Source: Chaetoceros tenuissimus (lineage: Eukaryota; Bacillariophyta; Thalassiosirophyceae; Chaetocerotales; Chaetocerotaceae). Taken from it: a stretch of 64,000 bases of DNA. The notes beneath the pieces are model-generated. The model worked only from the letters and a program-made list of their open reading frames with translations, made no database searches and was not told where the DNA came from. The position numbers and the translations under genes are program-made. The stretch lies in contig BLLK01000069.1 in the NCBI GenBank assembly GCA_021927905.1, positions 2,728,001-2,792,000 of the forward strand. The letters run 5' to 3'. This document shows, one piece after another, positions 1 to 64,000 of this stretch; position 1 is the stretch's first letter; every line of letters begins with the position of its first letter.

Positions 1-231
1 TGGACAAGTCTCCAGAAAGTTTTCTGTATCATTGCATCCAGTCTCGATAACACCAGGATAACGCTGGCCAATCACTGGATGCCGAGAATATTTGTTCGGT
101 GGAAGAAAAGCAGGTTTGTGAAATGTAGGCTCCCTACCAATCAGTGTAGAGACGACGTGCTCTGACATTAGAGTTCCATAGACAAAGCATGATGAAGTTG
201 CTTTTATCTGATTCAAAGGTGACACAATCAT
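1..231 (-). CDS. AIG2-like / gamma-glutamyl cyclotransferase-fold protein, 3' end outside window
   Basis: The reverse strand is open from an ATG at 229-231 to base 1, giving 77 residues; the rest lies outside the window. The segment FVYGTLMSEHVV (about residues 17-28) followed by LIGREPTF, a proline-rich linker and the motif HPVIGQRYPGVI matches the N-terminal half of the AIG2-like/GGCT fold, where the YGTL loop binds the gamma-glutamyl substrate. Family members remove gamma-glutamyl groups as 5-oxoproline or act on gamma-glutamylamines. The catalytic glutamate lies further downstream and cannot be checked, so substrate and activity are unknown. No targeting peptide is evident. Confidence 0.7.
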   Translation of the reverse strand, partial: MIVSPLNQIKATSSCFVYGTLMSEHVVSTLIGREPTFHKPAFLPPNKYSRHPVIGQRYPGVIETGCNDTENFLETCP

Positions 232-637
232 TGCACACAGAAATGTTAATCAAAGTGGTCTATGAAGATACATCAGATGATCATCATCCATAAACCATCA
301 ATCCATCTCTTTCTTCTCATTTTTCATTTCTCTCCCAAAAACAAGAGATGTTATTAAGTCCCACATTTTTCATTTTTAAAATAGAGCTATTTAGCTTGCA
401 TTGGAAAAAAAAAGAAGTGTTCTGCATGCCCAAACCGAGCCATCTTACTTGGAGAAGCCGTTATCAGTGTGCAGCGAAATTGTCAATATACTTGCAACTC
501 CAACCCTTTTACAAAACATTGGTAGATAGACATGAAAACAAATAGACTGAATTTAACCAGTAGCATCGTTAGAATTTAAAGTACAAAAGGGTCTGTAGAA
601 AGATTTGTTTCTTTCTTGGAATTCATTTGCCTTAAAA
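232..637. other. Intergenic spacer, nothing recognised
   Basis: This is the divergent upstream region between the AIG2-like gene and the repeat protein. It holds AT-rich sequence and a chance 65-codon frame without recognisable features. I see no RNA gene or repeat. Confidence 0.6.
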
Positions 638-1819
638 ATGAGCTCCTATTACAACGAAGATGAGTCTTATGTCGATAGTTTGAGTCTTCTGCTCCGTTCA
701 GAAATAGGTGATGAAGAGGAAGAAGATGAAGGTTGGAATACACTGGACGAACCTGATGACTACTTGTCACCTCATGAAGAAATTGAATTTTTGGATGAGG
801 AAGGAGACCATTTTGATGTCGGGGCAAACGTAGCTGAGGTGTCAAGACTTACATTAAATACAACACCGACAACAGACACCAGCAGTATTGCAGATAGTGA
901 AGAAGAAGATGACATACATTATCCCGACACACACAATTTTGGGAGGCAATCACGAGAAAGAAATACATATAGATCTGCATTTGACCGACAACCGTTGATA
1001 GATTTACCTCCGCCACCTACGAATAATTTTTTACATCATGATTCTGATAGACTTCCTCCACCAAGAAGAAATGTTAAAAGAGAAAGAAAATTGCCAAGTG
1101 TAATGCTACAGAAAACAAAAAGTTCCACTTTGAGAAATAACTTTACTGACAAAACATATGGTACATCAACTAGGAAATATCTCGGGTATGATGTTCCTTC
1201 CACACCGCAGAAAAAAGCAGGAAGAATGAAACGAACTCTTAATAGAGCCAATTCTTCAGGATTACCAAATGTAATGATGAGACAAACCAAGACTATGTTA
1301 TTACGTGATAAAGCACAATCACAGCGGTACAATTATAGTTTGAAAACGAAGCCACTTTCAAGATCACCAGAAGTACATTCACAAAGATCTAATCATTACA
1401 AGCCACCTAGGCCACCCTTGAGCAATACGAAGAAGACAAGGAATCAAAAGACAAGACCTCTTCCTTCGGTGGCTACTAGAAAAACTACATCAATGAGACT
1501 ACGAGATATAGATTATTCAACAAAACCTATCCACAAGGTAAAATCACAGGGGAAAATGAAAGAATTACCAGCTGTCGCAACTAGATTGACAACTTCGAGA
1601 AGACTTCGAAACATGAATTATTCAGATGTGATAGAAAAGAGCAAGTCCAGAAGAAATCAGAATACACAACAAAATCTGCCACCTCGACCACAGAGGAAGA
1701 AGTCAGGGCGAACAAGTTATGGTACGTCGGGGCTACCAGCGGTTGCAATGCGACCAACAATGACAATAATGCTTCGAGATCAAGCTCAATCACAAAGATA
1801 TGGTTATAGTGTGAAATGA
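638..1819 (+). CDS. Unrecognised repeat protein with an acidic N-terminus and basic LPxV repeats
   Basis: A 393-residue protein of unknown family. The first ATG of the frame is at 638; the frame opens slightly earlier with a TTG. The N-terminal third is acidic (EEEEDEGW and similar runs). The C-terminal two thirds are basic and carry five copies of a motif of the type LPxVxxRxTxxxxLRxxxxS, for example LPSVATRKTTSMRLR, LPAVATRLTTSRRLR and LPAVAMRPTMTIMLR. Two copies are extended by RDxAQSQRYxYS, the last one ending the protein. Proline-rich linkers (PPPP, PPRPP) separate regions. There is no signal peptide or membrane segment. The repeats suggest a multivalent binding or scaffold role, but that is inference. 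Function is unknown. Confidence 0.75.
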   Translation: MSSYYNEDESYVDSLSLLLRSEIGDEEEEDEGWNTLDEPDDYLSPHEEIEFLDEEGDHFDVGANVAEVSRLTLNTTPTTDTSSIADSEEEDDIHYPDTHNFGRQSRERNTYRSAFDRQPLIDLPPPPTNNFLHHDSDRLPPPRRNVKRERKLPSVMLQKTKSSTLRNNFTDKTYGTSTRKYLGYDVPSTPQKKAGRMKRTLNRANSSGLPNVMMRQTKTMLLRDKAQSQRYNYSLKTKPLSRSPEVHSQRSNHYKPPRPPLSNTKKTRNQKTRPLPSVATRKTTSMRLRDIDYSTKPIHKVKSQGKMKELPAVATRLTTSRRLRNMNYSDVIEKSKSRRNQNTQQNLPPRPQRKKSGRTSYGTSGLPAVAMRPTMTIMLRDQAQSQRYGYSVK

Positions 1820-2206
1820 GGTTTCAAAATTGAGGGGACAATATTTTTTGATAATCCTAGCATGAAAAAAGAAAGAGTAATGCATAGATCACGATCAAAT
1901 TCGGATGAGAATTCTGTTTCAAAGAAGGCCAGACGAGTCTTGTCAGATAACAAATGTCACAACAACAAAAGAATGACAATGCAGTGGATTCTCTCCGACC
2001 GCATCCTTCTCACACACTGTACGAGTACATGGAATCCTGGATGGTGTGACTGAGTATTCTTATGATACAACGTATCTTTTGGAACGTCAATGTCAACCGG
2101 CCTGCTTGAAAAGCACCCATCCAATTCGTATTGAATGTGTTGAATACAATAACAATTTTTCATCTACTTTACATACTAAAAGTAGCATAGTTAACATTTA
2201 CTTCCT
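1820..2206. other. Intergenic spacer between convergent genes
   Basis: This is a 387-bp tail-to-tail spacer. A 63-codon frame at 1862-2053 starts with a basic, serine-rich stretch, but it has no support beyond being open. I list nothing else here. Confidence 0.5.
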
Positions 2207-2614
2207 CTACTTCAGTTTCTCTCCAAGTCTGTAGGCACTGGCCATGAATCTAATGAATTGTGGTACGTCAAGTGAAGGTCTGTAGGTAGAGTCAAACACA
2301 CTATGCCTTCTAATGAGATTTTCAGACCTATCCAAAGAGATCTTGTAGCCTGCTCTATCAAGAGCATCCATGATTTCCTTTGCATCAATGCGCTTCGTAC
2401 TATTACTGTCGAGGTAGTGGAACCCTTGCACATTGCTTTTGCCAATTCCAATAAAGAAGTCTTGCAATGCAAGAATCAACTCTCTGTCATCTGCATTGTT
2501 TTGAACAGCTTCATTTTCGTCACCTGGTAGGATATCTCTTTTGTCAGATGTTCTATTGAACAGTCTATGTTGCCTTCTTCGCCTTCTATGTCCTCTTCTT
2601 AATCCTCTAGGCAT
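2207..2614 (-). CDS. Small EF-hand-like protein
   Basis: A 135-residue protein beginning at the ATG at 2612-2614. The N-terminus is very basic (RRGHRRRRRQHR), consistent with binding nucleic acid or acidic partners. Around residues 70-90 the string FHYLDSNSTKRIDAKEIMDAL has the spacing of one EF-hand: loop D-S-N-S-T-K-R-I-D-A-K-E between two helices. Loop positions 1, 3, 9 and 12 (D, N, D, E) could bind calcium. A second region, near DSTYRPSLDVPQFIRFM, looks like a degenerate partner hand. No transit peptide is obvious. A calcium-sensing or structural role is inferred from the fold only. Confidence 0.65.
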   Translation of the reverse strand: MPRGLRRGHRRRRRQHRLFNRTSDKRDILPGDENEAVQNNADDRELILALQDFFIGIGKSNVQGFHYLDSNSTKRIDAKEIMDALDRAGYKISLDRSENLIRRHSVFDSTYRPSLDVPQFIRFMASAYRLGEKLK

Positions 2615-2975
2615 TGTAATTTTGATCTTTTGAAATGATGTTGTTGATTATTTATGGGATCCGCGATCCGCGATAAATGAAGACACAAGGTAGATAAATA
2701 GAGACCTACCCTGTGAAGACATTAAATAAAATTTTGGCCAACTTTTAAATAATTCCAAATCGTGTCACTCAACAGTTGAAAAAGGCCCAAATTGACAGTC
2801 AGAAAGAAAGATGAGTGACAACAGAGCCTGAAAAAAGGGAGAGCGTTGTTAGCGTTGTACTTACGTAAGTATTGTTGTACTGTATTGAAACAGTTTGTGT
2901 AATACAGTATCTTACTTACTCAAACTCATATCTAATAACATTGCTTGAGCAGAAAACACTAATCTACGCACAAAA
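2615..2975. other. Divergent promoter region, nothing specific
   Basis: This 361-bp spacer lies between the EF-hand-like gene and arsS. A short inverted element, ATCCGCGATCCGCGAT, sits near 2660. I see no recognisable core promoter motif or RNA gene. Confidence 0.5.
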
Positions 2976-4334
2976 ATGAGAGTATCAAATAGCTGCTTAT
3001 TAGCTGTTCTTGTGACAACAGCAGTAGATGCATTCACTTCTACAAAATTTCAGAGCAAACACACGGCAATAAAGTCGACCGAAACTGATTTACCTGATTA
3101 TGGAAAGACCTCCGTAGATATTGATCAACATACATTGGACAATAAATGGCGTAGAAAAGATCTGTTTGGACAATCTCTGATTGACCATACTAAACTAGAA
3201 ATGGAACAAGATTCTGAATTCCAAAAGACAGCCCAGAAACTGAAAGAGATTGGTTTGAAGGGTATGTCCAAGGAAGAAAGAGCCAAGAGACGACGTGCAC
3301 TCGATACCCTCGGAGTCCCTACCTTCAATGAATTTCTATCTGAAAAGCTTGAAGGCGAAGATTCAGAGTCAAAATCAATGACTCTTCATCGGAAAGATAC
3401 AGAAGTGTTGCAAATAAATGTTGGGCTATTTTGTAATCAAGCATGTGGACATTGTCATGTAGAATCTTCTCCGATTAGGGATGAAACAATGTCTAAAGAA
3501 ATTGCAGCGCAGTGTCTTCAACTTCTGAAAGATACCCCAAGTATCACTATATTAGATATCACAGGTGGAGCTCCTGAAATGCAAGAACAATTTCGTTATA
3601 TTGTATCTATGGCAAGAGATATTAGGCCAGACATTGATATCATTGATAGATGCAACCTGACAGTTCTACAAGAGCCAGGACAGGAAGATCTCGTTGATTT
3701 CCTTGTTGCGAATAAAGTGCATATTGTTGCATCCTTGCCTTGCTATTCTGCAGATAATGTTGACAAGCAAAGAGGAAATGGTGTTTTTGATAGATCAATC
3801 AGTGCTTTACTTGCATTGAACGACGCAGGATATGGAAAAGAAGGTACCGGGTTGATTCTAGACTTGGTATATAATCCACTTGGTGCGTTTTTGCCTCCAT
3901 CTCAACAAGACTTGGAGGTGAAATATAAAGAAGTGCTTGCGGAAAATTTCGATATTGTTTTCAACAATTTGTTCACTATGACCAACATGCCTGTCAAGAG
4001 GTTTACAGACTTTTTGTACAGAAGAGATGAATTGAAAGACTACATGGATTTGCTTGTAAGAAATTTCAATCCTGCTACAGTTGATAATCTCATGTGTGGA
4101 AATACAGTCTCAGTTGGTTTTGATGGCAGTGTGTATGATTGCGACTTCAATCAACAGCTTGGATATGTGATTGGTTCTTCAGATATTGAAGATGAAGCAA
4201 ATGAAAAGAAGGGGAAGACAGTATTTGATATATCCTCACTGAATGATCTCAAGTGTGATCCAATTAAGAATGATAATCATTGCTTTGGATGCACAGCTGG
4301 AGCTGGGTCCAGCTGACAAGGAACCACAGCATAA
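2976..4334 (+). CDS. arsS: Plastid-type ArsS radical SAM protein, probable selenoprotein
   Basis: ArsS-family radical SAM enzymes act in arsenosugar biosynthesis. The protein starts with a signal peptide ending VDAF, the diatom plastid-entry junction. A CNQACGHC motif (about residue 155) supplies the three cysteines for the 4Fe-4S cluster. It is followed by the family segments DITGGAPE, NPLGAFLPP, NNLFTMTNMP and DCDFNQQLG. The C-terminus is NHCFGCTAGAGSS, then TGA at 4314-4316, then five further codons (QGTTA) and TAA at 4332-4334. From memory, family members end in a GSS-Cys/Sec-x-G motif and some are annotated selenoproteins. Reading TGA as Sec gives 452 residues and restores that ending. 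If TGA is a plain stop, the CDS ends at 4316 with 446 residues. Confidence 0.85.
4314..4316 (+). other. Probable selenocysteine TGA codon
   Basis: The TGA falls exactly where related ArsS proteins place Cys or Sec, directly after GAGSS. The next codons are CAA GGA ACC ACA GCA TAA, so a glycine follows at +2 as in the family ending. The assignment rests on family alignment from memory and on the adjacent hairpin. No clear SECIS element was found by eye. Confidence 0.7.
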
Positions 4335-4354
4335 ATGTAATGTTATGCTGTGGT
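4323..4354 (+). promoter_or_regulatory. Perfect 12-bp hairpin just after the TGA, possible recoding element
   Basis: The left arm ACCACAGCATAA (4323-4334) pairs without mismatch with TTATGCTGTGGT (4343-4354) around an 8-nt loop. The stem begins six bases after the TGA, and the TAA stop lies at the inner end of its left arm. A stem about six bases downstream of the UGA is how the selenocysteine redefinition element of selenoprotein N is arranged; bacterial SECIS stems also sit close behind the UGA. The pairing is seen directly. The recoding role is inferred. Confidence 0.6.
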
Positions 4355-4365
4355 CACTGCTACTC

Positions 4366-4416
4366 AAGGTTGATCTGTATATCATGAATACGAAGTAAGA
4401 TACAAGATTGGCAACC
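4366..4416 (+). promoter_or_regulatory. Weak SECIS-like stem in the arsS 3' UTR
   Basis: GGTTG at 4368-4372 can pair with CAACC at 4412-4416, and TGTAT at 4376-4380 with ATACA at 4400-4404. A TGAT (4371-4374) faces AGAT (4405-4408), which has the order of a eukaryotic SECIS quartet. The apical loop contains AA. The upper helix is short and has mismatches, so this is only a candidate. Confidence 0.2.
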
Positions 4417-4649
4417 AACTAACACAAGAATGACGAACATCCGACCCTGAATGACTTGTCTCTCGACGTGGTTCTTTTGTAGAGCCATCGGAGCCAATGA
4501 AAAGTGAGTCAAAGTAATAATTGCAATACTTGTTGTTCACGTTCTTCCATCTTCGATATAAGTTAAACTGTTATTTAAATATTGTTGACACTTTTACAAT
4601 CTAAATGGTGGCCAATATCATTTCTGTATCTCTATATAGGCTATTTTGA

Positions 4650-5006
4650 TTAGGCAGTTTCGGGTAATTCCAATCCTGCACGATGAGCAGCCAAACGCGA
4701 TAGTTCTTTTGGACTCAATTTGACCTCTGCTCCACCATCCAACTTGTGCAATTTTCTCCTTTCCCTTAAATCGTCCTTCAGTGTTATCATATCAAATGCC
4801 ATCTTTCTCAATGCATCTGCTTGGGCAGGTGGCGCGAATTGGTTTGCTCTATATTGACTCATTACTTGTTGATATAGAGGATGTTGGTTGAAAGCATTTA
4901 CTGCTGCTTCTGCCTTTGCCTTTGGCATCTCGAGTTTTGGAGCAGTGCGAATATGCCTCAGCAATCTGCGAAGTACATGTATCGGTGGAGTTTTTGCTGC
5001 AGTCAT
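4650..5006 (-). CDS. FMC1-like LYR-motif protein, probably mitochondrial
   Basis: A 118-residue protein starting at the ATG at 5004-5006. Its N-terminus has a LYR-type signature (VLRRLLRHIR), followed by AVNAFNQHPLYQQV, a helix with LKDDLRERRKLHKL and a C-terminal AGLELPE. The order and the ending resemble FMC1/C7orf55 proteins, small LYR proteins that help assemble mitochondrial ATP synthase. LYR proteins usually bind acyl carrier protein and act in the mitochondrial matrix. The length is close to the human protein (113 residues, from memory). An alternative is another LYR-family assembly factor. The upstream side faces a transposon inserted about 600 bp away. Confidence 0.6.
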   Translation of the reverse strand: MTAAKTPPIHVLRRLLRHIRTAPKLEMPKAKAEAAVNAFNQHPLYQQVMSQYRANQFAPPAQADALRKMAFDMITLKDDLRERRKLHKLDGGAEVKLSPKELSRLAAHRAGLELPETA

Positions 5007-5603
5007 TTTCTAGTTAGCCTTTCTACTATGTATGTTATACAAATAGTTCCTATTTCCCAATTCAATCAAACCAATTTCAATTGAATGTAACATAAACTGA
5101 AACTTCATCTGGAAAGGTAAAATCGAAAAATGAATGAAGTGTATTGAACAAAAGAAAAAAAGAGGGAAAGGGATAAGTTGGTTGCGGTGCAAAGTGGGGC
5201 CGCGCCTTTCACCCCTTTGATTGGCAAGCCAAAAAAACTGTTGTAGTGAGTAGTACGTAGATGCTTCCAAGAAGCCGGTCGTGTCTCCCGCAGCTACGCT
5301 GCTCACACGTCGAGGTTACTGCGTTCCGTACCTTCGATAGTATGTATTTTCAATCCCATTGATTCAAACCTTAAATGTGACAGAAAGCGAGGAATTGACC
5401 TGTCAATATGCATAATTTCGCTTGAATTTGTTTTAAATAGTTTCTGCGACTAGTCTGCAAAAAACGATAAATGTGTTTGTGCTCTTATATCTCCACACAC
5501 AAGAGCACAATTCCAAAACCCTATATTGTCCCAAGTTAATATAGATATGAAGATTTGTATTTTAAACTATCAATACAGCATATTCTGAAATGGAGTTGAT
5601 ATT
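5007..5603. other. Intergenic spacer up to the hAT element
   Basis: This is the upstream region of the FMC1-like gene, ending at the left transposon terminus. A GC-richer block at about 5190-5330 stands out from its AT-rich surroundings. No gene is recognised here. Confidence 0.5.
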
Positions 5604-5617
5604 CAGGGCCTTCGGGA
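5604..5617 (+). repeat. Left terminal inverted repeat of the hAT element
   Basis: CAGGGCCTTCGGGA, an exact 14-bp inverse match to 8966-8979. Confidence 0.9.
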
Positions 5618-5819
5618 CCATACAAGTTTTAATGCCCGGGCATTAGCTTTTTCAGAATCCTTGGAAGTTTTATCCCTGTTGGGTTGGTAGTTCATACCTT
5701 CTTCGTGCACCTCAGGTGCTCGCTCTTAATGCAATTGAATTGAGATTGATGCATACTCAATCCAATTGCTACTGTGCATCTGACATCAATTTTGATTGTG
5801 GAGAGATCATATTTAGATA

Positions 5820-8756
5820 ATGACGTTAGATGGTTGGGTGGTAAAGCAGGGAAAAGGAGGAAAGAGAAGCGGCAGCGCCGCTCTTCGTAAGAATGAAGAA
5901 GATGCTGATTCCTCATCTAGCACATGTTCTGTTTTCACAGGAACCAAACAAGTCACCATAACATCAACTAATACAAGTATTGAAGTGTATGATCCGACTG
6001 ATAGAGAAAGTGTTGATAAAATTCTTCTGTTAAAAGATTTGCAGTTGAAGGAACAATATGAGATGAAAAGAGCGATAACAAAAAGTATTGAATATCTTCA
6101 AGAAGAAGTGACTATCTTGCAACGGCTAAGTAAAGGGAAAAAGCTGAAGGTACCAACTGAAGCTAGTAAAGGAAATGAATCTGTTGAGATTGACCCATTT
6201 CAGAATTCGGAGTGTAATTCAGAAACATTGAAACTTATAAAATTTTACCGTAAGTTTCTGCTCACTTTCATTACACTTTGTATGCCCTTGACTTGTCCTC
6301 ATTCGAATTCTATTACAGATATTGATGATCACCACTTATTTGATAAAAAAATAACTACTAGAATTGATCAAAAGAAAAAAAGATGTCTTGAACCTGCAAG
6401 ATTTTGTAAATATCCGTGGGGGAAATATACACCAAGTCGGTATACAGATGATCCTGTCGGCGGTCTACTGCAATGCGGTTTATGCTCCAAGGCGTCTCAA
6501 ATGGATTTTGTCGACTTCATGCCTAGTACAGGTACTTTTTATAAAGGCTGTAAGAAATGGATTGAAGGCACCAATGATTGGAACAATTATGCTAGTGAAA
6601 ATTCTTGGGCAAATCATCATTCTTGTGAAGGTCATAAAGCTGCGGTTAGATTTCTCAATAGCAGAATGCAGAATGATATTCGCATTAATCTAGAGAGTGA
6701 GAGATCCGCCTCACTCAAGGCTTTTCATCAAGAACGCAACAGACATTACTTTGGTCTTGTCACGCGATCTGTCTTGCATTTGGCAAACATGGGCGATGCT
6801 ATCTACGGTGACACTACGAGAGAAGGTAAACTTAGGTCTACATTGAAACTTCTATCTCACCAAAGTCCATACATTGAGGATTTCTTATCTGTGCAAGGAA
6901 AGAATCAAACACTAATGACACTGACTCACAAGGATCATATCGATTTTATTCTAGAGCAAATTACAAAACAAATTATGAAGCGACAATATACAAAATTACG
7001 AGATTGCATTTTCGCGTGCTTAATAGCTGACGAGTGGTCGTGCCGATACTCAGCAAAAGAGTATGTATCTTTATCTGTACAATGCGTAATGAATAATCTT
7101 TCAACAGAAACTATCTTTCTTGGTTTTATTCCAATTAAGTCCACAACTGCTGAAGACGTGACAAGAGCGATCATCGATACATTACGAAAAATAGATCCGA
7201 CATTTGATATGAAAAAAGTTGTTGGTCAAACCTATGATGGTGCAGCAAACATGCAAGGTAAAAAAGGCGGCACACAAGCAAAAATTCGAGAGAGTCATTG
7301 CTTCTTTGCGTTACCCAACCATTGCTGGAACCACCAAATCCAAATAACTATCAAGAAATACACGAAAGGACATCGCTTGATTGAAAATGTGCTTTCATAT
7401 TGTGAAATCTTGGTGAAGCTGTACAAGTATTCCCCCAAACGTTCTGAAATGCTTGTAGATATAAAACTGGAGCTGCGAGATGATGTTCAAGATGGTCTTG
7501 AACCCAGCAAGTTTACCACGGCGGTCGGAAAATTACTGGGTCTTTGTGTGACTCGATGGACATGTAGGGCTACATCGCTCTTCAACTATTATCACGGCTA
7601 CTTTGCCGAATTCAAAGGTTTCGTACGGATTATGGTTACACGTGAACTAAAGTCCAAATTAAAAACAGACCAAAAAAATGAAATCACTGGAATGTTAATT
7701 AAGCTACAGGATTTTGAATTCTTCTATGGCTTAAGAGTTGCAGCTGAATTGTTTACCATAGTCGAAAAAACGACTGTGAAGATGCAAGAAGAAAATCTAA
7801 CTGCAAGTAAAGGTATTCAGGAAGTGAATAAACTCTTGGAGAATTTGGAGAAAGCTAAATCCGATGATGCATATGATAAAATATGGAAGGAAGTATCAGA
7901 TGATAGAGAAGCGATCAATAAAAAGATTTCCGAAGATAACGAGTGTCAGTCATATGGAATTGTCAATTGCATAAGTTCCCCTTCTAGAGCTGCTTCTCGG
8001 GTAGCAATGAGAGATGTAAATGAAGTGGCTCTTGATGAAGAAGAAGCTGCAAAGATATACTGGAAGGAATTCTACGTTGCAGCTTTTGAAGGAGTAGAAG
8101 AAGATTTAAAAAGACGACTTGAAAATGACATGCTGAAGACGCTGGTTGAAATGGAAGTAATTTTAGTGCAGTTGATAAGTGCACCGGAGAAGGAATTTGA
8201 AATTGAAAATATTGTAAAAAACTACGGAACTGGTTCTGGTAAAGAAGGAGCCCCTTTTGGAGAAGAGTTGACTAAAGCAGCAATATTGCGGGAGATGGAG
8301 ATTGTACGTGAAGAATGGAGGAAACTGCGCAGTGATTCTGAGGAATGGAAGAAACGCAGACCGGAATGTCAAGACCCACTATGCGCAGATGATGTTATAG
8401 ATATGATGAAGGATTCATTTAAGTCTTCAAAAACATTGAGTGATTGGAAAGGAGATGCTCCTATAATTATGAAAATGCTTGCTATTATGGCTACTATCGC
8501 AGCCACATCCGCTTTCGCAGAACGCACATTTTCATTAGCACGAAGATTGAAATCTTATCTTAGATCGCAAATGCTTAATGATACATTCTACAGATTAGGT
8601 ATTATTGCATGGTATGATGAAAAAGAAATAAATTCCATTGTAGATTTTGTCCGGATTGGAAATGATTTTATCACAAATGCACATAGAAAAGGCATTTACG
8701 GGTTGAATTTCAAAGAGGAAGACTTTATTCCAAAGCAATTTGATAAATCAAAATAA
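5820..8756 (+). CDS. hAT transposase (ZMYM1/DUF4371-type)
   Basis: A 978-residue protein that cuts and pastes the surrounding element. A zinc-finger region (about 219-275: CGLC ... HHSCEGH) resembles the TTF/BED-type DNA-binding domain. The catalytic core has ADEW (D404) and YDGAANM (D473). The C-terminal dimerisation region has AFAERTFSLARRLKSYLRSQ, which supplies the catalytic glutamate (about residue 910). The order and length fit the DUF4371/ZMYM1-like branch. A GTAAGT...ATTACAG segment at 6250-6318 is 69 nt with no stop, so it may be an intron; removing it joins KFY to HIDDHH. The frame is intact, so the enzyme may still be active. Confidence 0.9.
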   Translation: MTLDGWVVKQGKGGKRSGSAALRKNEEDADSSSSTCSVFTGTKQVTITSTNTSIEVYDPTDRESVDKILLLKDLQLKEQYEMKRAITKSIEYLQEEVTILQRLSKGKKLKVPTEASKGNESVEIDPFQNSECNSETLKLIKFYRKFLLTFITLCMPLTCPHSNSITDIDDHHLFDKKITTRIDQKKKRCLEPARFCKYPWGKYTPSRYTDDPVGGLLQCGLCSKASQMDFVDFMPSTGTFYKGCKKWIEGTNDWNNYASENSWANHHSCEGHKAAVRFLNSRMQNDIRINLESERSASLKAFHQERNRHYFGLVTRSVLHLANMGDAIYGDTTREGKLRSTLKLLSHQSPYIEDFLSVQGKNQTLMTLTHKDHIDFILEQITKQIMKRQYTKLRDCIFACLIADEWSCRYSAKEYVSLSVQCVMNNLSTETIFLGFIPIKSTTAEDVTRAIIDTLRKIDPTFDMKKVVGQTYDGAANMQGKKGGTQAKIRESHCFFALPNHCWNHQIQITIKKYTKGHRLIENVLSYCEILVKLYKYSPKRSEMLVDIKLELRDDVQDGLEPSKFTTAVGKLLGLCVTRWTCRATSLFNYYHGYFAEFKGFVRIMVTRELKSKLKTDQKNEITGMLIKLQDFEFFYGLRVAAELFTIVEKTTVKMQEENLTASKGIQEVNKLLENLEKAKSDDAYDKIWKEVSDDREAINKKISEDNECQSYGIVNCISSPSRAASRVAMRDVNEVALDEEEAAKIYWKEFYVAAFEGVEEDLKRRLENDMLKTLVEMEVILVQLISAPEKEFEIENIVKNYGTGSGKEGAPFGEELTKAAILREMEIVREEWRKLRSDSEEWKKRRPECQDPLCADDVIDMMKDSFKSSKTLSDWKGDAPIIMKMLAIMATIAATSAFAERTFSLARRLKSYLRSQMLNDTFYRLGIIAWYDEKEINSIVDFVRIGNDFITNAHRKGIYGLNFKEEDFIPKQFDKSK

Positions 8757-8965
8757 TAATTTATTTATTTCAAAGCAACAATGTGGAATTCTTCTTCTAT
8801 TTCGATTGTTTTGTAACTTCTTTTTTTGACGTAAAATTTTGTCAATTTTTGAACAGAAATCTATTTTTTCGCTGCGCAAGGGGTGACTTCCCCTTGCATC
8901 CCCCGCTGGGTTCAAACGCCACCCAGACCGGCTATTGTTTGAAGGGCATTAGAATCTCAAAATAC

Positions 8966-8979
8966 TCCCGAAGGCCCTG
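8966..8979 (-). repeat. Right terminal inverted repeat of the hAT element
   Basis: TCCCGAAGGCCCTG, the reverse complement of 5604-5617, followed by ATATT as on the left side. Confidence 0.9.
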
Positions 8980-9381
8980 ATATTAGGTTTGGAAATTTCG
9001 TTTCTGCGACAAAATTCAAAAAAAAAATGTAGGTCTCCAATAGGGCATTACTGGCTCTTTAACGTATATGACGCGGAGGAGGAATATCGGGGCGCTGCCC
9101 CAAAAAGAAGAAAAGATATTCCAATGACGAATCCATTAGCCATCTAAATAGCACCAAGATAGCACGAATAATTCAAAAACCCAAAACAGAAGAGATTGAG
9201 ATGACACCATCGTTGAAGTTATCACTTTGGATAGTTTCAGCAAACAGCAGAATCAGTGCGGGTCTTCTATTCTCAAAATGGTACACGTAGGCCGCAATGA
9301 GGAATCTTTTTCTTTGAGTTTGTTCTCCTTTGCGATCACAAAAAAGAAAGATTGATAGTATCCTCGATTTTACTTTCAAAG
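8980..9381. other. Upstream region of the FBPase gene
   Basis: This 402-bp spacer separates the right hAT end from the FBPase start. It holds a TGACGC motif near 9069, a sequence reported in CO2-responsive diatom promoters. A GC-rich patch, GGGGCGCTGCCCC, forms a short hairpin near 9090. There is no other gene. Confidence 0.45.
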
Positions 9382-10787
9382 ATGATGATGAAACTCTTCC
9401 TTCTAGTAATCTATTTTGCTTTGAATCATGATGGTGTGCATGCATTCATACCATTGAATTCTAGTATCAAGCGTACTTCACATATGAAGCCTCTTCATGC
9501 AGTGTCACCTGAATTTCAGGAAGTTTGCGAGACTACAGGAGTTACTTTGACTAGATTTATGCATGAAGTGGAGAGATGCAACCCTGAACTTGAGGAACTC
9601 GCCCAATTGTTTAGTGGAATTCAAACTGCAAGTAAAGCAATCACACATTTGGTCAAAAGGAGCCAGTTACCAAGTAGTTCAGTACTTGGTCTAGAGGGCA
9701 ACATTAATGTACAAGGAGAAGATCAAAAAGTGAGTTGAATGTATTATTCTTTCTGAAGCGAGATAATCATATCCTGAAGACTAAAGATTTCATTTTTCAC
9801 TGTCCTTAGAAATTGGATGTAATCACAAATGACTTGCTGAAACGGGCTCTTCGATTTACAGGAAAAGTAGGAGTATTGGCATCTGAAGAGGAAGATAAAC
9901 CAGTAAGTAATCTTTTCATATTTCATGTCTATGCTTCCATCTCAAACTCACCAACCATAATATGTTTAAAACCAAACAAGGTTGACGTTGCTGCTAAAGA
10001 GAAAGAGAAAGAAGTTGTATTTGACGAGGGGTCGAAGTATGTTACTGTGTTCGATCCTCTCGACGGTAGCTCGAATGTAGATGCTGGTATACCAACTGGA
10101 ACTATCTTCGGCATTTTTCATCATGACGAAACTTGCGATATTTCAGACTTTCTTGAGAGTGAAGGCGACTTTGATCCCGACGAAGCAAATTGTATGGTAA
10201 ATACTCTTCAACCTGGTACAAATCTAGCTGCAAGTGGATATGTACTTTATTCATCATCGACTTTTCTAACTCTCACCATTGGGTGTGGTGTCTACGGATT
10301 CACTCTTGATGAGCAGTTGGGAGAATTTGTTTTATCCCATCCTTGTATCGAAATTCCCAAAAGTAAGAATATCATGTCATTTAACGAAGCTAATTGGGAT
10401 CTTTGGGATGAACCTATGCAAGAAGTTCACAAGTCATGGCGAACAGGAACTAGCAAGGTTGGCCAAAGATACACAAGTCGTTATGTTGGTTCCATGGTAG
10501 CAGACGTTCACCGTACCCTTCTTTATGGGGGTGTCTTTGGTTACCCAGCCGACACTAAGAATATCAATGGTAAGCTTCGACTGCTATATGAAGCTGCACC
10601 AATGTCATTTCTAATTGAACAAGCTGGAGGACTATCAACAAGTGGTAGAGAAAGAATCATGGAGATTATCCCTGAGAATGTCCATCAAAGAGTACCAGTG
10701 GTAATGGGGAGTAAAACAGAAGTACAAGAAGTTATCGACTCGTATCGAAAGTGGGATGAATGCAACGATGACGGCTCCATTCTTTAA
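9382..10787 (+). CDS. Plastid fructose-1,6-bisphosphatase, three exons
   Basis: Removes the 1-phosphate from fructose 1,6-bisphosphate in the Calvin cycle. Exons are 9382-9729, 9810-9902 and 9981-10787, giving 415 residues; the 80- and 78-nt introns are GT-AG. The ATG at 9382 gives a signal peptide ending VHAF, the plastid junction. The metal-site motif FDPLDGSSN, GIPTGTIFGI, the AMP/sugar-phosphate loop SRYVGSMVADVHRTL and GGVFGYP are all present. The insertion between GTIFGI and LQPG is the regulatory loop of plastid FBPase. It keeps two cysteines (about C199 and C218) matching the thioredoxin-reduced pair, while the third plant cysteine is replaced (TLQPG). Redox control in the stroma is therefore likely. 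Confidence 0.93.
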
Positions 10788-10885
10788 TTTGCATAGGATA
10801 CAAAGATGCTCCCAAAGATCTATATAATGATTGTTTGCATAAATAAATATACATTCCAAAGAACGGTGACATTATTTTAATCCCT

Positions 10886-12979
10886 TCACCTTGCAGCATT
10901 TAAACCTCGGTCAAGTGCCGAACGACCAAATTCATCCACTTCATTATCGGGTTCACCGTCAAATCTTCCACTTGGTCTTGGGAGGTAGTAGTCATCTGGG
11001 TCCTCTTGCTGTTCATAAGATCCACCATGACTGCGTCTTCGACGTTTCCCACCCCCACCATTTCTTCGTCTTTTATTATCATTTCTTCTTTTATGAGTCT
11101 TAAAGTCACTACCAGGCCCCAATACTGCCTTTGTTGTGTATCCAGGAGGAGGTTTAGGCCACTGTGTTGGTCTTTCGTCAAGAACATCGAGTGAGGTTGC
11201 AACTCGAACAATACATCTTGATCGAGTTCCTCTTCTTCCATAACGATCATTGTGTATCTTTCTAAGAGGGTAGTTACACATTCTCCAACCCATAGCTCCA
11301 AGATTCGTAGTGGAAATAGGGATGTCTTTTGCTTTTCCTGTATCCATCGTATCATCTCCAGAAGTTTGCTCACCAGAAGGCTGTTCTACCCCTTCCACTT
11401 TGAATTCTGCGTTTTCAGTATTCATTGCATCATCATCACCGCTCTGTTGATTACTTGTACCATTTCCATCTTCTGTTTTCAGTGGTATCTCGACAGGAAG
11501 TGGTCTTGACAAAGCCTCCAATGCTCTAGAAGCTGAATATTTATCCCCAAAATGAACATTGCAAGAGAGCTCCCCAAGCCACTCTACATAACTCGGTCCA
11601 TATATTTTGAAGAACGCCATGATATCATCTGTTCGAATCTGCTTGAATGCAGCCCAATCAATTGCAAATAAATGAATTTTGTTTGGAACGCTGATAGGAG
11701 GTTTTGCATCTTCTTCTGCCATTTCACCTTCCTTCAAAACTTCATCTTCTGCTTTACTTTCAATTGGGTGCAAATATAAAGAAGCAGGTGGATCAACCCT
11801 CATATCACCAACAAGTTCTTCATTATCCCAAGCCTGTTCTAGAGGTAATGGATCTCTCTTCTTTTGAACTTCCTCCTGTTTTTCATCATCTTCCATTCCC
11901 TCTTCATTGTCTTGACCCTCATCCATCATTCCCATATCAGCCTTATTCTTTTTCTCTTCCTCTTCGAATCTTTCTTTCCTCTTTCTAGCCTTTTCCTGTT
12001 CTTCAGCACTTTGAATGTCCATTCCAGTTATGAAGCCTTTTTCTGGGTTCGCTCTTAATCTTCTAGCTTCACTCCATTTAAAAAAGGCATCTGGAGCTGG
12101 CTGCTTGTATTCGATACCAAATTTTATTGCTCTCTTCTTAGCTTTGTCACATTCCTTCTGATATTCAGCCCATAGCTCTGCATCTTGCTCATCCATCTCC
12201 TTCTGTGCAGCTAGAGGATCATAAGGAGTAATTGGAATACCACCAAAAGCGGCAAATGCATCAGGCACTGGCATAACTCGGACATTTCTGACTTTCAAGT
12301 CTCTCGCTTTACGACCCAAAGCACTATTACCAATACCAACATACTTCACAGCGTCAACCCCACTTCTTAAAGCATGATACATTGAATCATCGAGAGATGC
12401 AATACAGTTCTTTCCAGGTGTCTTACCAATCCCAACACTTAGCTGGCCATTGCCTTGCAAAATTATCCAATAAGACACGTACTTATCTGATGAACAAATT
12501 TGTGGTGAAGATTCAATCACATCTACAGCTTGTGTTCCATTAACAAGTCTTCTGCGAATAACAGTTTGAATATTGGAAGCAGCACCAATATGAATTGCAT
12601 ATGTTTTTCCAAGTTCAAATGAAGGCTGTGGAGAAAGTGCAACTGCTACACATTCCCTTGCCATAGCTTCAAGAGTCACAACCATACCTTTTGACACCGG
12701 TGATCCCAATGGAAGACGAAGGTTTGAATGAAAATGAATCGGATCCCATCCACCGCAATACCATTCCATAGGTTGAACTCTAATAGTTGCTCCCTCGGGA
12801 GTGTAAGTATATGGAACAATAGAGTGCATCACTGCATTTGCGTTTAATATAGAAGTATCTGTTGATTCTGGTAGTTCCGTCCAGTTGTTTGCATCGTTCT
12901 CATTTGGTTTGATGATGAGATTTTCTGCAGCTGCGACTGCACATTCCGATAAAGATTCGTGTTCAACTTCTCTGGACAT
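10886..12979 (-). CDS. NCBP3-like nuclear RNA-binding protein with a Methyltransf_FA-like N-terminal domain
   Basis: A 697-residue protein. Residues about 50-240 resemble the farnesoic acid O-methyltransferase (Methyltransf_FA) beta-sandwich (WYCGGWDPIHFH ... GKTYAIHIGAASN). A long charged helix (about 270-390) follows. Residues about 440-500 match the RRM-like domain of nuclear cap-binding subunit 3 (IHLFAIDW ... DIMAFFKIYGPSYVEWLG ... SCNVHF). A later MGWRMCNYPLRK segment and basic tail (KRRRNGGGGKRRRR) also fit NCBP3. NCBP3 binds the mRNA cap with NCBP1 and links to the exon junction and export machinery. The combination with the N-terminal domain is unusual. It is convergent with FBPase, 98 bp apart. 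Confidence 0.75.
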   Translation of the reverse strand: MSREVEHESLSECAVAAAENLIIKPNENDANNWTELPESTDTSILNANAVMHSIVPYTYTPEGATIRVQPMEWYCGGWDPIHFHSNLRLPLGSPVSKGMVVTLEAMARECVAVALSPQPSFELGKTYAIHIGAASNIQTVIRRRLVNGTQAVDVIESSPQICSSDKYVSYWIILQGNGQLSVGIGKTPGKNCIASLDDSMYHALRSGVDAVKYVGIGNSALGRKARDLKVRNVRVMPVPDAFAAFGGIPITPYDPLAAQKEMDEQDAELWAEYQKECDKAKKRAIKFGIEYKQPAPDAFFKWSEARRLRANPEKGFITGMDIQSAEEQEKARKRKERFEEEEKKNKADMGMMDEGQDNEEGMEDDEKQEEVQKKRDPLPLEQAWDNEELVGDMRVDPPASLYLHPIESKAEDEVLKEGEMAEEDAKPPISVPNKIHLFAIDWAAFKQIRTDDIMAFFKIYGPSYVEWLGELSCNVHFGDKYSASRALEALSRPLPVEIPLKTEDGNGTSNQQSGDDDAMNTENAEFKVEGVEQPSGEQTSGDDTMDTGKAKDIPISTTNLGAMGWRMCNYPLRKIHNDRYGRRGTRSRCIVRVATSLDVLDERPTQWPKPPPGYTTKAVLGPGSDFKTHKRRNDNKRRRNGGGGKRRRRSHGGSYEQQEDPDDYYLPRPSGRFDGEPDNEVDEFGRSALDRGLNAAR

Positions 12980-13623
12980 GACTGGAAATATAAACCGTAT
13001 TTTATTTCAATCGATGATGCCAAAAGTGATCAACGCTCTAGTTCAACTTGATAATGATCCTTTAACAATGGATCAAGATGTGAAATTGGGTATGGCGGAT
13101 CTTATAAAAGATACCTATGCCTCCAATTAAACTTATGACCAGTGTAAACAGCAGATAGCAGCAGCCCAAAGAGGGTGGTCAAATCGTCATCCCTTTCAGG
13201 TAGGTATTCAATGGTCATTGGTAATAATTTACACTTTTATAAATTAATAGTCTTTCTTTTCTTTCAAAACATTCCAGTCACCTTTCTTAGATGGTAGATA
13301 TGTCTTATTCTTGCATTTGCATATAATATGCACATTCGCCATACCTTTCATAGTTTTTAAAAAGGCACTTTCAAAAGTTCATCTCATGAAAAATGAAAAA
13401 GTATGCGTAGGTAGACATTGTGATGTCAATGACTCGACTCAATGACATCGCAGATGGAAATCACATCTGTTGTTTCTTCTTCAGCACTCAGCACCATCGC
13501 ACCATCACACTTCCCATACATCTTTCTTTCCACTTTCATGCAACCTTTCGTCTAATAACAATAGACCAATTACAGAATCTCATATCTTCTTTGTTACCCT
13601 ATAGTTGTACAACTGGCAAAAAG
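12980..13623. other. Spacer with a coding-like relic
   Basis: A + strand frame from about 13010 to the TAA at 13127-13129 reads MPKVINALVQLDNDPLTMDQ and onwards. After that stop, the same frame continues with coding-like composition up to a GTAGGT at 13200. This looks like a decayed exon, but I cannot name its parent. The remainder is AT-rich upstream sequence of the exonuclease gene. Confidence 0.3.
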
Positions 13624-15054
13624 ATGCTTTGCACAATTGACTGGCTTCGCATTACTTGCCTCTTCATACTATCATTGGCATGTAATGCATTCTCACCAAG
13701 CCCTTCCATTCAGAACATTGGGTCATCTTCTCGCCTATCAAAATCAATTCTATGTTACAGTAATAATGATGAAGACGATCAAAAGAAGTCTTCTACTCGT
13801 AGACCAACGCCTCAACGAAGATTCCGTTCAAATGCTTCGGGAAACTCATCCAAAAATCGTTCACAGAATCAGCAAAGATACAGAAGTTCCGAAGGATATG
13901 AAAGGAATCGGAACTATCAAAGAAACAATCCGAAGAGAAGAAACAGCTCGCATCCTATATTCACAAAAACATGTATAGCTCCAGCTTTAGAGCAATTAAG
14001 TATGAAATCAGATTCTTCAGATGATCAAGATCAAATGTCTCAAGAACAACTCATTTTATCACCATCTGTCATTGAAAACAATAGTGAGAATTGTGAAATA
14101 TACATTTGCGGAGAGCTTCCAGTAACATATACAAATGATTCAAAGACTTTGCAAAGGTGGTTAGCTTCAAATTGTGTAAAACATTCAAAACATGACCAGC
14201 ATACATATCTTGGCTTTGATGTTGAAGCCACTCCAAATGTGCCATGGCGAAAACCAGCCAATAGAGAGTTCATGCATCGTCCTGCAACAGTGCAGCTTTC
14301 AACACCGTATTCATCTATTGTTGTGCATCTTACAGAGAGTGAGAGAGGAACAGGAATGGACCAACAGCCTTCAGCCCTGAAACCATTGGAAGCAATGTTG
14401 AAAGACCCTACAATACTAAAAGTAGGAGCTGGTATAGATGACGACTGTCTAGAATTGTTTAGATGGAAACAAAACCTTGCGACGAGATCGCGATTTGATA
14501 TCGCAGGAATTGGTAGTGATCCTGAAAAAAGAGGAAGAGTGGGATTACAGAAACTAGTTCGAGCAATTGTTGGAGTTGAGCTGGCGAAATCAAAGAAAAT
14601 TGCCATGTCTGATTGGAGCATGGTGCCTCTTAGTAGAAAACAACTTGTATATGCAAGTAGAGATGCGTGGGCAGGAGCAGCAGTGATGACAAATTTAAGA
14701 AATTACGAATCAATGCATATTGATAGCATTGCACAATTGGTTAGAGGTAGAGAACGCGAAATGCACGAGTTGGATTCAAGAGCACGCTTAAGAAAGAAAG
14801 CAAGAGAAGAAAGAAAAGAAATGCTACGACAGGCGAAAGAGATGGCGACATTTTTATATGGAGAAGGCAGGGTAGAGTTAGATGGAGAAAAACTTCATGG
14901 AAAAGAATATAATAAGAGACTCTTTGAAGTCATGCCACCCGAGACGAAAGCTGAACTCGATCGACTTCAAAATATTTTGGATGAGACGAGACCTGATAGC
15001 TTGCTTTTTTTCGACGCTGAAGAGTTGGGCTTAGATTTTTCCTTTGTGGAATAA
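13624..15054 (+). CDS. Plastid-targeted 3'-5' exonuclease (DEDDy, WRN-exo-like)
   Basis: A 476-residue protein of the ribonuclease D/WRN exonuclease family, which removes nucleotides from 3' ends. I chose the ATG at 13624 because it gives a clean signal peptide ending CNAF; the frame opens further upstream without one. A basic, Ser/Arg/Asn-rich linker follows (to about residue 120). The nuclease core has the four acidic signatures: GFDVEATP (D and E), VGAGIDDDC (D) and YASRDAW (Y-x3-D), with RPATVQLSTP between the first two. A charged helical tail (KKAREERKEMLRQ) completes it. It probably acts on RNA or DNA in the plastid; the substrate cannot be told from sequence. Confidence 0.85.
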   Translation: MLCTIDWLRITCLFILSLACNAFSPSPSIQNIGSSSRLSKSILCYSNNDEDDQKKSSTRRPTPQRRFRSNASGNSSKNRSQNQQRYRSSEGYERNRNYQRNNPKRRNSSHPIFTKTCIAPALEQLSMKSDSSDDQDQMSQEQLILSPSVIENNSENCEIYICGELPVTYTNDSKTLQRWLASNCVKHSKHDQHTYLGFDVEATPNVPWRKPANREFMHRPATVQLSTPYSSIVVHLTESERGTGMDQQPSALKPLEAMLKDPTILKVGAGIDDDCLELFRWKQNLATRSRFDIAGIGSDPEKRGRVGLQKLVRAIVGVELAKSKKIAMSDWSMVPLSRKQLVYASRDAWAGAAVMTNLRNYESMHIDSIAQLVRGREREMHELDSRARLRKKAREERKEMLRQAKEMATFLYGEGRVELDGEKLHGKEYNKRLFEVMPPETKAELDRLQNILDETRPDSLLFFDAEELGLDFSFVE

Positions 15055-15356
15055 TTTTATTTGTCATATTTCAACAAATAGGAATGTGTACAAATTTATT
15101 GATTTTCTTGTGTACAAATTAATGGAATAAAGAAAAAATAGAAATGAAATAGAGACCTTCGTCATTGTTTTACTTACAAAACTATTCCCCCTCTAGTCCG
15201 ATACGGTTTTGAAAATGCCGACCCTATGCGGTTACCTCATTACTATTTTTTTTCTGTATGAAAATGAAATTCACGACAGCCAACTCCTCTACACCATCTC
15301 TCTTACAAATCAACCGATTGTCAACACTTTGTCCCTAGTTCTACTAACTCGTCAAG
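15055..15356. other. Upstream region of RPL21
   Basis: AT-rich spacer of about 300 bp between the exonuclease stop and the RPL21 start. I recognise no motif beyond T-rich tracts near 15247. Confidence 0.45.
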
Positions 15357-15845
15357 ATGCCTCACTCATACGGAACCCGTGCTCGCACCCGCCACATGTT
15401 CGCGAAGAAATTTCGCCAACATGGATTGCCAACCCTTTCCCGTTACCAAATGCAAGTAAAGGTTGGTGACTACGTTGATATCTTCGCTGATCCATCCATC
15501 CACAAGGGTATGCCACACAAGCACTATCACGGACGTACTGGAATTGTTTTCAACGTAACCAAGTCTGCTGTTGGAGTTCGTGTTAACAAGATGGTTAACG
15601 GACGTATCCTCGAGAAGCGTATTCATGTACGCATTGAGCACATCCGTGCATCCAAGTGCCAAAAGGAGATCCTTGCTCGTAAGGTAGCTAACGAACAGGC
15701 AAAGGCTGAGGCAGCAAAGACTGGAGTTAAGGTTAACCTTAAGAGACAGCCAAAGCAGCCAAAGGCAGGATACTTCCTTCCAGCTGCTGGACCAGATGGA
15801 GTTATCACCACCATCCAGCCTCTTCCTTTCTCTGACCTTGTTTAA
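15357..15845 (+). CDS. RPL21: 60S ribosomal protein L21 (eL21)
   Basis: A 162-residue intronless gene for large-subunit protein eL21. It begins [20 protein letters not shown], followed by [35 protein letters not shown] and [15 protein letters not shown]. This is the family's KOW/SH3-like core, and the length matches eukaryotic orthologs. The protein packs against 5S and 28S rRNA in the cytosolic 60S subunit. Codon choice shifts towards C-ending codons (ATC, CGT, AAG) relative to neighbours, as expected for a highly expressed gene. Confidence 0.97.
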
Positions 15846-16390
15846 AGTGATTGAAGCCAGTAAAGTAAAGGAAATGGATCAAGACACTGTCGCACAATGG
15901 TTTTGGTTTTTACCTTACCATGTTTCTGCACAGCTTACATTGTAACATTATAATTTGTATGAATTGAAGATATGTCGCATAACGCCTCGTGCGTGTTTCT
16001 GCACATTCCTCATTCTATCTGTAGTTTTATGTATGTTTGCCTTTCCGTTTGATTTAATGAGATTGTGTATCCTCCATCGATGTGTTTCTATGACTTTGTT
16101 TTGTATATTACGAGACACCAATGCTGTAAAAAGAAAGTTTGTAGTAAAGATTGAATTTGATTGATTATCTTGTTGTGCCGGTAGTTTAAAAAGACAGCTA
16201 AGGTTTGTGAGAGTGTCGAAAAAGTAGTGAACAGACATGAAGTTCAACTTGAAAGTGGAATTTATCTCTTGCATAAATTAGACTGTAACAAATTTAGCGA
16301 ATTCAAAATACGTCTACATGAGATTGAAACAAGACTTTAATGTAATTTTTCTATGAAATACAAGTATACAGAAATTTGAAGCCCATTTCT
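15846..16390. other. Tail-to-tail spacer, nothing recognised
   Basis: This 545-bp AT-rich spacer lies between the RPL21 stop and the stop of the plastid membrane protein. It has two overlapping chance frames and no RNA gene that I can identify. Confidence 0.5.
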
Positions 16391-17933
16391 TCATCTTGGA
16401 GTGCGCAGTATTCCCTTGTCTACAAACCATTCCAGGGTCACCGCTACCGCTCCGAACAGTGCCATACTTTCTACAGTGTTGAACAAAAACTGTTGCAACA
16501 TACCCCAGTCCATAAAAATAAGTGGTTCACCGCAAATAAGATTATCACAATAATATGGTACTTGAATATTGCACATACTCCTTATCATTGCCGCAGCTAC
16601 AACGACACCATTAGTCTGATGTAAAGATAAGTCAATTAGAAAACATGATAACAATATTCAAAGTTCAATGCTCGGAAAATTCAGTTGTACTTACCAAGTA
16701 ATCATCCTTGTCATCTTGTATGAAATATCTGTAGAGAATAGCAAAGGCTGCAGCAGAGAAGCCATTCGCTAGTGTATCAAATTGATATTGCGACGCTGCA
16801 TTCACAATCAGTTCATCCCCTGGAAATTTGAATGCATGAAGATACGCGATTGGCGAGACTGCGAAAGGTCCAGTAAAAAATCCAATAAGTCCAGCTTTTC
16901 TTGTATCCCCAGAGAACCAATATTTTTTACCTGCTCTATTTGAGATTGCCCTAATATCTTTCCTTCTCTGAGAACGAGCCTGTGTTTGAAGTTCATCAAT
17001 TATTTCATCCTCTACAAGTTTTCTTTCAGCTTGAGATGATAGACCCTCGTCTCGTTTCTGGTCAACAATTGGATTGACTGGTGGATTGGGTGGATTAAAC
17101 TGCGTTTGTTGTCTGTTGGTAGGTGGGGAGATAATCCTCCTAGCTGAACTCATTGCCCCATTGGAATTAGATGAAGTCATTGCACTTTGGTAGTTGGATG
17201 AACTATAACTACTGTTGATAGTATTCTTTGGTTCTTGGCGTATGATATCACCTCCTCTATCTCTAATGTTTGGATTTACAACACCTCTGTTATTATTTGA
17301 ATTCATAGCAACTCTATTTCCACTATTTGGATTGACGAAAACTTTATTTCCACTTGTCGGATTGACAAATACTCTGTTTCCATTGTTTGGGTTAGGAACA
17401 CTTCTACTTTCCATGTTTTCATTTGGATTGGCATTTTGTCTATATTTACGAAAAGGGTCGACATTTCCACTGGCAACAGAGTTTGGAAATTGGACCGACG
17501 ATGAAGACGGTGTGTAAGATCTCATGTTGTCACCATAATTTGAAGATGATTGACCATAGGAAGGAGACTGTGATCCATAGTCTTGCATATTCGTTTCTTG
17601 AGAGTAAGCTCCAAAGCCATCGAAACCACGAACAATCATCTCAAGTGCATCTCGATCCATGCCAAGGACATCATATCCAGCACTTTGTGCAGCTCGTTGT
17701 AATTGTTCTATCGTCATTCTCGACACATCATTTTGCCTCTTCGGATTAAAGCTATATAATTGACTGCTACTTGACTTTGTTTTACATATCTTTCCCATTG
17801 AGGATGAAAAGTTAATACTTGTAAAAGCTGCATTTTCACCATTGACAGCAACGGAAGTTGTCAGCGAAGTGAGTACTATTACACACGAGAAATGGCTTGA
17901 CTTTGCCATTCTTTTCGGCCGTTTGTTCATCAT
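16391..17933 (-). CDS. Plastid membrane protein of unknown function, two exons
   Basis: Exons 17933-16695 and 16615-16391 join in phase across a 79-nt GT-AG intron, giving 487 residues; the start is the first ATG of the frame. An N-terminal signal peptide ends NAAF, so plastid import is expected. A short helical domain (SRMTIEQLQRAAQSAGYDVL) resembles a Rho-N/SAP-like helix pair. A long Asn/Ser-rich disordered stretch follows, with four tandem copies of NPxxGNRVFV-like decamers. The C-terminus is hydrophobic with three or four membrane segments (GLIGFFTGPFAVSPIAYLHA, LANGFSAAAFAILYRYF, then in exon 2 TNGVVVAAAMIR and ALFGAVAVTLEWFV). The spliced form runs through DDYL-TNGVVV, which supports the intron call. 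Function is unknown. Confidence 0.75.
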
Positions 17934-17939
17934 ATCCAC

Positions 17940-18480
17940 TGTTATAAATACCTAGATATTGCTTCAAATTGGATATTCAACGTTATGGCATGTTCAAGTG
18001 GGGAAAACATTCAATGTCATCATAAGTATCGCCAGTTTTTAGAATTCTTGATTGTTGGATATGTATGCGTTGATGACGTCATAGATTTCAGGTTTTTGCG
18101 CGCAAATTGACTCTGCATAAATTAGTAGAGAAAGTGAAAGTCATTGTTTTAATAATAATACATAGGTAAATGTAATCACGAAAATAGAGCAAGACACAGC
18201 ACTAAGTAATATGAATAATCATAAGGAATAATATTCGGGGTAATGTTTATAGTTTTGTCAAAGTGATATTATACATGTACAATACAAGAAAAAATGAAAA
18301 AACATACAGGCAAAGTAAAAATGATCCACTAAGCTATTTTCAATTTATTACTCTTTCATTAACCAGTGTTATTCAAGTTCAACGCAATCATACTCTTTCA
18401 GCCTTTAGTATGCACGGCATTTCGCCAATTTTGTGCTGGACATGTGATAATCTATGCAAATCAATGAAGAGAGAATTTTT
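17940..18480. other. Upstream region with a CRE palindrome
   Basis: This spacer holds TGACGTCA at 18074-18081, about 140 bp before the ATG of the plastid membrane protein. This octamer is the cAMP-response element; related motifs control CO2-responsive genes in diatoms. The remainder is AT-rich, and I see no other gene. Confidence 0.45.
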
Positions 18481-18567
18481 CCAATCTCAGAAATACCACT
18501 GCAAATTATCAACCCGTGTTCTTTCAGACAGGGATAACTGTTAAAAATGCAATTCATCATTGATTGG
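18481..18567 (-). ncRNA. C/D box snoRNA, copy 1, snR38-like
   Basis: Read on the reverse strand this 87-nt segment has every C/D box part in order. A terminal stem CCAATC/GATTGG is perfect over 6 bp. Box C is ATGATGA (18554-18560), box D' CTGA (18524-18527), box C' TGATAA (18506-18511) and box D CTGA (18487-18490). The D' guide CAGTTATCCCTG (18529-18540) is complementary to CAGGGAUAACUG, a near-universal LSU rRNA segment at the peptidyl-transferase centre. By the box D+5 rule it would 2'-O-methylate the middle G of GGG, equivalent to yeast Gm2815, the target of snR38. It is not a protein exon, and a second copy lies 167 bp away. Confidence 0.85.
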
Positions 18568-18732
18568 AATAAACTTTCTCTCTTCTCAAAATCTATGAAG
18601 ACAGTTGATTACAAACAAATGAATAATACAAAAATGTTTGAATGAAATCAATCTCAGAAATACCACTGCAAATTATCAACCCGTGTTCTTTCAGACAGGG
18701 ATAACTGTTAAAAATGCAATTCATCATTGATT
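18482..18732. repeat. 84-bp perfect direct repeat (snoRNA duplication)
   Basis: 18482-18565 and 18649-18732 are identical, with 83 bp of unrelated sequence between them. Identity stops at the snoRNA ends, as expected if selection or recent duplication acted on the RNA unit. Confidence 0.95.
18649..18732 (-). ncRNA. C/D box snoRNA, copy 2, snR38-like
   Basis: An 84-bp exact copy of the core of the neighbouring snoRNA, with box C at 18721-18727, box D' 18691-18694, box C' 18673-18678 and box D 18654-18657. The guide is identical (18696-18707). Its terminal stem is weaker: only AATC/GATT is retained because the flanks differ. Transcription on the reverse strand would make this the upstream copy of a dicistronic or intron-borne precursor leading towards 17.9 kb. 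Confidence 0.8.
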
Positions 18733-19430
18733 CTTTTCATTCACTATTAAAAAAACTCAACCGATTGAAAATACAAGAAACAGCATCCAATATCGTTTGC
18801 ATGATGACCTCAAAACGGTGATGATTGCAAAAGATACGGAAACTGGTTTGAACACAAAATTGACACTATGCAACTAAGCAAGATGACTTGCTTCAACCTG
18901 GGCGTCGCTATGAGCCCTAAAACACACAAGTTGCTGACTCTACTTCATTAAACATGGAATGATGCATTCACGCATTTACAGCATAGACTATGGAGTAATG
19001 AAGTCCTATGGATAAGACTAGTGAATGAAGGATGTGATTTGTGGCTGTGGTTGTGATCAAGTTCGTGTTATCTATCCCCGATGGCTAAGGAGAACAATGA
19101 TGACAAAGACAACTAGAATTTTGTTCAAGAGGAAAGAACAATTTTTGAGAAAGGAACATTGTTCAACAGCTTGTGAGAGTTAATAGGCCGTACTTTCATT
19201 ATACATTATCTATATCATGCAATGAAAGGATGACGTTTCAAATGAGCAGTTTCAATGCTTTTCACCAGAGTTTCGAGGGTCTCTGTGGGACCAGAAATAA
19301 TGAGACAAGTGATGCTACTCCAAGGAGTGTCGCTGAAAAAGATACTCTTCATATGTATCGTCTAGCTTTGCAAAATAGAAAGAAGTGGAGCAAGTCGATG
19401 CAAAATCAAGAAGCTTCAAATTATGGAGAG
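18733..19430. other. Spacer upstream of the integrase-repeat-like protein
   Basis: This 698-bp spacer contains several TGATGA strings (18801, 18818, 19096) with no matching box D and stem, so I call no further snoRNA. An open frame extends upstream from the chosen start to 19173 without recognisable content. Confidence 0.4.
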
Positions 19431-20033
19431 ATGGAAGCGATTGCACAAAGGAGAAATGCGAAAAGATATAGAAGTGTGTTTACTATGCCAGTAATCCTTG
19501 TCATTGCATTCTTTTGCATACTAAATGCAAATGGCGAGAGTATGGTAAAGGCGTTTTCAACGCAGGCATCTTTGCGATCATATTTATTCAAAATCTCATC
19601 CGTGTGCACCCATAGACAACCAATGACGTATCTGCAATTGGCGGAAGATGGTGAAGGAGAAGAAGATATTGAGAAAAGCGATGCCACAGATGAAGAGATC
19701 ATTCAAAATAATCAAGAAGAACCAATCATGCTAGAAGATTTGAACTGGAGAGTAAATAAGATGCGACTGGAAGAAGAAAACAAGAGACGGTTTCTGAAAT
19801 CAGGTCCAAGGCATCTTCCATACGAAGAGTGTAGGAAATGGGTTATAGCTTTCAATAGATGGGAGAATGAACAAGAATGGAGACAGTGGATCGAGGATGG
19901 TGAAAAGAGGAATAGCTATATTCCAAGTTATCCCGATGAATACTATGGTAAGCGAGGAGAGTGGATCAGTTGGGATCATTTTTTAGGAAAGGAGAATGAA
20001 CTTTCTCGTAATGAAGACGATGCCTTTCAATAG
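19431..20033 (+). CDS. Plastid-targeted protein with a phage-integrase-repeat-like domain
   Basis: A 200-residue protein from the ATG at 19431; the frame extends back to 19173, but this start gives a signal peptide that ends VKAF, the plastid junction. The C-terminal 65 residues read LPYEECRKWVIAFNRW ... EWRQWIEDGEKR ... IPSYPDEYY ... GEWISWDHFLG. This pattern (LPF-EAR ... W ... G ... IP-P-YY ... W-SW-FLG) is shared by the short repeat first noted in algal virus and phage integrase-like proteins and is common in algal genomes. Its biochemical role is not established. The middle is acidic and disordered. Confidence 0.65.
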   Translation: MEAIAQRRNAKRYRSVFTMPVILVIAFFCILNANGESMVKAFSTQASLRSYLFKISSVCTHRQPMTYLQLAEDGEGEEDIEKSDATDEEIIQNNQEEPIMLEDLNWRVNKMRLEEENKRRFLKSGPRHLPYEECRKWVIAFNRWENEQEWRQWIEDGEKRNSYIPSYPDEYYGKRGEWISWDHFLGKENELSRNEDDAFQ

Positions 20034-20143
20034 AAGTTATTAGAATTTGTAATATATGTACAAAGGTTACAACTTGACATTTATTCATATATTTTGGCTT
20101 CTGCAAACCCTGATATTTGTCCCTATACGCTTCCCGATTCCAA

Positions 20144-20625
20144 TCACTCTATTCCAAGCTCTGCCTTCTTTTTCTTCACACTCTTTCTGAGCTCTTCAAG
20201 TTCTTTTTGTTTCTGTTCAGTTTGTTCTCTCTTTTCAAACTTTGCTGGTTGATAGTATAATAAAACCAAATATCTTCCGCCCACATTAAATCCAGATAAA
20301 TGATCTACTGCAGCTTTCGCGTCATATATATCTTCATATACTACAAACGCAGTCCCTCTTGTATCTTTCCGATCACCCAACCGAATTTGATAGATTGCAC
20401 CATATTTTCCAAAAATTTCATAAAGCTCTTCAGAGGTAATTTTAAATGGTAAATTCCTCACGTATAATATGCGATTAACTTCTGGAGGAAGACGTGACTG
20501 TGATAGAGTGAAAGAATTGGTGTGAGATTATGACTTGGATGTGAAAATTAGAACGATTTGACACATATATTAGCTCCGTCAGTGCTACTTACATTTATTC
20601 CCTTGCGACTGCTGTACTCTCCCAT
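20144..20625 (-). CDS. SF3B6: Splicing factor SF3B6 (p14/SF3b14a), two exons
   Basis: Exon 1 (20625-20593) encodes 11 residues; exon 2 (20497-20144) encodes the rest, for 128 residues. The 95-nt intron is GT-AG and in phase. The joined N-terminus leads into [18 protein letters not shown], matching the human [17 protein letters not shown]. The RRM continues with [31 protein letters not shown] and [19 protein letters not shown]3B6 is the U2 snRNP/SF3b subunit that contacts the branch-point adenosine and SF3B1. The length matches the family. Confidence 0.95.
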
Positions 20626-21103
20626 GCTATTTCGAAAATTATAGAATAGATATATCAACTGATGTGCTGCTTCTATTTCAATAGTAGTCTTGTAGATAGT
20701 TCGGCCACTCGAAGAATCAGCAGTAAAACAAGTTAGCACACGGAAGCACTCCCTTTTGTGCAAATAGGCAAAGGCGTCATAGTAATGTAGCTAGGCGTAT
20801 TTAATTGGCAACAACTCAATGACACGGAAAGAACAACGATGAGCCACTCACCAATCAATGACATAGAGAAAAACTGCACAAAACAAACATCAGCAGAATT
20901 CCAATTGAATACGAGTATCTATTTCTATTATTGATAACAAAAGCAGAGGAAGCCCAGTATTTTCAATCATCTCATACCAGACTGTCCACAAGGAGATAGG
21001 GGCATAGTGTGCAAGTTACCTGTAACTACGTTGGTCAATTTTATTGGTGGAAATTCTTTGAACCTGCTATACATGATGACAAAGTAACTTCTTGCAAAGA
21101 AAC
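20626..21103. other. Divergent spacer, nothing recognised
   Basis: Head-to-head spacer of about 480 bp between SF3B6 and the four-repeat plastid protein. I see no motif or RNA gene. Confidence 0.45.
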
Positions 21104-22537
21104 ATGTATTCTAGAATGTGCCGAATTAAAAATATTCATAGTTTGTTGATGCTTATAGCATTGATTGGTGTTATGGAAGTCAATGGTCTCTTGTTACCGA
21201 CCCAATTATGGACGACGCAAAGATACTTTCAATATAATTCGAATAGAAGAACAAAATCTTGTACAGATATATCTTTTACGATGATGTCCAATAATAATAA
21301 CGCCAGGAATAAGGAAAGTGATATATCTTCGAAGTTACTAGAAATAGAAGGGAATTTATGTCGAAAGCCAAAACAAGTGAGGAGAAAATTTAGTAGGCCA
21401 AGGAGGCCGTCTGCTTATTGGCAAGAAATTGAGAATATAGATTCTGAGTTACGATCTTTCTGGGAATCGATTGGAATAGATGTGAATGATGAATCTCCTC
21501 TTGCTATTCCTAATGAAGCACTATTGAACCATTTTGATAGGCACGATTTACGATATGCTATTGCTAACTTTGGGGGGAGAGAATATGTAGCACAAAGACT
21601 AGGTGGAGCAGAGTTAATATCAGGAAAATGGAATGAAGCTTGCAGGCATCCATACATAGAAGCCCTATTGAGCCCAGACAATCCAGCAGGAAAGGGATTA
21701 TCAAAATCTGTACCTCCAATAGCGCCACATGTCAAACGTGCATTGGCAAGAATAGCTGAGCAAAATGGTAAAAATAGTGATTTGCATCAATTAAGATATA
21801 GACAAGGAGAAAGATGGGCACATCAAGTAACTCGAAAGCCAAGGGGCTATTGGAGCGAAGAAAAGGTTTTGGAAGAGTTATACGAATATCTAAAAATGAG
21901 AAAAGCTGATACACATCGACCTTCCGTGTGGATGCCCAAAGGAAGTGAGATATCAAATGAAGGAAGAGATGATTTGAGACAAGCAATGATACGATACGGA
22001 GGCTTGGATCACTTCACGAAGATTGCTAAGCTGATTCCGTACGATGAATGGCGGTACTTTGAGTCTCATCTTGAACTATTTGTAGAATTAGAAAAGTATT
22101 TACTTGAATATGAAAATGGCAACGAAGATTTCTTCCCAAAGTTGTCTGATATTAAGGGAAATGGCTACGATAGCCTCCATTTTCTGATCATGGAATATGG
22201 GGGACGCAAGCTAATAGCTACAAAGTTGGATATGAACTATCAATCTCAAACAAAAAACCAAGTCATGCAAGGACTTTCATTGGGAAGATTTAGTTTGAGT
22301 TTCGCAATAAGGCTGATGTATTACATACGAAATAATTTGCTGAAAACTGATACTTTGAAAGTTCCGAAAATTAGGATGCCTACCACACAAGAACTGATCC
22401 AAGATGGTGAAGAAAAACTTGCAAAGGAGGTCATTAAGTATGGTGGACATGAATCAATAGCTCGGCGATTGAATTTGAGCTTTGATGCTGAGGAAGCAAG
22501 AAGGGACGCCATAAGAAGTAATGAAAGTCAGTCCTGA
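21104..22537 (+). CDS. Putative plastid protein with four YGG-type repeats
   Basis: A 477-residue protein starting at the ATG at 21104. The N-terminus is a signal peptide (LLMLIALIGVMEVNG) followed by a Ser/Arg/Asn-rich presequence, suggesting the plastid, although the usual F at the junction is L. Four repeats of roughly 70 residues follow. Each has an aromatic start (SAYW, GYW, WRYF), a helix, a short loop with MP or IP, then DLRxAIxxxGGxxxxAxxL: IANFGGREYVAQRL, MIRYGGLDHFTKIA, IMEYGGRKLIATKL and VIKYGGHESIARRL. Similar repeats occur in some plant and algal plastid proteins, but I do not recognise a named family. Function is unknown. Confidence 0.7.
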   Translation: MYSRMCRIKNIHSLLMLIALIGVMEVNGLLLPTQLWTTQRYFQYNSNRRTKSCTDISFTMMSNNNNARNKESDISSKLLEIEGNLCRKPKQVRRKFSRPRRPSAYWQEIENIDSELRSFWESIGIDVNDESPLAIPNEALLNHFDRHDLRYAIANFGGREYVAQRLGGAELISGKWNEACRHPYIEALLSPDNPAGKGLSKSVPPIAPHVKRALARIAEQNGKNSDLHQLRYRQGERWAHQVTRKPRGYWSEEKVLEELYEYLKMRKADTHRPSVWMPKGSEISNEGRDDLRQAMIRYGGLDHFTKIAKLIPYDEWRYFESHLELFVELEKYLLEYENGNEDFFPKLSDIKGNGYDSLHFLIMEYGGRKLIATKLDMNYQSQTKNQVMQGLSLGRFSLSFAIRLMYYIRNNLLKTDTLKVPKIRMPTTQELIQDGEEKLAKEVIKYGGHESIARRLNLSFDAEEARRDAIRSNESQS

Positions 22538-22930
22538 TGGATCTGTGAGCTATATGAGTAGCGCCGAAGGCTTGAACAGAGAGTGGTAACACATTAAAGT
22601 AAACTTCATGCTTCCAATCGACTCTCTATTCGTAACGTAAAATTATCCGAATTGATTGTAATAAGTAGTAGCTAATTTAGTGCGGAATGACACTGTTTAA
22701 ATTTTGACAGTATATAAATGACGCCAACACGTTCTATCGGCAATCGGCATCACAAAATCTCTATTACAAAATGGCTTTTATGGCTAATGGTGTGTGGTCT
22801 GTAGGGCGAGAGAGCACAATTAAACAATAACTTCCATCTTCTTCTTTCTTTCATATAGGTTTGCGAGTATTTAGGCAACAAATAAGTGATTCCTCTCCTC
22901 GATTGACAGCATTGACGTCATTTGAACCAA
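22538..22930. other. Upstream region of the methyltransferase gene
   Basis: This spacer contains TATATAAAT at about 22711 and a CRE palindrome, TGACGTCA, at 22913-22920, eleven bases before the ATG and so probably in the 5' UTR. A short upstream ATG frame begins near 22770. Confidence 0.4.
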
Positions 22931-24163
22931 ATGTTGACGGCTTGGCTCATAACAACATACATTTGTATTAGCTCTGCTTTTTTTGTACACTATAGAGAAG
23001 GAGTGCGAAGCAGTACTTCATCTTTGCAAGCGCACACAAGAAGTGCAGGAGAATGGCATGTATGGAAAGCAGTGGACGAATTGAGTGCAAATGGATTATC
23101 ATCTGTTCAAGAAGAAACTATGAAAACAGAAATTCTTGATTCTCTGATTGCAGATACCATTCAATTTTTAGAATCCTTGGGAAATGAATATGCAGGTGAA
23201 AAGGAATGGAGCAGCTTACTTAACAAAGCAAATATCCTTCATGAAGTGGAGGAAAGTATAGTAGCTCTTAGTTTTGTAGTAGAACACCTCAATTCCATGG
23301 ACAGCAAAAGACCTATTACTTTGGTTGATGTTTGTGCTGGTAAAGGGATTTTATCGATGCTGGCATCATACGTTTTCAGACAAGAGGACAGACTTAAGAA
23401 AATTATCATGCTTGATAAAGCGAGTATGAATTGGCATCATATAGCAATGCTGAATGAAAATGCATCAAAGGATACGAGAAAAGTGATTACGTCTTGGTCA
23501 AATTGCAATTTGCACGAAATAGACGATATCATAATACAACTTGAATCTTTAGAAAATGTTGTATTAGTTGGTATTCATCTCTGCAAAAACCTGTCGCCAA
23601 CATTTCTTGGAATAACAAATTTATTAGGACAAAAATGCAGCCTAAGTGTTCTGGCACCATGTTGTCTCCCTCGAACTGTTACACAATCTAAACAGAAATG
23701 GACGAACTTCGAAAAGTCCTCGTTTATATCAGTAAGGCAGTTCGAATCATTAAATCAACGAACATCACGATTAGAAGCAAAGAGGAAAAGGAAGCTTGCA
23801 AACTCTCGAAGGCCACCTAAGGTGATGAGCGATCTGGTTGCAGGAGACATTATGAGTAGTAATACCCAATCTGAACTATCACCGTGTTGGAAGTGTGGAG
23901 AATACGGGCATCGAAAAGTAGATTGTCCTTCAACGCAAACAACTTCCAAACCTAAAATAATTGCGCACCCTTCCATGGATCTGGATGTTACACATGTTTT
24001 GAGTGAAGAGAACCCTTTCAAATCATACTGTGAAATCTTGGCAACTTCGATAAGTGACGAAAAAGATGTCAAAATTGTAGATAGCAAGCTGGTGAACCCA
24101 AACGGAAAGCAGCATGGCAATTGGAATGGTATGCGAAAGTCGATTTTCATCACTGCTAAATAA
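22931..24163 (+). CDS. Methyltransferase (TRM13/METTL25-like fold) with a CCHC zinc knuckle
   Basis: A 410-residue protein from the ATG at 22931. The first 17 residues are a signal peptide ending SSAF, so plastid import is plausible. The SAM-binding motif I is VDVCAGKGILSMLA (about 135-148). Later come VGIHLCKNLSPTFL and LSVLAPCCLPR. The HLC ... CC arrangement is typical of the Methyltransf_32 group (TRM13, METTL25, RRNAD1). A CWKCGEYGHRKVDC zinc knuckle (about residue 320) is likely to bind RNA. The substrate is unknown; an RNA target is inferred. It converges with ALG2, leaving only 25 bp between stop codons. Confidence 0.7.
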   Translation: MLTAWLITTYICISSAFFVHYREGVRSSTSSLQAHTRSAGEWHVWKAVDELSANGLSSVQEETMKTEILDSLIADTIQFLESLGNEYAGEKEWSSLLNKANILHEVEESIVALSFVVEHLNSMDSKRPITLVDVCAGKGILSMLASYVFRQEDRLKKIIMLDKASMNWHHIAMLNENASKDTRKVITSWSNCNLHEIDDIIIQLESLENVVLVGIHLCKNLSPTFLGITNLLGQKCSLSVLAPCCLPRTVTQSKQKWTNFEKSSFISVRQFESLNQRTSRLEAKRKRKLANSRRPPKVMSDLVAGDIMSSNTQSELSPCWKCGEYGHRKVDCPSTQTTSKPKIIAHPSMDLDVTHVLSEENPFKSYCEILATSISDEKDVKIVDSKLVNPNGKQHGNWNGMRKSIFITAK

Positions 24164-24188
24164 TAATTAAAAGTCATTATGAAAGAAT

Positions 24189-25697
24189 CTAATCAAATCT
24201 GTAAAGTTGTTTCCATTCTTTTGATGATCCAGCCAAAATATACCTTGCAGTGTACCATGCCACCAGAATCAGTATGTAAGCAAAAACCTTCGTGAGCCTT
24301 TTATCAGTATTTGATTGACGGTGAATACCCTTAGGTATTGCTTCTTCACACAATATTCTTTTCCAATCTTTTCGAAAAGGACCGAGACCAAACTTTTCCT
24401 TGACGTGTTCATGACCCCTTTGACCCATGGCAATAGCTTTATCTGTATCTCTCAGTAATTCTTGAATTGCAGATGCTAGTGATTGGTAGTCTTCGCTATC
24501 TTTTTGGTCGACCAGAATACCGGTTTCTCCATCAATAATTGTTTCTTTGGGTCCTCCACTTTTGATTGCGATAGTTGCACTGCCAGCATACATTGCCTCC
24601 AGTGGGACTATACCAAAGTGTTCTCTGTATGGTGTGTATACTACACATATTGCAGATTGTAATAATACAGCACGTTCTTCATCGCTCACTGAAGGCCTAA
24701 ACTTGGTGTTTGACGATATTCCCAGGGATTTCGCCAAAGTTTTCAGTTCTTCCAGGTATTCAAGATTTTCGACATTCCTATGGTCATATCCTCCAGCAAT
24801 CACAAGTGGTGGAAGAGCACCTATGTCTTTCTTATCATCGTTTGTGTAATCCTTGTGTATTATCGCGTATGCATGCAGGAGCAATTCTATATTCTTTTTT
24901 CTTTCAAATCTATTCAAACTAACAATAGGCATTTGTGCATCACTTGAAGATGATTGAGATGCCTTTGATGCCAACAATCTTTTCAAGTTGAAATCAGGTT
25001 CGATAAATCTATCCAAATCAATAGCTGGATACAAAACTTGCATCCTACTTGTCAATGATTGTAAGGAAGGAAAAGCTTTCAGAACCTCTTCTCTTGTAAA
25101 TTTACTATTGAAGCAAATAACATCAGAATATGACATGGTTGTCTCTTCTATATAGTCCAACATTTTTCGATATACAGACCGAAATAATGATTTCACATTT
25201 GTACTAGATTGTGATGTTTCGCCATTGACAGTGTCTCGCGTCAAAAGTTTATCAGGAAAGTGACAATAATATATTACACTTTTACTGCCATGAACTAAAT
25301 AGGGAATGGATGATGGTAGAACGTCAATCACAAAAACATCTGCATCTGGATACATTCTTTTTGCTTTATAGGTAAGATACATCATTCTAATTGTACTACA
25401 AAAGGCAGTACCCTTTCCCAGTACGTTGACGGGTAAAAATTGCCCAACCAAGTGAACTTTTGATGCCAAGATTCCCTCTGTAGGATTGGATCCACTAGCC
25501 TTTCGTACTGCGTCAAAACAATGACTTTGATCGCAATGAGTAGTGAAGATTGAAACATCGCCGTTCAAAGGTTCTCCTATCGAAGCTAAAGCCAAGTTTA
25601 GCATTAATTGTTCTGCTCCGCCAATCCCCAAGTCTAGATGAATCAAGACTATATGAAGAGGCTTTGTTTTGGTCGTTTGATCTGTCATGTTGCTCAT
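24189..25697 (-). CDS. ALG2: ALG2 alpha-1,3/1,6-mannosyltransferase
   Basis: A 502-residue GT4 glycosyltransferase that adds the second and third mannose to the dolichol-linked N-glycan precursor on the cytosolic face of the ER. It starts with HIVLIHLDLGIGGAEQLMLN, the nucleotide-sugar donor loop. CHFPDKLL, YPAIDLDRF, SLNRFERKKNIELLLHA, YTPYREHFGIVPLEAM and the EX7E-type segment ending SGGPKETI are all family landmarks. A C-terminal hydrophobic anchor (VFAYILILVAWYTARYIL) is present, as in other ALG2 proteins. Length and order are normal. No intron is needed. Confidence 0.95.
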   Translation of the reverse strand: MSNMTDQTTKTKPLHIVLIHLDLGIGGAEQLMLNLALASIGEPLNGDVSIFTTHCDQSHCFDAVRKASGSNPTEGILASKVHLVGQFLPVNVLGKGTAFCSTIRMMYLTYKAKRMYPDADVFVIDVLPSSIPYLVHGSKSVIYYCHFPDKLLTRDTVNGETSQSSTNVKSLFRSVYRKMLDYIEETTMSYSDVICFNSKFTREEVLKAFPSLQSLTSRMQVLYPAIDLDRFIEPDFNLKRLLASKASQSSSSDAQMPIVSLNRFERKKNIELLLHAYAIIHKDYTNDDKKDIGALPPLVIAGGYDHRNVENLEYLEELKTLAKSLGISSNTKFRPSVSDEERAVLLQSAICVVYTPYREHFGIVPLEAMYAGSATIAIKSGGPKETIIDGETGILVDQKDSEDYQSLASAIQELLRDTDKAIAMGQRGHEHVKEKFGLGPFRKDWKRILCEEAIPKGIHRQSNTDKRLTKVFAYILILVAWYTARYILAGSSKEWKQLYRFD

Positions 25698-25995
25698 TTA
25701 TAGTCGCGTGAAGTAACAATCAATTAGATACAATCAACAATCATTCAATAATGAAATATATAGTGTTTTTGACACAAAAAGCAAAAATGGCAAAAAAAGG
25801 AAGGAAAAATGAGCCAGAAAAAAAGAAACATTTTTTCTGGCTAGGTGATGTGCCATACAATAGTCGTGTGTTGACTGGTCTTGAAATATTCAAAGTCTAA
25901 ACTTAGGTTTAAAATTTCTTCAATTTTTCGACTCGGGGAATAAAGAGTTGACTCATTTTGCATTTGAAGCAGCATGGATAGTTCTCATATTCATC
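25698..25995. other. Spacer between ALG2 and the transporter
   Basis: About 300 bp of AT-rich sequence. An imperfect inverted pair (GCCAGAAAAAAAG at about 25811 and TTTTTTTCTGGCT at about 25832) forms a hairpin. I see no gene. Confidence 0.4.
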
Positions 25996-27407
25996 CTATA
26001 TAATTTCACGCTCGATGATAAGAGGGTTTCTACTCGAATTTTCTCCTGAACCTGAACTGTTTTCACTGTCTTGTCTCAATATCTGGTCATCACTTTCTGA
26101 TGTTGCATTGACCAGCATTTTTACACCAATCATCAAAACAATCAGCCCTAATGGATACATGATCCAGTTCCATACACCCTCCAAGTTACTGAATGTATTG
26201 TAATGCATCGCGGACATTATCGAAGCAGATATAACAAAAGAACCGACAAACATTGCAGATGAAAACGTAGCATCGTATCGTTTCATACATGCAGTCAAAA
26301 ATAATAGCCCACCAAAAGATGATAAGATAGCAAAAAATGCGAATATATAAAGCAGAATAGGGAATGATTCTCCAGATTCATTTGAAGCCTTGATAATAGT
26401 CAAACTGTCTTTCAAAAAGTTTTGAAAACCAGTGATTGACCCACCGCTAACACCCCACGCGAATCTTTTCAGCGTTGGATTAGGTCTTTTGATCATTATG
26501 TAAGTCAACCCAAATGTCCAGGCAAACATCATGACGAAATAGAATTGAAAAAGTGGTGCTTGATAGGAAGATACTCTGCAAGATTTATTGTAAAATATCA
26601 AATTGTTAGAATTCCAATTCAATAGATGCCTTAAACGAAAACTTTGATGAAAAATTTCATAGACATATACTTACACATCTTGAACTGTCATACCTTCGTC
26701 ATTAGTATGATCACCGAATATGGCAACTAGAACTTCGCCAAAGATAATTAAATACGCAGCCAATACTTGATACCTAGTTGGTTTTTCACCAATCATTGAT
26801 TCACTGAAAAGAACAATCCAGACGAGAGTAAGTCCACTGAATGGTGCTAGAATACTTGGGCTCGCATAATTCATGGCCAACACGCAAAACAGTGGATTTA
26901 AAAAAGTCCTAGTGCAATGATGTTAGTTTGAAAACTGCATCGACAAAAACATTTGTAACTTGATATCACTTACATGCCAAACATGCCACTCAATCGAAGA
27001 AATATTGCCAGTCTATTTGACTTTGTACTAATACAAGGACTTTCGTTTTGTGCTTCTGCTGGTCTCTCCCTTCCTTCATTCCTTTCATCATGATCTAGTT
27101 CTGCATTTTCGAGAGACAGGGGACTTGTCTCTTGATCACCGTCACCAGAAGAATCGCTGTCCTGACTTGATGAATCCTCTCTTCTTCTTCGAATTCGTTC
27201 TGGACTTTCGTATGATCCAGAAGTTTCAACATTGTTCTCATCATGATTGTCACGAAATGTGCTGTCGTTTATCTCAATCTCTTGTGAATCATCTCCCTGG
27301 ACCATTAACCAACTTTTCCTGATGCATAGCTTCGACGCTCCACCAATAATGGATGCCAAGACAGAATACCCTATTCCATATGCCCAGTCAGACGCTGTAA
27401 CTGACAT
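25996..27407 (-). CDS. DMT-superfamily (NIPA-like) membrane transporter, three exons
   Basis: Exons 27407-26974, 26908-26675 and 26575-25996 join in phase, giving 415 residues; introns of 65 and 99 nt are GT-AG. The protein has about nine hydrophobic segments in the pattern of the drug/metabolite transporter superfamily, close to NIPA magnesium transporters. Examples are SVLASIIGGASKLCI, MTFLNPLFCVLAMNYA (across junction 1), LAPFSGLTLVWIVLF and LAAYLIIFGEVLVAIFG. A long acidic, Ser/Arg-rich cytosolic loop (residues about 40-125) separates the first helix from the rest, and the tail is polar. The substrate is unknown; NIPA members move magnesium. Confidence 0.75.
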
Positions 27408-27807
27408 ATTGCAAATTTATATTTGTTTCATCTATTGATCTGTGATTAGATGCAAGATGGAATCTTTCAATACGAATGCCTTCTGCTTGTGCTGACTTTG
27501 ATGAACGAATGCACCATCCATCTATCATCATTGTTTCAAAAAGATACCAAAAAGTACGTACGGCAAGAAAAAATAACCCCTTGTTAACCGTAAAAGGCCA
27601 GTTTGTCTGTTGACAATCACGAATCACGAATGCTGCCAATGCTTTTAGTGCGCTTTTTTTGGAAAGATGAGATGTGAGATGTATCAAAACGAAGTTTCAT
27701 CTGATGAAACTTGACAGATTGCAGAGCAAGTGATATTGAAAGAAATTGACTTGAAGTTTGAAAAGGATAAATCAAAGTACATTCACGGATTGCACATAAT
27801 TTATAAA
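27408..27807. other. Divergent promoter between the transporter and the TIR-MORN gene
   Basis: This 400-bp head-to-head spacer has a short inverted motif (CATCTGATGAAACTT region near 27700). There is no RNA gene or repeat. Confidence 0.4.
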
Positions 27808-29752
27808 ATGGGGGAAAGCAATGGCACCTACGATCTCTTTTTATCATATGACCATTCATTAGATAGTGAAGGACGAAACAACTGTCATCGAGTCGCTAAG
27901 CTGGAGAAGGAACTTAAGAAAGTTGGAGCTCTGACATTGCATGACAGTACTCAAAGTGGAGGAGATATCATGATGTCTAGTGTTGATTCATGTGATTTAG
28001 TAGTTGTATTTGTATCAGAAAACTATGTCGACAAGGTAGCTGCGCAGTTTGGTCTAGAAAATAATATTTTGCAAGAATTTGAATACTGCGCTCGAAGGAA
28101 AGGTGTCAATAGTATAATCCCCGTGGTCTTGGAGAAATCATGTAGTAAAGTGAATGCTTGGCATGGTCCTCTAGGTGCCACGCTAAAGAATCTTGAATAT
28201 CTTGACTTTACACAAGATGGAGACATGTATAATGTATTGAAGGGGATTACGAAAAGAATCAAACGATTGAACCAAGAGATTTTCTACAATGATGGAAAGT
28301 ATGTTGGTGCCTTGAATAGGAATAGATTACCACATGGTCTAGGAAAAATTATATACAGCAGTGGTATCACCTATGATGGTTCTTGGATTCAAGGTAGAAA
28401 AGAGGGTGAGAATGGAATATGGACAAACGTGAATGGTGAGAAGTATCATGGACAGTTTTTGGATGATGATATAGAAGGGAGTGGAGAATATTTCTTCAGT
28501 GATGGTTCAAGAATAGTTGCAGATTTTGTCAAGGGAAAAGCAGAAGGCGATGGAAAGTACTTTGGGGGAGATGGTGGCTTAATCTACGAGGGCACTTTCA
28601 AGAGTGGAGAATACAATGGATTTGGGTATTTGATCGAAGAAAACGGTTGTTCTTATGAAGGGTAAGATTTCTTTGGAAGGCATGTATGTAATCTACATCA
28701 ATATTTCGTTTATGAAAACTAACTCGAGATTTGTTTCGCCATGGCGATTGTGAGTGTAGAAACTTTAGAGCTGGTATAAAATTTGGTAGAGGTGTTTATA
28801 CCATCCCTAATTTTGGTGTATATATGAAGGTACTTTTGAACAGGGACAATTGAATGGAGAAGGAACATTGAAATTAGAAAGCGGAGATAGCTATAGAGGG
28901 TGAGTTATTATCATTGTTAGAAATTCAATAGTTACTATTGACTCAACATGCTTCCTGTGAATCATTTTTAGATATTTCAAAGATAGCAAGTATCATGGTA
29001 AGCTTTTTTCTCTCATATCTTGTACTGTCTATATTCAGTATCTCACGACATTCATTTAGGCTCTGGTGAATACTCCTTTGCAAATGGTAGCAAATATGTT
29101 GGTGAATACAATCTAGGAATGAAGCATGGACAAGGAAAGTACATTTTCACTGATGGAAAGTCATACTACTCTGGCAAGTGGGAAAACAATTTAATGAGTG
29201 GATATGGTGAACAAGTTTTTTCGAATGGTGACAAGTACACTGGAAATTATGAAAATAATAAATGCCACGGACAAGGTAAAATTTATGTGAATGCATCGAA
29301 GACTACATATGTTGGAGGTAAGTAAGGACTAACAAGATATCAATAGTTCACGAAGTATCCATAATTTCTAACAAATGGTTTTGAATATAGTATGGATGAA
29401 GGGTGAAATGGTGAAAACGAAAGAAGTACAGGTTCACAAAGAAGAAGAATCCAATTTCAAATCCAAAATAAAAACCTTCACAGAATTTCCTCCTGATGAC
29501 GAAACAATTCAGAGCTCGAAATCTTCTTCAAGAAAATCCATTTTTAAGCGAAAAGAGCGAAAGAAAAATAATAGACTCAGAGAAGCCAAATCGAGAGATA
29601 GTCAACCTGAGCAGTACCACCCCATTATTTCTAAACCAAAGAAAAATACAGCAAGCAAATCTACTACCGATGAAGATGATACAGTTTCGTCACGGCTAAC
29701 TATACCAACTTTGAAGTCAGGCTTCACTGGTCTTACAACGATAAGTGAATGA
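27808..29752 (+). CDS. TIR-domain protein with a MORN-repeat array, five exons
   Basis: Exons are 27808-28661, 28760-28899, 28972-28997, 29060-29317 and 29391-29752. Residues 1-150 form a TIR domain: YDLFLSYDHS, a LHDSTQSGGDIMMSSVDSCD segment, VVVFVSENYV and VPVVLE-type strands. From about residue 155, roughly ten MORN repeats follow (YVGALNRNRLPHGLGKI, YDGSWIQGRKEG, YVGEYNLGMKHGQGKY, YTGNYENNKCHGQGK). The C-terminus is a basic, disordered tail. MORN arrays bind lipids or membranes; TIR domains signal by self-association or cleave NAD. One frame discontinuity is seen in exon 2 near 28825, consistent with one missing base, so assembly error or a decaying gene is possible. Confidence 0.75.
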
Positions 29753-29935
29753 AACGTCCAAATTACGAGTTATACAACTGTTCATCTTGTACTTCTACAG
29801 ATCTTACAAGTCTTCAAAGGTAAAGAAACAGCTCTGAAAGCTATGTATGTATAAATACTGTGTTATAATAATATTATTGAAATAAGGTACATTGTAGTTG
29901 CTTACATATGTATCAGCAACCTTTTTTGAAAATGC

Positions 29936-32870
29936 TTAGACTTTGGTAGGATCATCCATATTCATTTCGTCAAATAAGTTAGCCAAATCGTCCAGAACTG
30001 GTTTCGCGATTTTTAGATAACTGATAATGTGTTCTTTTGCGTCCTCGGTCATCTTGGTGGTGATATAACTCTCTGTGTCCTCCGCACTTAATTCGTTATT
30101 TGGAATTGCATCATTTCCACCACCTCTGGTAATCAGCGGATCTTTTTCATCGCAATCAACTTCATCCTTTTTGGCTTTGAAAATATTGGACACTGAACAA
30201 GATACTTTGTCCCATTCGTTTCCGATATGTTTTCCAAATCTATCCAAGTCTTTTCCAACGTTGTCAAAAAATTGAATAAAAGGATTTATATCCTTTCCGT
30301 CCACAGGTTTCTCTACAACCTTATCCTTCTCCAATTTAGAGATGGAATCAGATGCCGGGCTTTCTTCATATTCATTTTCTTCTGAAACAGTGGTGTCAGC
30401 TTGAATATTGGCAGAAATACCACTCTTGACTTCCTCCTTTACTTGAAGCAAACGTCTTGGATTCATGTGCTTAAAAATCTCTTCAGCATTGGGAGCGGAT
30501 TGAAATGAATAATTGAAAATTTTCTGTACAGCCCAGCCATGAAGTTTGCCGTAAACTTCAGAATATGCTGCTCCAACTGCATCGATCGCTGCAGGGAAGG
30601 ATTTTGGAATACCAATAATATTGTCAAAAACTGCTGTTTGGTAATGTAATTGTCTTCGAGTCCACAATAGACCCATTGCACTTGATTTTTCCTTCAATTT
30701 AGGCAACTTGCTATTTGGATGGATATCATTTTCAATTTCAAATTGGAGTAATTGGCGAAGAGTAGGACTACGCCTTTGTACGCATACTTCATTGTTGCAT
30801 GTAGCTTCATCGGAGCCACGGCTCTCGATCCACTCATGAACTGCAGTTTCGATTTTAGCCACGTTTTGGACAACATCTTTGTGACCTAAAGACATCCCGA
30901 CGGCATATCCTTTGTAGCCTGGAGGAACTTGTCTTAAGACACGCCATTCCGCAAGAACTCTCATTACTGCACAAAACCTAAGTGCGTCAATATCTCCACT
31001 CACTTTTTTCTCTAAACTTTCAGTATCCTCGCTACTTTCAAGAGAAAATGTTGGGGGTAGGACATCTTTACCTCTACTCTTTTCCACCGCCTCTTCCATG
31101 GAGCGGACTGCTTTCTCCATTCGCGCGTTTATAGGCTCACCGTCAAATTCACTCGATAAAAATGATTCTAATTCAAAGTCTTCCTTGCTTGCCTCGACCA
31201 TGTAATGAAAGGTAAATGAAATTTCCCGAAGGGTCATGTCCTCGATATCTTGAGTAGAGACAAATGGTTCCGAAGTTGAAAGAGTCATAATATTGTTGTG
31301 ATTGGCTGTGATGCTATTCTTCGACTTGCCTAAAGCGCCACCCCTAGGCATCAAGGTGATCTTGCTGTGAATACTATTGGATGTTTGATTTTGATTCTGT
31401 TCTCCGAATAACCAAAGGTAATTCCTCCAGCTCTTCCATCTACTATCTTTTCTAAGATCTATACCACCAGTAAATGGTAAAATTGGTGATAAATAATCAG
31501 TAACACTACTGATCATAGCAGGTGCAAAGATTTTTGACTTGGACCCATTTGTTGAAGACTTGGTAGAGTTTCCTGAACCCATCTTGAAAACTACATCTGA
31601 TAATGTCCCAAACAAAAGACATGAAATCAGGATGAAGTGAATTAGAGGACCTATCCTTATATTCCTTCCTTGTTGCCCTAATAATATATCTCGAACTGCA
31701 GAAAGACCTGTCATACCCATTTGTTCTTCGGGTTGATTCAGGTTAAGGTCTAAAGAAGCAAGAGATACAACAGAAGTATTTCTTGAAAAGGATAAGTCTT
31801 GAAGATTTTGGTGTGGAATCGAAGAGTATCTCTCTCCATGATGCATCAAGCTTGAGTTATCTCTTGCTTTGAAAGAACCCATCGTATTCCTCTTGTATCT
31901 TCTATTTAAAGATTTGAATTCGTCTTGTTCTGTTGTCCTGGAGATATTGTATCTTCTGGTCCTAATAGAACACAAAAGAGAAAATATGTTAGTACATTGT
32001 TACAAAAAACTCGGAGTTGAACATGTTCATGGTATGTGTATGGAATACACGAGCCGGCGATTCTTTGTTCTTTCAAGTCATGGATTACAGATTTCAAAGG
32101 AAGCCCCAAGCCCCAAAACTACCTCTTGTCGAGCAAAAAAGTCTAGTTTTCACGGAACACTCCAGAAGCATGGCAACTTCCTGACGTACTTTGGAATACA
32201 TTCTTTGGCACTCATTTCGGATTGAAGGTTATCCACTACAGTATTGCATCTGGGTGGAATAGAATACCATAGGCAATGAACCAAACTACAAATCAGAACT
32301 GCGTCAGTTTGTGATGGCGCCTTCTCTTCGAAGGAAATCAATGGTCCTCTGTAGCGAACCCAAATTGGAGTGATTGGACACTCTTTGACATGGGTTCGGG
32401 CTAAAACAGCTCAACGGCAACCAAAAATAAATTTTTGAAAGCCTTGGAGCAGCTCTATTGAAATGCGTGGATGGCTTTCTTCGAGTGTACACTACTACAA
32501 AGATATGGAATGTATATTTATTCCTGAGGTAGTTTCATATATTTTTTCTATTTTTTTTCGCTTGAGTGGGTAGCTTCATCCAATTTTCAATTATGTGACC
32601 ATGAACAAAGGCAGGGCATGTATTCTCGAGAGGCAGAATGATCTGATATCCTTGAGAAAGTAGTGCAACTTACCGTTGTGCATTTGAGCTAAATCTGCTA
32701 GCTTTGTTCTCGTGAAGAGTATTAAGGGTATATTTCTTGCTTGGTGTAGGTAAAAGGTCGACGCTATTCATAGACCTTACTTTTCTCAACATGCTTGATG
32801 CATCTCCTGACTTTGACAAGTCGGCTTTTGACGAGACGAACATCTCTGTATCCCTCTGTGCAACTCTCAT
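29936..32870 (-). CDS. Membrane-anchored protein with a GLTP (glycolipid transfer) domain, two exons
   Basis: Exon 1 (32870-32674) and exon 2 (31961-29936) join across a 712-nt GT-AG intron as NAQR-TRRYNIS, giving 740 residues. A single membrane segment (about 170-190: IHFILISCLLFGTLSDVVF) follows a disordered N-terminus. The GLTP domain starts near residue 380: ALRFCAVMRVLAEWRVLRQV, then SPTLRQLLQFEIEND, SAMGLLWTRRQLHYQT and KLHGWAVQKIFNYSFQSAP. GLTP domains carry glycosphingolipids or ceramide phosphate between membranes. An acidic tail completes the protein. The anchor suggests a fixed contact-site protein rather than a soluble carrier, by inference. Confidence 0.8.
31962..32673 (-). other. 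712-nt intron, unusually long for this window
   Basis: The donor GTAAGT (32673-32668) and acceptor TTCTATTAG (ending 31962) are clear. Nearly all other introns here are 62-99 nt, and the next largest is 217 nt. I find no box C/D pair, transposon terminus or coding frame inside, so its content is unexplained. Confidence 0.65.
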
Positions 32871-33016
32871 TGTAAATTGTGTTTCTGTAAATTCTTGATT
32901 TCTTCTTTCTTAATAATGAGGTCGTATCAAAAATCTTCTCCTCCAATGGAAGTAGTTTGTCGGTGGTCGGTGGAATGCCTCGATCAAAGTGGTGTCACAA
33001 CTATGCGGTGAGAAAA

Positions 33017-33581
33017 CTACCCGTGTGAAAAAAGGCGCCCGCCTTGAAAAAAGGCACCCATCTTCATCCGGGTCCCTCCGTACTTACAAGCAAGTACACT
33101 ACTAACGGAAACATAAGCACTTCCTGACAAATTCAATGGAACCATGATGGAACAATGAAAAAAAATCTCTAAAAATAGAAAACCATAGTAAATTCATTTT
33201 CTATGTGCATAAATATGCATCTTTTGTATTGGAAGTATATCGATTTTTTCATTTGTTCGATCATTATGAATCGTCAACTTCTGGTATGATCTATACGTGC
33301 GCTCTATACAGGATCTACGTAGAAAATATCTGGTTTTTTCAGTTAAAGATGCTACAGAGACTTACAGAGACCATTCCAGTGGCTAATATGACTGTATTTG
33401 AGTATGAAAAGACTTCTTCAACGGTAGTTTTATTGAAATTTGAGTCTAATTGGGTTTTATTTAGTCTTGTAGAATGAACCTTATTTGTTCGTGTATTTGT
33501 ACTGTGTTTGTACGTGTATTTGCCTTCTATTGGGTTATGAGTCAAAAAATAGCGCCCGGGCGCCATTTTTCACACGGGTAG
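33017..33581. mobile_element. MITE-like non-autonomous element (565 bp)
   Basis: The left end CTACCCGTGTGAAAAAAGG (33017 on) is the inverse of the right end at 33557-33581; about 25 bp match with one mismatch, including GGCGCCCG. AAAA or AGAAAA lies outside both ends, so the target duplication is ambiguous. The interior is AT-rich without a transposase; the longest frame (33205-33477) has no recognisable content. It lies upstream of the GLTP gene, between it and cysteine synthase. No sequence-related autonomous partner is present in the window. Confidence 0.75.
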
Positions 33582-33814
33582 AAAAGCTCCATGTCAAAAT
33601 TACTTCCGACACGTAATACGTACGTAATCCCCGCGTGTCAAAGGTTCAAGTTACTCGACATGTACGTACGTAGTTCAAGTTAGAAAAAGAAGAGAAGGGG
33701 AATAGGTGGGAAATACTTTGAAACGCATTGGAAATACTCATGTGAACAAAATTCAAGTTGCATAGGTAGTAAATTTAAATATAAATAATAGAGTAGGTAT
33801 TGGTATTGGAAAGC

Positions 33815-35087
33815 CTAACCGCGAGCAGTTTCAAAACCATATTCAGTATTGTCAAACGGCTCTGGCAATGGTTGTTTCTGAAGCTTTTCAGCCTTTTCCT
33901 TGACTTCGGCAAACATTGGATGGGTAAAGTATCTTTCTCCAAAACTTGGAATAATTGCAACTACAAATTTTCCTGCAGACTCTGGTCTTTTACAAACATC
34001 TACAGCTGCTTTTACAATTGCTCCAGATGAAATTCCCACAGGAAGACCTTTCATCCATAATTCATGTGACATTTCAGTTGCTTCATCGGAATGCACTCCA
34101 ATTACTTCATCAATTAAATCAAGATCTAATACCTTTGGAACCATACCTGGACCCATTCCTTGAATACGATGAGGCCCCTGCGGCCCTTTCTTTTCTCCTC
34201 CTTTTGCTTCAGTAATGAGCATTTGTTCCATTGGTTCTACTGCAACAGACTTCATAGTTGGTTTCAAAGGTTCGCAACCATGTTCCTTGGAGCCTTTAAT
34301 ATATTGAGAAATTCCAGTAATTGTTCCACCAGTTCCACAACCCGACACCAAAACATCTACAAGTCCATCGGTATCTCTCCAAATCTCTGGTCCAGTAGTT
34401 TCTCTATGAATCTTTGGATTAGCTGGGTTCTCAAATTGCTGAAGCATATATCCATCCCCATTCAATGACTCGATAATTTCCTTAGCCTTTGCAAGGGCTC
34501 CTGGAACTGCTGTTTCCTTTGGAGTCAAAACTACTTCTGCACCAAGACTCATGAGCATAATACGTCTTTCAATACTCATGGACTCAGGCATTGTCAAAAT
34601 ACAACGATATCCTCTTTCCCTTGCAATGAAGGCAAGTGCAATTCCAGTATTTCCCGATGCTAGAAATGTAATGGTCAGTAACATTAAGAAAACCAAAACA
34701 AACAAAGGGAAAGACGCGCTACCGTCACTTACTTGGTTCCACGAGAACAGTCTTTCCTGGAGTAATCACTCCCTTCGCCTCAGCTTCGTCAATGAGAGAA
34801 CGCCCAAGACGATCCTTGACACTCGAACATGGTCCAAGCGACTCCAACTTTCCAACTAGTTTGACTCCGTTAGAGGTATCAACTCCATGATTCTTGAGGA
34901 TATCTTCAAGATCAATCAAAGGTGTGTTACCGATAAGATCAGATGGTCTAGCTACAACATTAAGATTTCTTGTAGAGGTAGTTGTCACATTGTTTACTTT
35001 CTCTGAAAAAAAGAATGCACAAGATCTCTGGGCTACAGTTGATCTCTTGGAGATGTTAGAAAGTGCAAATGCTGCTGATTTCATCAT
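33815..35087 (-). CDS. Cysteine synthase (O-acetylserine thiol-lyase), two exons
   Basis: Exon 1 (35087-34733) and exon 2 (34659-33815) join as VEPTSGNTGIALAF across a 73-nt GT-AG intron, giving 399 residues. The enzyme makes cysteine from O-acetylserine and sulfide with PLP. SSVKDR holds the PLP lysine, TSGNTG binds the substrate carboxylate, GCGTGGTITGIS the PLP phosphate, and PVGISSGA the pyridine nitrogen side. An N-terminal Ser/Ala/Arg-rich presequence (MMKSAAFALSNISKR) looks mitochondrial; an in-frame ATG 17 codons upstream is a less likely start. A Harbinger element is inserted 85 bp upstream of this ATG. Confidence 0.93.
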
Positions 35088-35405
35088 GGTGTTTATTGTT
35101 AGATGTATGATAATCACTATGTATTGAGCATCATACATACATTGAAATAGTAAGGAAACAGAAGATCTTCAGGCCTTGTCCAAACACATTGAAAAAAAAA
35201 AAAAAAAAAGTAGTGATGATGACGTCGACAAGGACGTTTATTTTTTTCAACGCACCTGTCCAAACAACTTTCGAAAAGAAAAAAAAAGGTTATGTCAATT
35301 TTAGCTAGATTATTATAATACTCTTCATTTTCACTCGGCTGTCCTACGCTTCTTTCATATGACCTCTCCACCACTCACGCGAGCCGTCTTCTCCACCAAA
35401 TACAT

Positions 35406-36770
35406 TCATTCTTCACTTTCATGTTCCTGTGCACGTAAGGTATCCAACTGTTCCTCTAGCTCAATGAGTGCGTCAGCTTGTGCCAGAATCTGTGCTTCAA
35501 TTTGATCAGTCCATACCTTCTGTTCTTCAATTTCTTCAGCAGGGATATGCTCATCTCTCTGCATCTTTCTAAGTTCCTTCATCGCTTCAATCTTCCGACC
35601 TTTTAAGTCGAGAAGAGTAGATTCACTTGCACGAATCTCACTCTTGAGAACAGATGCTTCCATGACGTAAGTTGAACGTGCCAATCTCTTCATCAACTCT
35701 TTATCTTCCTTACTCACTTCAATTGAGATCTTTCTTTTGGTTCCAGAAGAGTTGACAGCAGAAGGAATATTGTTCTCACTCAAAGCGATGCTTGGATCGA
35801 TTTGCTGCATCACTGTTGGGAGAAATCCCAAGCTGTCCGCATACTCCCAAAGATATAGACAAGCGCTTGGCTCACCATTGAGGAAACAATGCTTATCTGA
35901 ACCGACCTCCTCACCATCAACCATATTTCCATCACCATTCCCACTGAGATCATGGCGGGCCTTCACTCTATTGACACATGATTGCAAGTGGATGAATTTA
36001 CTTTTTGCTTTTTGCGCATCAATTTCGATATCTGCACATGACAGGTCTAGCACTTGATCAAAATCATCATGCAAATACCCGTATGGTAAGCTGTTTGGTT
36101 GGAATTCTGGATTTTTGAACATTTCAGCAGCATCAATCCAGAAAGAGACTGGAGCAACCTCGGTGGAGTTTCTTGCGTCAATGCTCTCTCGAGTAAGTGC
36201 AGCGTATGACTGCTGGAATTTTCTACGCATCTCTGGAGTGTCCAGAATGCAGTGAATCAGACGAAGGTAGGGCTCTTGTCCTCTCCAAAAGTTTGCATGG
36301 TTCCTATCATTGGGGGCAGTTTCCTCTGCAGCACGGACAGCACGAAGTGTTCTTTCAAATGAAAGGACATTATCAGTAAGAAAAGTGATGTCAGCCGGAT
36401 CGTCGATGGGATTATCAGTCAACCACGCAAGTAAACTAGATTTGTCTTTAACACCTGTTCTGGTTTTAATGTTCAAAATACATTTGCGACGTTTCATCTC
36501 ACGCACGAGGTGTGTCTTGGTCGGCATGTAGTCGGTTTTTTTACTGCTACCAACAGTCTTGTTCCAAAGCGTTTCGTCGTTAAGATCTACAACAACTTTA
36601 CCAGTCGGAGATCTGATTCCCACTGCCATAGCCAGCAGAGTCTTGTTGCTATGATCATTGACCTTGTAGTGTTCAGTGCAATCATGATACTGTTTACAAC
36701 TTTTGCACTGAACAAAAACAGTAAGTTCAGAATCAGATGGAGAAACAGATGATGTTGGAGAAGAGTTCAT
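35406..36770 (-). CDS. Harbinger second-ORF protein (partner of the transposase)
   Basis: A 454-residue protein from the ATG at 36768-36770; the frame opens 21 codons earlier with GTG, where a TCTCTAG could be a splice acceptor. A possible zinc site, CKSCKQYHDCTEHY (about residue 20), is followed by a stretch rich in Lys/Arg. The C-terminal third is a coiled coil (EDKELMKRLARS ... EEQLDTLRAQEHESEE). In Harbinger elements the second protein is usually a Myb/SANT-like DNA-binding protein that helps the transposase enter the nucleus. I do not see a clear Myb motif, so only the positional role is inferred. Confidence 0.7.
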   Translation of the reverse strand: MNSSPTSSVSPSDSELTVFVQCKSCKQYHDCTEHYKVNDHSNKTLLAMAVGIRSPTGKVVVDLNDETLWNKTVGSSKKTDYMPTKTHLVREMKRRKCILNIKTRTGVKDKSSLLAWLTDNPIDDPADITFLTDNVLSFERTLRAVRAAEETAPNDRNHANFWRGQEPYLRLIHCILDTPEMRRKFQQSYAALTRESIDARNSTEVAPVSFWIDAAEMFKNPEFQPNSLPYGYLHDDFDQVLDLSCADIEIDAQKAKSKFIHLQSCVNRVKARHDLSGNGDGNMVDGEEVGSDKHCFLNGEPSACLYLWEYADSLGFLPTVMQQIDPSIALSENNIPSAVNSSGTKRKISIEVSKEDKELMKRLARSTYVMEASVLKSEIRASESTLLDLKGRKIEAMKELRKMQRDEHIPAEEIEEQKVWTDQIEAQILAQADALIELEEQLDTLRAQEHESEE

Positions 36771-36910
36771 TTTGCGTAATTTCTTGAAAAATGAGCTTCC
36801 ATTCGGAGTAGATTTTTGAATTTCAGAGATCACCTAGAGATAGACTGACGTAGAATACATTTCATTTTGGAGGGAAATCTCGGTTGGCATCTTCTGATTG
36901 GTTCAAAGCC

Positions 36911-36968
36911 GAAGAAAGCGTTCTTTCTTGACGAAGAATGAAGAAAGCGTTCCTTCCTGACTAAGAAT
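36911..36968. repeat. Two 29-bp tandem repeats in the Harbinger divergent promoter
   Basis: GAAGAAAGCGTTCTTTCTTG... (36911-36939) is repeated at 36940-36968 with a few differences, between the starts of the two transposon genes. Each unit contains the near-palindrome GAAAGCGTTC(T)TTC. A transposase or regulator binding site is possible. Confidence 0.7.
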
Positions 36969-37073
36969 ATGAAGAATGCAATTCCTCGAATTGCTGACGA
37001 AGCAACTCCAGTGGTCAAAGCCAAACACAAGATGTGCGCCTACAATTCCATAAAATAATAAGAAGAGAGAAAA

Positions 37074-38393
37074 ATGACAATTTATTCTATAGCTGCTACA
37101 TATTTGAAAACAGTTTCTTCATATTCTGTGCATAGAAAATTATGCATCGAACGAAAAGCCAGTGTAGTTGGTACAAGACTCGGTTCTGTCACCATTCCTC
37201 GCACAAGAAGAACAATGCCTTCTATTTACCGAGAAATGGGTGAGTTATATTTTCGACGAGCATATCGTATGTCTTACACTTCCTTCCGACTTCTATTTCG
37301 AGAGATAAAACAAGTCTTGTATGAGAAACTATACAAGACCGAAGGTAGGGAAGCGCCAAATGGTAGAATACCTCTTGATAGCCGACTTGGAATCGGTGTG
37401 AGATACTTTGCTGGAGGAGATCCGTATGATATATCTATATCATATGGAGTCTCTCATTCTTCTGTTTTTGATACTGTCGATGCTGTCGTCGATGCTATTA
37501 ACAGTCACGATAGGTTCAAAATCATGTTTCCTACCGATCATGATGAACAGCGTCGAATTGCTGCTGAGTTCAAAACAAAGTCAAGGGTTGGCTTTTCCAA
37601 TTGTTGTGGTGCAATTGACGGTATGTTGGTCTGGATACACAAACCATCTAAGAAGGAATGTGAAGAAGCAAAGGTAGACGAACGAAAATGGTTTTGTTCC
37701 AGGAAGAATAAATACGGCCTAAATCTACAAGCAATCTGTGATTCCCGAAAGCGATTCTTAGATTTATCCATTCTTTTTGGTGGATCTTCCAGTGATCTCA
37801 TTGCATTTGAATCTTCTCCAATCCGCCAAAAGCTTGAGCAGCCAGGTTTCTTAGCAGATGGTCTCTGTCTATTTGGAGACAATGCATACGTCAACACAAA
37901 ATTCATGGCTACACCATACGTGAAATCTCATAGAGGTTGGTCTGATCTTCATGATAACTACAACTTTTACCATTCACAGTTGCGTATTAATATTGAATGT
38001 GCATTCGGTATTCTCTGTCAGCGATGGGGATTCTTACGAAAACCTGCTCCAAAGAAATACAGCATCAAGAAGATCATGGCGTTCGTATCCTGTCTCTGTC
38101 GCTTGCATAACTTTCTCATTGATCAGAATCCGATGTATGGCTCTAGCATGCTTGCTCCAACACCACGAGATGCATATCATTTAAGTTGCGAAGGTCAAGT
38201 AGATGTGTCAGAGAGACGTGATGGATATCCATTGGTACCAAATGATCTAAGTGGAGGAGGTGAGCATTTTGATGATGATACTCAGAGAACGAGAAGATCT
38301 ACTGTGCCACGCGGCTTGGAAAATATGCTTCCACGTGAACAATTGATGATCCAAGTTAGTGATAGTGGGTTTGTTAGACCATCAGTAACATAG
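37074..38393 (+). CDS. Harbinger transposase (DDE_Tnp_4)
   Basis: A 439-residue transposase. The catalytic triad is visible: D182 in CGAIDGM, D269 in FGDNAYV and E308 in NIECAFGIL. The helix-turn-helix-like region (residues about 105-140: LGIGVRYFAGGDPYDISISY) matches the DNA-binding part of HARBI1-type proteins. The line RLHNFLID near the end of the core is also typical. The frame is uninterrupted. It excises and inserts the surrounding element with TCA duplication. Transcription is divergent from the partner gene, 303 bp apart. Confidence 0.93.
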   Translation: MTIYSIAATYLKTVSSYSVHRKLCIERKASVVGTRLGSVTIPRTRRTMPSIYREMGELYFRRAYRMSYTSFRLLFREIKQVLYEKLYKTEGREAPNGRIPLDSRLGIGVRYFAGGDPYDISISYGVSHSSVFDTVDAVVDAINSHDRFKIMFPTDHDEQRRIAAEFKTKSRVGFSNCCGAIDGMLVWIHKPSKKECEEAKVDERKWFCSRKNKYGLNLQAICDSRKRFLDLSILFGGSSSDLIAFESSPIRQKLEQPGFLADGLCLFGDNAYVNTKFMATPYVKSHRGWSDLHDNYNFYHSQLRINIECAFGILCQRWGFLRKPAPKKYSIKKIMAFVSCLCRLHNFLIDQNPMYGSSMLAPTPRDAYHLSCEGQVDVSERRDGYPLVPNDLSGGGEHFDDDTQRTRRSTVPRGLENMLPREQLMIQVSDSGFVRPSVT

Positions 38394-38526
38394 AGTAGAT
38401 GATATGGAAAGAGTGATAGTTGTAACATAAACATGCAGTTCTATGGTGCAGTCTTCTCTCTTCTTACTACCCTCCGTCCGCAGAAACGAGGATGGCCGAT
38501 CGTCCTATCTACATTTTTTTTTTTTC

Positions 38527-38557
38527 CGATGCCAGCCTCGGTGGGGAGCTGGCATCG
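38527..38557. repeat. GC-rich hairpin inside the Harbinger right end
   Basis: CGATGCCAGC (38527-38536) pairs perfectly with GCTGGCATCG (38548-38557). The outer flanks are T and A tracts that extend the stem beyond one mismatch. It is not part of the terminal repeat and could be a terminator, a protein site or a small nested insertion. Confidence 0.8.
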
Positions 38558-38848
38558 CAAAAAAAAAAAGTAAAAAAAACATGTCATGATCAGAAAATGA
38601 ATGGGTTATGAGGTGTGATTTTTTACTTTTTTTTTTTTTTTTGCTGTGTTTGGACAAGGCCTCAATCATGTCAAAAAAACAAGATCAAGATCCATATCTA
38701 GCCATTTAACATAAGCACTACATTGCTATGAAACTTCCAACGGCCTTTCTACTGGATAGAACACAAAAACCCATACAACATACAATTCGGAATTGTATTG
38801 TATTGTGTATATATTTTTGTAGGTATTAAGCACATTACATTTGTAGAA

Positions 38849-41800
38849 ATGTCTGGACATGAAGTGCTAAAAAAGCAGTCATCCAGCAATGTCGGCTCTT
38901 CAGGAGCTAACGCTTCTCGAGCTCTTCGCCGATTGATAGAAGAAGATCCACTTCTTGAAAAGTTCCAATTAACGACATTGAACCCCAATCAAGATGGAAG
39001 TAATAAAAAAGATGCCAAAGTTGTGAACAAGGGAACAGAGCCAGTGTTTGCATATGCTGCAGCACTCGTCAATGCTGACTCGTCTATAGACATGGATATG
39101 GATTCACAACAAGATTTCTTTGATCCTACATCTGGTGGTAACATTCAACAAAAAGCTAAAGATGCATTGGCAGAAGTAGAACGAAAGCTACTGCTGGTGG
39201 GAAGCTTGAGTGAGAGAATAAGTAGAGAAAAGCCTGAGCATGTCGCGGCTCCCCTCTTAAAATTACATGGCTTTACACCTTTTCCAGAGGAGCAGGAGCA
39301 AATTCTAGATCGTGATGTTTATGATGGTAGTGCACATTCTTCAGAAACATCAAGATCTGCTGTACCTGGGTTGACATCGACTTTGGAACGTTGTGATAGA
39401 CTTGCACGTCAGTCTCAAGTTTTAGATTCTGTAGCAAATAGAGTTGAATCTACTTTGGAACGTGGGCTGGCTCGAATGAATGGTGCAACTGAAAAGTTGG
39501 ACCGTGTATTGAAAACTTCTCAAGTATTGAAAATGGTGATGAGATTGCAATTTGAAGCGAAAAAAGTGTTGGGAAGCGGTTTGGATTTTGATGCATTGCT
39601 TTCTAATGATGATGAAGCGAATATCTATCATAGTGCGCATGTAGACCTGAGAGACTTGACAAGAGCTGCAGCTAGTGTAGCCATCATTGAAGAATTACTA
39701 AATCATGAAGATTTGAAAGATCAAGGAATTGATACTGTTGAACAGATGAGACCCGAAGCAGAGCGTGTAGCAAAAGCTGTCAAAAAAGCTGCTGCTGGCT
39801 TACTAGCTGATCAACATGGAGGAACTAGTGGTGCGTCAAAGTTACCATCTGCGACGAAGCTAGGTGCAACTCTCCAAGTCTATTTTCATCTTGGTGAATT
39901 ACCATTTGCAGCATGGAGTGCAGTATCTCTAGGACTTGATCGTGCTGAAAAGGCAAGCGGAAAGTTCTTAAATCCATCTGCAATGAAGAGGTTAATGGAA
40001 AGTGCCAAAGCTGATGCAAAGGCTTCGGTGGACAAAGAACTTGGTACTTCTAATGTCGATAGAAGACGAAGAGAATCAGCCTATAATAGAGCTTTAAAGA
40101 TGAAACTTAGAGACAAGAAAGCAGAAGCAGCTGTCACGTGGGCTTCTGGTGTTGCTGAAGCTGCGTTACAAGTTTTTAATCTACATCGTGTGCTACTTCG
40201 AAAATCTGATCCTGTATCTAGACAAAATTTCATGGAAGTTGTGAATGCTGCTCCGATTCCTGATAAGTTTTTAGAGGCACAAGAACTTGCAAATTCCACT
40301 TCAAAGAAAACAGATGGATCGAAAAAACAGCAAGTATCAATATTCTCGCTCTTCTGGAACCAAATGTGCATTAACTTAGGTGCACGCATGCAAAGATTGC
40401 TCAAATATGAAAACGGTGCAATAGCTGCTGATGTTGCAACTTTTTATCCAGCTATTCGATCTGCATCGTTGGAAATGCTAAGTTCAGTTCAGGACTCCAT
40501 GCAAGCAGGCGCATTGTCATACGCTAATAATATGATGGATGATGTGAATGGTGGAGGCTCAGGAATGTCTGGAGGGATTATGGGAGGATCAGTAGCATTG
40601 GATGATCGACTTTTGCTTGGTTTTGCGCCAACCGAAGAATCTAAGGATACATTTGATGTCGGTTTTACTGCTGTGAGTGCAGACCAATGGACCAAAAAGG
40701 ATGCCAGTACATTCGATGTTGGTGTTGATAAAATCACTTCCAGAAAGACTGGACAGGCACAGACTTCCGCTGTTTCAAGTATTCTTTTGTCTCCTGAATG
40801 GCTTGCTCTCCAAGGATCTGGTGATGTTGGATTATATCCTATGCAGAGAGCTTTTCTTCAAAGTCTTCGAGAGAGACTTTCAGCTCCAATTAAGACATTA
40901 TTTCTTGAAAACACCATGGTGGATGAAAATGGAATTGACATGAAGATGCTTCCTACGCTTCCTTCGGACAAAGACCTTGGAAAGATTGAGAAGGTTTTGA
41001 AGAAAGAACTTTCTATTGCAGATCCGAGAGAAGGTGGTGGAGATTTTAGTATGACAACTATGATCAGTGAGTGTATTGTTGAACTTGTTGAAACATTCTG
41101 TTCGATGGCGACAGGTGCAACTAGTGGTGCACCTGAGAGTAAGCTCATTAACGCGAGTAAGGGTACCGCTGCAGAGGAGCTGTTGCATGATATGAAGGTA
41201 GCTTCAGTACTATCATCTCTTACATCCATCCTACGGGGTTTACCAGAGGATACGTTCATTGTACCGTATCGACCAGCTCATTCTTTGCAACACGAGGAAG
41301 CTGCAAATATGTGCGAGATCGCACTGCTTCCGGCTATTCATGAAATCGAAAGTTTGGTTAAGCGTCAATTCGTAGCACCTCTCTGTAATGTTCTTAATAG
41401 AGAATTGAGTTCGCAAATTGCTCTAATGCATAAGGGTATTTATATTGGTGATGAGGCGAGCTCCCAAGGTTCATTTGTGCAAACATATCTCGTACACAAA
41501 TACGAAAATATTGCATCTCAAATTTTGAGCCGCCTACCTGGTGACTATGGAGCAATGGTCGCTAGTACAATCTGCGCATTTTCTATCTATTGCTTTGTTT
41601 CAAATGCTTCTTTGATACGACCACTTGGTGAGGCCGGTAGACTCCGTATTACACAAGATCTTGCTGACTTCGAGTTGATTTTAGAGCAGTTAATTTTCAA
41701 GGGTGGAGGGTCTACTCCTCTTAATCAAATATTTGGTGGTAAACCATATGCTGAACTTCGTGCTGTTCGCCAAATGCTGTTTTGGAATGGACTTGAAGAT

Positions 41801-42148
41801 AAGACATTGTCATCAGAAAAAGTTTCTAAAGCCTTCTTCAGGGAAGTTTGGGTCAAAGATGTCAGACCTTCAACTGCATTTCACTTCTTATTCACTTTCG
41901 CTCCAACATTGCTCTCTTCGCCACACCATTCATGCCGTATGAGCGCTGAAGAATATGTCCGAAATCTTGTCAAACTTGATGGCTCCGTTGAAGATGGAGA
42001 AGGGAAAGCATGGATGACAACCATGAGTTGCTGTGATGCATACGCGCAAAGAGAGTCTATAGATGGCGGAGTAAGTATTGGTGATAGAAGAATCCCTGCG
42101 ATACTTATGATTATTGGTCCAGAACTACTGCGACGACGCAGATACTAA
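38849..42148 (+). CDS. COG5: Conserved oligomeric Golgi complex subunit 5
   Basis: A 1099-residue intronless protein. It starts at the ATG at 38849, since the earlier in-frame ATG adds a non-conserved stretch. The N-terminal LIEEDPLLEKF and long helical bundle (residues about 100-230) fit the COG5 tethering-subunit fold. The C-terminal ASLIRPLGEAGRLRITQDLA and DFELILEQLI followed by LRAVRQMLFW is the strongest COG5 signature. COG5 belongs to lobe B of the COG complex, which tethers vesicles for retrograde transport within the Golgi. The length exceeds the animal protein because of insertions around residues 590-650 (Gly/Ser/Met-rich). The Harbinger right end lies 187 bp upstream. Confidence 0.9.
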   Translation: MSGHEVLKKQSSSNVGSSGANASRALRRLIEEDPLLEKFQLTTLNPNQDGSNKKDAKVVNKGTEPVFAYAAALVNADSSIDMDMDSQQDFFDPTSGGNIQQKAKDALAEVERKLLLVGSLSERISREKPEHVAAPLLKLHGFTPFPEEQEQILDRDVYDGSAHSSETSRSAVPGLTSTLERCDRLARQSQVLDSVANRVESTLERGLARMNGATEKLDRVLKTSQVLKMVMRLQFEAKKVLGSGLDFDALLSNDDEANIYHSAHVDLRDLTRAAASVAIIEELLNHEDLKDQGIDTVEQMRPEAERVAKAVKKAAAGLLADQHGGTSGASKLPSATKLGATLQVYFHLGELPFAAWSAVSLGLDRAEKASGKFLNPSAMKRLMESAKADAKASVDKELGTSNVDRRRRESAYNRALKMKLRDKKAEAAVTWASGVAEAALQVFNLHRVLLRKSDPVSRQNFMEVVNAAPIPDKFLEAQELANSTSKKTDGSKKQQVSIFSLFWNQMCINLGARMQRLLKYENGAIAADVATFYPAIRSASLEMLSSVQDSMQAGALSYANNMMDDVNGGGSGMSGGIMGGSVALDDRLLLGFAPTEESKDTFDVGFTAVSADQWTKKDASTFDVGVDKITSRKTGQAQTSAVSSILLSPEWLALQGSGDVGLYPMQRAFLQSLRERLSAPIKTLFLENTMVDENGIDMKMLPTLPSDKDLGKIEKVLKKELSIADPREGGGDFSMTTMISECIVELVETFCSMATGATSGAPESKLINASKGTAAEELLHDMKVASVLSSLTSILRGLPEDTFIVPYRPAHSLQHEEAANMCEIALLPAIHEIESLVKRQFVAPLCNVLNRELSSQIALMHKGIYIGDEASSQGSFVQTYLVHKYENIASQILSRLPGDYGAMVASTICAFSIYCFVSNASLIRPLGEAGRLRITQDLADFELILEQLIFKGGGSTPLNQIFGGKPYAELRAVRQMLFWNGLEDKTLSSEKVSKAFFREVWVKDVRPSTAFHFLFTFAPTLLSSPHHSCRMSAEEYVRNLVKLDGSVEDGEGKAWMTTMSCCDAYAQRESIDGGVSIGDRRIPAILMIIGPELLRRRRY

Positions 42149-42230
42149 GCTTTGTGCATAGAATTTAATTTAAACACATAATTTACTTTTCGTGGACATG
42201 CTCTGATACTTATGATTACTATTTCCGATC

Positions 42231-44273
42231 TCAAAGTGCATTAATCTTGTCATCAAATGCTAAAGCATTTTCCCAATCCTGAATTGTTGCCGTTTTTATT
42301 TGTTCATTACCATTTGGTCTGCTCCTTGCTTGTAATCTTGTGAGAAGCAACCAACGGTGGAAGTCAGCCTCTTCAACTTCCTTTGAAGAAGATATTCTAC
42401 TTCTTTGTCTTCGTGTAATGAAGTCTTTTTGGGATCTGCTTAGAAGATCTTTTGGTAAGGATATAGACCCATTGCTTCTTGCATTTGAAATGAAGCGTCT
42501 GATACGTTGTACTGATTCCATATCCATAGAGGACATGCTTTCGTCACCTGAGAATGAACTATCCAAAACCATACTCATTGAGCATGGGAGAAGCTTACTT
42601 CCTGAAGTTGCTGAATTATTTCTAGGGGAAAGAACAATAAGACGCACGTCTGCTTCAAAATCAAGTTCCATCATGCCATCGAACTGATATGGAATAAAAT
42701 GAGTACTTGAAAGCTTAGACAGCGCTCTGAGAGTTCTCTCTCCCCTTTGGGTCAAGTTTCCATGCCCAATTCCCATTTGATTGACAATAATACTTGATGA
42801 CTTTGGCAGTTGTAGAATAGATGGTTCAAGCCTATTCATTGAATTCTTCGCTGGTGAAGTAATCATTTGTGTGGTGCTTCCTTCACAATTCAGAGACTCT
42901 AAAGAAAGGTTGACATTCGCAGCAACAGCACAGATCTGTTGTAATACAGCATTGAGTTTACGCTGTAAAATGTTGCAAGATTCAGTATCCTTCAAGACAT
43001 AATTAATTGATGCTGCTCCAAGAGCAGAACCAGAAGGAATGGTCATCACCTTATCCTGACTATCGCGTTCTGCAGAAGACATCATACATAGCAAAAGTAA
43101 TTCTCCTGCAACTTTATTTCCATCAAAAATATTTTCTGCAAAAAATCGAATGGTAAAGTCTCTGTCATCTTCTTGGGTTGCGATGGGTGAGGGAATCTTT
43201 TCAATTGGCATGAGTTCATTCAAATCAATTGATCGATATTTGAGAACATGAAGTCGAGGGAGTTGACTTGGTGGTGGAATTTCAACAACATCCATGAAAT
43301 CGTTGAAGAAATGATCTGTTTGCAAGTCACAATTCATATCAAAGCCACTAGCACATGTTTCAGAGTTTTGGTTTGCAAATGATCCAACAGCCCCTTGTGG
43401 ATCAACACTCAAAATTCCAAAAACTTCCACAATGTCATTCAACTGTAGTCTACGTTGTGTTTGTGATGATGCTCCACTTTGTTCGTCGAAATCAGAATCG
43501 TAATACATTTTAGCAAGAACTGGTAACTGTGATTCTTCGCTGCCCATACAACCTTTTGGCCACCAATCGTTATTTCCTTTGACGTTTGATCCATTTCCGG
43601 TCTTTCCCAAGTTTGCATCATTAGCATCGGTACTATCTTCTCTGAAAGATTTCCTTCCTTCATTGCAATCGTCATCTAAAGCTCTTTTTCTCTGATTCTG
43701 CGATGTTGCATCTATGTCATTAATAACATTTTCCTCTTGATTCATGGAAAATGTGTCATTTTTATCATTGTTATTAGCAAAGGCAGTTTTCATATTATCC
43801 AACAATGCCTTGCTAGCATTCGGGATTGGTACAAGTAAAAGAGGCTGCCTCTCTTCCAAAAGGTGATTCAAGTGAAGTTCTTCGTGATCATCGCCATAGG
43901 CGCCTGGTTGATAAAAGTATTCTTTATATTTCGTATGTACACCACGGACCTTTGATACATAATATTCAGGATCGAGCATATCTTGCACCATTCCGATGTA
44001 CCTTACAAGCCCTGGATTAGAATCGCAGGTCTTGATATAATTACGGTCTACCAATGGAATCCTAGTTGCACTTGAATCAATGCTGGATGTATCCTCAGGG
44101 CGAACAAGGTTTTTAAGATTGGAAGCTTCAATTGCTTTGTCTAGACTGGTCAAGTCTGACGATGTTACTGCTTCTTTGCCATCAAGAATTTTGCTTACAA
44201 CAGATCCAATGACTTCTTTCTCTGTGGAAGGCACTTTGTCTTGAGGAGATGGTGGGATTACTACTGCTGGCAT
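42231..44273 (-). CDS. MCMBP: MCM-binding protein (MCMBP/ETG1)
   Basis: A 680-residue protein that binds the MCM2-7 helicase, helps unload it and supports replication and sister-chromatid cohesion. Family landmarks are LVRYIGMVQDMLDPEYYVSK (about 90-110), LNDIVEVFGILSVDP (about 280), LPRLHVL (about 340), GELLLLCMMSS (about 390) and the C-terminal FIPYQFDGMMELDFEADVRLI. An Asn/Asp-rich low-complexity linker (about 165-240) is extra. It converges with COG5 with 82 bp between stops. Nuclear location is expected. Confidence 0.9.
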   Translation of the reverse strand: MPAVVIPPSPQDKVPSTEKEVIGSVVSKILDGKEAVTSSDLTSLDKAIEASNLKNLVRPEDTSSIDSSATRIPLVDRNYIKTCDSNPGLVRYIGMVQDMLDPEYYVSKVRGVHTKYKEYFYQPGAYGDDHEELHLNHLLEERQPLLLVPIPNASKALLDNMKTAFANNNDKNDTFSMNQEENVINDIDATSQNQRKRALDDDCNEGRKSFREDSTDANDANLGKTGNGSNVKGNNDWWPKGCMGSEESQLPVLAKMYYDSDFDEQSGASSQTQRRLQLNDIVEVFGILSVDPQGAVGSFANQNSETCASGFDMNCDLQTDHFFNDFMDVVEIPPPSQLPRLHVLKYRSIDLNELMPIEKIPSPIATQEDDRDFTIRFFAENIFDGNKVAGELLLLCMMSSAERDSQDKVMTIPSGSALGAASINYVLKDTESCNILQRKLNAVLQQICAVAANVNLSLESLNCEGSTTQMITSPAKNSMNRLEPSILQLPKSSSIIVNQMGIGHGNLTQRGERTLRALSKLSSTHFIPYQFDGMMELDFEADVRLIVLSPRNNSATSGSKLLPCSMSMVLDSSFSGDESMSSMDMESVQRIRRFISNARSNGSISLPKDLLSRSQKDFITRRQRSRISSSKEVEEADFHRWLLLTRLQARSRPNGNEQIKTATIQDWENALAFDDKINAL

Positions 44274-44596
44274 ATTGTTTCAATTTTATATGAAGTAAGT
44301 GTTCAATAGGTTTGCATGAAAGGCTTGCTTGTTGGAAATTTGTTGTTCATTGCGCGGTTCAATTTTTTTATTGATGTTTGCAAGACTAAAAAAGTCAAAA
44401 CCCTCATTTTTGGTGAGTGAATAAGAAGCACAAGAAACACTTCCTCGAAGTTGTACTTTATGATGACAAGAGGATCATCCTCATGAAGAATCATCATAGT
44501 ATACTATAAAAAGAAACTGTGGTATCTAGTATACGAGTTCTACTTCTAATAATAGAAAACAGATTAGGCTAGAGTCGAGTCTGTTGTGATTTTTGA
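44274..44596. other. Divergent spacer, nothing recognised
   Basis: This is a 323-bp head-to-head spacer between MCMBP and the DUF1475-like gene. It is AT-rich with no clear element. Confidence 0.45.
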
Positions 44597-45001
44597 ATGT
44601 ATCAAAGTCGAAGAAATAACAAAGGAAATCAAAAAAATCGTGTTCAGATGTCTACTGAGAATTTGCAATTAGGGTTCTATGCAGTGCTATTCATAGTCAC
44701 TTTGTCAGGGCTTGTATCCACATGTAACAAATATCCTTTATTTCCTTTCAATATGGAGTCATTGGATTGGTCGAATGCCTGGCTCATGACTACAATTTTG
44801 GATTACTATGGAGCATGTTTATGTTTCTGTGGCGTTGTGCTGTCATCAGAACCTAGTTTCAAAGTTGGGATTGCATGGACAGTTGGCTTTTGTTTACTAG
44901 GTAGTCCAGTCTGTTGTATTTGGGTATTACTTTGGCTTTATAGAGGTGGAGGATCTCTTCGTTTGGAGCGAAGATTGGACACTAGACAAATTCTATCTTG
45001 A
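44597..45001 (+). CDS. Small membrane protein, DUF1475-like
   Basis: A 134-residue protein with three predicted membrane helices (LGFYAVLFIVTLSGLVSTC, TILDYYGACLCFCGVVLSSE, GIAWTVGFCLLGSPVCCIWV). The middle motif WLMTTILDYYGACL and the GS-x-CC-x-WVLLWL segment resemble plant DUF1475 proteins, which have the pattern W-ATL-DFY ... CLGS-TC-YI. The ATG at 44597 is used; another at 44648 is possible. DUF1475 function is unknown. A basic C-terminus would face the cytosol by the positive-inside rule. Confidence 0.65.
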   Translation: MYQSRRNNKGNQKNRVQMSTENLQLGFYAVLFIVTLSGLVSTCNKYPLFPFNMESLDWSNAWLMTTILDYYGACLCFCGVVLSSEPSFKVGIAWTVGFCLLGSPVCCIWVLLWLYRGGGSLRLERRLDTRQILS

Positions 45002-45263
45002 ATTGATACTCGTAAATTTTAATTCCAACAGTGATTTCAAGTATATCATAAATCTTTCATGATATTTCTAGTTCGGAATGAAACATAGTACACATATACC
45101 ACCATCCAAATAAAAGAACAGGTACATTTTATTCTGTGAAACACGCGACAGAGATATATGACCAAGTTCCGAAGATAGTTTCCTTTCTACAACTTTGAAT
45201 GATGTACATAAATTTGTAATAGCAAAACTAATGTACAGGTTTATTTTCTTTATTTAATTACAC

Positions 45264-46044
45264 TTAAGCAAAGTGGAAAGAAACGGTCTTGTTGGTCAAC
45301 TTGTTGTAAACACTAGCGTAAGTTGCGGTTCTTCCCTCTACGTTAGCCTGGTCCTTAGCGGAAAGGTATACCTTAAGGGTCTTGGATCCATCAACCTTGC
45401 ATCTGGTTCTCTTTCCCTCGATCTCAGTTGGGTATACGATGTCCTCAAGGATAGCGTCCTGTACAGCAGTCAAGGTACGGGAACGTGGGCGAAGTCCACT
45501 GGTCTTTTGGGAACGAGCGTAGGACTTTCCGAGGATGGTGCGCTGAGCGATGATGATAACATGAGCACCAGAGAACTTCTTCTCAAGCTCACGTACAAGA
45601 CGCTGCTGGATAGCACGGAAGGAAGCGTTCAACTTGAATGGAACGTAGATGACAATAGCCTTGGATCCAGCTCCACACTCAACCTCCTTAGCAGCGGTGA
45701 TGTAAAGGTCCTTAAGTGGTGCCTTCAACTCAGCAGAGGAAGTCTCAAGACGGAGAAGTTCCTCAGCAACGGAGAGCTCGAACTCATCTGGGGTAGCCTA
45801 TATTAAAAACAAAATTCACAATGTGAACAGAGATGATCGTTTAGTAAGTTGACTGGAAAGGCCAAGTCATTGTCATCCCAACCCACATGTGATTTGCTTC
45901 GAACGTGTAGCTTTCTCATACTACCATTTTTCACTCATCAACATGCTTCGTGGTTGTTGTTTTGGTAAGACATCATTGTAGGATGATTCTTATGTTGTAG
46001 TTTTATACACTTACACCTTCAGCTTTGCGGATCTTGGAAGCCAT
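45264..46044 (-). CDS. RPS7: 40S ribosomal protein S7 (eS7), two exons
   Basis: Exon 1 (46044-46015) encodes MASKIRKAEG; exon 2 (45797-45264) continues ATPDEFELSVAEELLRLE, for 187 residues. The 217-nt intron is GT-AG and in phase. Landmarks are AIVIYVPFKLNASFRAIQQRL, LEKKFSGAHVIIIAQRTIL, RSRTLTAVQDAILEDIVYP and the C-terminal KLTNKTVSFHF. eS7 sits in the small-subunit body and is needed for 18S rRNA maturation. Codon use is biased as in RPL21. I checked the intron for a snoRNA and found box-C-like strings without a matching box D. Confidence 0.97.
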
Positions 46045-46455
46045 CTTGATATATTTGGTAACAAATCAAAGAAATTGTGTGTTGTTTTTGGTTTTGATGT
46101 GCTTGTTGTTGGTGGAAACTCTTGATTTTTGCGGCTGTGAGGAGGGGTGAAAAAAGAAAGGTGGGGGCTGATACAGTCCAGTAAGAGGTAAACAATTTCA
46201 TTTTGAGAAGTCACAAAACTGGTTAGGAGCTGATGATGAGTGACGCTTCGCACTTCTGCTTCAAAGATCTTGCCACAAGCCCCACTACCATCCGATCCAT
46301 CATCAAGCTCGCTTGATCGAAGATTGCAATCAATAATCAATAGCGAACCTAAATAAATCTACAGTATCTATTGAACATTTCAAACAAATTGATTGAAATA
46401 ATTCAGATCGGAAACAGATAATAACAGAGATATTTCCTTCAACAGAATCTAAAAA
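46045..46455. other. Divergent promoter region, nothing specific
   Basis: About 410 bp lies between RPS7 and the two-module plastid protein, with chance frames only. Confidence 0.45.
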
Positions 46456-47472
46456 ATGAAAATAGCACAAATCTCAGCTCTCTTGCTCTGTAGCATCACT
46501 TCTTCAGCTGCATTTGCACCTTCAACTAATTCCAATTCAAAGTTCACCGCTTTGAGTGCTGTACCTACACCTGAAGAATCCGCAGCGCAACTTACAGCAT
46601 ATATGGCAAAAGCTCATGAGGACAAAATCAAATTGCTCAAGGAATTAGAAGAAAAAAAGAATGCAGAAATCAAAGAACTTAAAGCAAAGGTAGAATCAGC
46701 CTCTTCTTCTGCTGTAGTAGCACCTGCTGCTGCATCGGGTGATGCAGCTGAATTGTCCAAGAAGTTGGCGGCATATCAGAAGTTTATGGCAAATTATATT
46801 GTAAAGGCACAAGAAGACAAAGCAAGAGCAGTAAGAGAGGCAGAAATTGCTATTGCAAAGAAATATCAAGAAAAATTAAATGCTTTCATGCTTGGACCTG
46901 CTGAAGGAAGTGCACCAGCTGCAGCGAAGGAAGAACCTAAATTGTTTAAAGAAAGAAATGCAAAAATTGCAGCTGCAGCTGCTGCAGGAAAATCCAGATG
47001 GGGAGATGCTGAAGTTCAAAAGGCTGGAGCTAAGCCACCATCGGCAAATGTTATGACTTCAGCTTCTACTGGTACTGATTCTACTGGACCAACAGCTGAT
47101 GCTGCAGAAAAGGTAGTAGCAGCTGATCATGGTATGCGTGCAGATGGTGGTGTATCTGGACCATCTCTTGCTGAGAGAGTAATGAATGGAGCATCTGCAC
47201 CTGTAGCAGTTTCCACTAGCAACGCATTATTTGACAAGAGAAACGCTAGAATTGCAGCTGCAGAAAAGGCTGGAAAGCAGACACGCTGGGGAGGTCTTGA
47301 GGCATCAAAGGCAATTGAGTTCACAAATGCTCTCCCTGCAGCAGGTGCTACCGCACCAGTTGTAGTAACTCCAGAGATTGAAGCTGCAGATCATGGACTT
47401 CGTGCTGATGGCGGTGTTAGTGGACCATCACTTGCTGAAAGAGTTAACCTTGGAGCAAAGATTTTGCAATAA
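46456..47472 (+). CDS. Plastid-targeted protein with two duplicated modules, function unknown
   Basis: A 338-residue protein starting with a textbook diatom plastid signal: signal peptide ending SSAAFAPS. A coiled coil (residues about 45-80: AHEDKIKLLKELEEKKNAEI) follows, with a second helix (about 100-150). The C-terminal half has two modules. Each has FKERNAKIAAAAAAGKSRWG or FDKRNARIAAAEKAGKQTRW, then AADHGMRADGGVSGPSLAER or AADHGLRADGGVSGPSLAER. Ala-rich disordered linkers join them. It is not a recognised enzyme. Repeated arginine/tryptophan stickers in an intrinsically disordered plastid protein recall pyrenoid linker proteins in general design, but there is no sequence proof. Confidence 0.75.
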   Translation: MKIAQISALLLCSITSSAAFAPSTNSNSKFTALSAVPTPEESAAQLTAYMAKAHEDKIKLLKELEEKKNAEIKELKAKVESASSSAVVAPAAASGDAAELSKKLAAYQKFMANYIVKAQEDKARAVREAEIAIAKKYQEKLNAFMLGPAEGSAPAAAKEEPKLFKERNAKIAAAAAAGKSRWGDAEVQKAGAKPPSANVMTSASTGTDSTGPTADAAEKVVAADHGMRADGGVSGPSLAERVMNGASAPVAVSTSNALFDKRNARIAAAEKAGKQTRWGGLEASKAIEFTNALPAAGATAPVVVTPEIEAADHGLRADGGVSGPSLAERVNLGAKILQ

Positions 47473-47720
47473 ATAGTGTGAAGATTTTTTCATCCGCAAG
47501 AGATTCAATCTTAATGTTTTGTTGATGGAAAAGTTAATATAGATCAAATGAATAGAAATCAATTTTATGAAAAGAAGACATATGTAAGAAGTGTAGTGAA
47601 ATACAGAAATAAATGTGTTTATTTACAATGTTAGCATCTTTGCACAAGGAATGGGTTTTGCCCCACCAGGAAAAATCCATGCAAACATTAACATGTTTGC
47701 AAATGGTAGCCAGACGCTGG

Positions 47721-48761
47721 CTACTTCACACTAGTACCGTTTCCGTTGACAACTACAGCTTTCTTTTTCTCCAGCAACTCTTCTTCGAGTTTTGCTACTT
47801 CCCCCATATCAACGGGAGGCGATTTAAACAAGTCATACTCATTCTCAACAATCTCTTGAATGTGATCTGGTAAATCTTCAAATTTATTCAACCTATGGCC
47901 TAAGAAATGCATCACAGCATTTCCGTCTTCAATGAAAGGTGGATTGCTACCTTGACGACTCCAAGACAAAGATGGAGGCCTGTTTACATCATGCGTCAGA
48001 TCCAAAGTGTAATCATAAATCTCCCAAGCTTGATATGTTTTGCCATTTCCAATTGGGATGTCAATGAATAATGGACATTGATAGTGTAAAACATCTTTGC
48101 CAGCATATCTTGGAGTAACAGGCATGCAAGGCACAGATCTTGGTCCTTTCAGCACCGATGGCAGAATCGTGGACATGGTAGGATCTGCACCTATTCCTCG
48201 TTTCAAGTCAAAAACTTGCCAATCATATTTGATTGGATGTACTTCTTTTCCATTATATTCCGTAATCAGTTCATTTGTAACTGGATCGCGAAACCAAAAT
48301 ATTTTCCTACTGAATTGACGAATATGACCATCGCCAACATACACGCCCTTTGATACATCAAACCCATCAATGTTTGCAATAATTTTACCTGAGGGTGATT
48401 CATAAAGTTGTCCTTCTCCAAACCAAAATACCATATCGCTTGATCCTGGAGCTGGACAGTCAGGACCAGCAGAAGAACCCGACGAACTCTGTACCTGCTT
48501 ACCAATTTCTCCATTGTCACTGTCGAGTATTTTCATTTTCTCGTATTTGGATGATCCCTCTATAGATTGATTGAGATCAATGCCAGTTCTCATGGTTACA
48601 AAAGCATCAAATGTATCGTGTCCATGTATTGTCCGTGTTGATTCAGGTTTTTTCCCATTCGGCATTGAAAATGCATCGACATTTATAGGAAATGAACATA
48701 AACTGGAGAGAAGAAAGGTACATGCAAGCCTTGCAGATCGTTTCTTTGACGAGTAAACCAT
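47721..48761 (-). CDS. Plastid-targeted DUF1838-like protein
   Basis: A 346-residue protein with a signal peptide ending VDAF, the plastid junction. The mature part contains DTFDAFVTMRTGID, FWFGEGQLYE, YVGDGHIRQFSRKIFWFRDP, TYQAWEIYDYTLD, PSLSWSRQGSNPPFI and MHFLGHRLN. The pattern of tryptophan/histidine-rich strands and the late WSRQGSNPPF followed by MHFLGHR resemble DUF1838, a beta-barrel-like family of unknown function. The acidic tail (KLEEELLEKKK) is extra. It converges with the two-module plastid protein, 248 bp away. Confidence 0.6.
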   Translation of the reverse strand: MVYSSKKRSARLACTFLLSSLCSFPINVDAFSMPNGKKPESTRTIHGHDTFDAFVTMRTGIDLNQSIEGSSKYEKMKILDSDNGEIGKQVQSSSGSSAGPDCPAPGSSDMVFWFGEGQLYESPSGKIIANIDGFDVSKGVYVGDGHIRQFSRKIFWFRDPVTNELITEYNGKEVHPIKYDWQVFDLKRGIGADPTMSTILPSVLKGPRSVPCMPVTPRYAGKDVLHYQCPLFIDIPIGNGKTYQAWEIYDYTLDLTHDVNRPPSLSWSRQGSNPPFIEDGNAVMHFLGHRLNKFEDLPDHIQEIVENEYDLFKSPPVDMGEVAKLEEELLEKKKAVVVNGNGTSVK

Positions 48762-49353
48762 TGTTCGTTGCCTATCTATTCTCCAATTAGACTTTTACGA
48801 AGTAGGCCCTAGTTTGACTTGCTTTTGTCTGAAATATGTAAATGAAATGAAAAAATGAAGAAGCAGAAAATGACTTCTCAAAAATTAAAAATGAAGACGC
48901 TGCACGATTTCCTTCCCCTGTCGCTATATCTCCAGAGTCCTGTGTTGATTATGAATATGTTTCAAGGTGAATGTTATGTATTGTGAGAGATGTAAGTAGT
49001 AATTCTTCGAGAACAGAACTATGTTTTTTTGTATTGAACAATGAATGCAATGCAAAACTCTCAGGTGTCAGCTGAAGCAAAAATGCACCACGTTGCCTTC
49101 TGGGAATAATTTAGCTTTTCGTGACGTCATGAAGAAGGGTATTGGCAACAACATCAACATCTATGAACGCAGAAGAATCATCTCATTTTTTGCTTATTAC
49201 TATTAAATAGGGCAACTGCATAAACATATCTGCTTGCACATCGTAACAAAGAAAAGGACCAGATTGCCTATCTGTTCTTGAAGTGTGTGAAATTCTACAT
49301 TTACCGCTTGAACTCTATTGAACAAAAGATACATTGGAAAAAGAATTCGCAAG
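48762..49353. other. Divergent promoter region with a CRE palindrome
   Basis: TGACGTCA is at 49122-49129, 232 bp before the next + strand ATG and 361 bp from the DUF1838-like start. Nothing else is recognised in this 592-bp spacer. Confidence 0.45.
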
Positions 49354-50615
49354 ATGACATCCCTATCCATTCCGGCTCCTACAGATTCATATGATCATAA
49401 AAATTCTACCGAGGCCAATATCACATCTTTGAAGGCCCTTCTTGCTGCCTTTGATGCGTCAATGGATTCTTTTGAGCAAAGTATTGACTCTGAAATGGAA
49501 AGATTGGATGAAATAGAAAAAAGATTACATAATTGTCGACTAAATTCTGAGAATGCAGAGGAATCTTTAGGTGTGGAAAATATCATATATCCAAGCTCTT
49601 TTGAACAAGCTATTGGTGAGAAAAATTCTGATATATTGAAGGATTGTAAACTTTCGGAAATGTTTAAAGCAAAGCAAAGTGCTTACAAAGCTATCCTAGG
49701 AGTTTTGCAGAATGAAATTCAAAGTAAACAAGAGGATGGCGAGAATGATGTATCAGATGAAAGCATCAGTAAGGAATCGAAATCAATAATGACAAAATCA
49801 AATGATGAACCAAAGCCATCGGATGAATGGTTAGATAGACCACTTGCTTTTGAACTTGAAAAGAGTTGCAAGGATGCTATTGAGAAATTAACAAGAACTC
49901 CATTGTTTCCTTCTCCTGACAATACTGTTTCCGCATCAAATCTTCTTCCAGATGCAAATATCATGAAGCAAAATATTCAGTCATGTATTTACAAACAAGA
50001 AAAAGCCTACTATCGTGATGGGTTAATGGATTTAGCAGCAAAGGCAAAGTATCCGAAAGATGAAACTCAAAATGAAGATATGAGTATATTGATGAACCAA
50101 AGCTTTTCATCGGGTAAAGGGACTGTGTACACAACATTTGGAAACCAAAGCGTGATTTCGCATGCAACTCAGGGAACAGCTGCCTACCGTCGTCAACAAA
50201 GAAAAATGAAGAGAAATCGTGCAACAGCTAGTAGAACACTGGAAAGCGATCGTAACAACAACTTGAGTAACAATACAAGAAACGATTATAATTCGGCATC
50301 TAGGCAGCATTTAATATCAGGAAGTATACCTTATGTTTGTGAGTTGATTCATGATACGCACGGCTTAGGAACTGTGAAGGAAGCTCAAAAGGGTGTAGGA
50401 TGCTTCCCACCGGTTGAAAAAGTTACGGATTTATTTTATGCTGGAAAAGATGATTTGGCATATAGTCTTGGAGAGAAGGCAGATAGGTAATTTAAAACTT
50501 TGTACATAATTCAGTTAGAAAGCAGATGGTACAGTAGCGTGTCATATTTTTCAGCTATTTAGAATTGTCTTGTGGACATGGGCCGTTAGTGACCGTTTTG
50601 TTTAAAGATTCTTAA
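49354..50615 (+). CDS. Unrecognised coiled-coil protein, two exons
   Basis: The main exon (49354-50486) and a 61-nt second exon (50555-50615) join as EKADS-YLELSCGHGP, giving 397 residues; the 68-nt intron is GT-AG. Without splicing the frame stops one codon after the donor, and the joined tail GHGPLVTVLFKDS looks like conserved protein rather than noise. The N-terminus is a coiled coil (LLAAFDASMDSFEQSI ... EMERLDEIEKRLHNC). The middle is acidic and Ser-rich. The segment SIPYVCELIHDTHGLGTVKE and GVGCFPPVEKVTDLFYAGKD precedes the tail. I cannot assign a family. Confidence 0.65.
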
Positions 50616-50784
50616 ATAGAGTTCCACGTGTAGAATTTGGACTGGCGAAAAAGACTCAACACTCTTCGATCCGAAATCTACAAATTTCCCACAAAAGCAA
50701 TCTTATACATATTGAATTCAAAAGTACTCGTACTTCTTAGAAGAAATCAAACAGATATATAATAGGCAACACTGGAAACTCAGC

Positions 50785-52239
50785 ATGAACATTGACTTTG
50801 CATCAACAACACATCAACGAAACGTGAATACAAAGAAGAGTCGTCGAAGATTGAACATACGGTCAATGATGTCACCTCTGTTAGTATTCCTCCTATTCCT
50901 GACATTAACTATCTGCTTTTCAGCGTCGCCAGCATATGCTGCTAGAAGAAAACCATCGCGAACATCGTCTTCCAAGAATCAGTTTGAGAGTGGCGATTAT
51001 TACAAAGTCTTGGGACTTTCAAGGAGTGCAAAAGCTAAAGATATTAAGAAAGCCTATAGAAAATTAGCTCTACAATATCATCCGGATAAAGTGAAAGAAG
51101 AAGATAAAGAAGCCTCAGAAAAAATCTTTGTGAATGTTTCCGAGGCATATGCAGTTTTAAGTGATGATGAGAAGAAGAAGATATATGATAAATATGGAAA
51201 GCAAGGATTAGAAGCACACGAAAGAGGTCAAAATCCTGAAGATGCTGGTTTTGGGTTCGGTGGAGGAGCAGGTGGAGGTGGTGGAAATTTCCATTTCAAT
51301 AGGCAAGGACACGCAGGCTTCGATGCTTTTAAAATGTTTGAGCAAATGTTTAGTGCTGGAGGCGGCGGTGGCGAGTTCAAAATGAACTTTGATGGAAGTA
51401 ATGCAAACTTTGGAGGATTTCCAGGTGGATTTGAGAACATGTTTACAGGTGCTGGAATGGGTGGCCAAGGACGTCGTCGTCATGGCGCTGGACATCATCA
51501 ACAGAGACAAAGACAAGCACCAGAGCTATTCCCAAAGGGAGGAAGTATAGCACCATTAGGGAAAGCAAAGTTTCCTGACTCCAAAAGTAAATTTCTGTGG
51601 ACTGTTATATTTTATGCCAATGATTCAGAATCTTGTGCTCAGATCAAGCCGCAACTAGAATCTTTTGCAGAGAAAGTCAAGGGTAGCTACAAGGTTGGAG
51701 CTGTGAACTGCAAGCGATCACAGCAAGATTTGAACTTTTGTCAAAAGCATGGAGTTGATATTGATGAACTGCCTTCATTTGGTTTTGTCGTAGATGGAAA
51801 GGTGAAAATGTATGAAGATAATGGTTATGTCACTTCAATGAAGGATTTATACAACTTTGCGGTTGAGAATACTCCTTTTGACAAATTAGTCCATATGGTA
51901 AATCACCCAAATTTCATGGATGACAAGTTGTACAAGCCATCAAAGAAGAAATTGGGATCAATTCTCCTTCTATCAGATAAATATGAAACCTCACCTAAAT
52001 ATGCAGCACTTGCCTATCAATTCAGGGATCAATTCGTCTTTGGTGAAAGTAGAGGGAAGACTCTGACGATGGGACAACACTTTCATGTCAAGAAATATCC
52101 TACATTGATTGCATTCATCAACAAAAGTAATGGAGGAGTTGAAACTGTTACACTGGAAGTAAAGTCTTCGCAGGATTTAGGTCAATGGGTTAGCGGACTT
52201 GTCTCCAAGTATGGTCCAAAGAGTAGGTCTCGTCGATGA
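50785..52239 (+). CDS. ER DnaJ protein with thioredoxin-like domains
   Basis: A 484-residue protein. Residues about 30-50 are a signal peptide or anchor ([21 protein letters not shown]). A J-domain follows (71-135: [20 protein letters not shown] ... YHPDK), with HPD at 99-101, which stimulates Hsp70 ATPase. A Gly/Phe-rich region (about 152-215) comes next, then two thioredoxin-fold-like parts (about 265-350: [20 protein letters not shown]; 375-475: [12 protein letters not shown]). The expected CxxC pair is absent, since only one cysteine remains in the first fold. The architecture resembles ERdj5-like or DNAJC16-like proteins. It probably helps protein folding in the ER lumen without oxidase activity. 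Confidence 0.85.
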
Positions 52240-52325
52240 GTCCGTGAAGAAGTAGAATTTATTCTAGTAAAAGTAAAAAATATTGCACAAATTTCATGCA
52301 GACTTTCAATAGACCTTTTTTATTA

Positions 52326-55300
52326 TTAGAATGGTGAGACAAAAGAGTTGTATTGTTCATTGCACCAAGCTGCCAGAACGACATCTTGCCATTTACAAGG
52401 CGAAAATGAATGACTATCAGCCAATGCTCCACAGCTCCAATCAAATTCATTGTTTCCAGTCTTGCTGGGGTTTAGAAGTTTATGACACACTTTTTGCCTT
52501 GCATCCGCAGTATGCTCCATGTTCAGCTCAAGTTGTTCAAGAGTAAGAAGCCACTGGTCATTGAGTAATATATCATGGCTAGAGATGTAGTCACCTCCAT
52601 ACATGAGAAGAGCAGGATGTATCAGCTCACGATATCTTTTTCTATGTAACAGTTCTGCCTTGAAAATGAGATGATTCTTTCCTATATATGTGAAAGCTTC
52701 AAGGCATCTTTCCATGGGACCTGACTCACTACTAGGAACGCTATAAATGAAAATGTGTGAATATCGATGAGAGTTTTCGAAATACTTTAAAAGAGATTTT
52801 GAATTTGGGTGGTACTTACAATTCATCGACATTGAGGCTTCTGTACTCCTCTGTAATGACATCATATAACATCATGGAGCTTGACATTGCTACATTATTT
52901 GATCTTGAATTTTGAAGTCCTTTTCTAGTGACGATTCCATAAGGAGTCAAAGATGCTGAATGTCGTTGCAAGCTTACTCTTGTTGTTCCTTCAGTATTTA
53001 ACTTGATCCACTTTTGTTTCAATTCAAAATCAAAACGCCACCCGTCAAAACAAGGACCATCATCCATACCACCGAAAACATAGATATCGTTACTTACGGC
53101 GATTGCCATGTGAGAGTACCTTGGGGTTATTCCTTTGCATATACTTTCCTCACAGTCGTCAATCAATCTTGTCCAAGATATAGTGTTTTGGACGTCCAGA
53201 AACCAAGTGTCATTGAAGACCGTATCTTCATTTCTTCCTCCTACTAGTGCAATCTTACCATTTGCCAAAACAGTGAAGCTGTGTTGTTCTCTGCCACTTG
53301 GTGCTTCTTTGGAAACCTTTGGGCTCAACAAGCTCCAAATATTTGTTAACGTATCAAGTTCCCAGAGTTCATTTGACCACACAACTTCTTTCTTGCACTC
53401 ATTGCTATAAGTTTCAATCACGTATCGACAGATGCAGGTTTTAGCTCGACCTCCAAAGAGGTATACCTTTCCATTAGTATGTGCAAGTGATGCACCACGT
53501 CTTGGTGAAGGATAATGTTCGAATTCACATGCTGTTGGTGAAGAGTCTATTTCGACCTCGTCAAAGCCTCTTCGAGGTGCAAAGGTCCACCATTTATTGG
53601 TAGGATATTCCAAGGTCTTTACATCAACTACTTTAGAAGACTTCTTTTGCACGTAATTATCCGTGAAAGCCACAAGTCTAAAGCAGTAGGATGAATTGCT
53701 TTGCAGACCACTTGCGAGGTGGTATTCTCTCTTTTTTGACTCAAATGATCCAAATTTTATGATTAAAAAGTCTTCAGTACATTCTTGGTTGTCATGGCTT
53801 TCCGAAACCTCGATATTGTAATGAACTATATTATCCATCATTAAAGTTGACAAAAGATTAGGATTCCAACTGAGTTTGATGGAATCGTGGTACACATTCT
53901 CTATAACGAGAGGAGGTAAAAGCATTGTGAGTTCATCCTCTTCATTATATACGGCTGCAAGATTGATGAAGGAAGAATCAGATTCACAATTGAAACATCC
54001 TCCCTTGGCTTTTACCAATATTGTACCATCCGAAGAAGTTATTGCACTAGGTCCTCCTTTCTTCAAATTATTTTCCTCGACATCGAAGGTCCCACCTTTT
54101 CCGACATGAATTATAAAAATTTCATTTGGTTTTCCTGCCAGTCTAGCCTGAACAAAGTCAGAACCTATACCATCACTAAATACAATGTCAGTGTCAGTTC
54201 TATTAATGATTCCAGCACTGCCAGCCCCCCATAGCTTTACGTCAATAAAAGGACTTGCATGCAATGACATTGGAAAGGTAAAATATTGCGGCAAGACGGA
54301 GTGATGAAATGTCTTTATCGTTGGACTCATGGACTTTTCATTCTCATAACTACGAATCACAACTAAGCCATCATGTCCATTAGAATTTTGTACGCCTCCA
54401 AACCCATACCCATGAATGTAGTCGACGTCATCCATTTTACCTGTCTGTCTGTCATTGCCTGACAATATTTGACCATGTCTATTTTGTGTTTGATCTAAAA
54501 GAGGCAAACTAATGCCCCTGTCATCTGAATCTAGCTCAATAGGCAGAGGGAGTGTCTTTATATGTTGAATCTCACTTTCGTTAGCATTTCTCTCTTGACA
54601 TTCTTCTTCCACAACTCGAGTCTCGTAGCTAGTTTCTGCTTCTAAATGATCAATGACTGCGTTGAATTCAGTAGCATACTCTACTGGATTGCCAACATAA
54701 TTCCTTTTAATGTCTATTCTTTCAAAGTTGTCGTTTGAAAATGATCCACCAAGTGTTTCCTTGTGAACTTGTAACATAGGAACATTGCCACTGGATACTT
54801 CAAGTTCTATTCTCCAAGAGAATGCTCCATTTAGATCCATATCACTTCTTCCAAATTTACCAATGGCATGACGAAACACTCGTACGCGTTTTACTCCAGA
54901 AATTTGTCGAATACCATCTTCGACATCTGCGGCCGATGCATTATATTGTAATTCTTTCGATAATGTCATCGATTCGAGCTTATTGTATGGTTTAGACTTT
55001 GATTTGCTTGGATCAGGAACAACATCTAGTTTCAATTGAAAGAAACCCGAATCTATGATGGAATCATTGTCGACAAGAGTAGTAATTGTTTGAATATCTG
55101 GTGTGGCATGTTTGAGTATAGTTGAAAAGGTAATTGGATAATCTAACCACGCAAATGTATTTTCTTTTGCATCTACATCCACTCTATATTGCAAACGATT
55201 GAATAAGCATTGGTTATCAGAGGAAGGATTCCATGTAACTTTAACACTATCATGTTCCAGATTTGTCAAAGAGAGAGTGATATTCGAAGATGATGTTGTT

Positions 55301-55374
55301 GATGGGATCGAAACAAGCAAGAATAGAAACACTATTAGTTTCGTACAATGACTAGATCTCCTCTTCCACTTCAT
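52326..55374 (-). CDS. Secreted or surface protein with FN3, glycine-rich and kelch domains, two exons
   Basis: Exon 1 (55374-52820) and exon 2 (52740-52326) join as VDEF-VPSSESG across a 79-nt GT-AG intron, giving 989 residues. A signal peptide (TKLIVFLFLLVSIPSTTSSS) starts the protein. Two fibronectin-III-like parts are visible (LTNLEHDSVKVTWNP at about 35; VIENVYHDSIKLSWNP at about 510). Between them is a Gly-rich region (KLWGAGSAG ... IIHVGKGG) like that of ALK-type receptors. Three kelch repeats follow (GASLAHTNGKVYLFGG, HSFTVLANGKIALVGG, HMAIAVSNDIYVFGGMDDG). It is probably extracellular and adhesive. Cysteine spacing suggests disulfides. Confidence 0.75.
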
Positions 55375-55601
55375 AGTTGTTTGATTCTTATTAAATGCAG
55401 GTAAGTAGTTTCAATTGTTATATCACTGGATGAAAACCTTTGTCAGTTCGTTTTTTAGAATTTGATTTGATTTGAGAACGAAGGCATATGAATATTCATA
55501 TGTTGATAATTGATTTATAATGTAAAATACAAAAAAATTACCATATTATTTTACAATCATGTATTTATGTAATTGGTAAGGTAGATTTAAAAAAAAAACA
55601 A

Positions 55602-57901
55602 TTACTGAAAATAATGCTGAGCTTTTTCTCTCAGCCACCTTGCCTCTATTGATGAGACACTCTTCACTTCAATACCTCCCCGAGTCCCATCTAGAGTTTC
55701 ACTGAATATGATATATTCTGAACTCAAGCCATACTTGAAGAGTACGGAGCTTGTACTGATTCCGATCATGTGCTTGCCTCGAAGTGAATAGTATCTACCA
55801 TCGTTCCCCAGCTTTGCAGTGTTTAGAAAAAGACCAGTGGTCAACACTTTGCGGCACATATTGCTTATATCTTCTTCACTTTGACCCATATCCATACCCT
55901 GTATACGACCATACCGTCGAAGGCAATTTGTGAGTTGCTTCTTTACTTCAAATGATCTCTTGAGCGCCATAAAATTTACAAATCTATCTTTGGCTTCAGA
56001 ATCATTCAAAGGTGTTCTATCATGAAGTTGCATTAAGTTGTAGTAAGTCATATGATCACTAGAGCAGTCTCTTACATCATCCATAGCTGCATCATAGTCT
56101 ATCTGTTGTTTAGGAGTTCTTGGTTGATAAAAGAGGGACCTCACTTGGAGCGCCGAAACAATACACAATATCTCTTTCGAGCAACCATGGCACAGGGATT
56201 CCAATAATATTCGGGATAATCTAGGTTCTAATGGGAATTCACTCATTTTGTAGCCAATATCTGTCAGATTTGTTTGCTCATCAATGGCTCCTAGAGCGTA
56301 CAACGTCTCCAATCCCTCCTTCAAGGCAGGGATTGACGGTGTGTTGAGAAGATCAAAAGTCAAAACATTGTGGATACCAAGAGTTTTGAGCATCAGAATA
56401 AAAGAAGACAGATTGCTTCTTAAAATTTCAGGCTCGGTTTGAACCTGCATATACTTTGACATTGCTGCTTCTGTGTAGAGACGATAGCATTTGCCGTTTT
56501 GAACCCGACCAGATCTACCAGCACGCTGCATAGCCGATGCTTGGCTGATTGGACTAAGAAGAAAATATCAAATGAGACTTCAAGATATTGTAGGTATTTT
56601 TGCTCTTGCTTTTTTACTCACCTGATAATCAAACGTTCAAATCCATTCTTGCAGTCAAAGAAGGGCATTTTCACAAATCCACAATCAACAACAAAGGATA
56701 TGTTTGGTACTGTTACACTGGTCTCTGCAATGTTTGTCGCAAAAATCACACGACGCCTAGAATCATTATCAGGTCTTGGTTGAAAAACTCGAGATTGAAG
56801 ATGAAAAGGCAACGTTCCGTAAAGCGGTAGAAAAACTATCTGTGAAGAATGACTCACATTTGTGCCTTGTATTGTTCCCATGGAATCTACGCGATCCTCG
56901 CACATCTTTATTGCTCGATCAATCTCCTCTCCAGTTGTAAGAAAGCATAGTATATCTCCACTATTTGATTTTGATTCTTCAAAATGTATTTGTAGGACTG
57001 TATCCACAGACGCATCTACATAGTCTGCCACAGCCTTTTCTGAAAATAGAATATCGACAGGATGTTGTCTGCCATCGATACTAATAATTGTCCCACGGTT
57101 CTCAATACCTTCTTCGCTTGATACTTTGCTATCCTGAACTTTATCTTTATCTTCACCTATACGAGGACCCCATCTTGATCGTTTTCGTCTATTATTCTCA
57201 TTTTCATTTTCAGATTTGTTGGTATTGGGAGTTGGGAAATCTTGTCGTACATTTTTTGGAATGAAGAAATCCAGAAAAGATTCTGCATCGATGGTAGCAC
57301 TACAGATGATAATCCTTAAATCTTTTCTCTTTTTGCGTATTTTCTTCAAAACACCTAATAATGTCTCAGTATTGTAATTCAATTCATGTGCTTCATCAAC
57401 CATGATGACACTGTATTTAGTTAAAAGAGGGTCAAAAAGACTGCACTCTCTAAGCAACATTCCATCCGTCATGTACTTTATCCTTGTGTTTTCACTTGTT
57501 CTATCATCAAAACGCACACTGTAACCAACAGTCTCACCAAGAGAATCAACTGCAACTTCTTGCGAGACTCTCTGGGCAAGAGTTTGGGCAGCTATCCTTC
57601 TTGGTTGAGTACAACAAACACTGAATTGTTCATTACACCATCCATTCTCATAAAGATATTGCAATATCTGTGTTGACTTTCCAGATCCAGTCTCCCCAAC
57701 AACACCCACCACAGAAAAGTTCTCTATCGCATATAAAAGCTGTGATCTATGTTTGCTGATGGGTAGCATCTGTCTTTGCATCGCAAGAGGCGATCTACTA
57801 AAGTTGAACTGAGGAACATTTGAGCCTCTATCATCATTCAAGCTTTGCGAATCAAATAAGGATGGCTTCTTGAATCCACCTATACCCTGACCTCGATACA
57901 T
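55602..57901 (-). CDS. DEAH-box RNA helicase, DHX35-like, two exons
   Basis: Exon 1 (57901-56622) and exon 2 (56553-55602) join as ERLIIS-PISQASAMQRAG over a 68-nt GT-AG intron, giving 743 residues. The helicase motifs are complete: I GETGSGKS, Ia TQPRRIAA, II DEAH, III SAT, IV FLTTGEEID, V ATNIAETSVT and VI QRAGRSGR. The HA2/OB-fold region follows (LYALGAIDEQTNLTDIG, FPLEPRLSRILLESL, NTAKLGNDGRYYSLRG). The N-terminal PISKHRSQLLYAIEN and the overall length are closest to DHX35, a late-spliceosome (C complex) helicase. A basic insertion (NRRKRSRWG) lies between RecA domains. A nuclear RNA remodelling role is expected. Confidence 0.88.
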
Positions 57902-58295
57902 TAGATTTCTAAGATGCTATTGATGGTAATTTGGTAAAAGGTTGCTATGGACGTATCCCCAATCGATCTGACAATTGTTTATGTAAAAAACAAAAATGTG
58001 TTCACACTTCACACACAATAATGAGGAATTTCCACTCGTTTGATTTATGGAGAGATTTCGCACCCCCACATAAGAATGATAGGTACGCCAATGACGTGAA
58101 CCAAAAATATGATGAGATAAATAGAATGGTATTTCATTTTTAGATTACAGTATTTCTATCTGAACATATTCATATTTTGAAAAATATATGAATATTGCGT
58201 AATGTGTATATAGTTTCGAGATAAGTCCTACGAATGCGATTAATAAACATCACAATTGGAAGAAATCATTCTGAAAGTGAAAAAATGTTTTGAAT
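57902..58295. other. Spacer between helicase and CCCH gene, nothing recognised
   Basis: About 390 bp of AT-rich sequence upstream of the helicase and downstream of the CCCH gene. There is no RNA gene. Confidence 0.45.
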
Positions 58296-61115
58296 CTATT
58301 TGCTGTAGAAAGAAAAATCTTGATTTTCCGTTCCTTGGGTTTTCTCAAAAGGGCGGTCCACTACAAACTCTCCTCCGAATAGATTGTATGCAATTGCTTT
58401 GCAGCCAACATGATGAGCGTAATGTACTGAGCAGTTCCTACGGTACAAAGAGACTAGGCCTGGGAAAACAAGGGAGCGATCAAACTCGGAGAAAGGACTA
58501 GGATTCAAATATAAAATATGAGCAGGCTCTGGAATTTTGAATTCCTCTTCTTTACTTCTTGAACCAAGTTTCGGTGAACCTTTTCCTTTCGAAAATGAGT
58601 CTCCTCTTCTTCTATTGCCTCTATAGTGATGGTGGACCCCACTTTGAAGTGGGTGGGCATTTGGACAAATATCTAACAATTTACATGGATGGCTCATGAA
58701 ATTTCCTCCTGCTTTGGAGCATGGGCAAACTTTGCTCTTGTAGCGTTGAGGGTGATAGTCAACCTCTTCTTTTGAATGAGCAAATTTGCAATGAACTCCA
58801 TCTTTACAAGAATTTAACTGGCAGCCATGAAGGATGCTATTTTCTGACTGAACAGTTGCCACAAATTGGCACATTTCATTGCTATACTTAAATACACTAG
58901 GATCACGTCTGAGCCAGCCCTGGTTTTGATCTGCATGTGCAAATCTACACAGCTTGTGATCATGCTCATAACGCTTGCAGCACCATGAAGTGCGGAACTT
59001 GAAGAGTTCATTTGAGTTCATTTGTCCTAAGATATCTCCTTCTTTACCCCATGGCTCAGCATTCTTGGCGTTGAATGAGAGACAATCAGAGACCTCGGAA
59101 GGAATATCAAAAGATAAGTATGGAATATCGCAACCTTCCATTCCACGGACGACAGGAGACTGTGGAGGACCGGATGGAATAGATTCAATGGTAGAACTAG
59201 TATGGGATCCGTCTTCATCCTTTCTTGAAAAGAAGTACCTCCATTCATCAGAGGTGAGAATAAGATTGGATCCAATCGCTGTATCACGAATAAAGTCATT
59301 GTGGCATCGTAGGACATCTTCAGCAGAACGAACATTCTCATTAAAGCAAAGGAGTACAACTCGCTTTTCAGTTTGGTTGTCGTTCTTCTTATCACCATCA
59401 TCATGAAAGTTATCTTCACTGTAGATGATTTCATCTGCTTTTGTGATATCGACATCATCCCAAGGCGAAGAAAGGCTCTTGAGTAAATGTGCATCGTCAA
59501 TTGCAGTCTTTTCAAAAGACTCACGGAATGCGTCCCCCTTATCATTAGCACCATCAGGTTTAGGAATAATGTAATGAAAGCAACTATTCAAAATGATCTG
59601 CATGCATCGATTCACTTTTGTCCTAGTAATCGTTCCTGAAGTAATCTTAGATGCAACTACAGCATGTACGCCAGATTGAAGCTTCTGACGAGAAAAGTAT
59701 CCGTCGTGTACAGCAAGGCTTCTTCCAACAAGCCATGTAATTAGAGCAATAGCACGTGATGTTCCTGATTCATATAAGCAAGCCTTCTTTCGCAGCAGAG
59801 TTTTCAAAACTTCTGGAGCAGGACGAGAGCCTCCTGAAGTGAATGGCTTGCCACCAGGCTGATTACGACCATGACTTCCAGGTGATGTTGGCTGATTGTA
59901 CTTGCTGTGCTGCTGATGTTGATTACGATAGGATTGAGGATTGTGATGCTGCCAAGAAGGCGACATAGGTGGATTGCCTTGATTCCTTCTCGCATTGCCA
60001 CCTGCAGCAGAGTTCATAACATGTTGACGTCCACTTGCATTTCTGCTCTGGATATAAGCATTGGGTGACACTGGCATTTGCTGCATTTTATGTACATGAG
60101 CTACAGAACCTACAGCTGCCTGACCATGAGTATTCATTCTAAATGAAGAGGTAGGAGAATTACCGGGTGAAGGATCTTGTCTCTGTTCTATAAGCATGTT
60201 TTGATCGTGTGACATGTGTTGAGGTTGTGACATCATGCCTTGAACTGCAATACTCTGATAGGAATTCACTGGCTGCCCCCAATGAGGAGCTGGTCTCTGC
60301 TTCAAGTTCATTTGAGTACTTCGCTTGTCAGTAGAAATTGCTTTATTTGATATCGTTGGAGTGACACCTGCAGGTTGTGGATGTAATTGAAAGTCATTTA
60401 ATGATCCCTGACCACGTCCATGACCTTCAAAAGAAGCATCTGGAACATGTCTATTGCTTCCTACTATGCTTCCCGTTTGTGTTTGCTCATTTCCAGTTAG
60501 ATTGCCTAGATTAGGAGTAATCGTACGATTCAAAGAATGCTTCTGATTGATTCCCAAAGGCTTTTCAACTGGTCCATGCATATTCAAGCTTTCATCACGA
60601 TTGAAACGAAGCTCCAAATCAGGAATTGCTAGTCCCTGATGTGTCAAGTTTCCAACCATACTTTCTTTCTGGTATTTGCTCCCAGCATTCATTTCGTCGT
60701 CAAATGATTTGGAAGGGTTTGTACTAGAACTAGAGACGGTAGTATTTGGTGTCATGTTGTCTTCATGGAGATCGTAGTCCCCTTCTCTACGATTGGATTG
60801 TGCAGTCCTGGCACTGGTATTTGTGTTTGAATAGCTCTGCATGGTTGTAGGTGAAGGTGTCTTTGTGCTTCTATTCTTCTTCTTTCCCTTTGTTACCGTC
60901 GTCCACGATTCCTGTGATTCAGTTGTGTTTCCCTTTTGGGGAATTGATGATTGGTTCGTGGTGATGGACATTATGTGTTCTTTCCCTGAGGTTTCCTGAT
61001 TGCTGTGTCCAAGGGTATTGTTAGTTGAGTTGACGGATGTTGTCTTTTTATGAAGCAAGTTAGTTTTGGAAACTGTTTCAGGTTGGTCTATATGCGATAC
61101 GATTCGTCTTGGCAT
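58296..61115 (-). CDS. CCCH zinc-finger RNA-binding protein with a long disordered N-terminus
   Basis: A 939-residue protein. Residues 1-430 are low complexity, rich in Asn, Gln, Ser and His. Residues about 440-640 form an unfamiliar alpha/beta domain (LLRKKACLYESGTSRAIALI ... RCMQIILNSCFHYIIP). The C-terminal part has CCCH fingers: CCKRYEHDHKLCRFAH, then CQLNSCKDGVHCKFAH and CPCSKAGGNFMSHPC ... CPNAH. The WLRRDPSVFKY and YHPQRYKSKVC segments match plant-type tandem CCCH proteins. These bind RNA and often control mRNA stability or translation; the disordered part would favour granule formation. No intron is needed. Confidence 0.75.
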   Translation of the reverse strand: MPRRIVSHIDQPETVSKTNLLHKKTTSVNSTNNTLGHSNQETSGKEHIMSITTNQSSIPQKGNTTESQESWTTVTKGKKKNRSTKTPSPTTMQSYSNTNTSARTAQSNRREGDYDLHEDNMTPNTTVSSSSTNPSKSFDDEMNAGSKYQKESMVGNLTHQGLAIPDLELRFNRDESLNMHGPVEKPLGINQKHSLNRTITPNLGNLTGNEQTQTGSIVGSNRHVPDASFEGHGRGQGSLNDFQLHPQPAGVTPTISNKAISTDKRSTQMNLKQRPAPHWGQPVNSYQSIAVQGMMSQPQHMSHDQNMLIEQRQDPSPGNSPTSSFRMNTHGQAAVGSVAHVHKMQQMPVSPNAYIQSRNASGRQHVMNSAAGGNARRNQGNPPMSPSWQHHNPQSYRNQHQQHSKYNQPTSPGSHGRNQPGGKPFTSGGSRPAPEVLKTLLRKKACLYESGTSRAIALITWLVGRSLAVHDGYFSRQKLQSGVHAVVASKITSGTITRTKVNRCMQIILNSCFHYIIPKPDGANDKGDAFRESFEKTAIDDAHLLKSLSSPWDDVDITKADEIIYSEDNFHDDGDKKNDNQTEKRVVLLCFNENVRSAEDVLRCHNDFIRDTAIGSNLILTSDEWRYFFSRKDEDGSHTSSTIESIPSGPPQSPVVRGMEGCDIPYLSFDIPSEVSDCLSFNAKNAEPWGKEGDILGQMNSNELFKFRTSWCCKRYEHDHKLCRFAHADQNQGWLRRDPSVFKYSNEMCQFVATVQSENSILHGCQLNSCKDGVHCKFAHSKEEVDYHPQRYKSKVCPCSKAGGNFMSHPCKLLDICPNAHPLQSGVHHHYRGNRRRGDSFSKGKGSPKLGSRSKEEEFKIPEPAHILYLNPSPFSEFDRSLVFPGLVSLYRRNCSVHYAHHVGCKAIAYNLFGGEFVVDRPFEKTQGTENQDFSFYSK

Positions 61116-62493
61116 TGATAGCTGTTTTCTTTATTATGAAGTCTTTCTCACTCTCAATTATGTGTCAAATACAAATGAGCGAAGGGCTTCTGGTTGTCTT
61201 TCTCTTGATTGATTTGATCTCAAGTAGGTGTCTATTACGTTTCAAAGAACTTCGTAGAGTTACGAGTCTATAGATATGTTACTTTCGTTTATGTTCAAGT
61301 GCGTTGCCGTGGATGTGTTTTGGGAAACACTTGGAATGCATCAGGCTTCTTTTCGAGATGATGTGAGGAATCGTGGAGAGAAGGAGAACTCTCTGCGTTT
61401 CTAATTTATGTTGGAGTATCATGGAAGGTCATGTGAAGGGGAAGACTCTCACGACTGCTAAAACTATCGTAATTACATAATTTTAGTAAAACTATTTAGG
61501 ATTTTAGAAGGGAATGAGGAAACCGTTGAAGGGTATTTAAAGTTTTGACAGGACTACATAAAAAACCTTCCCAATACGATCTCCATGCGACACCAGTCCT
61601 GGGTGGGGTTTGAAATGTGAGTTTTTGTGAGTAATCTGGCAAGGAAAAGGAAAGAATGAAATATTGCCAAAGAAGGGAACACAATAACAAAAAGGCGATC
61701 ATATCGCAATGATATGATTACAATTCTCTAGTAGATAGATGATTTGTATGATTGGATGAATACTAGGTCTAGCTGTAAATCCAATATCGTGCAGAAAGTC
61801 AAAATATCTCAACTTCAACGGTTCGTCAGAACAGGTTCCATTCATTCATTATTCAAGAGTCGTCGCTGGAAATTGAACAGACTTCTCACAACGAGAATCA
61901 ACGGTAATCAGTCCCACCAAATTGTACGACAAAAATAGATCAATAATTGAATGTTTTAGCTTAAGGGACGGAGGAATGGGTCATTCCGACTGCGAATGTA
62001 AATTGCATTCTAGTCTACTCTTTTCCTTCTCTCTTTGCTTTATTAAAGCTTCAAGCCTTGACATAATATATCCTACGTCTTAGTCCATATAATAAATTTG
62101 CTTAAACAGGACTTGCAATTAATCTTTACGTTTCTCTATGTTAGATGAAAAAAGATTAAAGAATAGTTTGGAATGAGATCCCAGGTGATGACAAAGCAAT
62201 CAGAACCTCGTCATATCACTGATTGCCTTAAATACCTAGGTACGTACGTACTTATCCAGATGACTCAACTCTAAAAACGAAAGAAAGGGGGGAAAAAGAG
62301 TGATAGGACACAATTCAAATTCAAAAATCAACGGTTTATTTAGAAAAAACATCAATTCTATCATCATGCAATACAAAGTATTTCTTTACTCTCATCAAAG
62401 ATCATTGCAATAACACTACATCTTCTAGACGTATCAATAGCCAGTAAATTTATTTGAACAGCAGAGGCTTGGTGACCGTTTCAAAAGTGCAAA
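61116..62493. other. 1.38-kb divergent intergenic region
   Basis: The longest spacer here, between the CCCH gene and the ROD-like gene. It contains a TACGTACGTAC run near 62242 and several box-C/box-D-like strings (62184-62222) spaced too closely for a snoRNA. No coding frame has recognisable content. Confidence 0.45.
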
Positions 62494-64000
62494 ATGTCGA
62501 GGGTTTGCGAACTTGAAATACCAACAGACCAAGACGATTGCAATTTCTGTAATCAATGTAAACATGGTCTTTCCATAGGGAGCTTCATTTATGGAACAGA
62601 TTCATCGTCATATCCACTCAATCATGAAGCTGAAAACGATGACAATGGCAAACAGAATGTCAAATGGGCAACAGAGTCGGACAGTCCCATCACTTCTCTT
62701 GCCTCATCTGATACCTCTCCTCTCATGGCTGCTTCTACAATCAATGGCTCTGTCTACATTGTCGACACAGAAAATGGAGATATTCTCATGCAAAAAAGCA
62801 TCAGTAACGGCACACAATCATCATCGTATCGTATATCATTTGTACAAGGCAAACAACATGTCATGAGCAACGAGATGCTATTGATTTACAATCTACATGA
62901 ACAAAATGAAAGAACATCATCTCAACCTGATGGCATTCTCGTTTCAAATTTGAACAAGGAAGCGATTGAATCGTCGAAAATTAAAATTGATGGAATCAAA
63001 TTTACAGATTGTCCAGCTTTTATTTCTACAATTCGTGTGTGTAAATTGGAACAAGAGGTATTACGCTTTGTCACTGGCTTTGAGGATGGATCTGTGTCAG
63101 TGTATGATTATCAGATTGACAAGAAAAAGATGGCTTTGAACTATCATTCATTTGTAAATACTTTACCACAATATGTTGATCTCATGAATGTTGGTACCAG
63201 TAGTGCTGGTGAGAATGTATTGGTTATTCCTGTTTATGAAAGTGACGAGAAAGTTTCCATCTGCTGGTACGATTTGAATGCATTGAATTGTATTGGTCGT
63301 CATAATATTACCTCAAACAATATATCAATCAAGGCTTTGGCATCTATCAAACATTGTTTTGAAAACTCCATCGCAGCTGCCATGATTATCTCAAATGAAA
63401 GTGAAGATAAACTTGTGATTGTTCAAGGTGCTGTATGCGAAATGATGGACAATGTTCAGATTAGGAATATTCAACAAGTTTTTAGCATGAAGACAAGCAA
63501 AAATCTTGAGATTGGGGGGCTGGTTGATTCTGGAAGCAACAATGAGCAAGGTTTGAAAGTGAGATTCAGTGTTTTCCAAAGGCATGACCGTTCAAATATT
63601 CGTTTCAAGGAGTTTCAATCGGGACCAGATAATCTGATTGCAAAGATACGATTGCATTTATCACAAAAGAACTTTGACGAAGCAGATCAACTGATTGCTT
63701 CAGTTACAGAATCAAAGCTCTCATCTTCATATGGCTCTATTCATTCATCTGAGGCTGTTCTCGCTAGATTTTGCAATATGCTTGAGGATCCAATGATACT
63801 TTCTGGAAAGAACAAAGACGTTATCAAGGAGTGTTTGAGAAGATTGTCTTTCGGAGCAGTATCTGGAGGATCATCTGGTGTGAAGTGCCTTTTGGATGCA
63901 TCAAAATCTCTCTACGATTGGAATAAGGGGAGTGATGTTGAAGCAGAACATAATTCTGGTCCAAATATTAGAGATTACCGACGTGCGTTGTCTGCTATGG
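62494..64000 (+). CDS. Beta-propeller protein, ROD/KNTC1-like candidate, 3' end outside window
   Basis: The frame is open from the ATG at 62494 to the window edge, giving 502 complete codons. An N-terminal cysteine cluster (CNFCNQCKHG) precedes repeated beta-strand units typical of a WD-like propeller (SPITSLASSDTSPLMAAST, GSVYIVDTENGDIL, FVTGFEDGSVSVYDY). Helical repeats begin at about residue 390 (AKIRLHLSQKNFDEADQLIA, then VIKECLRRLSFGAVSGG and IRDYRRALSAM). A propeller followed by helices in which the first one reads FxEAxxxA, then CLRR and YRxALSA, fits ROD/KNTC1, the kinetochore RZZ subunit. This is from memory and only the first part is visible. An alternative is another coatomer-like scaffold. 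Confidence 0.5.
   Translation, partial: MSRVCELEIPTDQDDCNFCNQCKHGLSIGSFIYGTDSSSYPLNHEAENDDNGKQNVKWATESDSPITSLASSDTSPLMAASTINGSVYIVDTENGDILMQKSISNGTQSSSYRISFVQGKQHVMSNEMLLIYNLHEQNERTSSQPDGILVSNLNKEAIESSKIKIDGIKFTDCPAFISTIRVCKLEQEVLRFVTGFEDGSVSVYDYQIDKKKMALNYHSFVNTLPQYVDLMNVGTSSAGENVLVIPVYESDEKVSICWYDLNALNCIGRHNITSNNISIKALASIKHCFENSIAAAMIISNESEDKLVIVQGAVCEMMDNVQIRNIQQVFSMKTSKNLEIGGLVDSGSNNEQGLKVRFSVFQRHDRSNIRFKEFQSGPDNLIAKIRLHLSQKNFDEADQLIASVTESKLSSSYGSIHSSEAVLARFCNMLEDPMILSGKNKDVIKECLRRLSFGAVSGGSSGVKCLLDASKSLYDWNKGSDVEAEHNSGPNIRDYRRALSAM

Follow-up and report, generated by a model that had tools for sequence, protein, structure and literature searches.

Analysis of a 64,000-nucleotide stretch of the Chaetoceros tenuissimus genome (the window, C54:2728001-2792000 in the assembly) revealed an ArsS gene in which an in-frame TGA at 4314-4316 is very likely decoded as selenocysteine (Sec). 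Decoding as Sec is supported because the codon lies in a column held by cysteine in relatives, the residues downstream of it are conserved, the genome contains a Sec gene set and the gene is followed by a SECIS-like element. The frame itself, these sequence features and a hairpin next to the TGA were observed directly, and the actual incorporation of Sec into ArsS is inferred. The features are as follows.

2976 to 4334, plus strand: arsS coding sequence with predicted Sec447, 452 residues, stop TAA at 4332-4334, radical SAM domain and DUF3641 (PF12345, PF04055).
4314 to 4316, plus strand: TGA, predicted selenocysteine 447, at a column with cysteine in 78 of 80 bacterial loci and in 7 of 120 listed homologs.
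4317 to 4331, plus strand: QGTTA codons 3' of the predicted Sec codon, with QGTTA or QGATA in the homologs P0034, P0035, P0058, P0067, P0095 and P0102, QGTTT in P0054 and QGTTA in P0093.
4323 to 4354, plus strand: perfect 12-bp hairpin with an 8-nt loop, 6 nt after the TGA, a candidate redefinition element, from the fold and from stem counts in window and genome.
4332 to 4334, plus strand: TAA, the predicted true stop, within the 5' arm of the hairpin, by reading of the sequence.
About 4443 to 4510, plus strand: SECIS-like element with helix I, AATGAC at 4450-4455, helix II, an apical mini-helix and TGA at 4498-4500.

The frame begins at ATG 2976 and is open through 4313, where the tail CFGCTAGAGSS meets the TGA; the codons CAA GGA ACC ACA GCA (QGTTA) then lead to the TAA. 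The read-through C-terminus is ...NDNHCFGCTAGAGSS-U-QGTTA, with Sec as the sixth residue from the end. The original prediction had described a TGA in frame after GAGSS, then QGTTA and a stop, as well as a mismatch-free 12-bp stem with an 8-nt loop that begins six bases past the TGA and encloses the TAA, and both descriptions proved correct to the base. With the TGA translated as a residue, the protein scored 412.6 bits against TIGR04167, '(seleno)protein ArsS' (curated cut-off 300), and Pfam domains Radical_SAM and DUF3641 were identified. The radical SAM CxxxCxxC motif and the C-terminal cysteines are present, and C153, C157, C160, C374, C389, C436 and C439 were invariant in an alignment of 45 sequences (the window ArsS, 15 of 120 homologs and 29 of 80 bacterial loci). 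The locus is the sole match to its own protein in the 41-Mb, 68-contig genome, and the best named homologs are from Cylindrotheca, Attheya, Seminavis, Nitzschia, Ditylum, Eucampia, Epithemia and Triparma. The predicted structure has a mean pLDDT of 81.5, with values below 50 for residues 449-452 and a mean of 61 for the block 441-450; Sec447, eight residues past C439, lies in this poorly modelled tail. Radical SAM enzymes, e.g. SkfB, EpeE and MoaA, were the best PDB structure matches of the model, and a sequence search of the PDB returned YydG alone (E 6e-4).

Elsewhere in the window, two snoR38-like C/D box snoRNA copies scored above the gathering score on the minus strand at 18480-18735. A 978-residue frame at 5820-8756 matched DUF4371 and the hAT dimerisation domain just below the Pfam gathering scores and is probably a hAT-type transposase.

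The search of the genome for Sec machinery covered tRNA-Sec, SepSecS and eEFSec. Five tRNA-Sec matches were above the Rfam cut-off and ARAGORN called three tRNA-SeC(tca); SepSecS is present, as is eEFSec, identified by its domain III (eEFSec-specific PF21208, E 7e-33). In-frame TGA codons were found in seven other genes, namely a SELENOT-type Rdx gene (L011), a SELENOM-type gene (L019), three GPX genes (L014, L015, L016) and two MsrA genes (L030, L031), at positions that we take to be the known Sec sites of these families. An additional MsrA match with one TGA (L029) was excluded from these controls because no Sec site was visible in frame.

Several observations on related genes were made in passing. 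A tRNA-Sec-like gene of 69.6 bits, above the Rfam cut-off (L005:1501-1586; G000:C34:1126986-1127071), lies 2.8 kb from the L003 tRNA-Sec; its anticodon loop is CCTTAAA, with TTA as the anticodon by our reading, so that it would decode UAA, and it was uncalled by ARAGORN. Another tRNA-Sec-like sequence (L006:1501-1598; G000:C54:1808110-1808207; 63 bits), also uncalled by ARAGORN, carries a 12-base insert directly after the anticodon that resembles a small intron or a pseudogene. A methyltransferase-like match at G000:C46:319556-319825 contains one in-frame TGA and may be a selenoprotein or contain an intron.

The SECIS-like element starts about 110 nt past the TAA of ArsS. The minimum free energy fold of 4436-4515 consists of helix I, an internal loop with AUGAC opposite UGAAA, helix II and an apical mini-helix, and its stability is ordinary (z -0.95, 33 of 200 shuffles equally stable). 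Only a relaxed scan revealed a shared pattern, with AATGAC, helix II and a closing GA common to the SELENOT gene, the GPX genes and ArsS; the AATGAC element ranked top in SELENOM and both MsrA genes and second in L015, L016 and ArsS, and in ArsS the hairpin that outranks it lies at 4854-4941. We defined a descriptor as an AATGAC-started hairpin closed by GA, at -7.5 kcal/mol or lower and within 480 nt of the stop, the energy threshold being the level of the weakest control. AATGAC had first been seen in the SELENOT and GPX genes and ArsS themselves, and only SELENOM and the two MsrA genes were fetched later. All seven other Sec genes passed the descriptor (-18.8, -14.5, -7.6, -9.4, -15.1, -14.1 and -9.0 kcal/mol). 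It was passed by none of 22 controls without an in-frame TGA (best -3.5; AATGAC in only four of the 22), these being Cys-type relatives and unrelated genes from the same genome with the stop taken as the next one in frame, which introns may shift in some. The ArsS element reaches -16.0 kcal/mol, a value attained by 2 of 2000 shuffles of the 400-nt 3' region (-7.5 by 21 of 2000). Among 318 window tiles covering both strands, seven pass -7.5 and the ArsS tile alone passes -14, and the ArsS AATGAC site is the best of 56 in the window.

The SECIS search proposed in the original prediction had a divided outcome: our own AATGAC descriptor located the element at about 4443-4510, but strict AA/CC scans 3' of ArsS gave no convincing element and Rfam gave no SECIS, either at the gathering score or over 4200-5300 at E up to 10. 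The SECIS known from eukaryotic selenoproteins is found here by our own descriptor only, and neither in the strict AA/CC form nor as Rfam SECIS_1. Run on four of the other seven loci, whose status as selenoprotein genes is hardly in doubt, the strict scan recovered the element of L016 and missed those of L011, L014 and L015; Rfam SECIS_1 (RF00031) had no match in the whole genome and hence missed the other seven Sec genes too. The ArsS element has CG instead of AA at the apical position, and by our reading a clear apical AA or CC is also missing in four of the seven control elements (L011, L015, L030, L031). MAFFT left the arms of the elements unaligned. A weak TTGA-started match of the strict scan at 5217-5272 lies beyond the next frame and was rejected. 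On the proposed mechanism, the UGA at 4314 would be decoded by tRNA-Sec and eEFSec under the direction of the 3' UTR SECIS at about 4443-4510, QGTTA would be added after Sec, and translation would end at the UAA.

The hairpin next to the TGA comprises a 5' stem ACCACAGCATAA (4323-4334), a loop ATGTAATG (4335-4342) and a 3' stem TTATGCTGTGGT (4343-4354). All 12 of its 12 pairs are Watson-Crick, the six-base spacer from the TGA is CAAGGA, and the TAA supplies the 5' bases of the three pairs next to the loop. Folding of 4317-4360, suggested beforehand as a check, gave -20.6 kcal/mol with z = -6.24, and none of 200 dinucleotide shuffles was as stable. In the 45 nt after the TGA, z is -5.26 for ArsS and ranges from -2.66 (SELENOT) to +2.07 for the seven control Sec codons, computed with the same script. 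The 41-Mb assembly contains just one copy of the hairpin, which therefore does not belong to a detected repeat. Matches to mir-4703 and the CPEB3 ribozyme over the hairpin were far below the gathering score and were rejected as chance.

The geometry fits that of the redefinition stem of selenoprotein N, and the hairpin would probably pause the ribosome at the UGA and favour Sec insertion over release, as the SEPN1 stem does. We give the candidate redefinition role through ribosome pausing about an even chance. Somewhat short of an even chance is the explanation that the SECIS suffices for Sec insertion, the hairpin being an inverted repeat that arose by chance or having a different 3' UTR purpose, e.g. 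mRNA stability. Perfect stems of at least 12 bp do occur (loop 3-15), once in roughly every 40-50 kb whether or not the ArsS hairpin is counted: two were counted in the 64-kb window and none in three mononucleotide shuffles, and 135 kb of other loci from the same genome, overlaps counted, contained them at three places (L007, a palindromic stretch of L032, and L118). A hairpin comparable to that of ArsS follows none of the seven control Sec codons, two of which have moderate ones. Against chance stands the position of the stem exactly six bases past the TGA, since a stem that begins no more than about 10 bases from a given TGA is expected in only about 1 in 4000-5000 cases, a figure calculated after the hairpin had been seen, and the 3' arm perfectly complements protein-coding bases plus the stop. 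The window's second perfect 12-bp stem, at 25812-25842, is A/T-rich. The moderate hairpins in the 45 nt after a Sec TGA are those of SELENOT (L011, z -2.66) and one MsrA gene (L031, z -2.23).

The stop inside the stem raises the possibility that a single structure combines a delay of the ribosome at the UGA with a place at the termination site. That diatoms possess a dedicated redefinition hairpin with the stop locked in its stem, by which a single structure controls both Sec insertion at the C-terminus and termination six codons further on, is a tentative proposal that we consider unlikely on present evidence. If true, the stop-containing hairpin would couple recoding with termination and would extend redefinition elements beyond animals, outside which we know of none. 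The diatom gene is offered as a case for testing control of Sec insertion by a UGA-adjacent hairpin outside animals.

Comparison of the TGA column between relatives argues for Sec in place of cysteine. Of the 80 bacterial loci, which are the best of at least 587 matches in prokaryote genomes, 78 have a Cys codon here and the other two (L041, L109) have an unreadable motif; the context is mostly GSSCGG and in some GSSCQG. The query used for this ranking carried Cys at the TGA column, which may slightly favour Cys forms. Among the best 120 of 7998 homologs, 107 end exactly at GSS, seven have GSSC-x-G, one has GSSW-x-G and five are without the motif. The Cys-form homologs continue with QGTTA at the C-terminus (P0035, P0102), QGTTA plus one residue (P0058), QGATA (P0034, P0067, P0095) or QGTTTS (P0054), and P0093 has Trp at the column followed by QGTTA. 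Given the QGTTA and QGATA tails of the Cys forms, the codons after the TGA are therefore taken as conserved protein sequence. For the Trp of P0093, the likeliest source is this same TGA, translated by an alternative genetic code. Both the cysteine expected at the TGA column of homologs and the proposed Sec at the ArsS C-terminus are borne out by these comparisons, the latter together with the Sec machinery and the SECIS-like element. Viral contigs scanned for ArsS relatives yielded one locus (L116), 50% identical across part of the protein; ArsS DNA of close relatives was found neither among the viral contigs nor among the prokaryote genomes scanned.

That the TGA is a real stop, with ArsS ending at GSS and the cysteine lost in this lineage, is highly improbable. 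The GSS endings of 107 among the best 120 of 7998 homologs would favour it, and such endings had been named in advance as a sign against Sec. They do occur, but database translations would halt at a TGA, and the homologs that continue do so with Cys-Q-G (seven) or Trp-Q-G (one). Judged from the translations, the 107 endings are best read as gene callers halting at TGA, which suggests that a eukaryotic enzyme of arsenic metabolism has seemingly been cut short in these entries, without the Cys/Sec tail that every readable bacterial relative carries. A loss of the cysteine also conflicts with its presence in all 78 readable bacterial relatives, with the Cys-QG of the seven close homologs and the five post-TGA residues kept here, and with the presence of the SECIS-like element and the Sec gene set. 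Least probable of all is hairpin-stimulated readthrough in which a near-cognate tRNA inserts Trp, Arg or Cys in place of the stop: a UGA-C context and a nearby downstream hairpin are known stimulators, both are resembled here (the hairpin at 6 nt) and P0093 has Trp at the column, but an alternative-code reading of TGA by the gene caller is simpler for P0093, and readthrough is opposed by the SECIS-like element and by the Cys that the column otherwise holds, the amino acid whose place Sec takes.

With the TGA read as Sec, the gene product would be ArsS, the radical SAM enzyme that acts in arsenosugar synthesis, carrying Sec near its C-terminus. In the synthesis of oxo-arsenosugars, ArsS attaches a deoxyadenosyl group to arsenic, a function that is predicted for the window gene; arsenic adenosylation catalysed by a radical SAM enzyme is described, with citation of an ArsS study, in a portion of PMC12159101. 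The selenolate may take part in arsenic binding or reduction, or in redox chemistry, near the C-terminal Cys-rich site. An ArsM-like methyltransferase gene (L119) elsewhere in the genome has a Cys-rich tail and scored 194 bits against NF008823, below the cut-off of 263. With Sec in ArsS, arsenosugar synthesis by phytoplankton would be linked to the supply of selenium.

Sec in ArsS is already implied by the TIGR04167 family name; an algal Sec-ArsS named as such was not found in the open-licence literature searched. Algal Sec families called 'FeSoxR' or 'Fe-S oxidoreductase' appear in excerpts of PMC7539508, an algal Sec Fe-S oxidoreductase in the Fig. 6 legend of PMC5917014 and in a section of PMC11092101, and a bacterial Fe-S oxidoreductase selenoprotein is listed in part of PMC5029168. 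A passage of PMC2375036 gives a Thalassiosira selenoprotein list without an Fe-S oxidoreductase, and 'Fe-S' and 'radical' are absent from the text of that paper; PMC6627142 gave no match for the four terms searched. Compared by name and description, the window ArsS is probably the algal selenoprotein catalogued as 'Fe-S oxidoreductase' or FeSoxR. The likeness lies in these proteins being Sec-containing and predicted in algae, and UniRef applies the name 'Fe-S oxidoreductase' to the ArsS homologs P0074 and P0103.

Comparison with the known systems revealed both shared and distinct features. The window gene resembles TIGR04167 rSAM_SeCys (arsenosugar biosynthesis radical SAM (seleno)protein ArsS) in passing the cut-off, in the CxxxCxxC motif and in the C-terminal GSS-[C/U]-x-G column; unlike that family, it is eukaryotic, has about 135 residues ahead of the start of the family model, and is accompanied by a 3' UTR SECIS-like element and a hairpin overlapping the stop. 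Eukaryotic SECIS form 2 consists of helix I, an ATGA/GA core, helix II and an apical mini-helix, all of which the ArsS element shares, whereas its apical 5' loop has neither AA nor CC. The SEPN1 redefinition stem has a six-base spacer, and the ArsS hairpin is likewise a stem-loop shortly 3' of a predicted Sec UGA at a six-base spacing. The SEPN1 element, immediately 3' of its UGA, regulates Sec synthesis according to an excerpt of PMC3541580; unlike it, the ArsS stem is perfect, contains the stop codon and extends into the 3' UTR.
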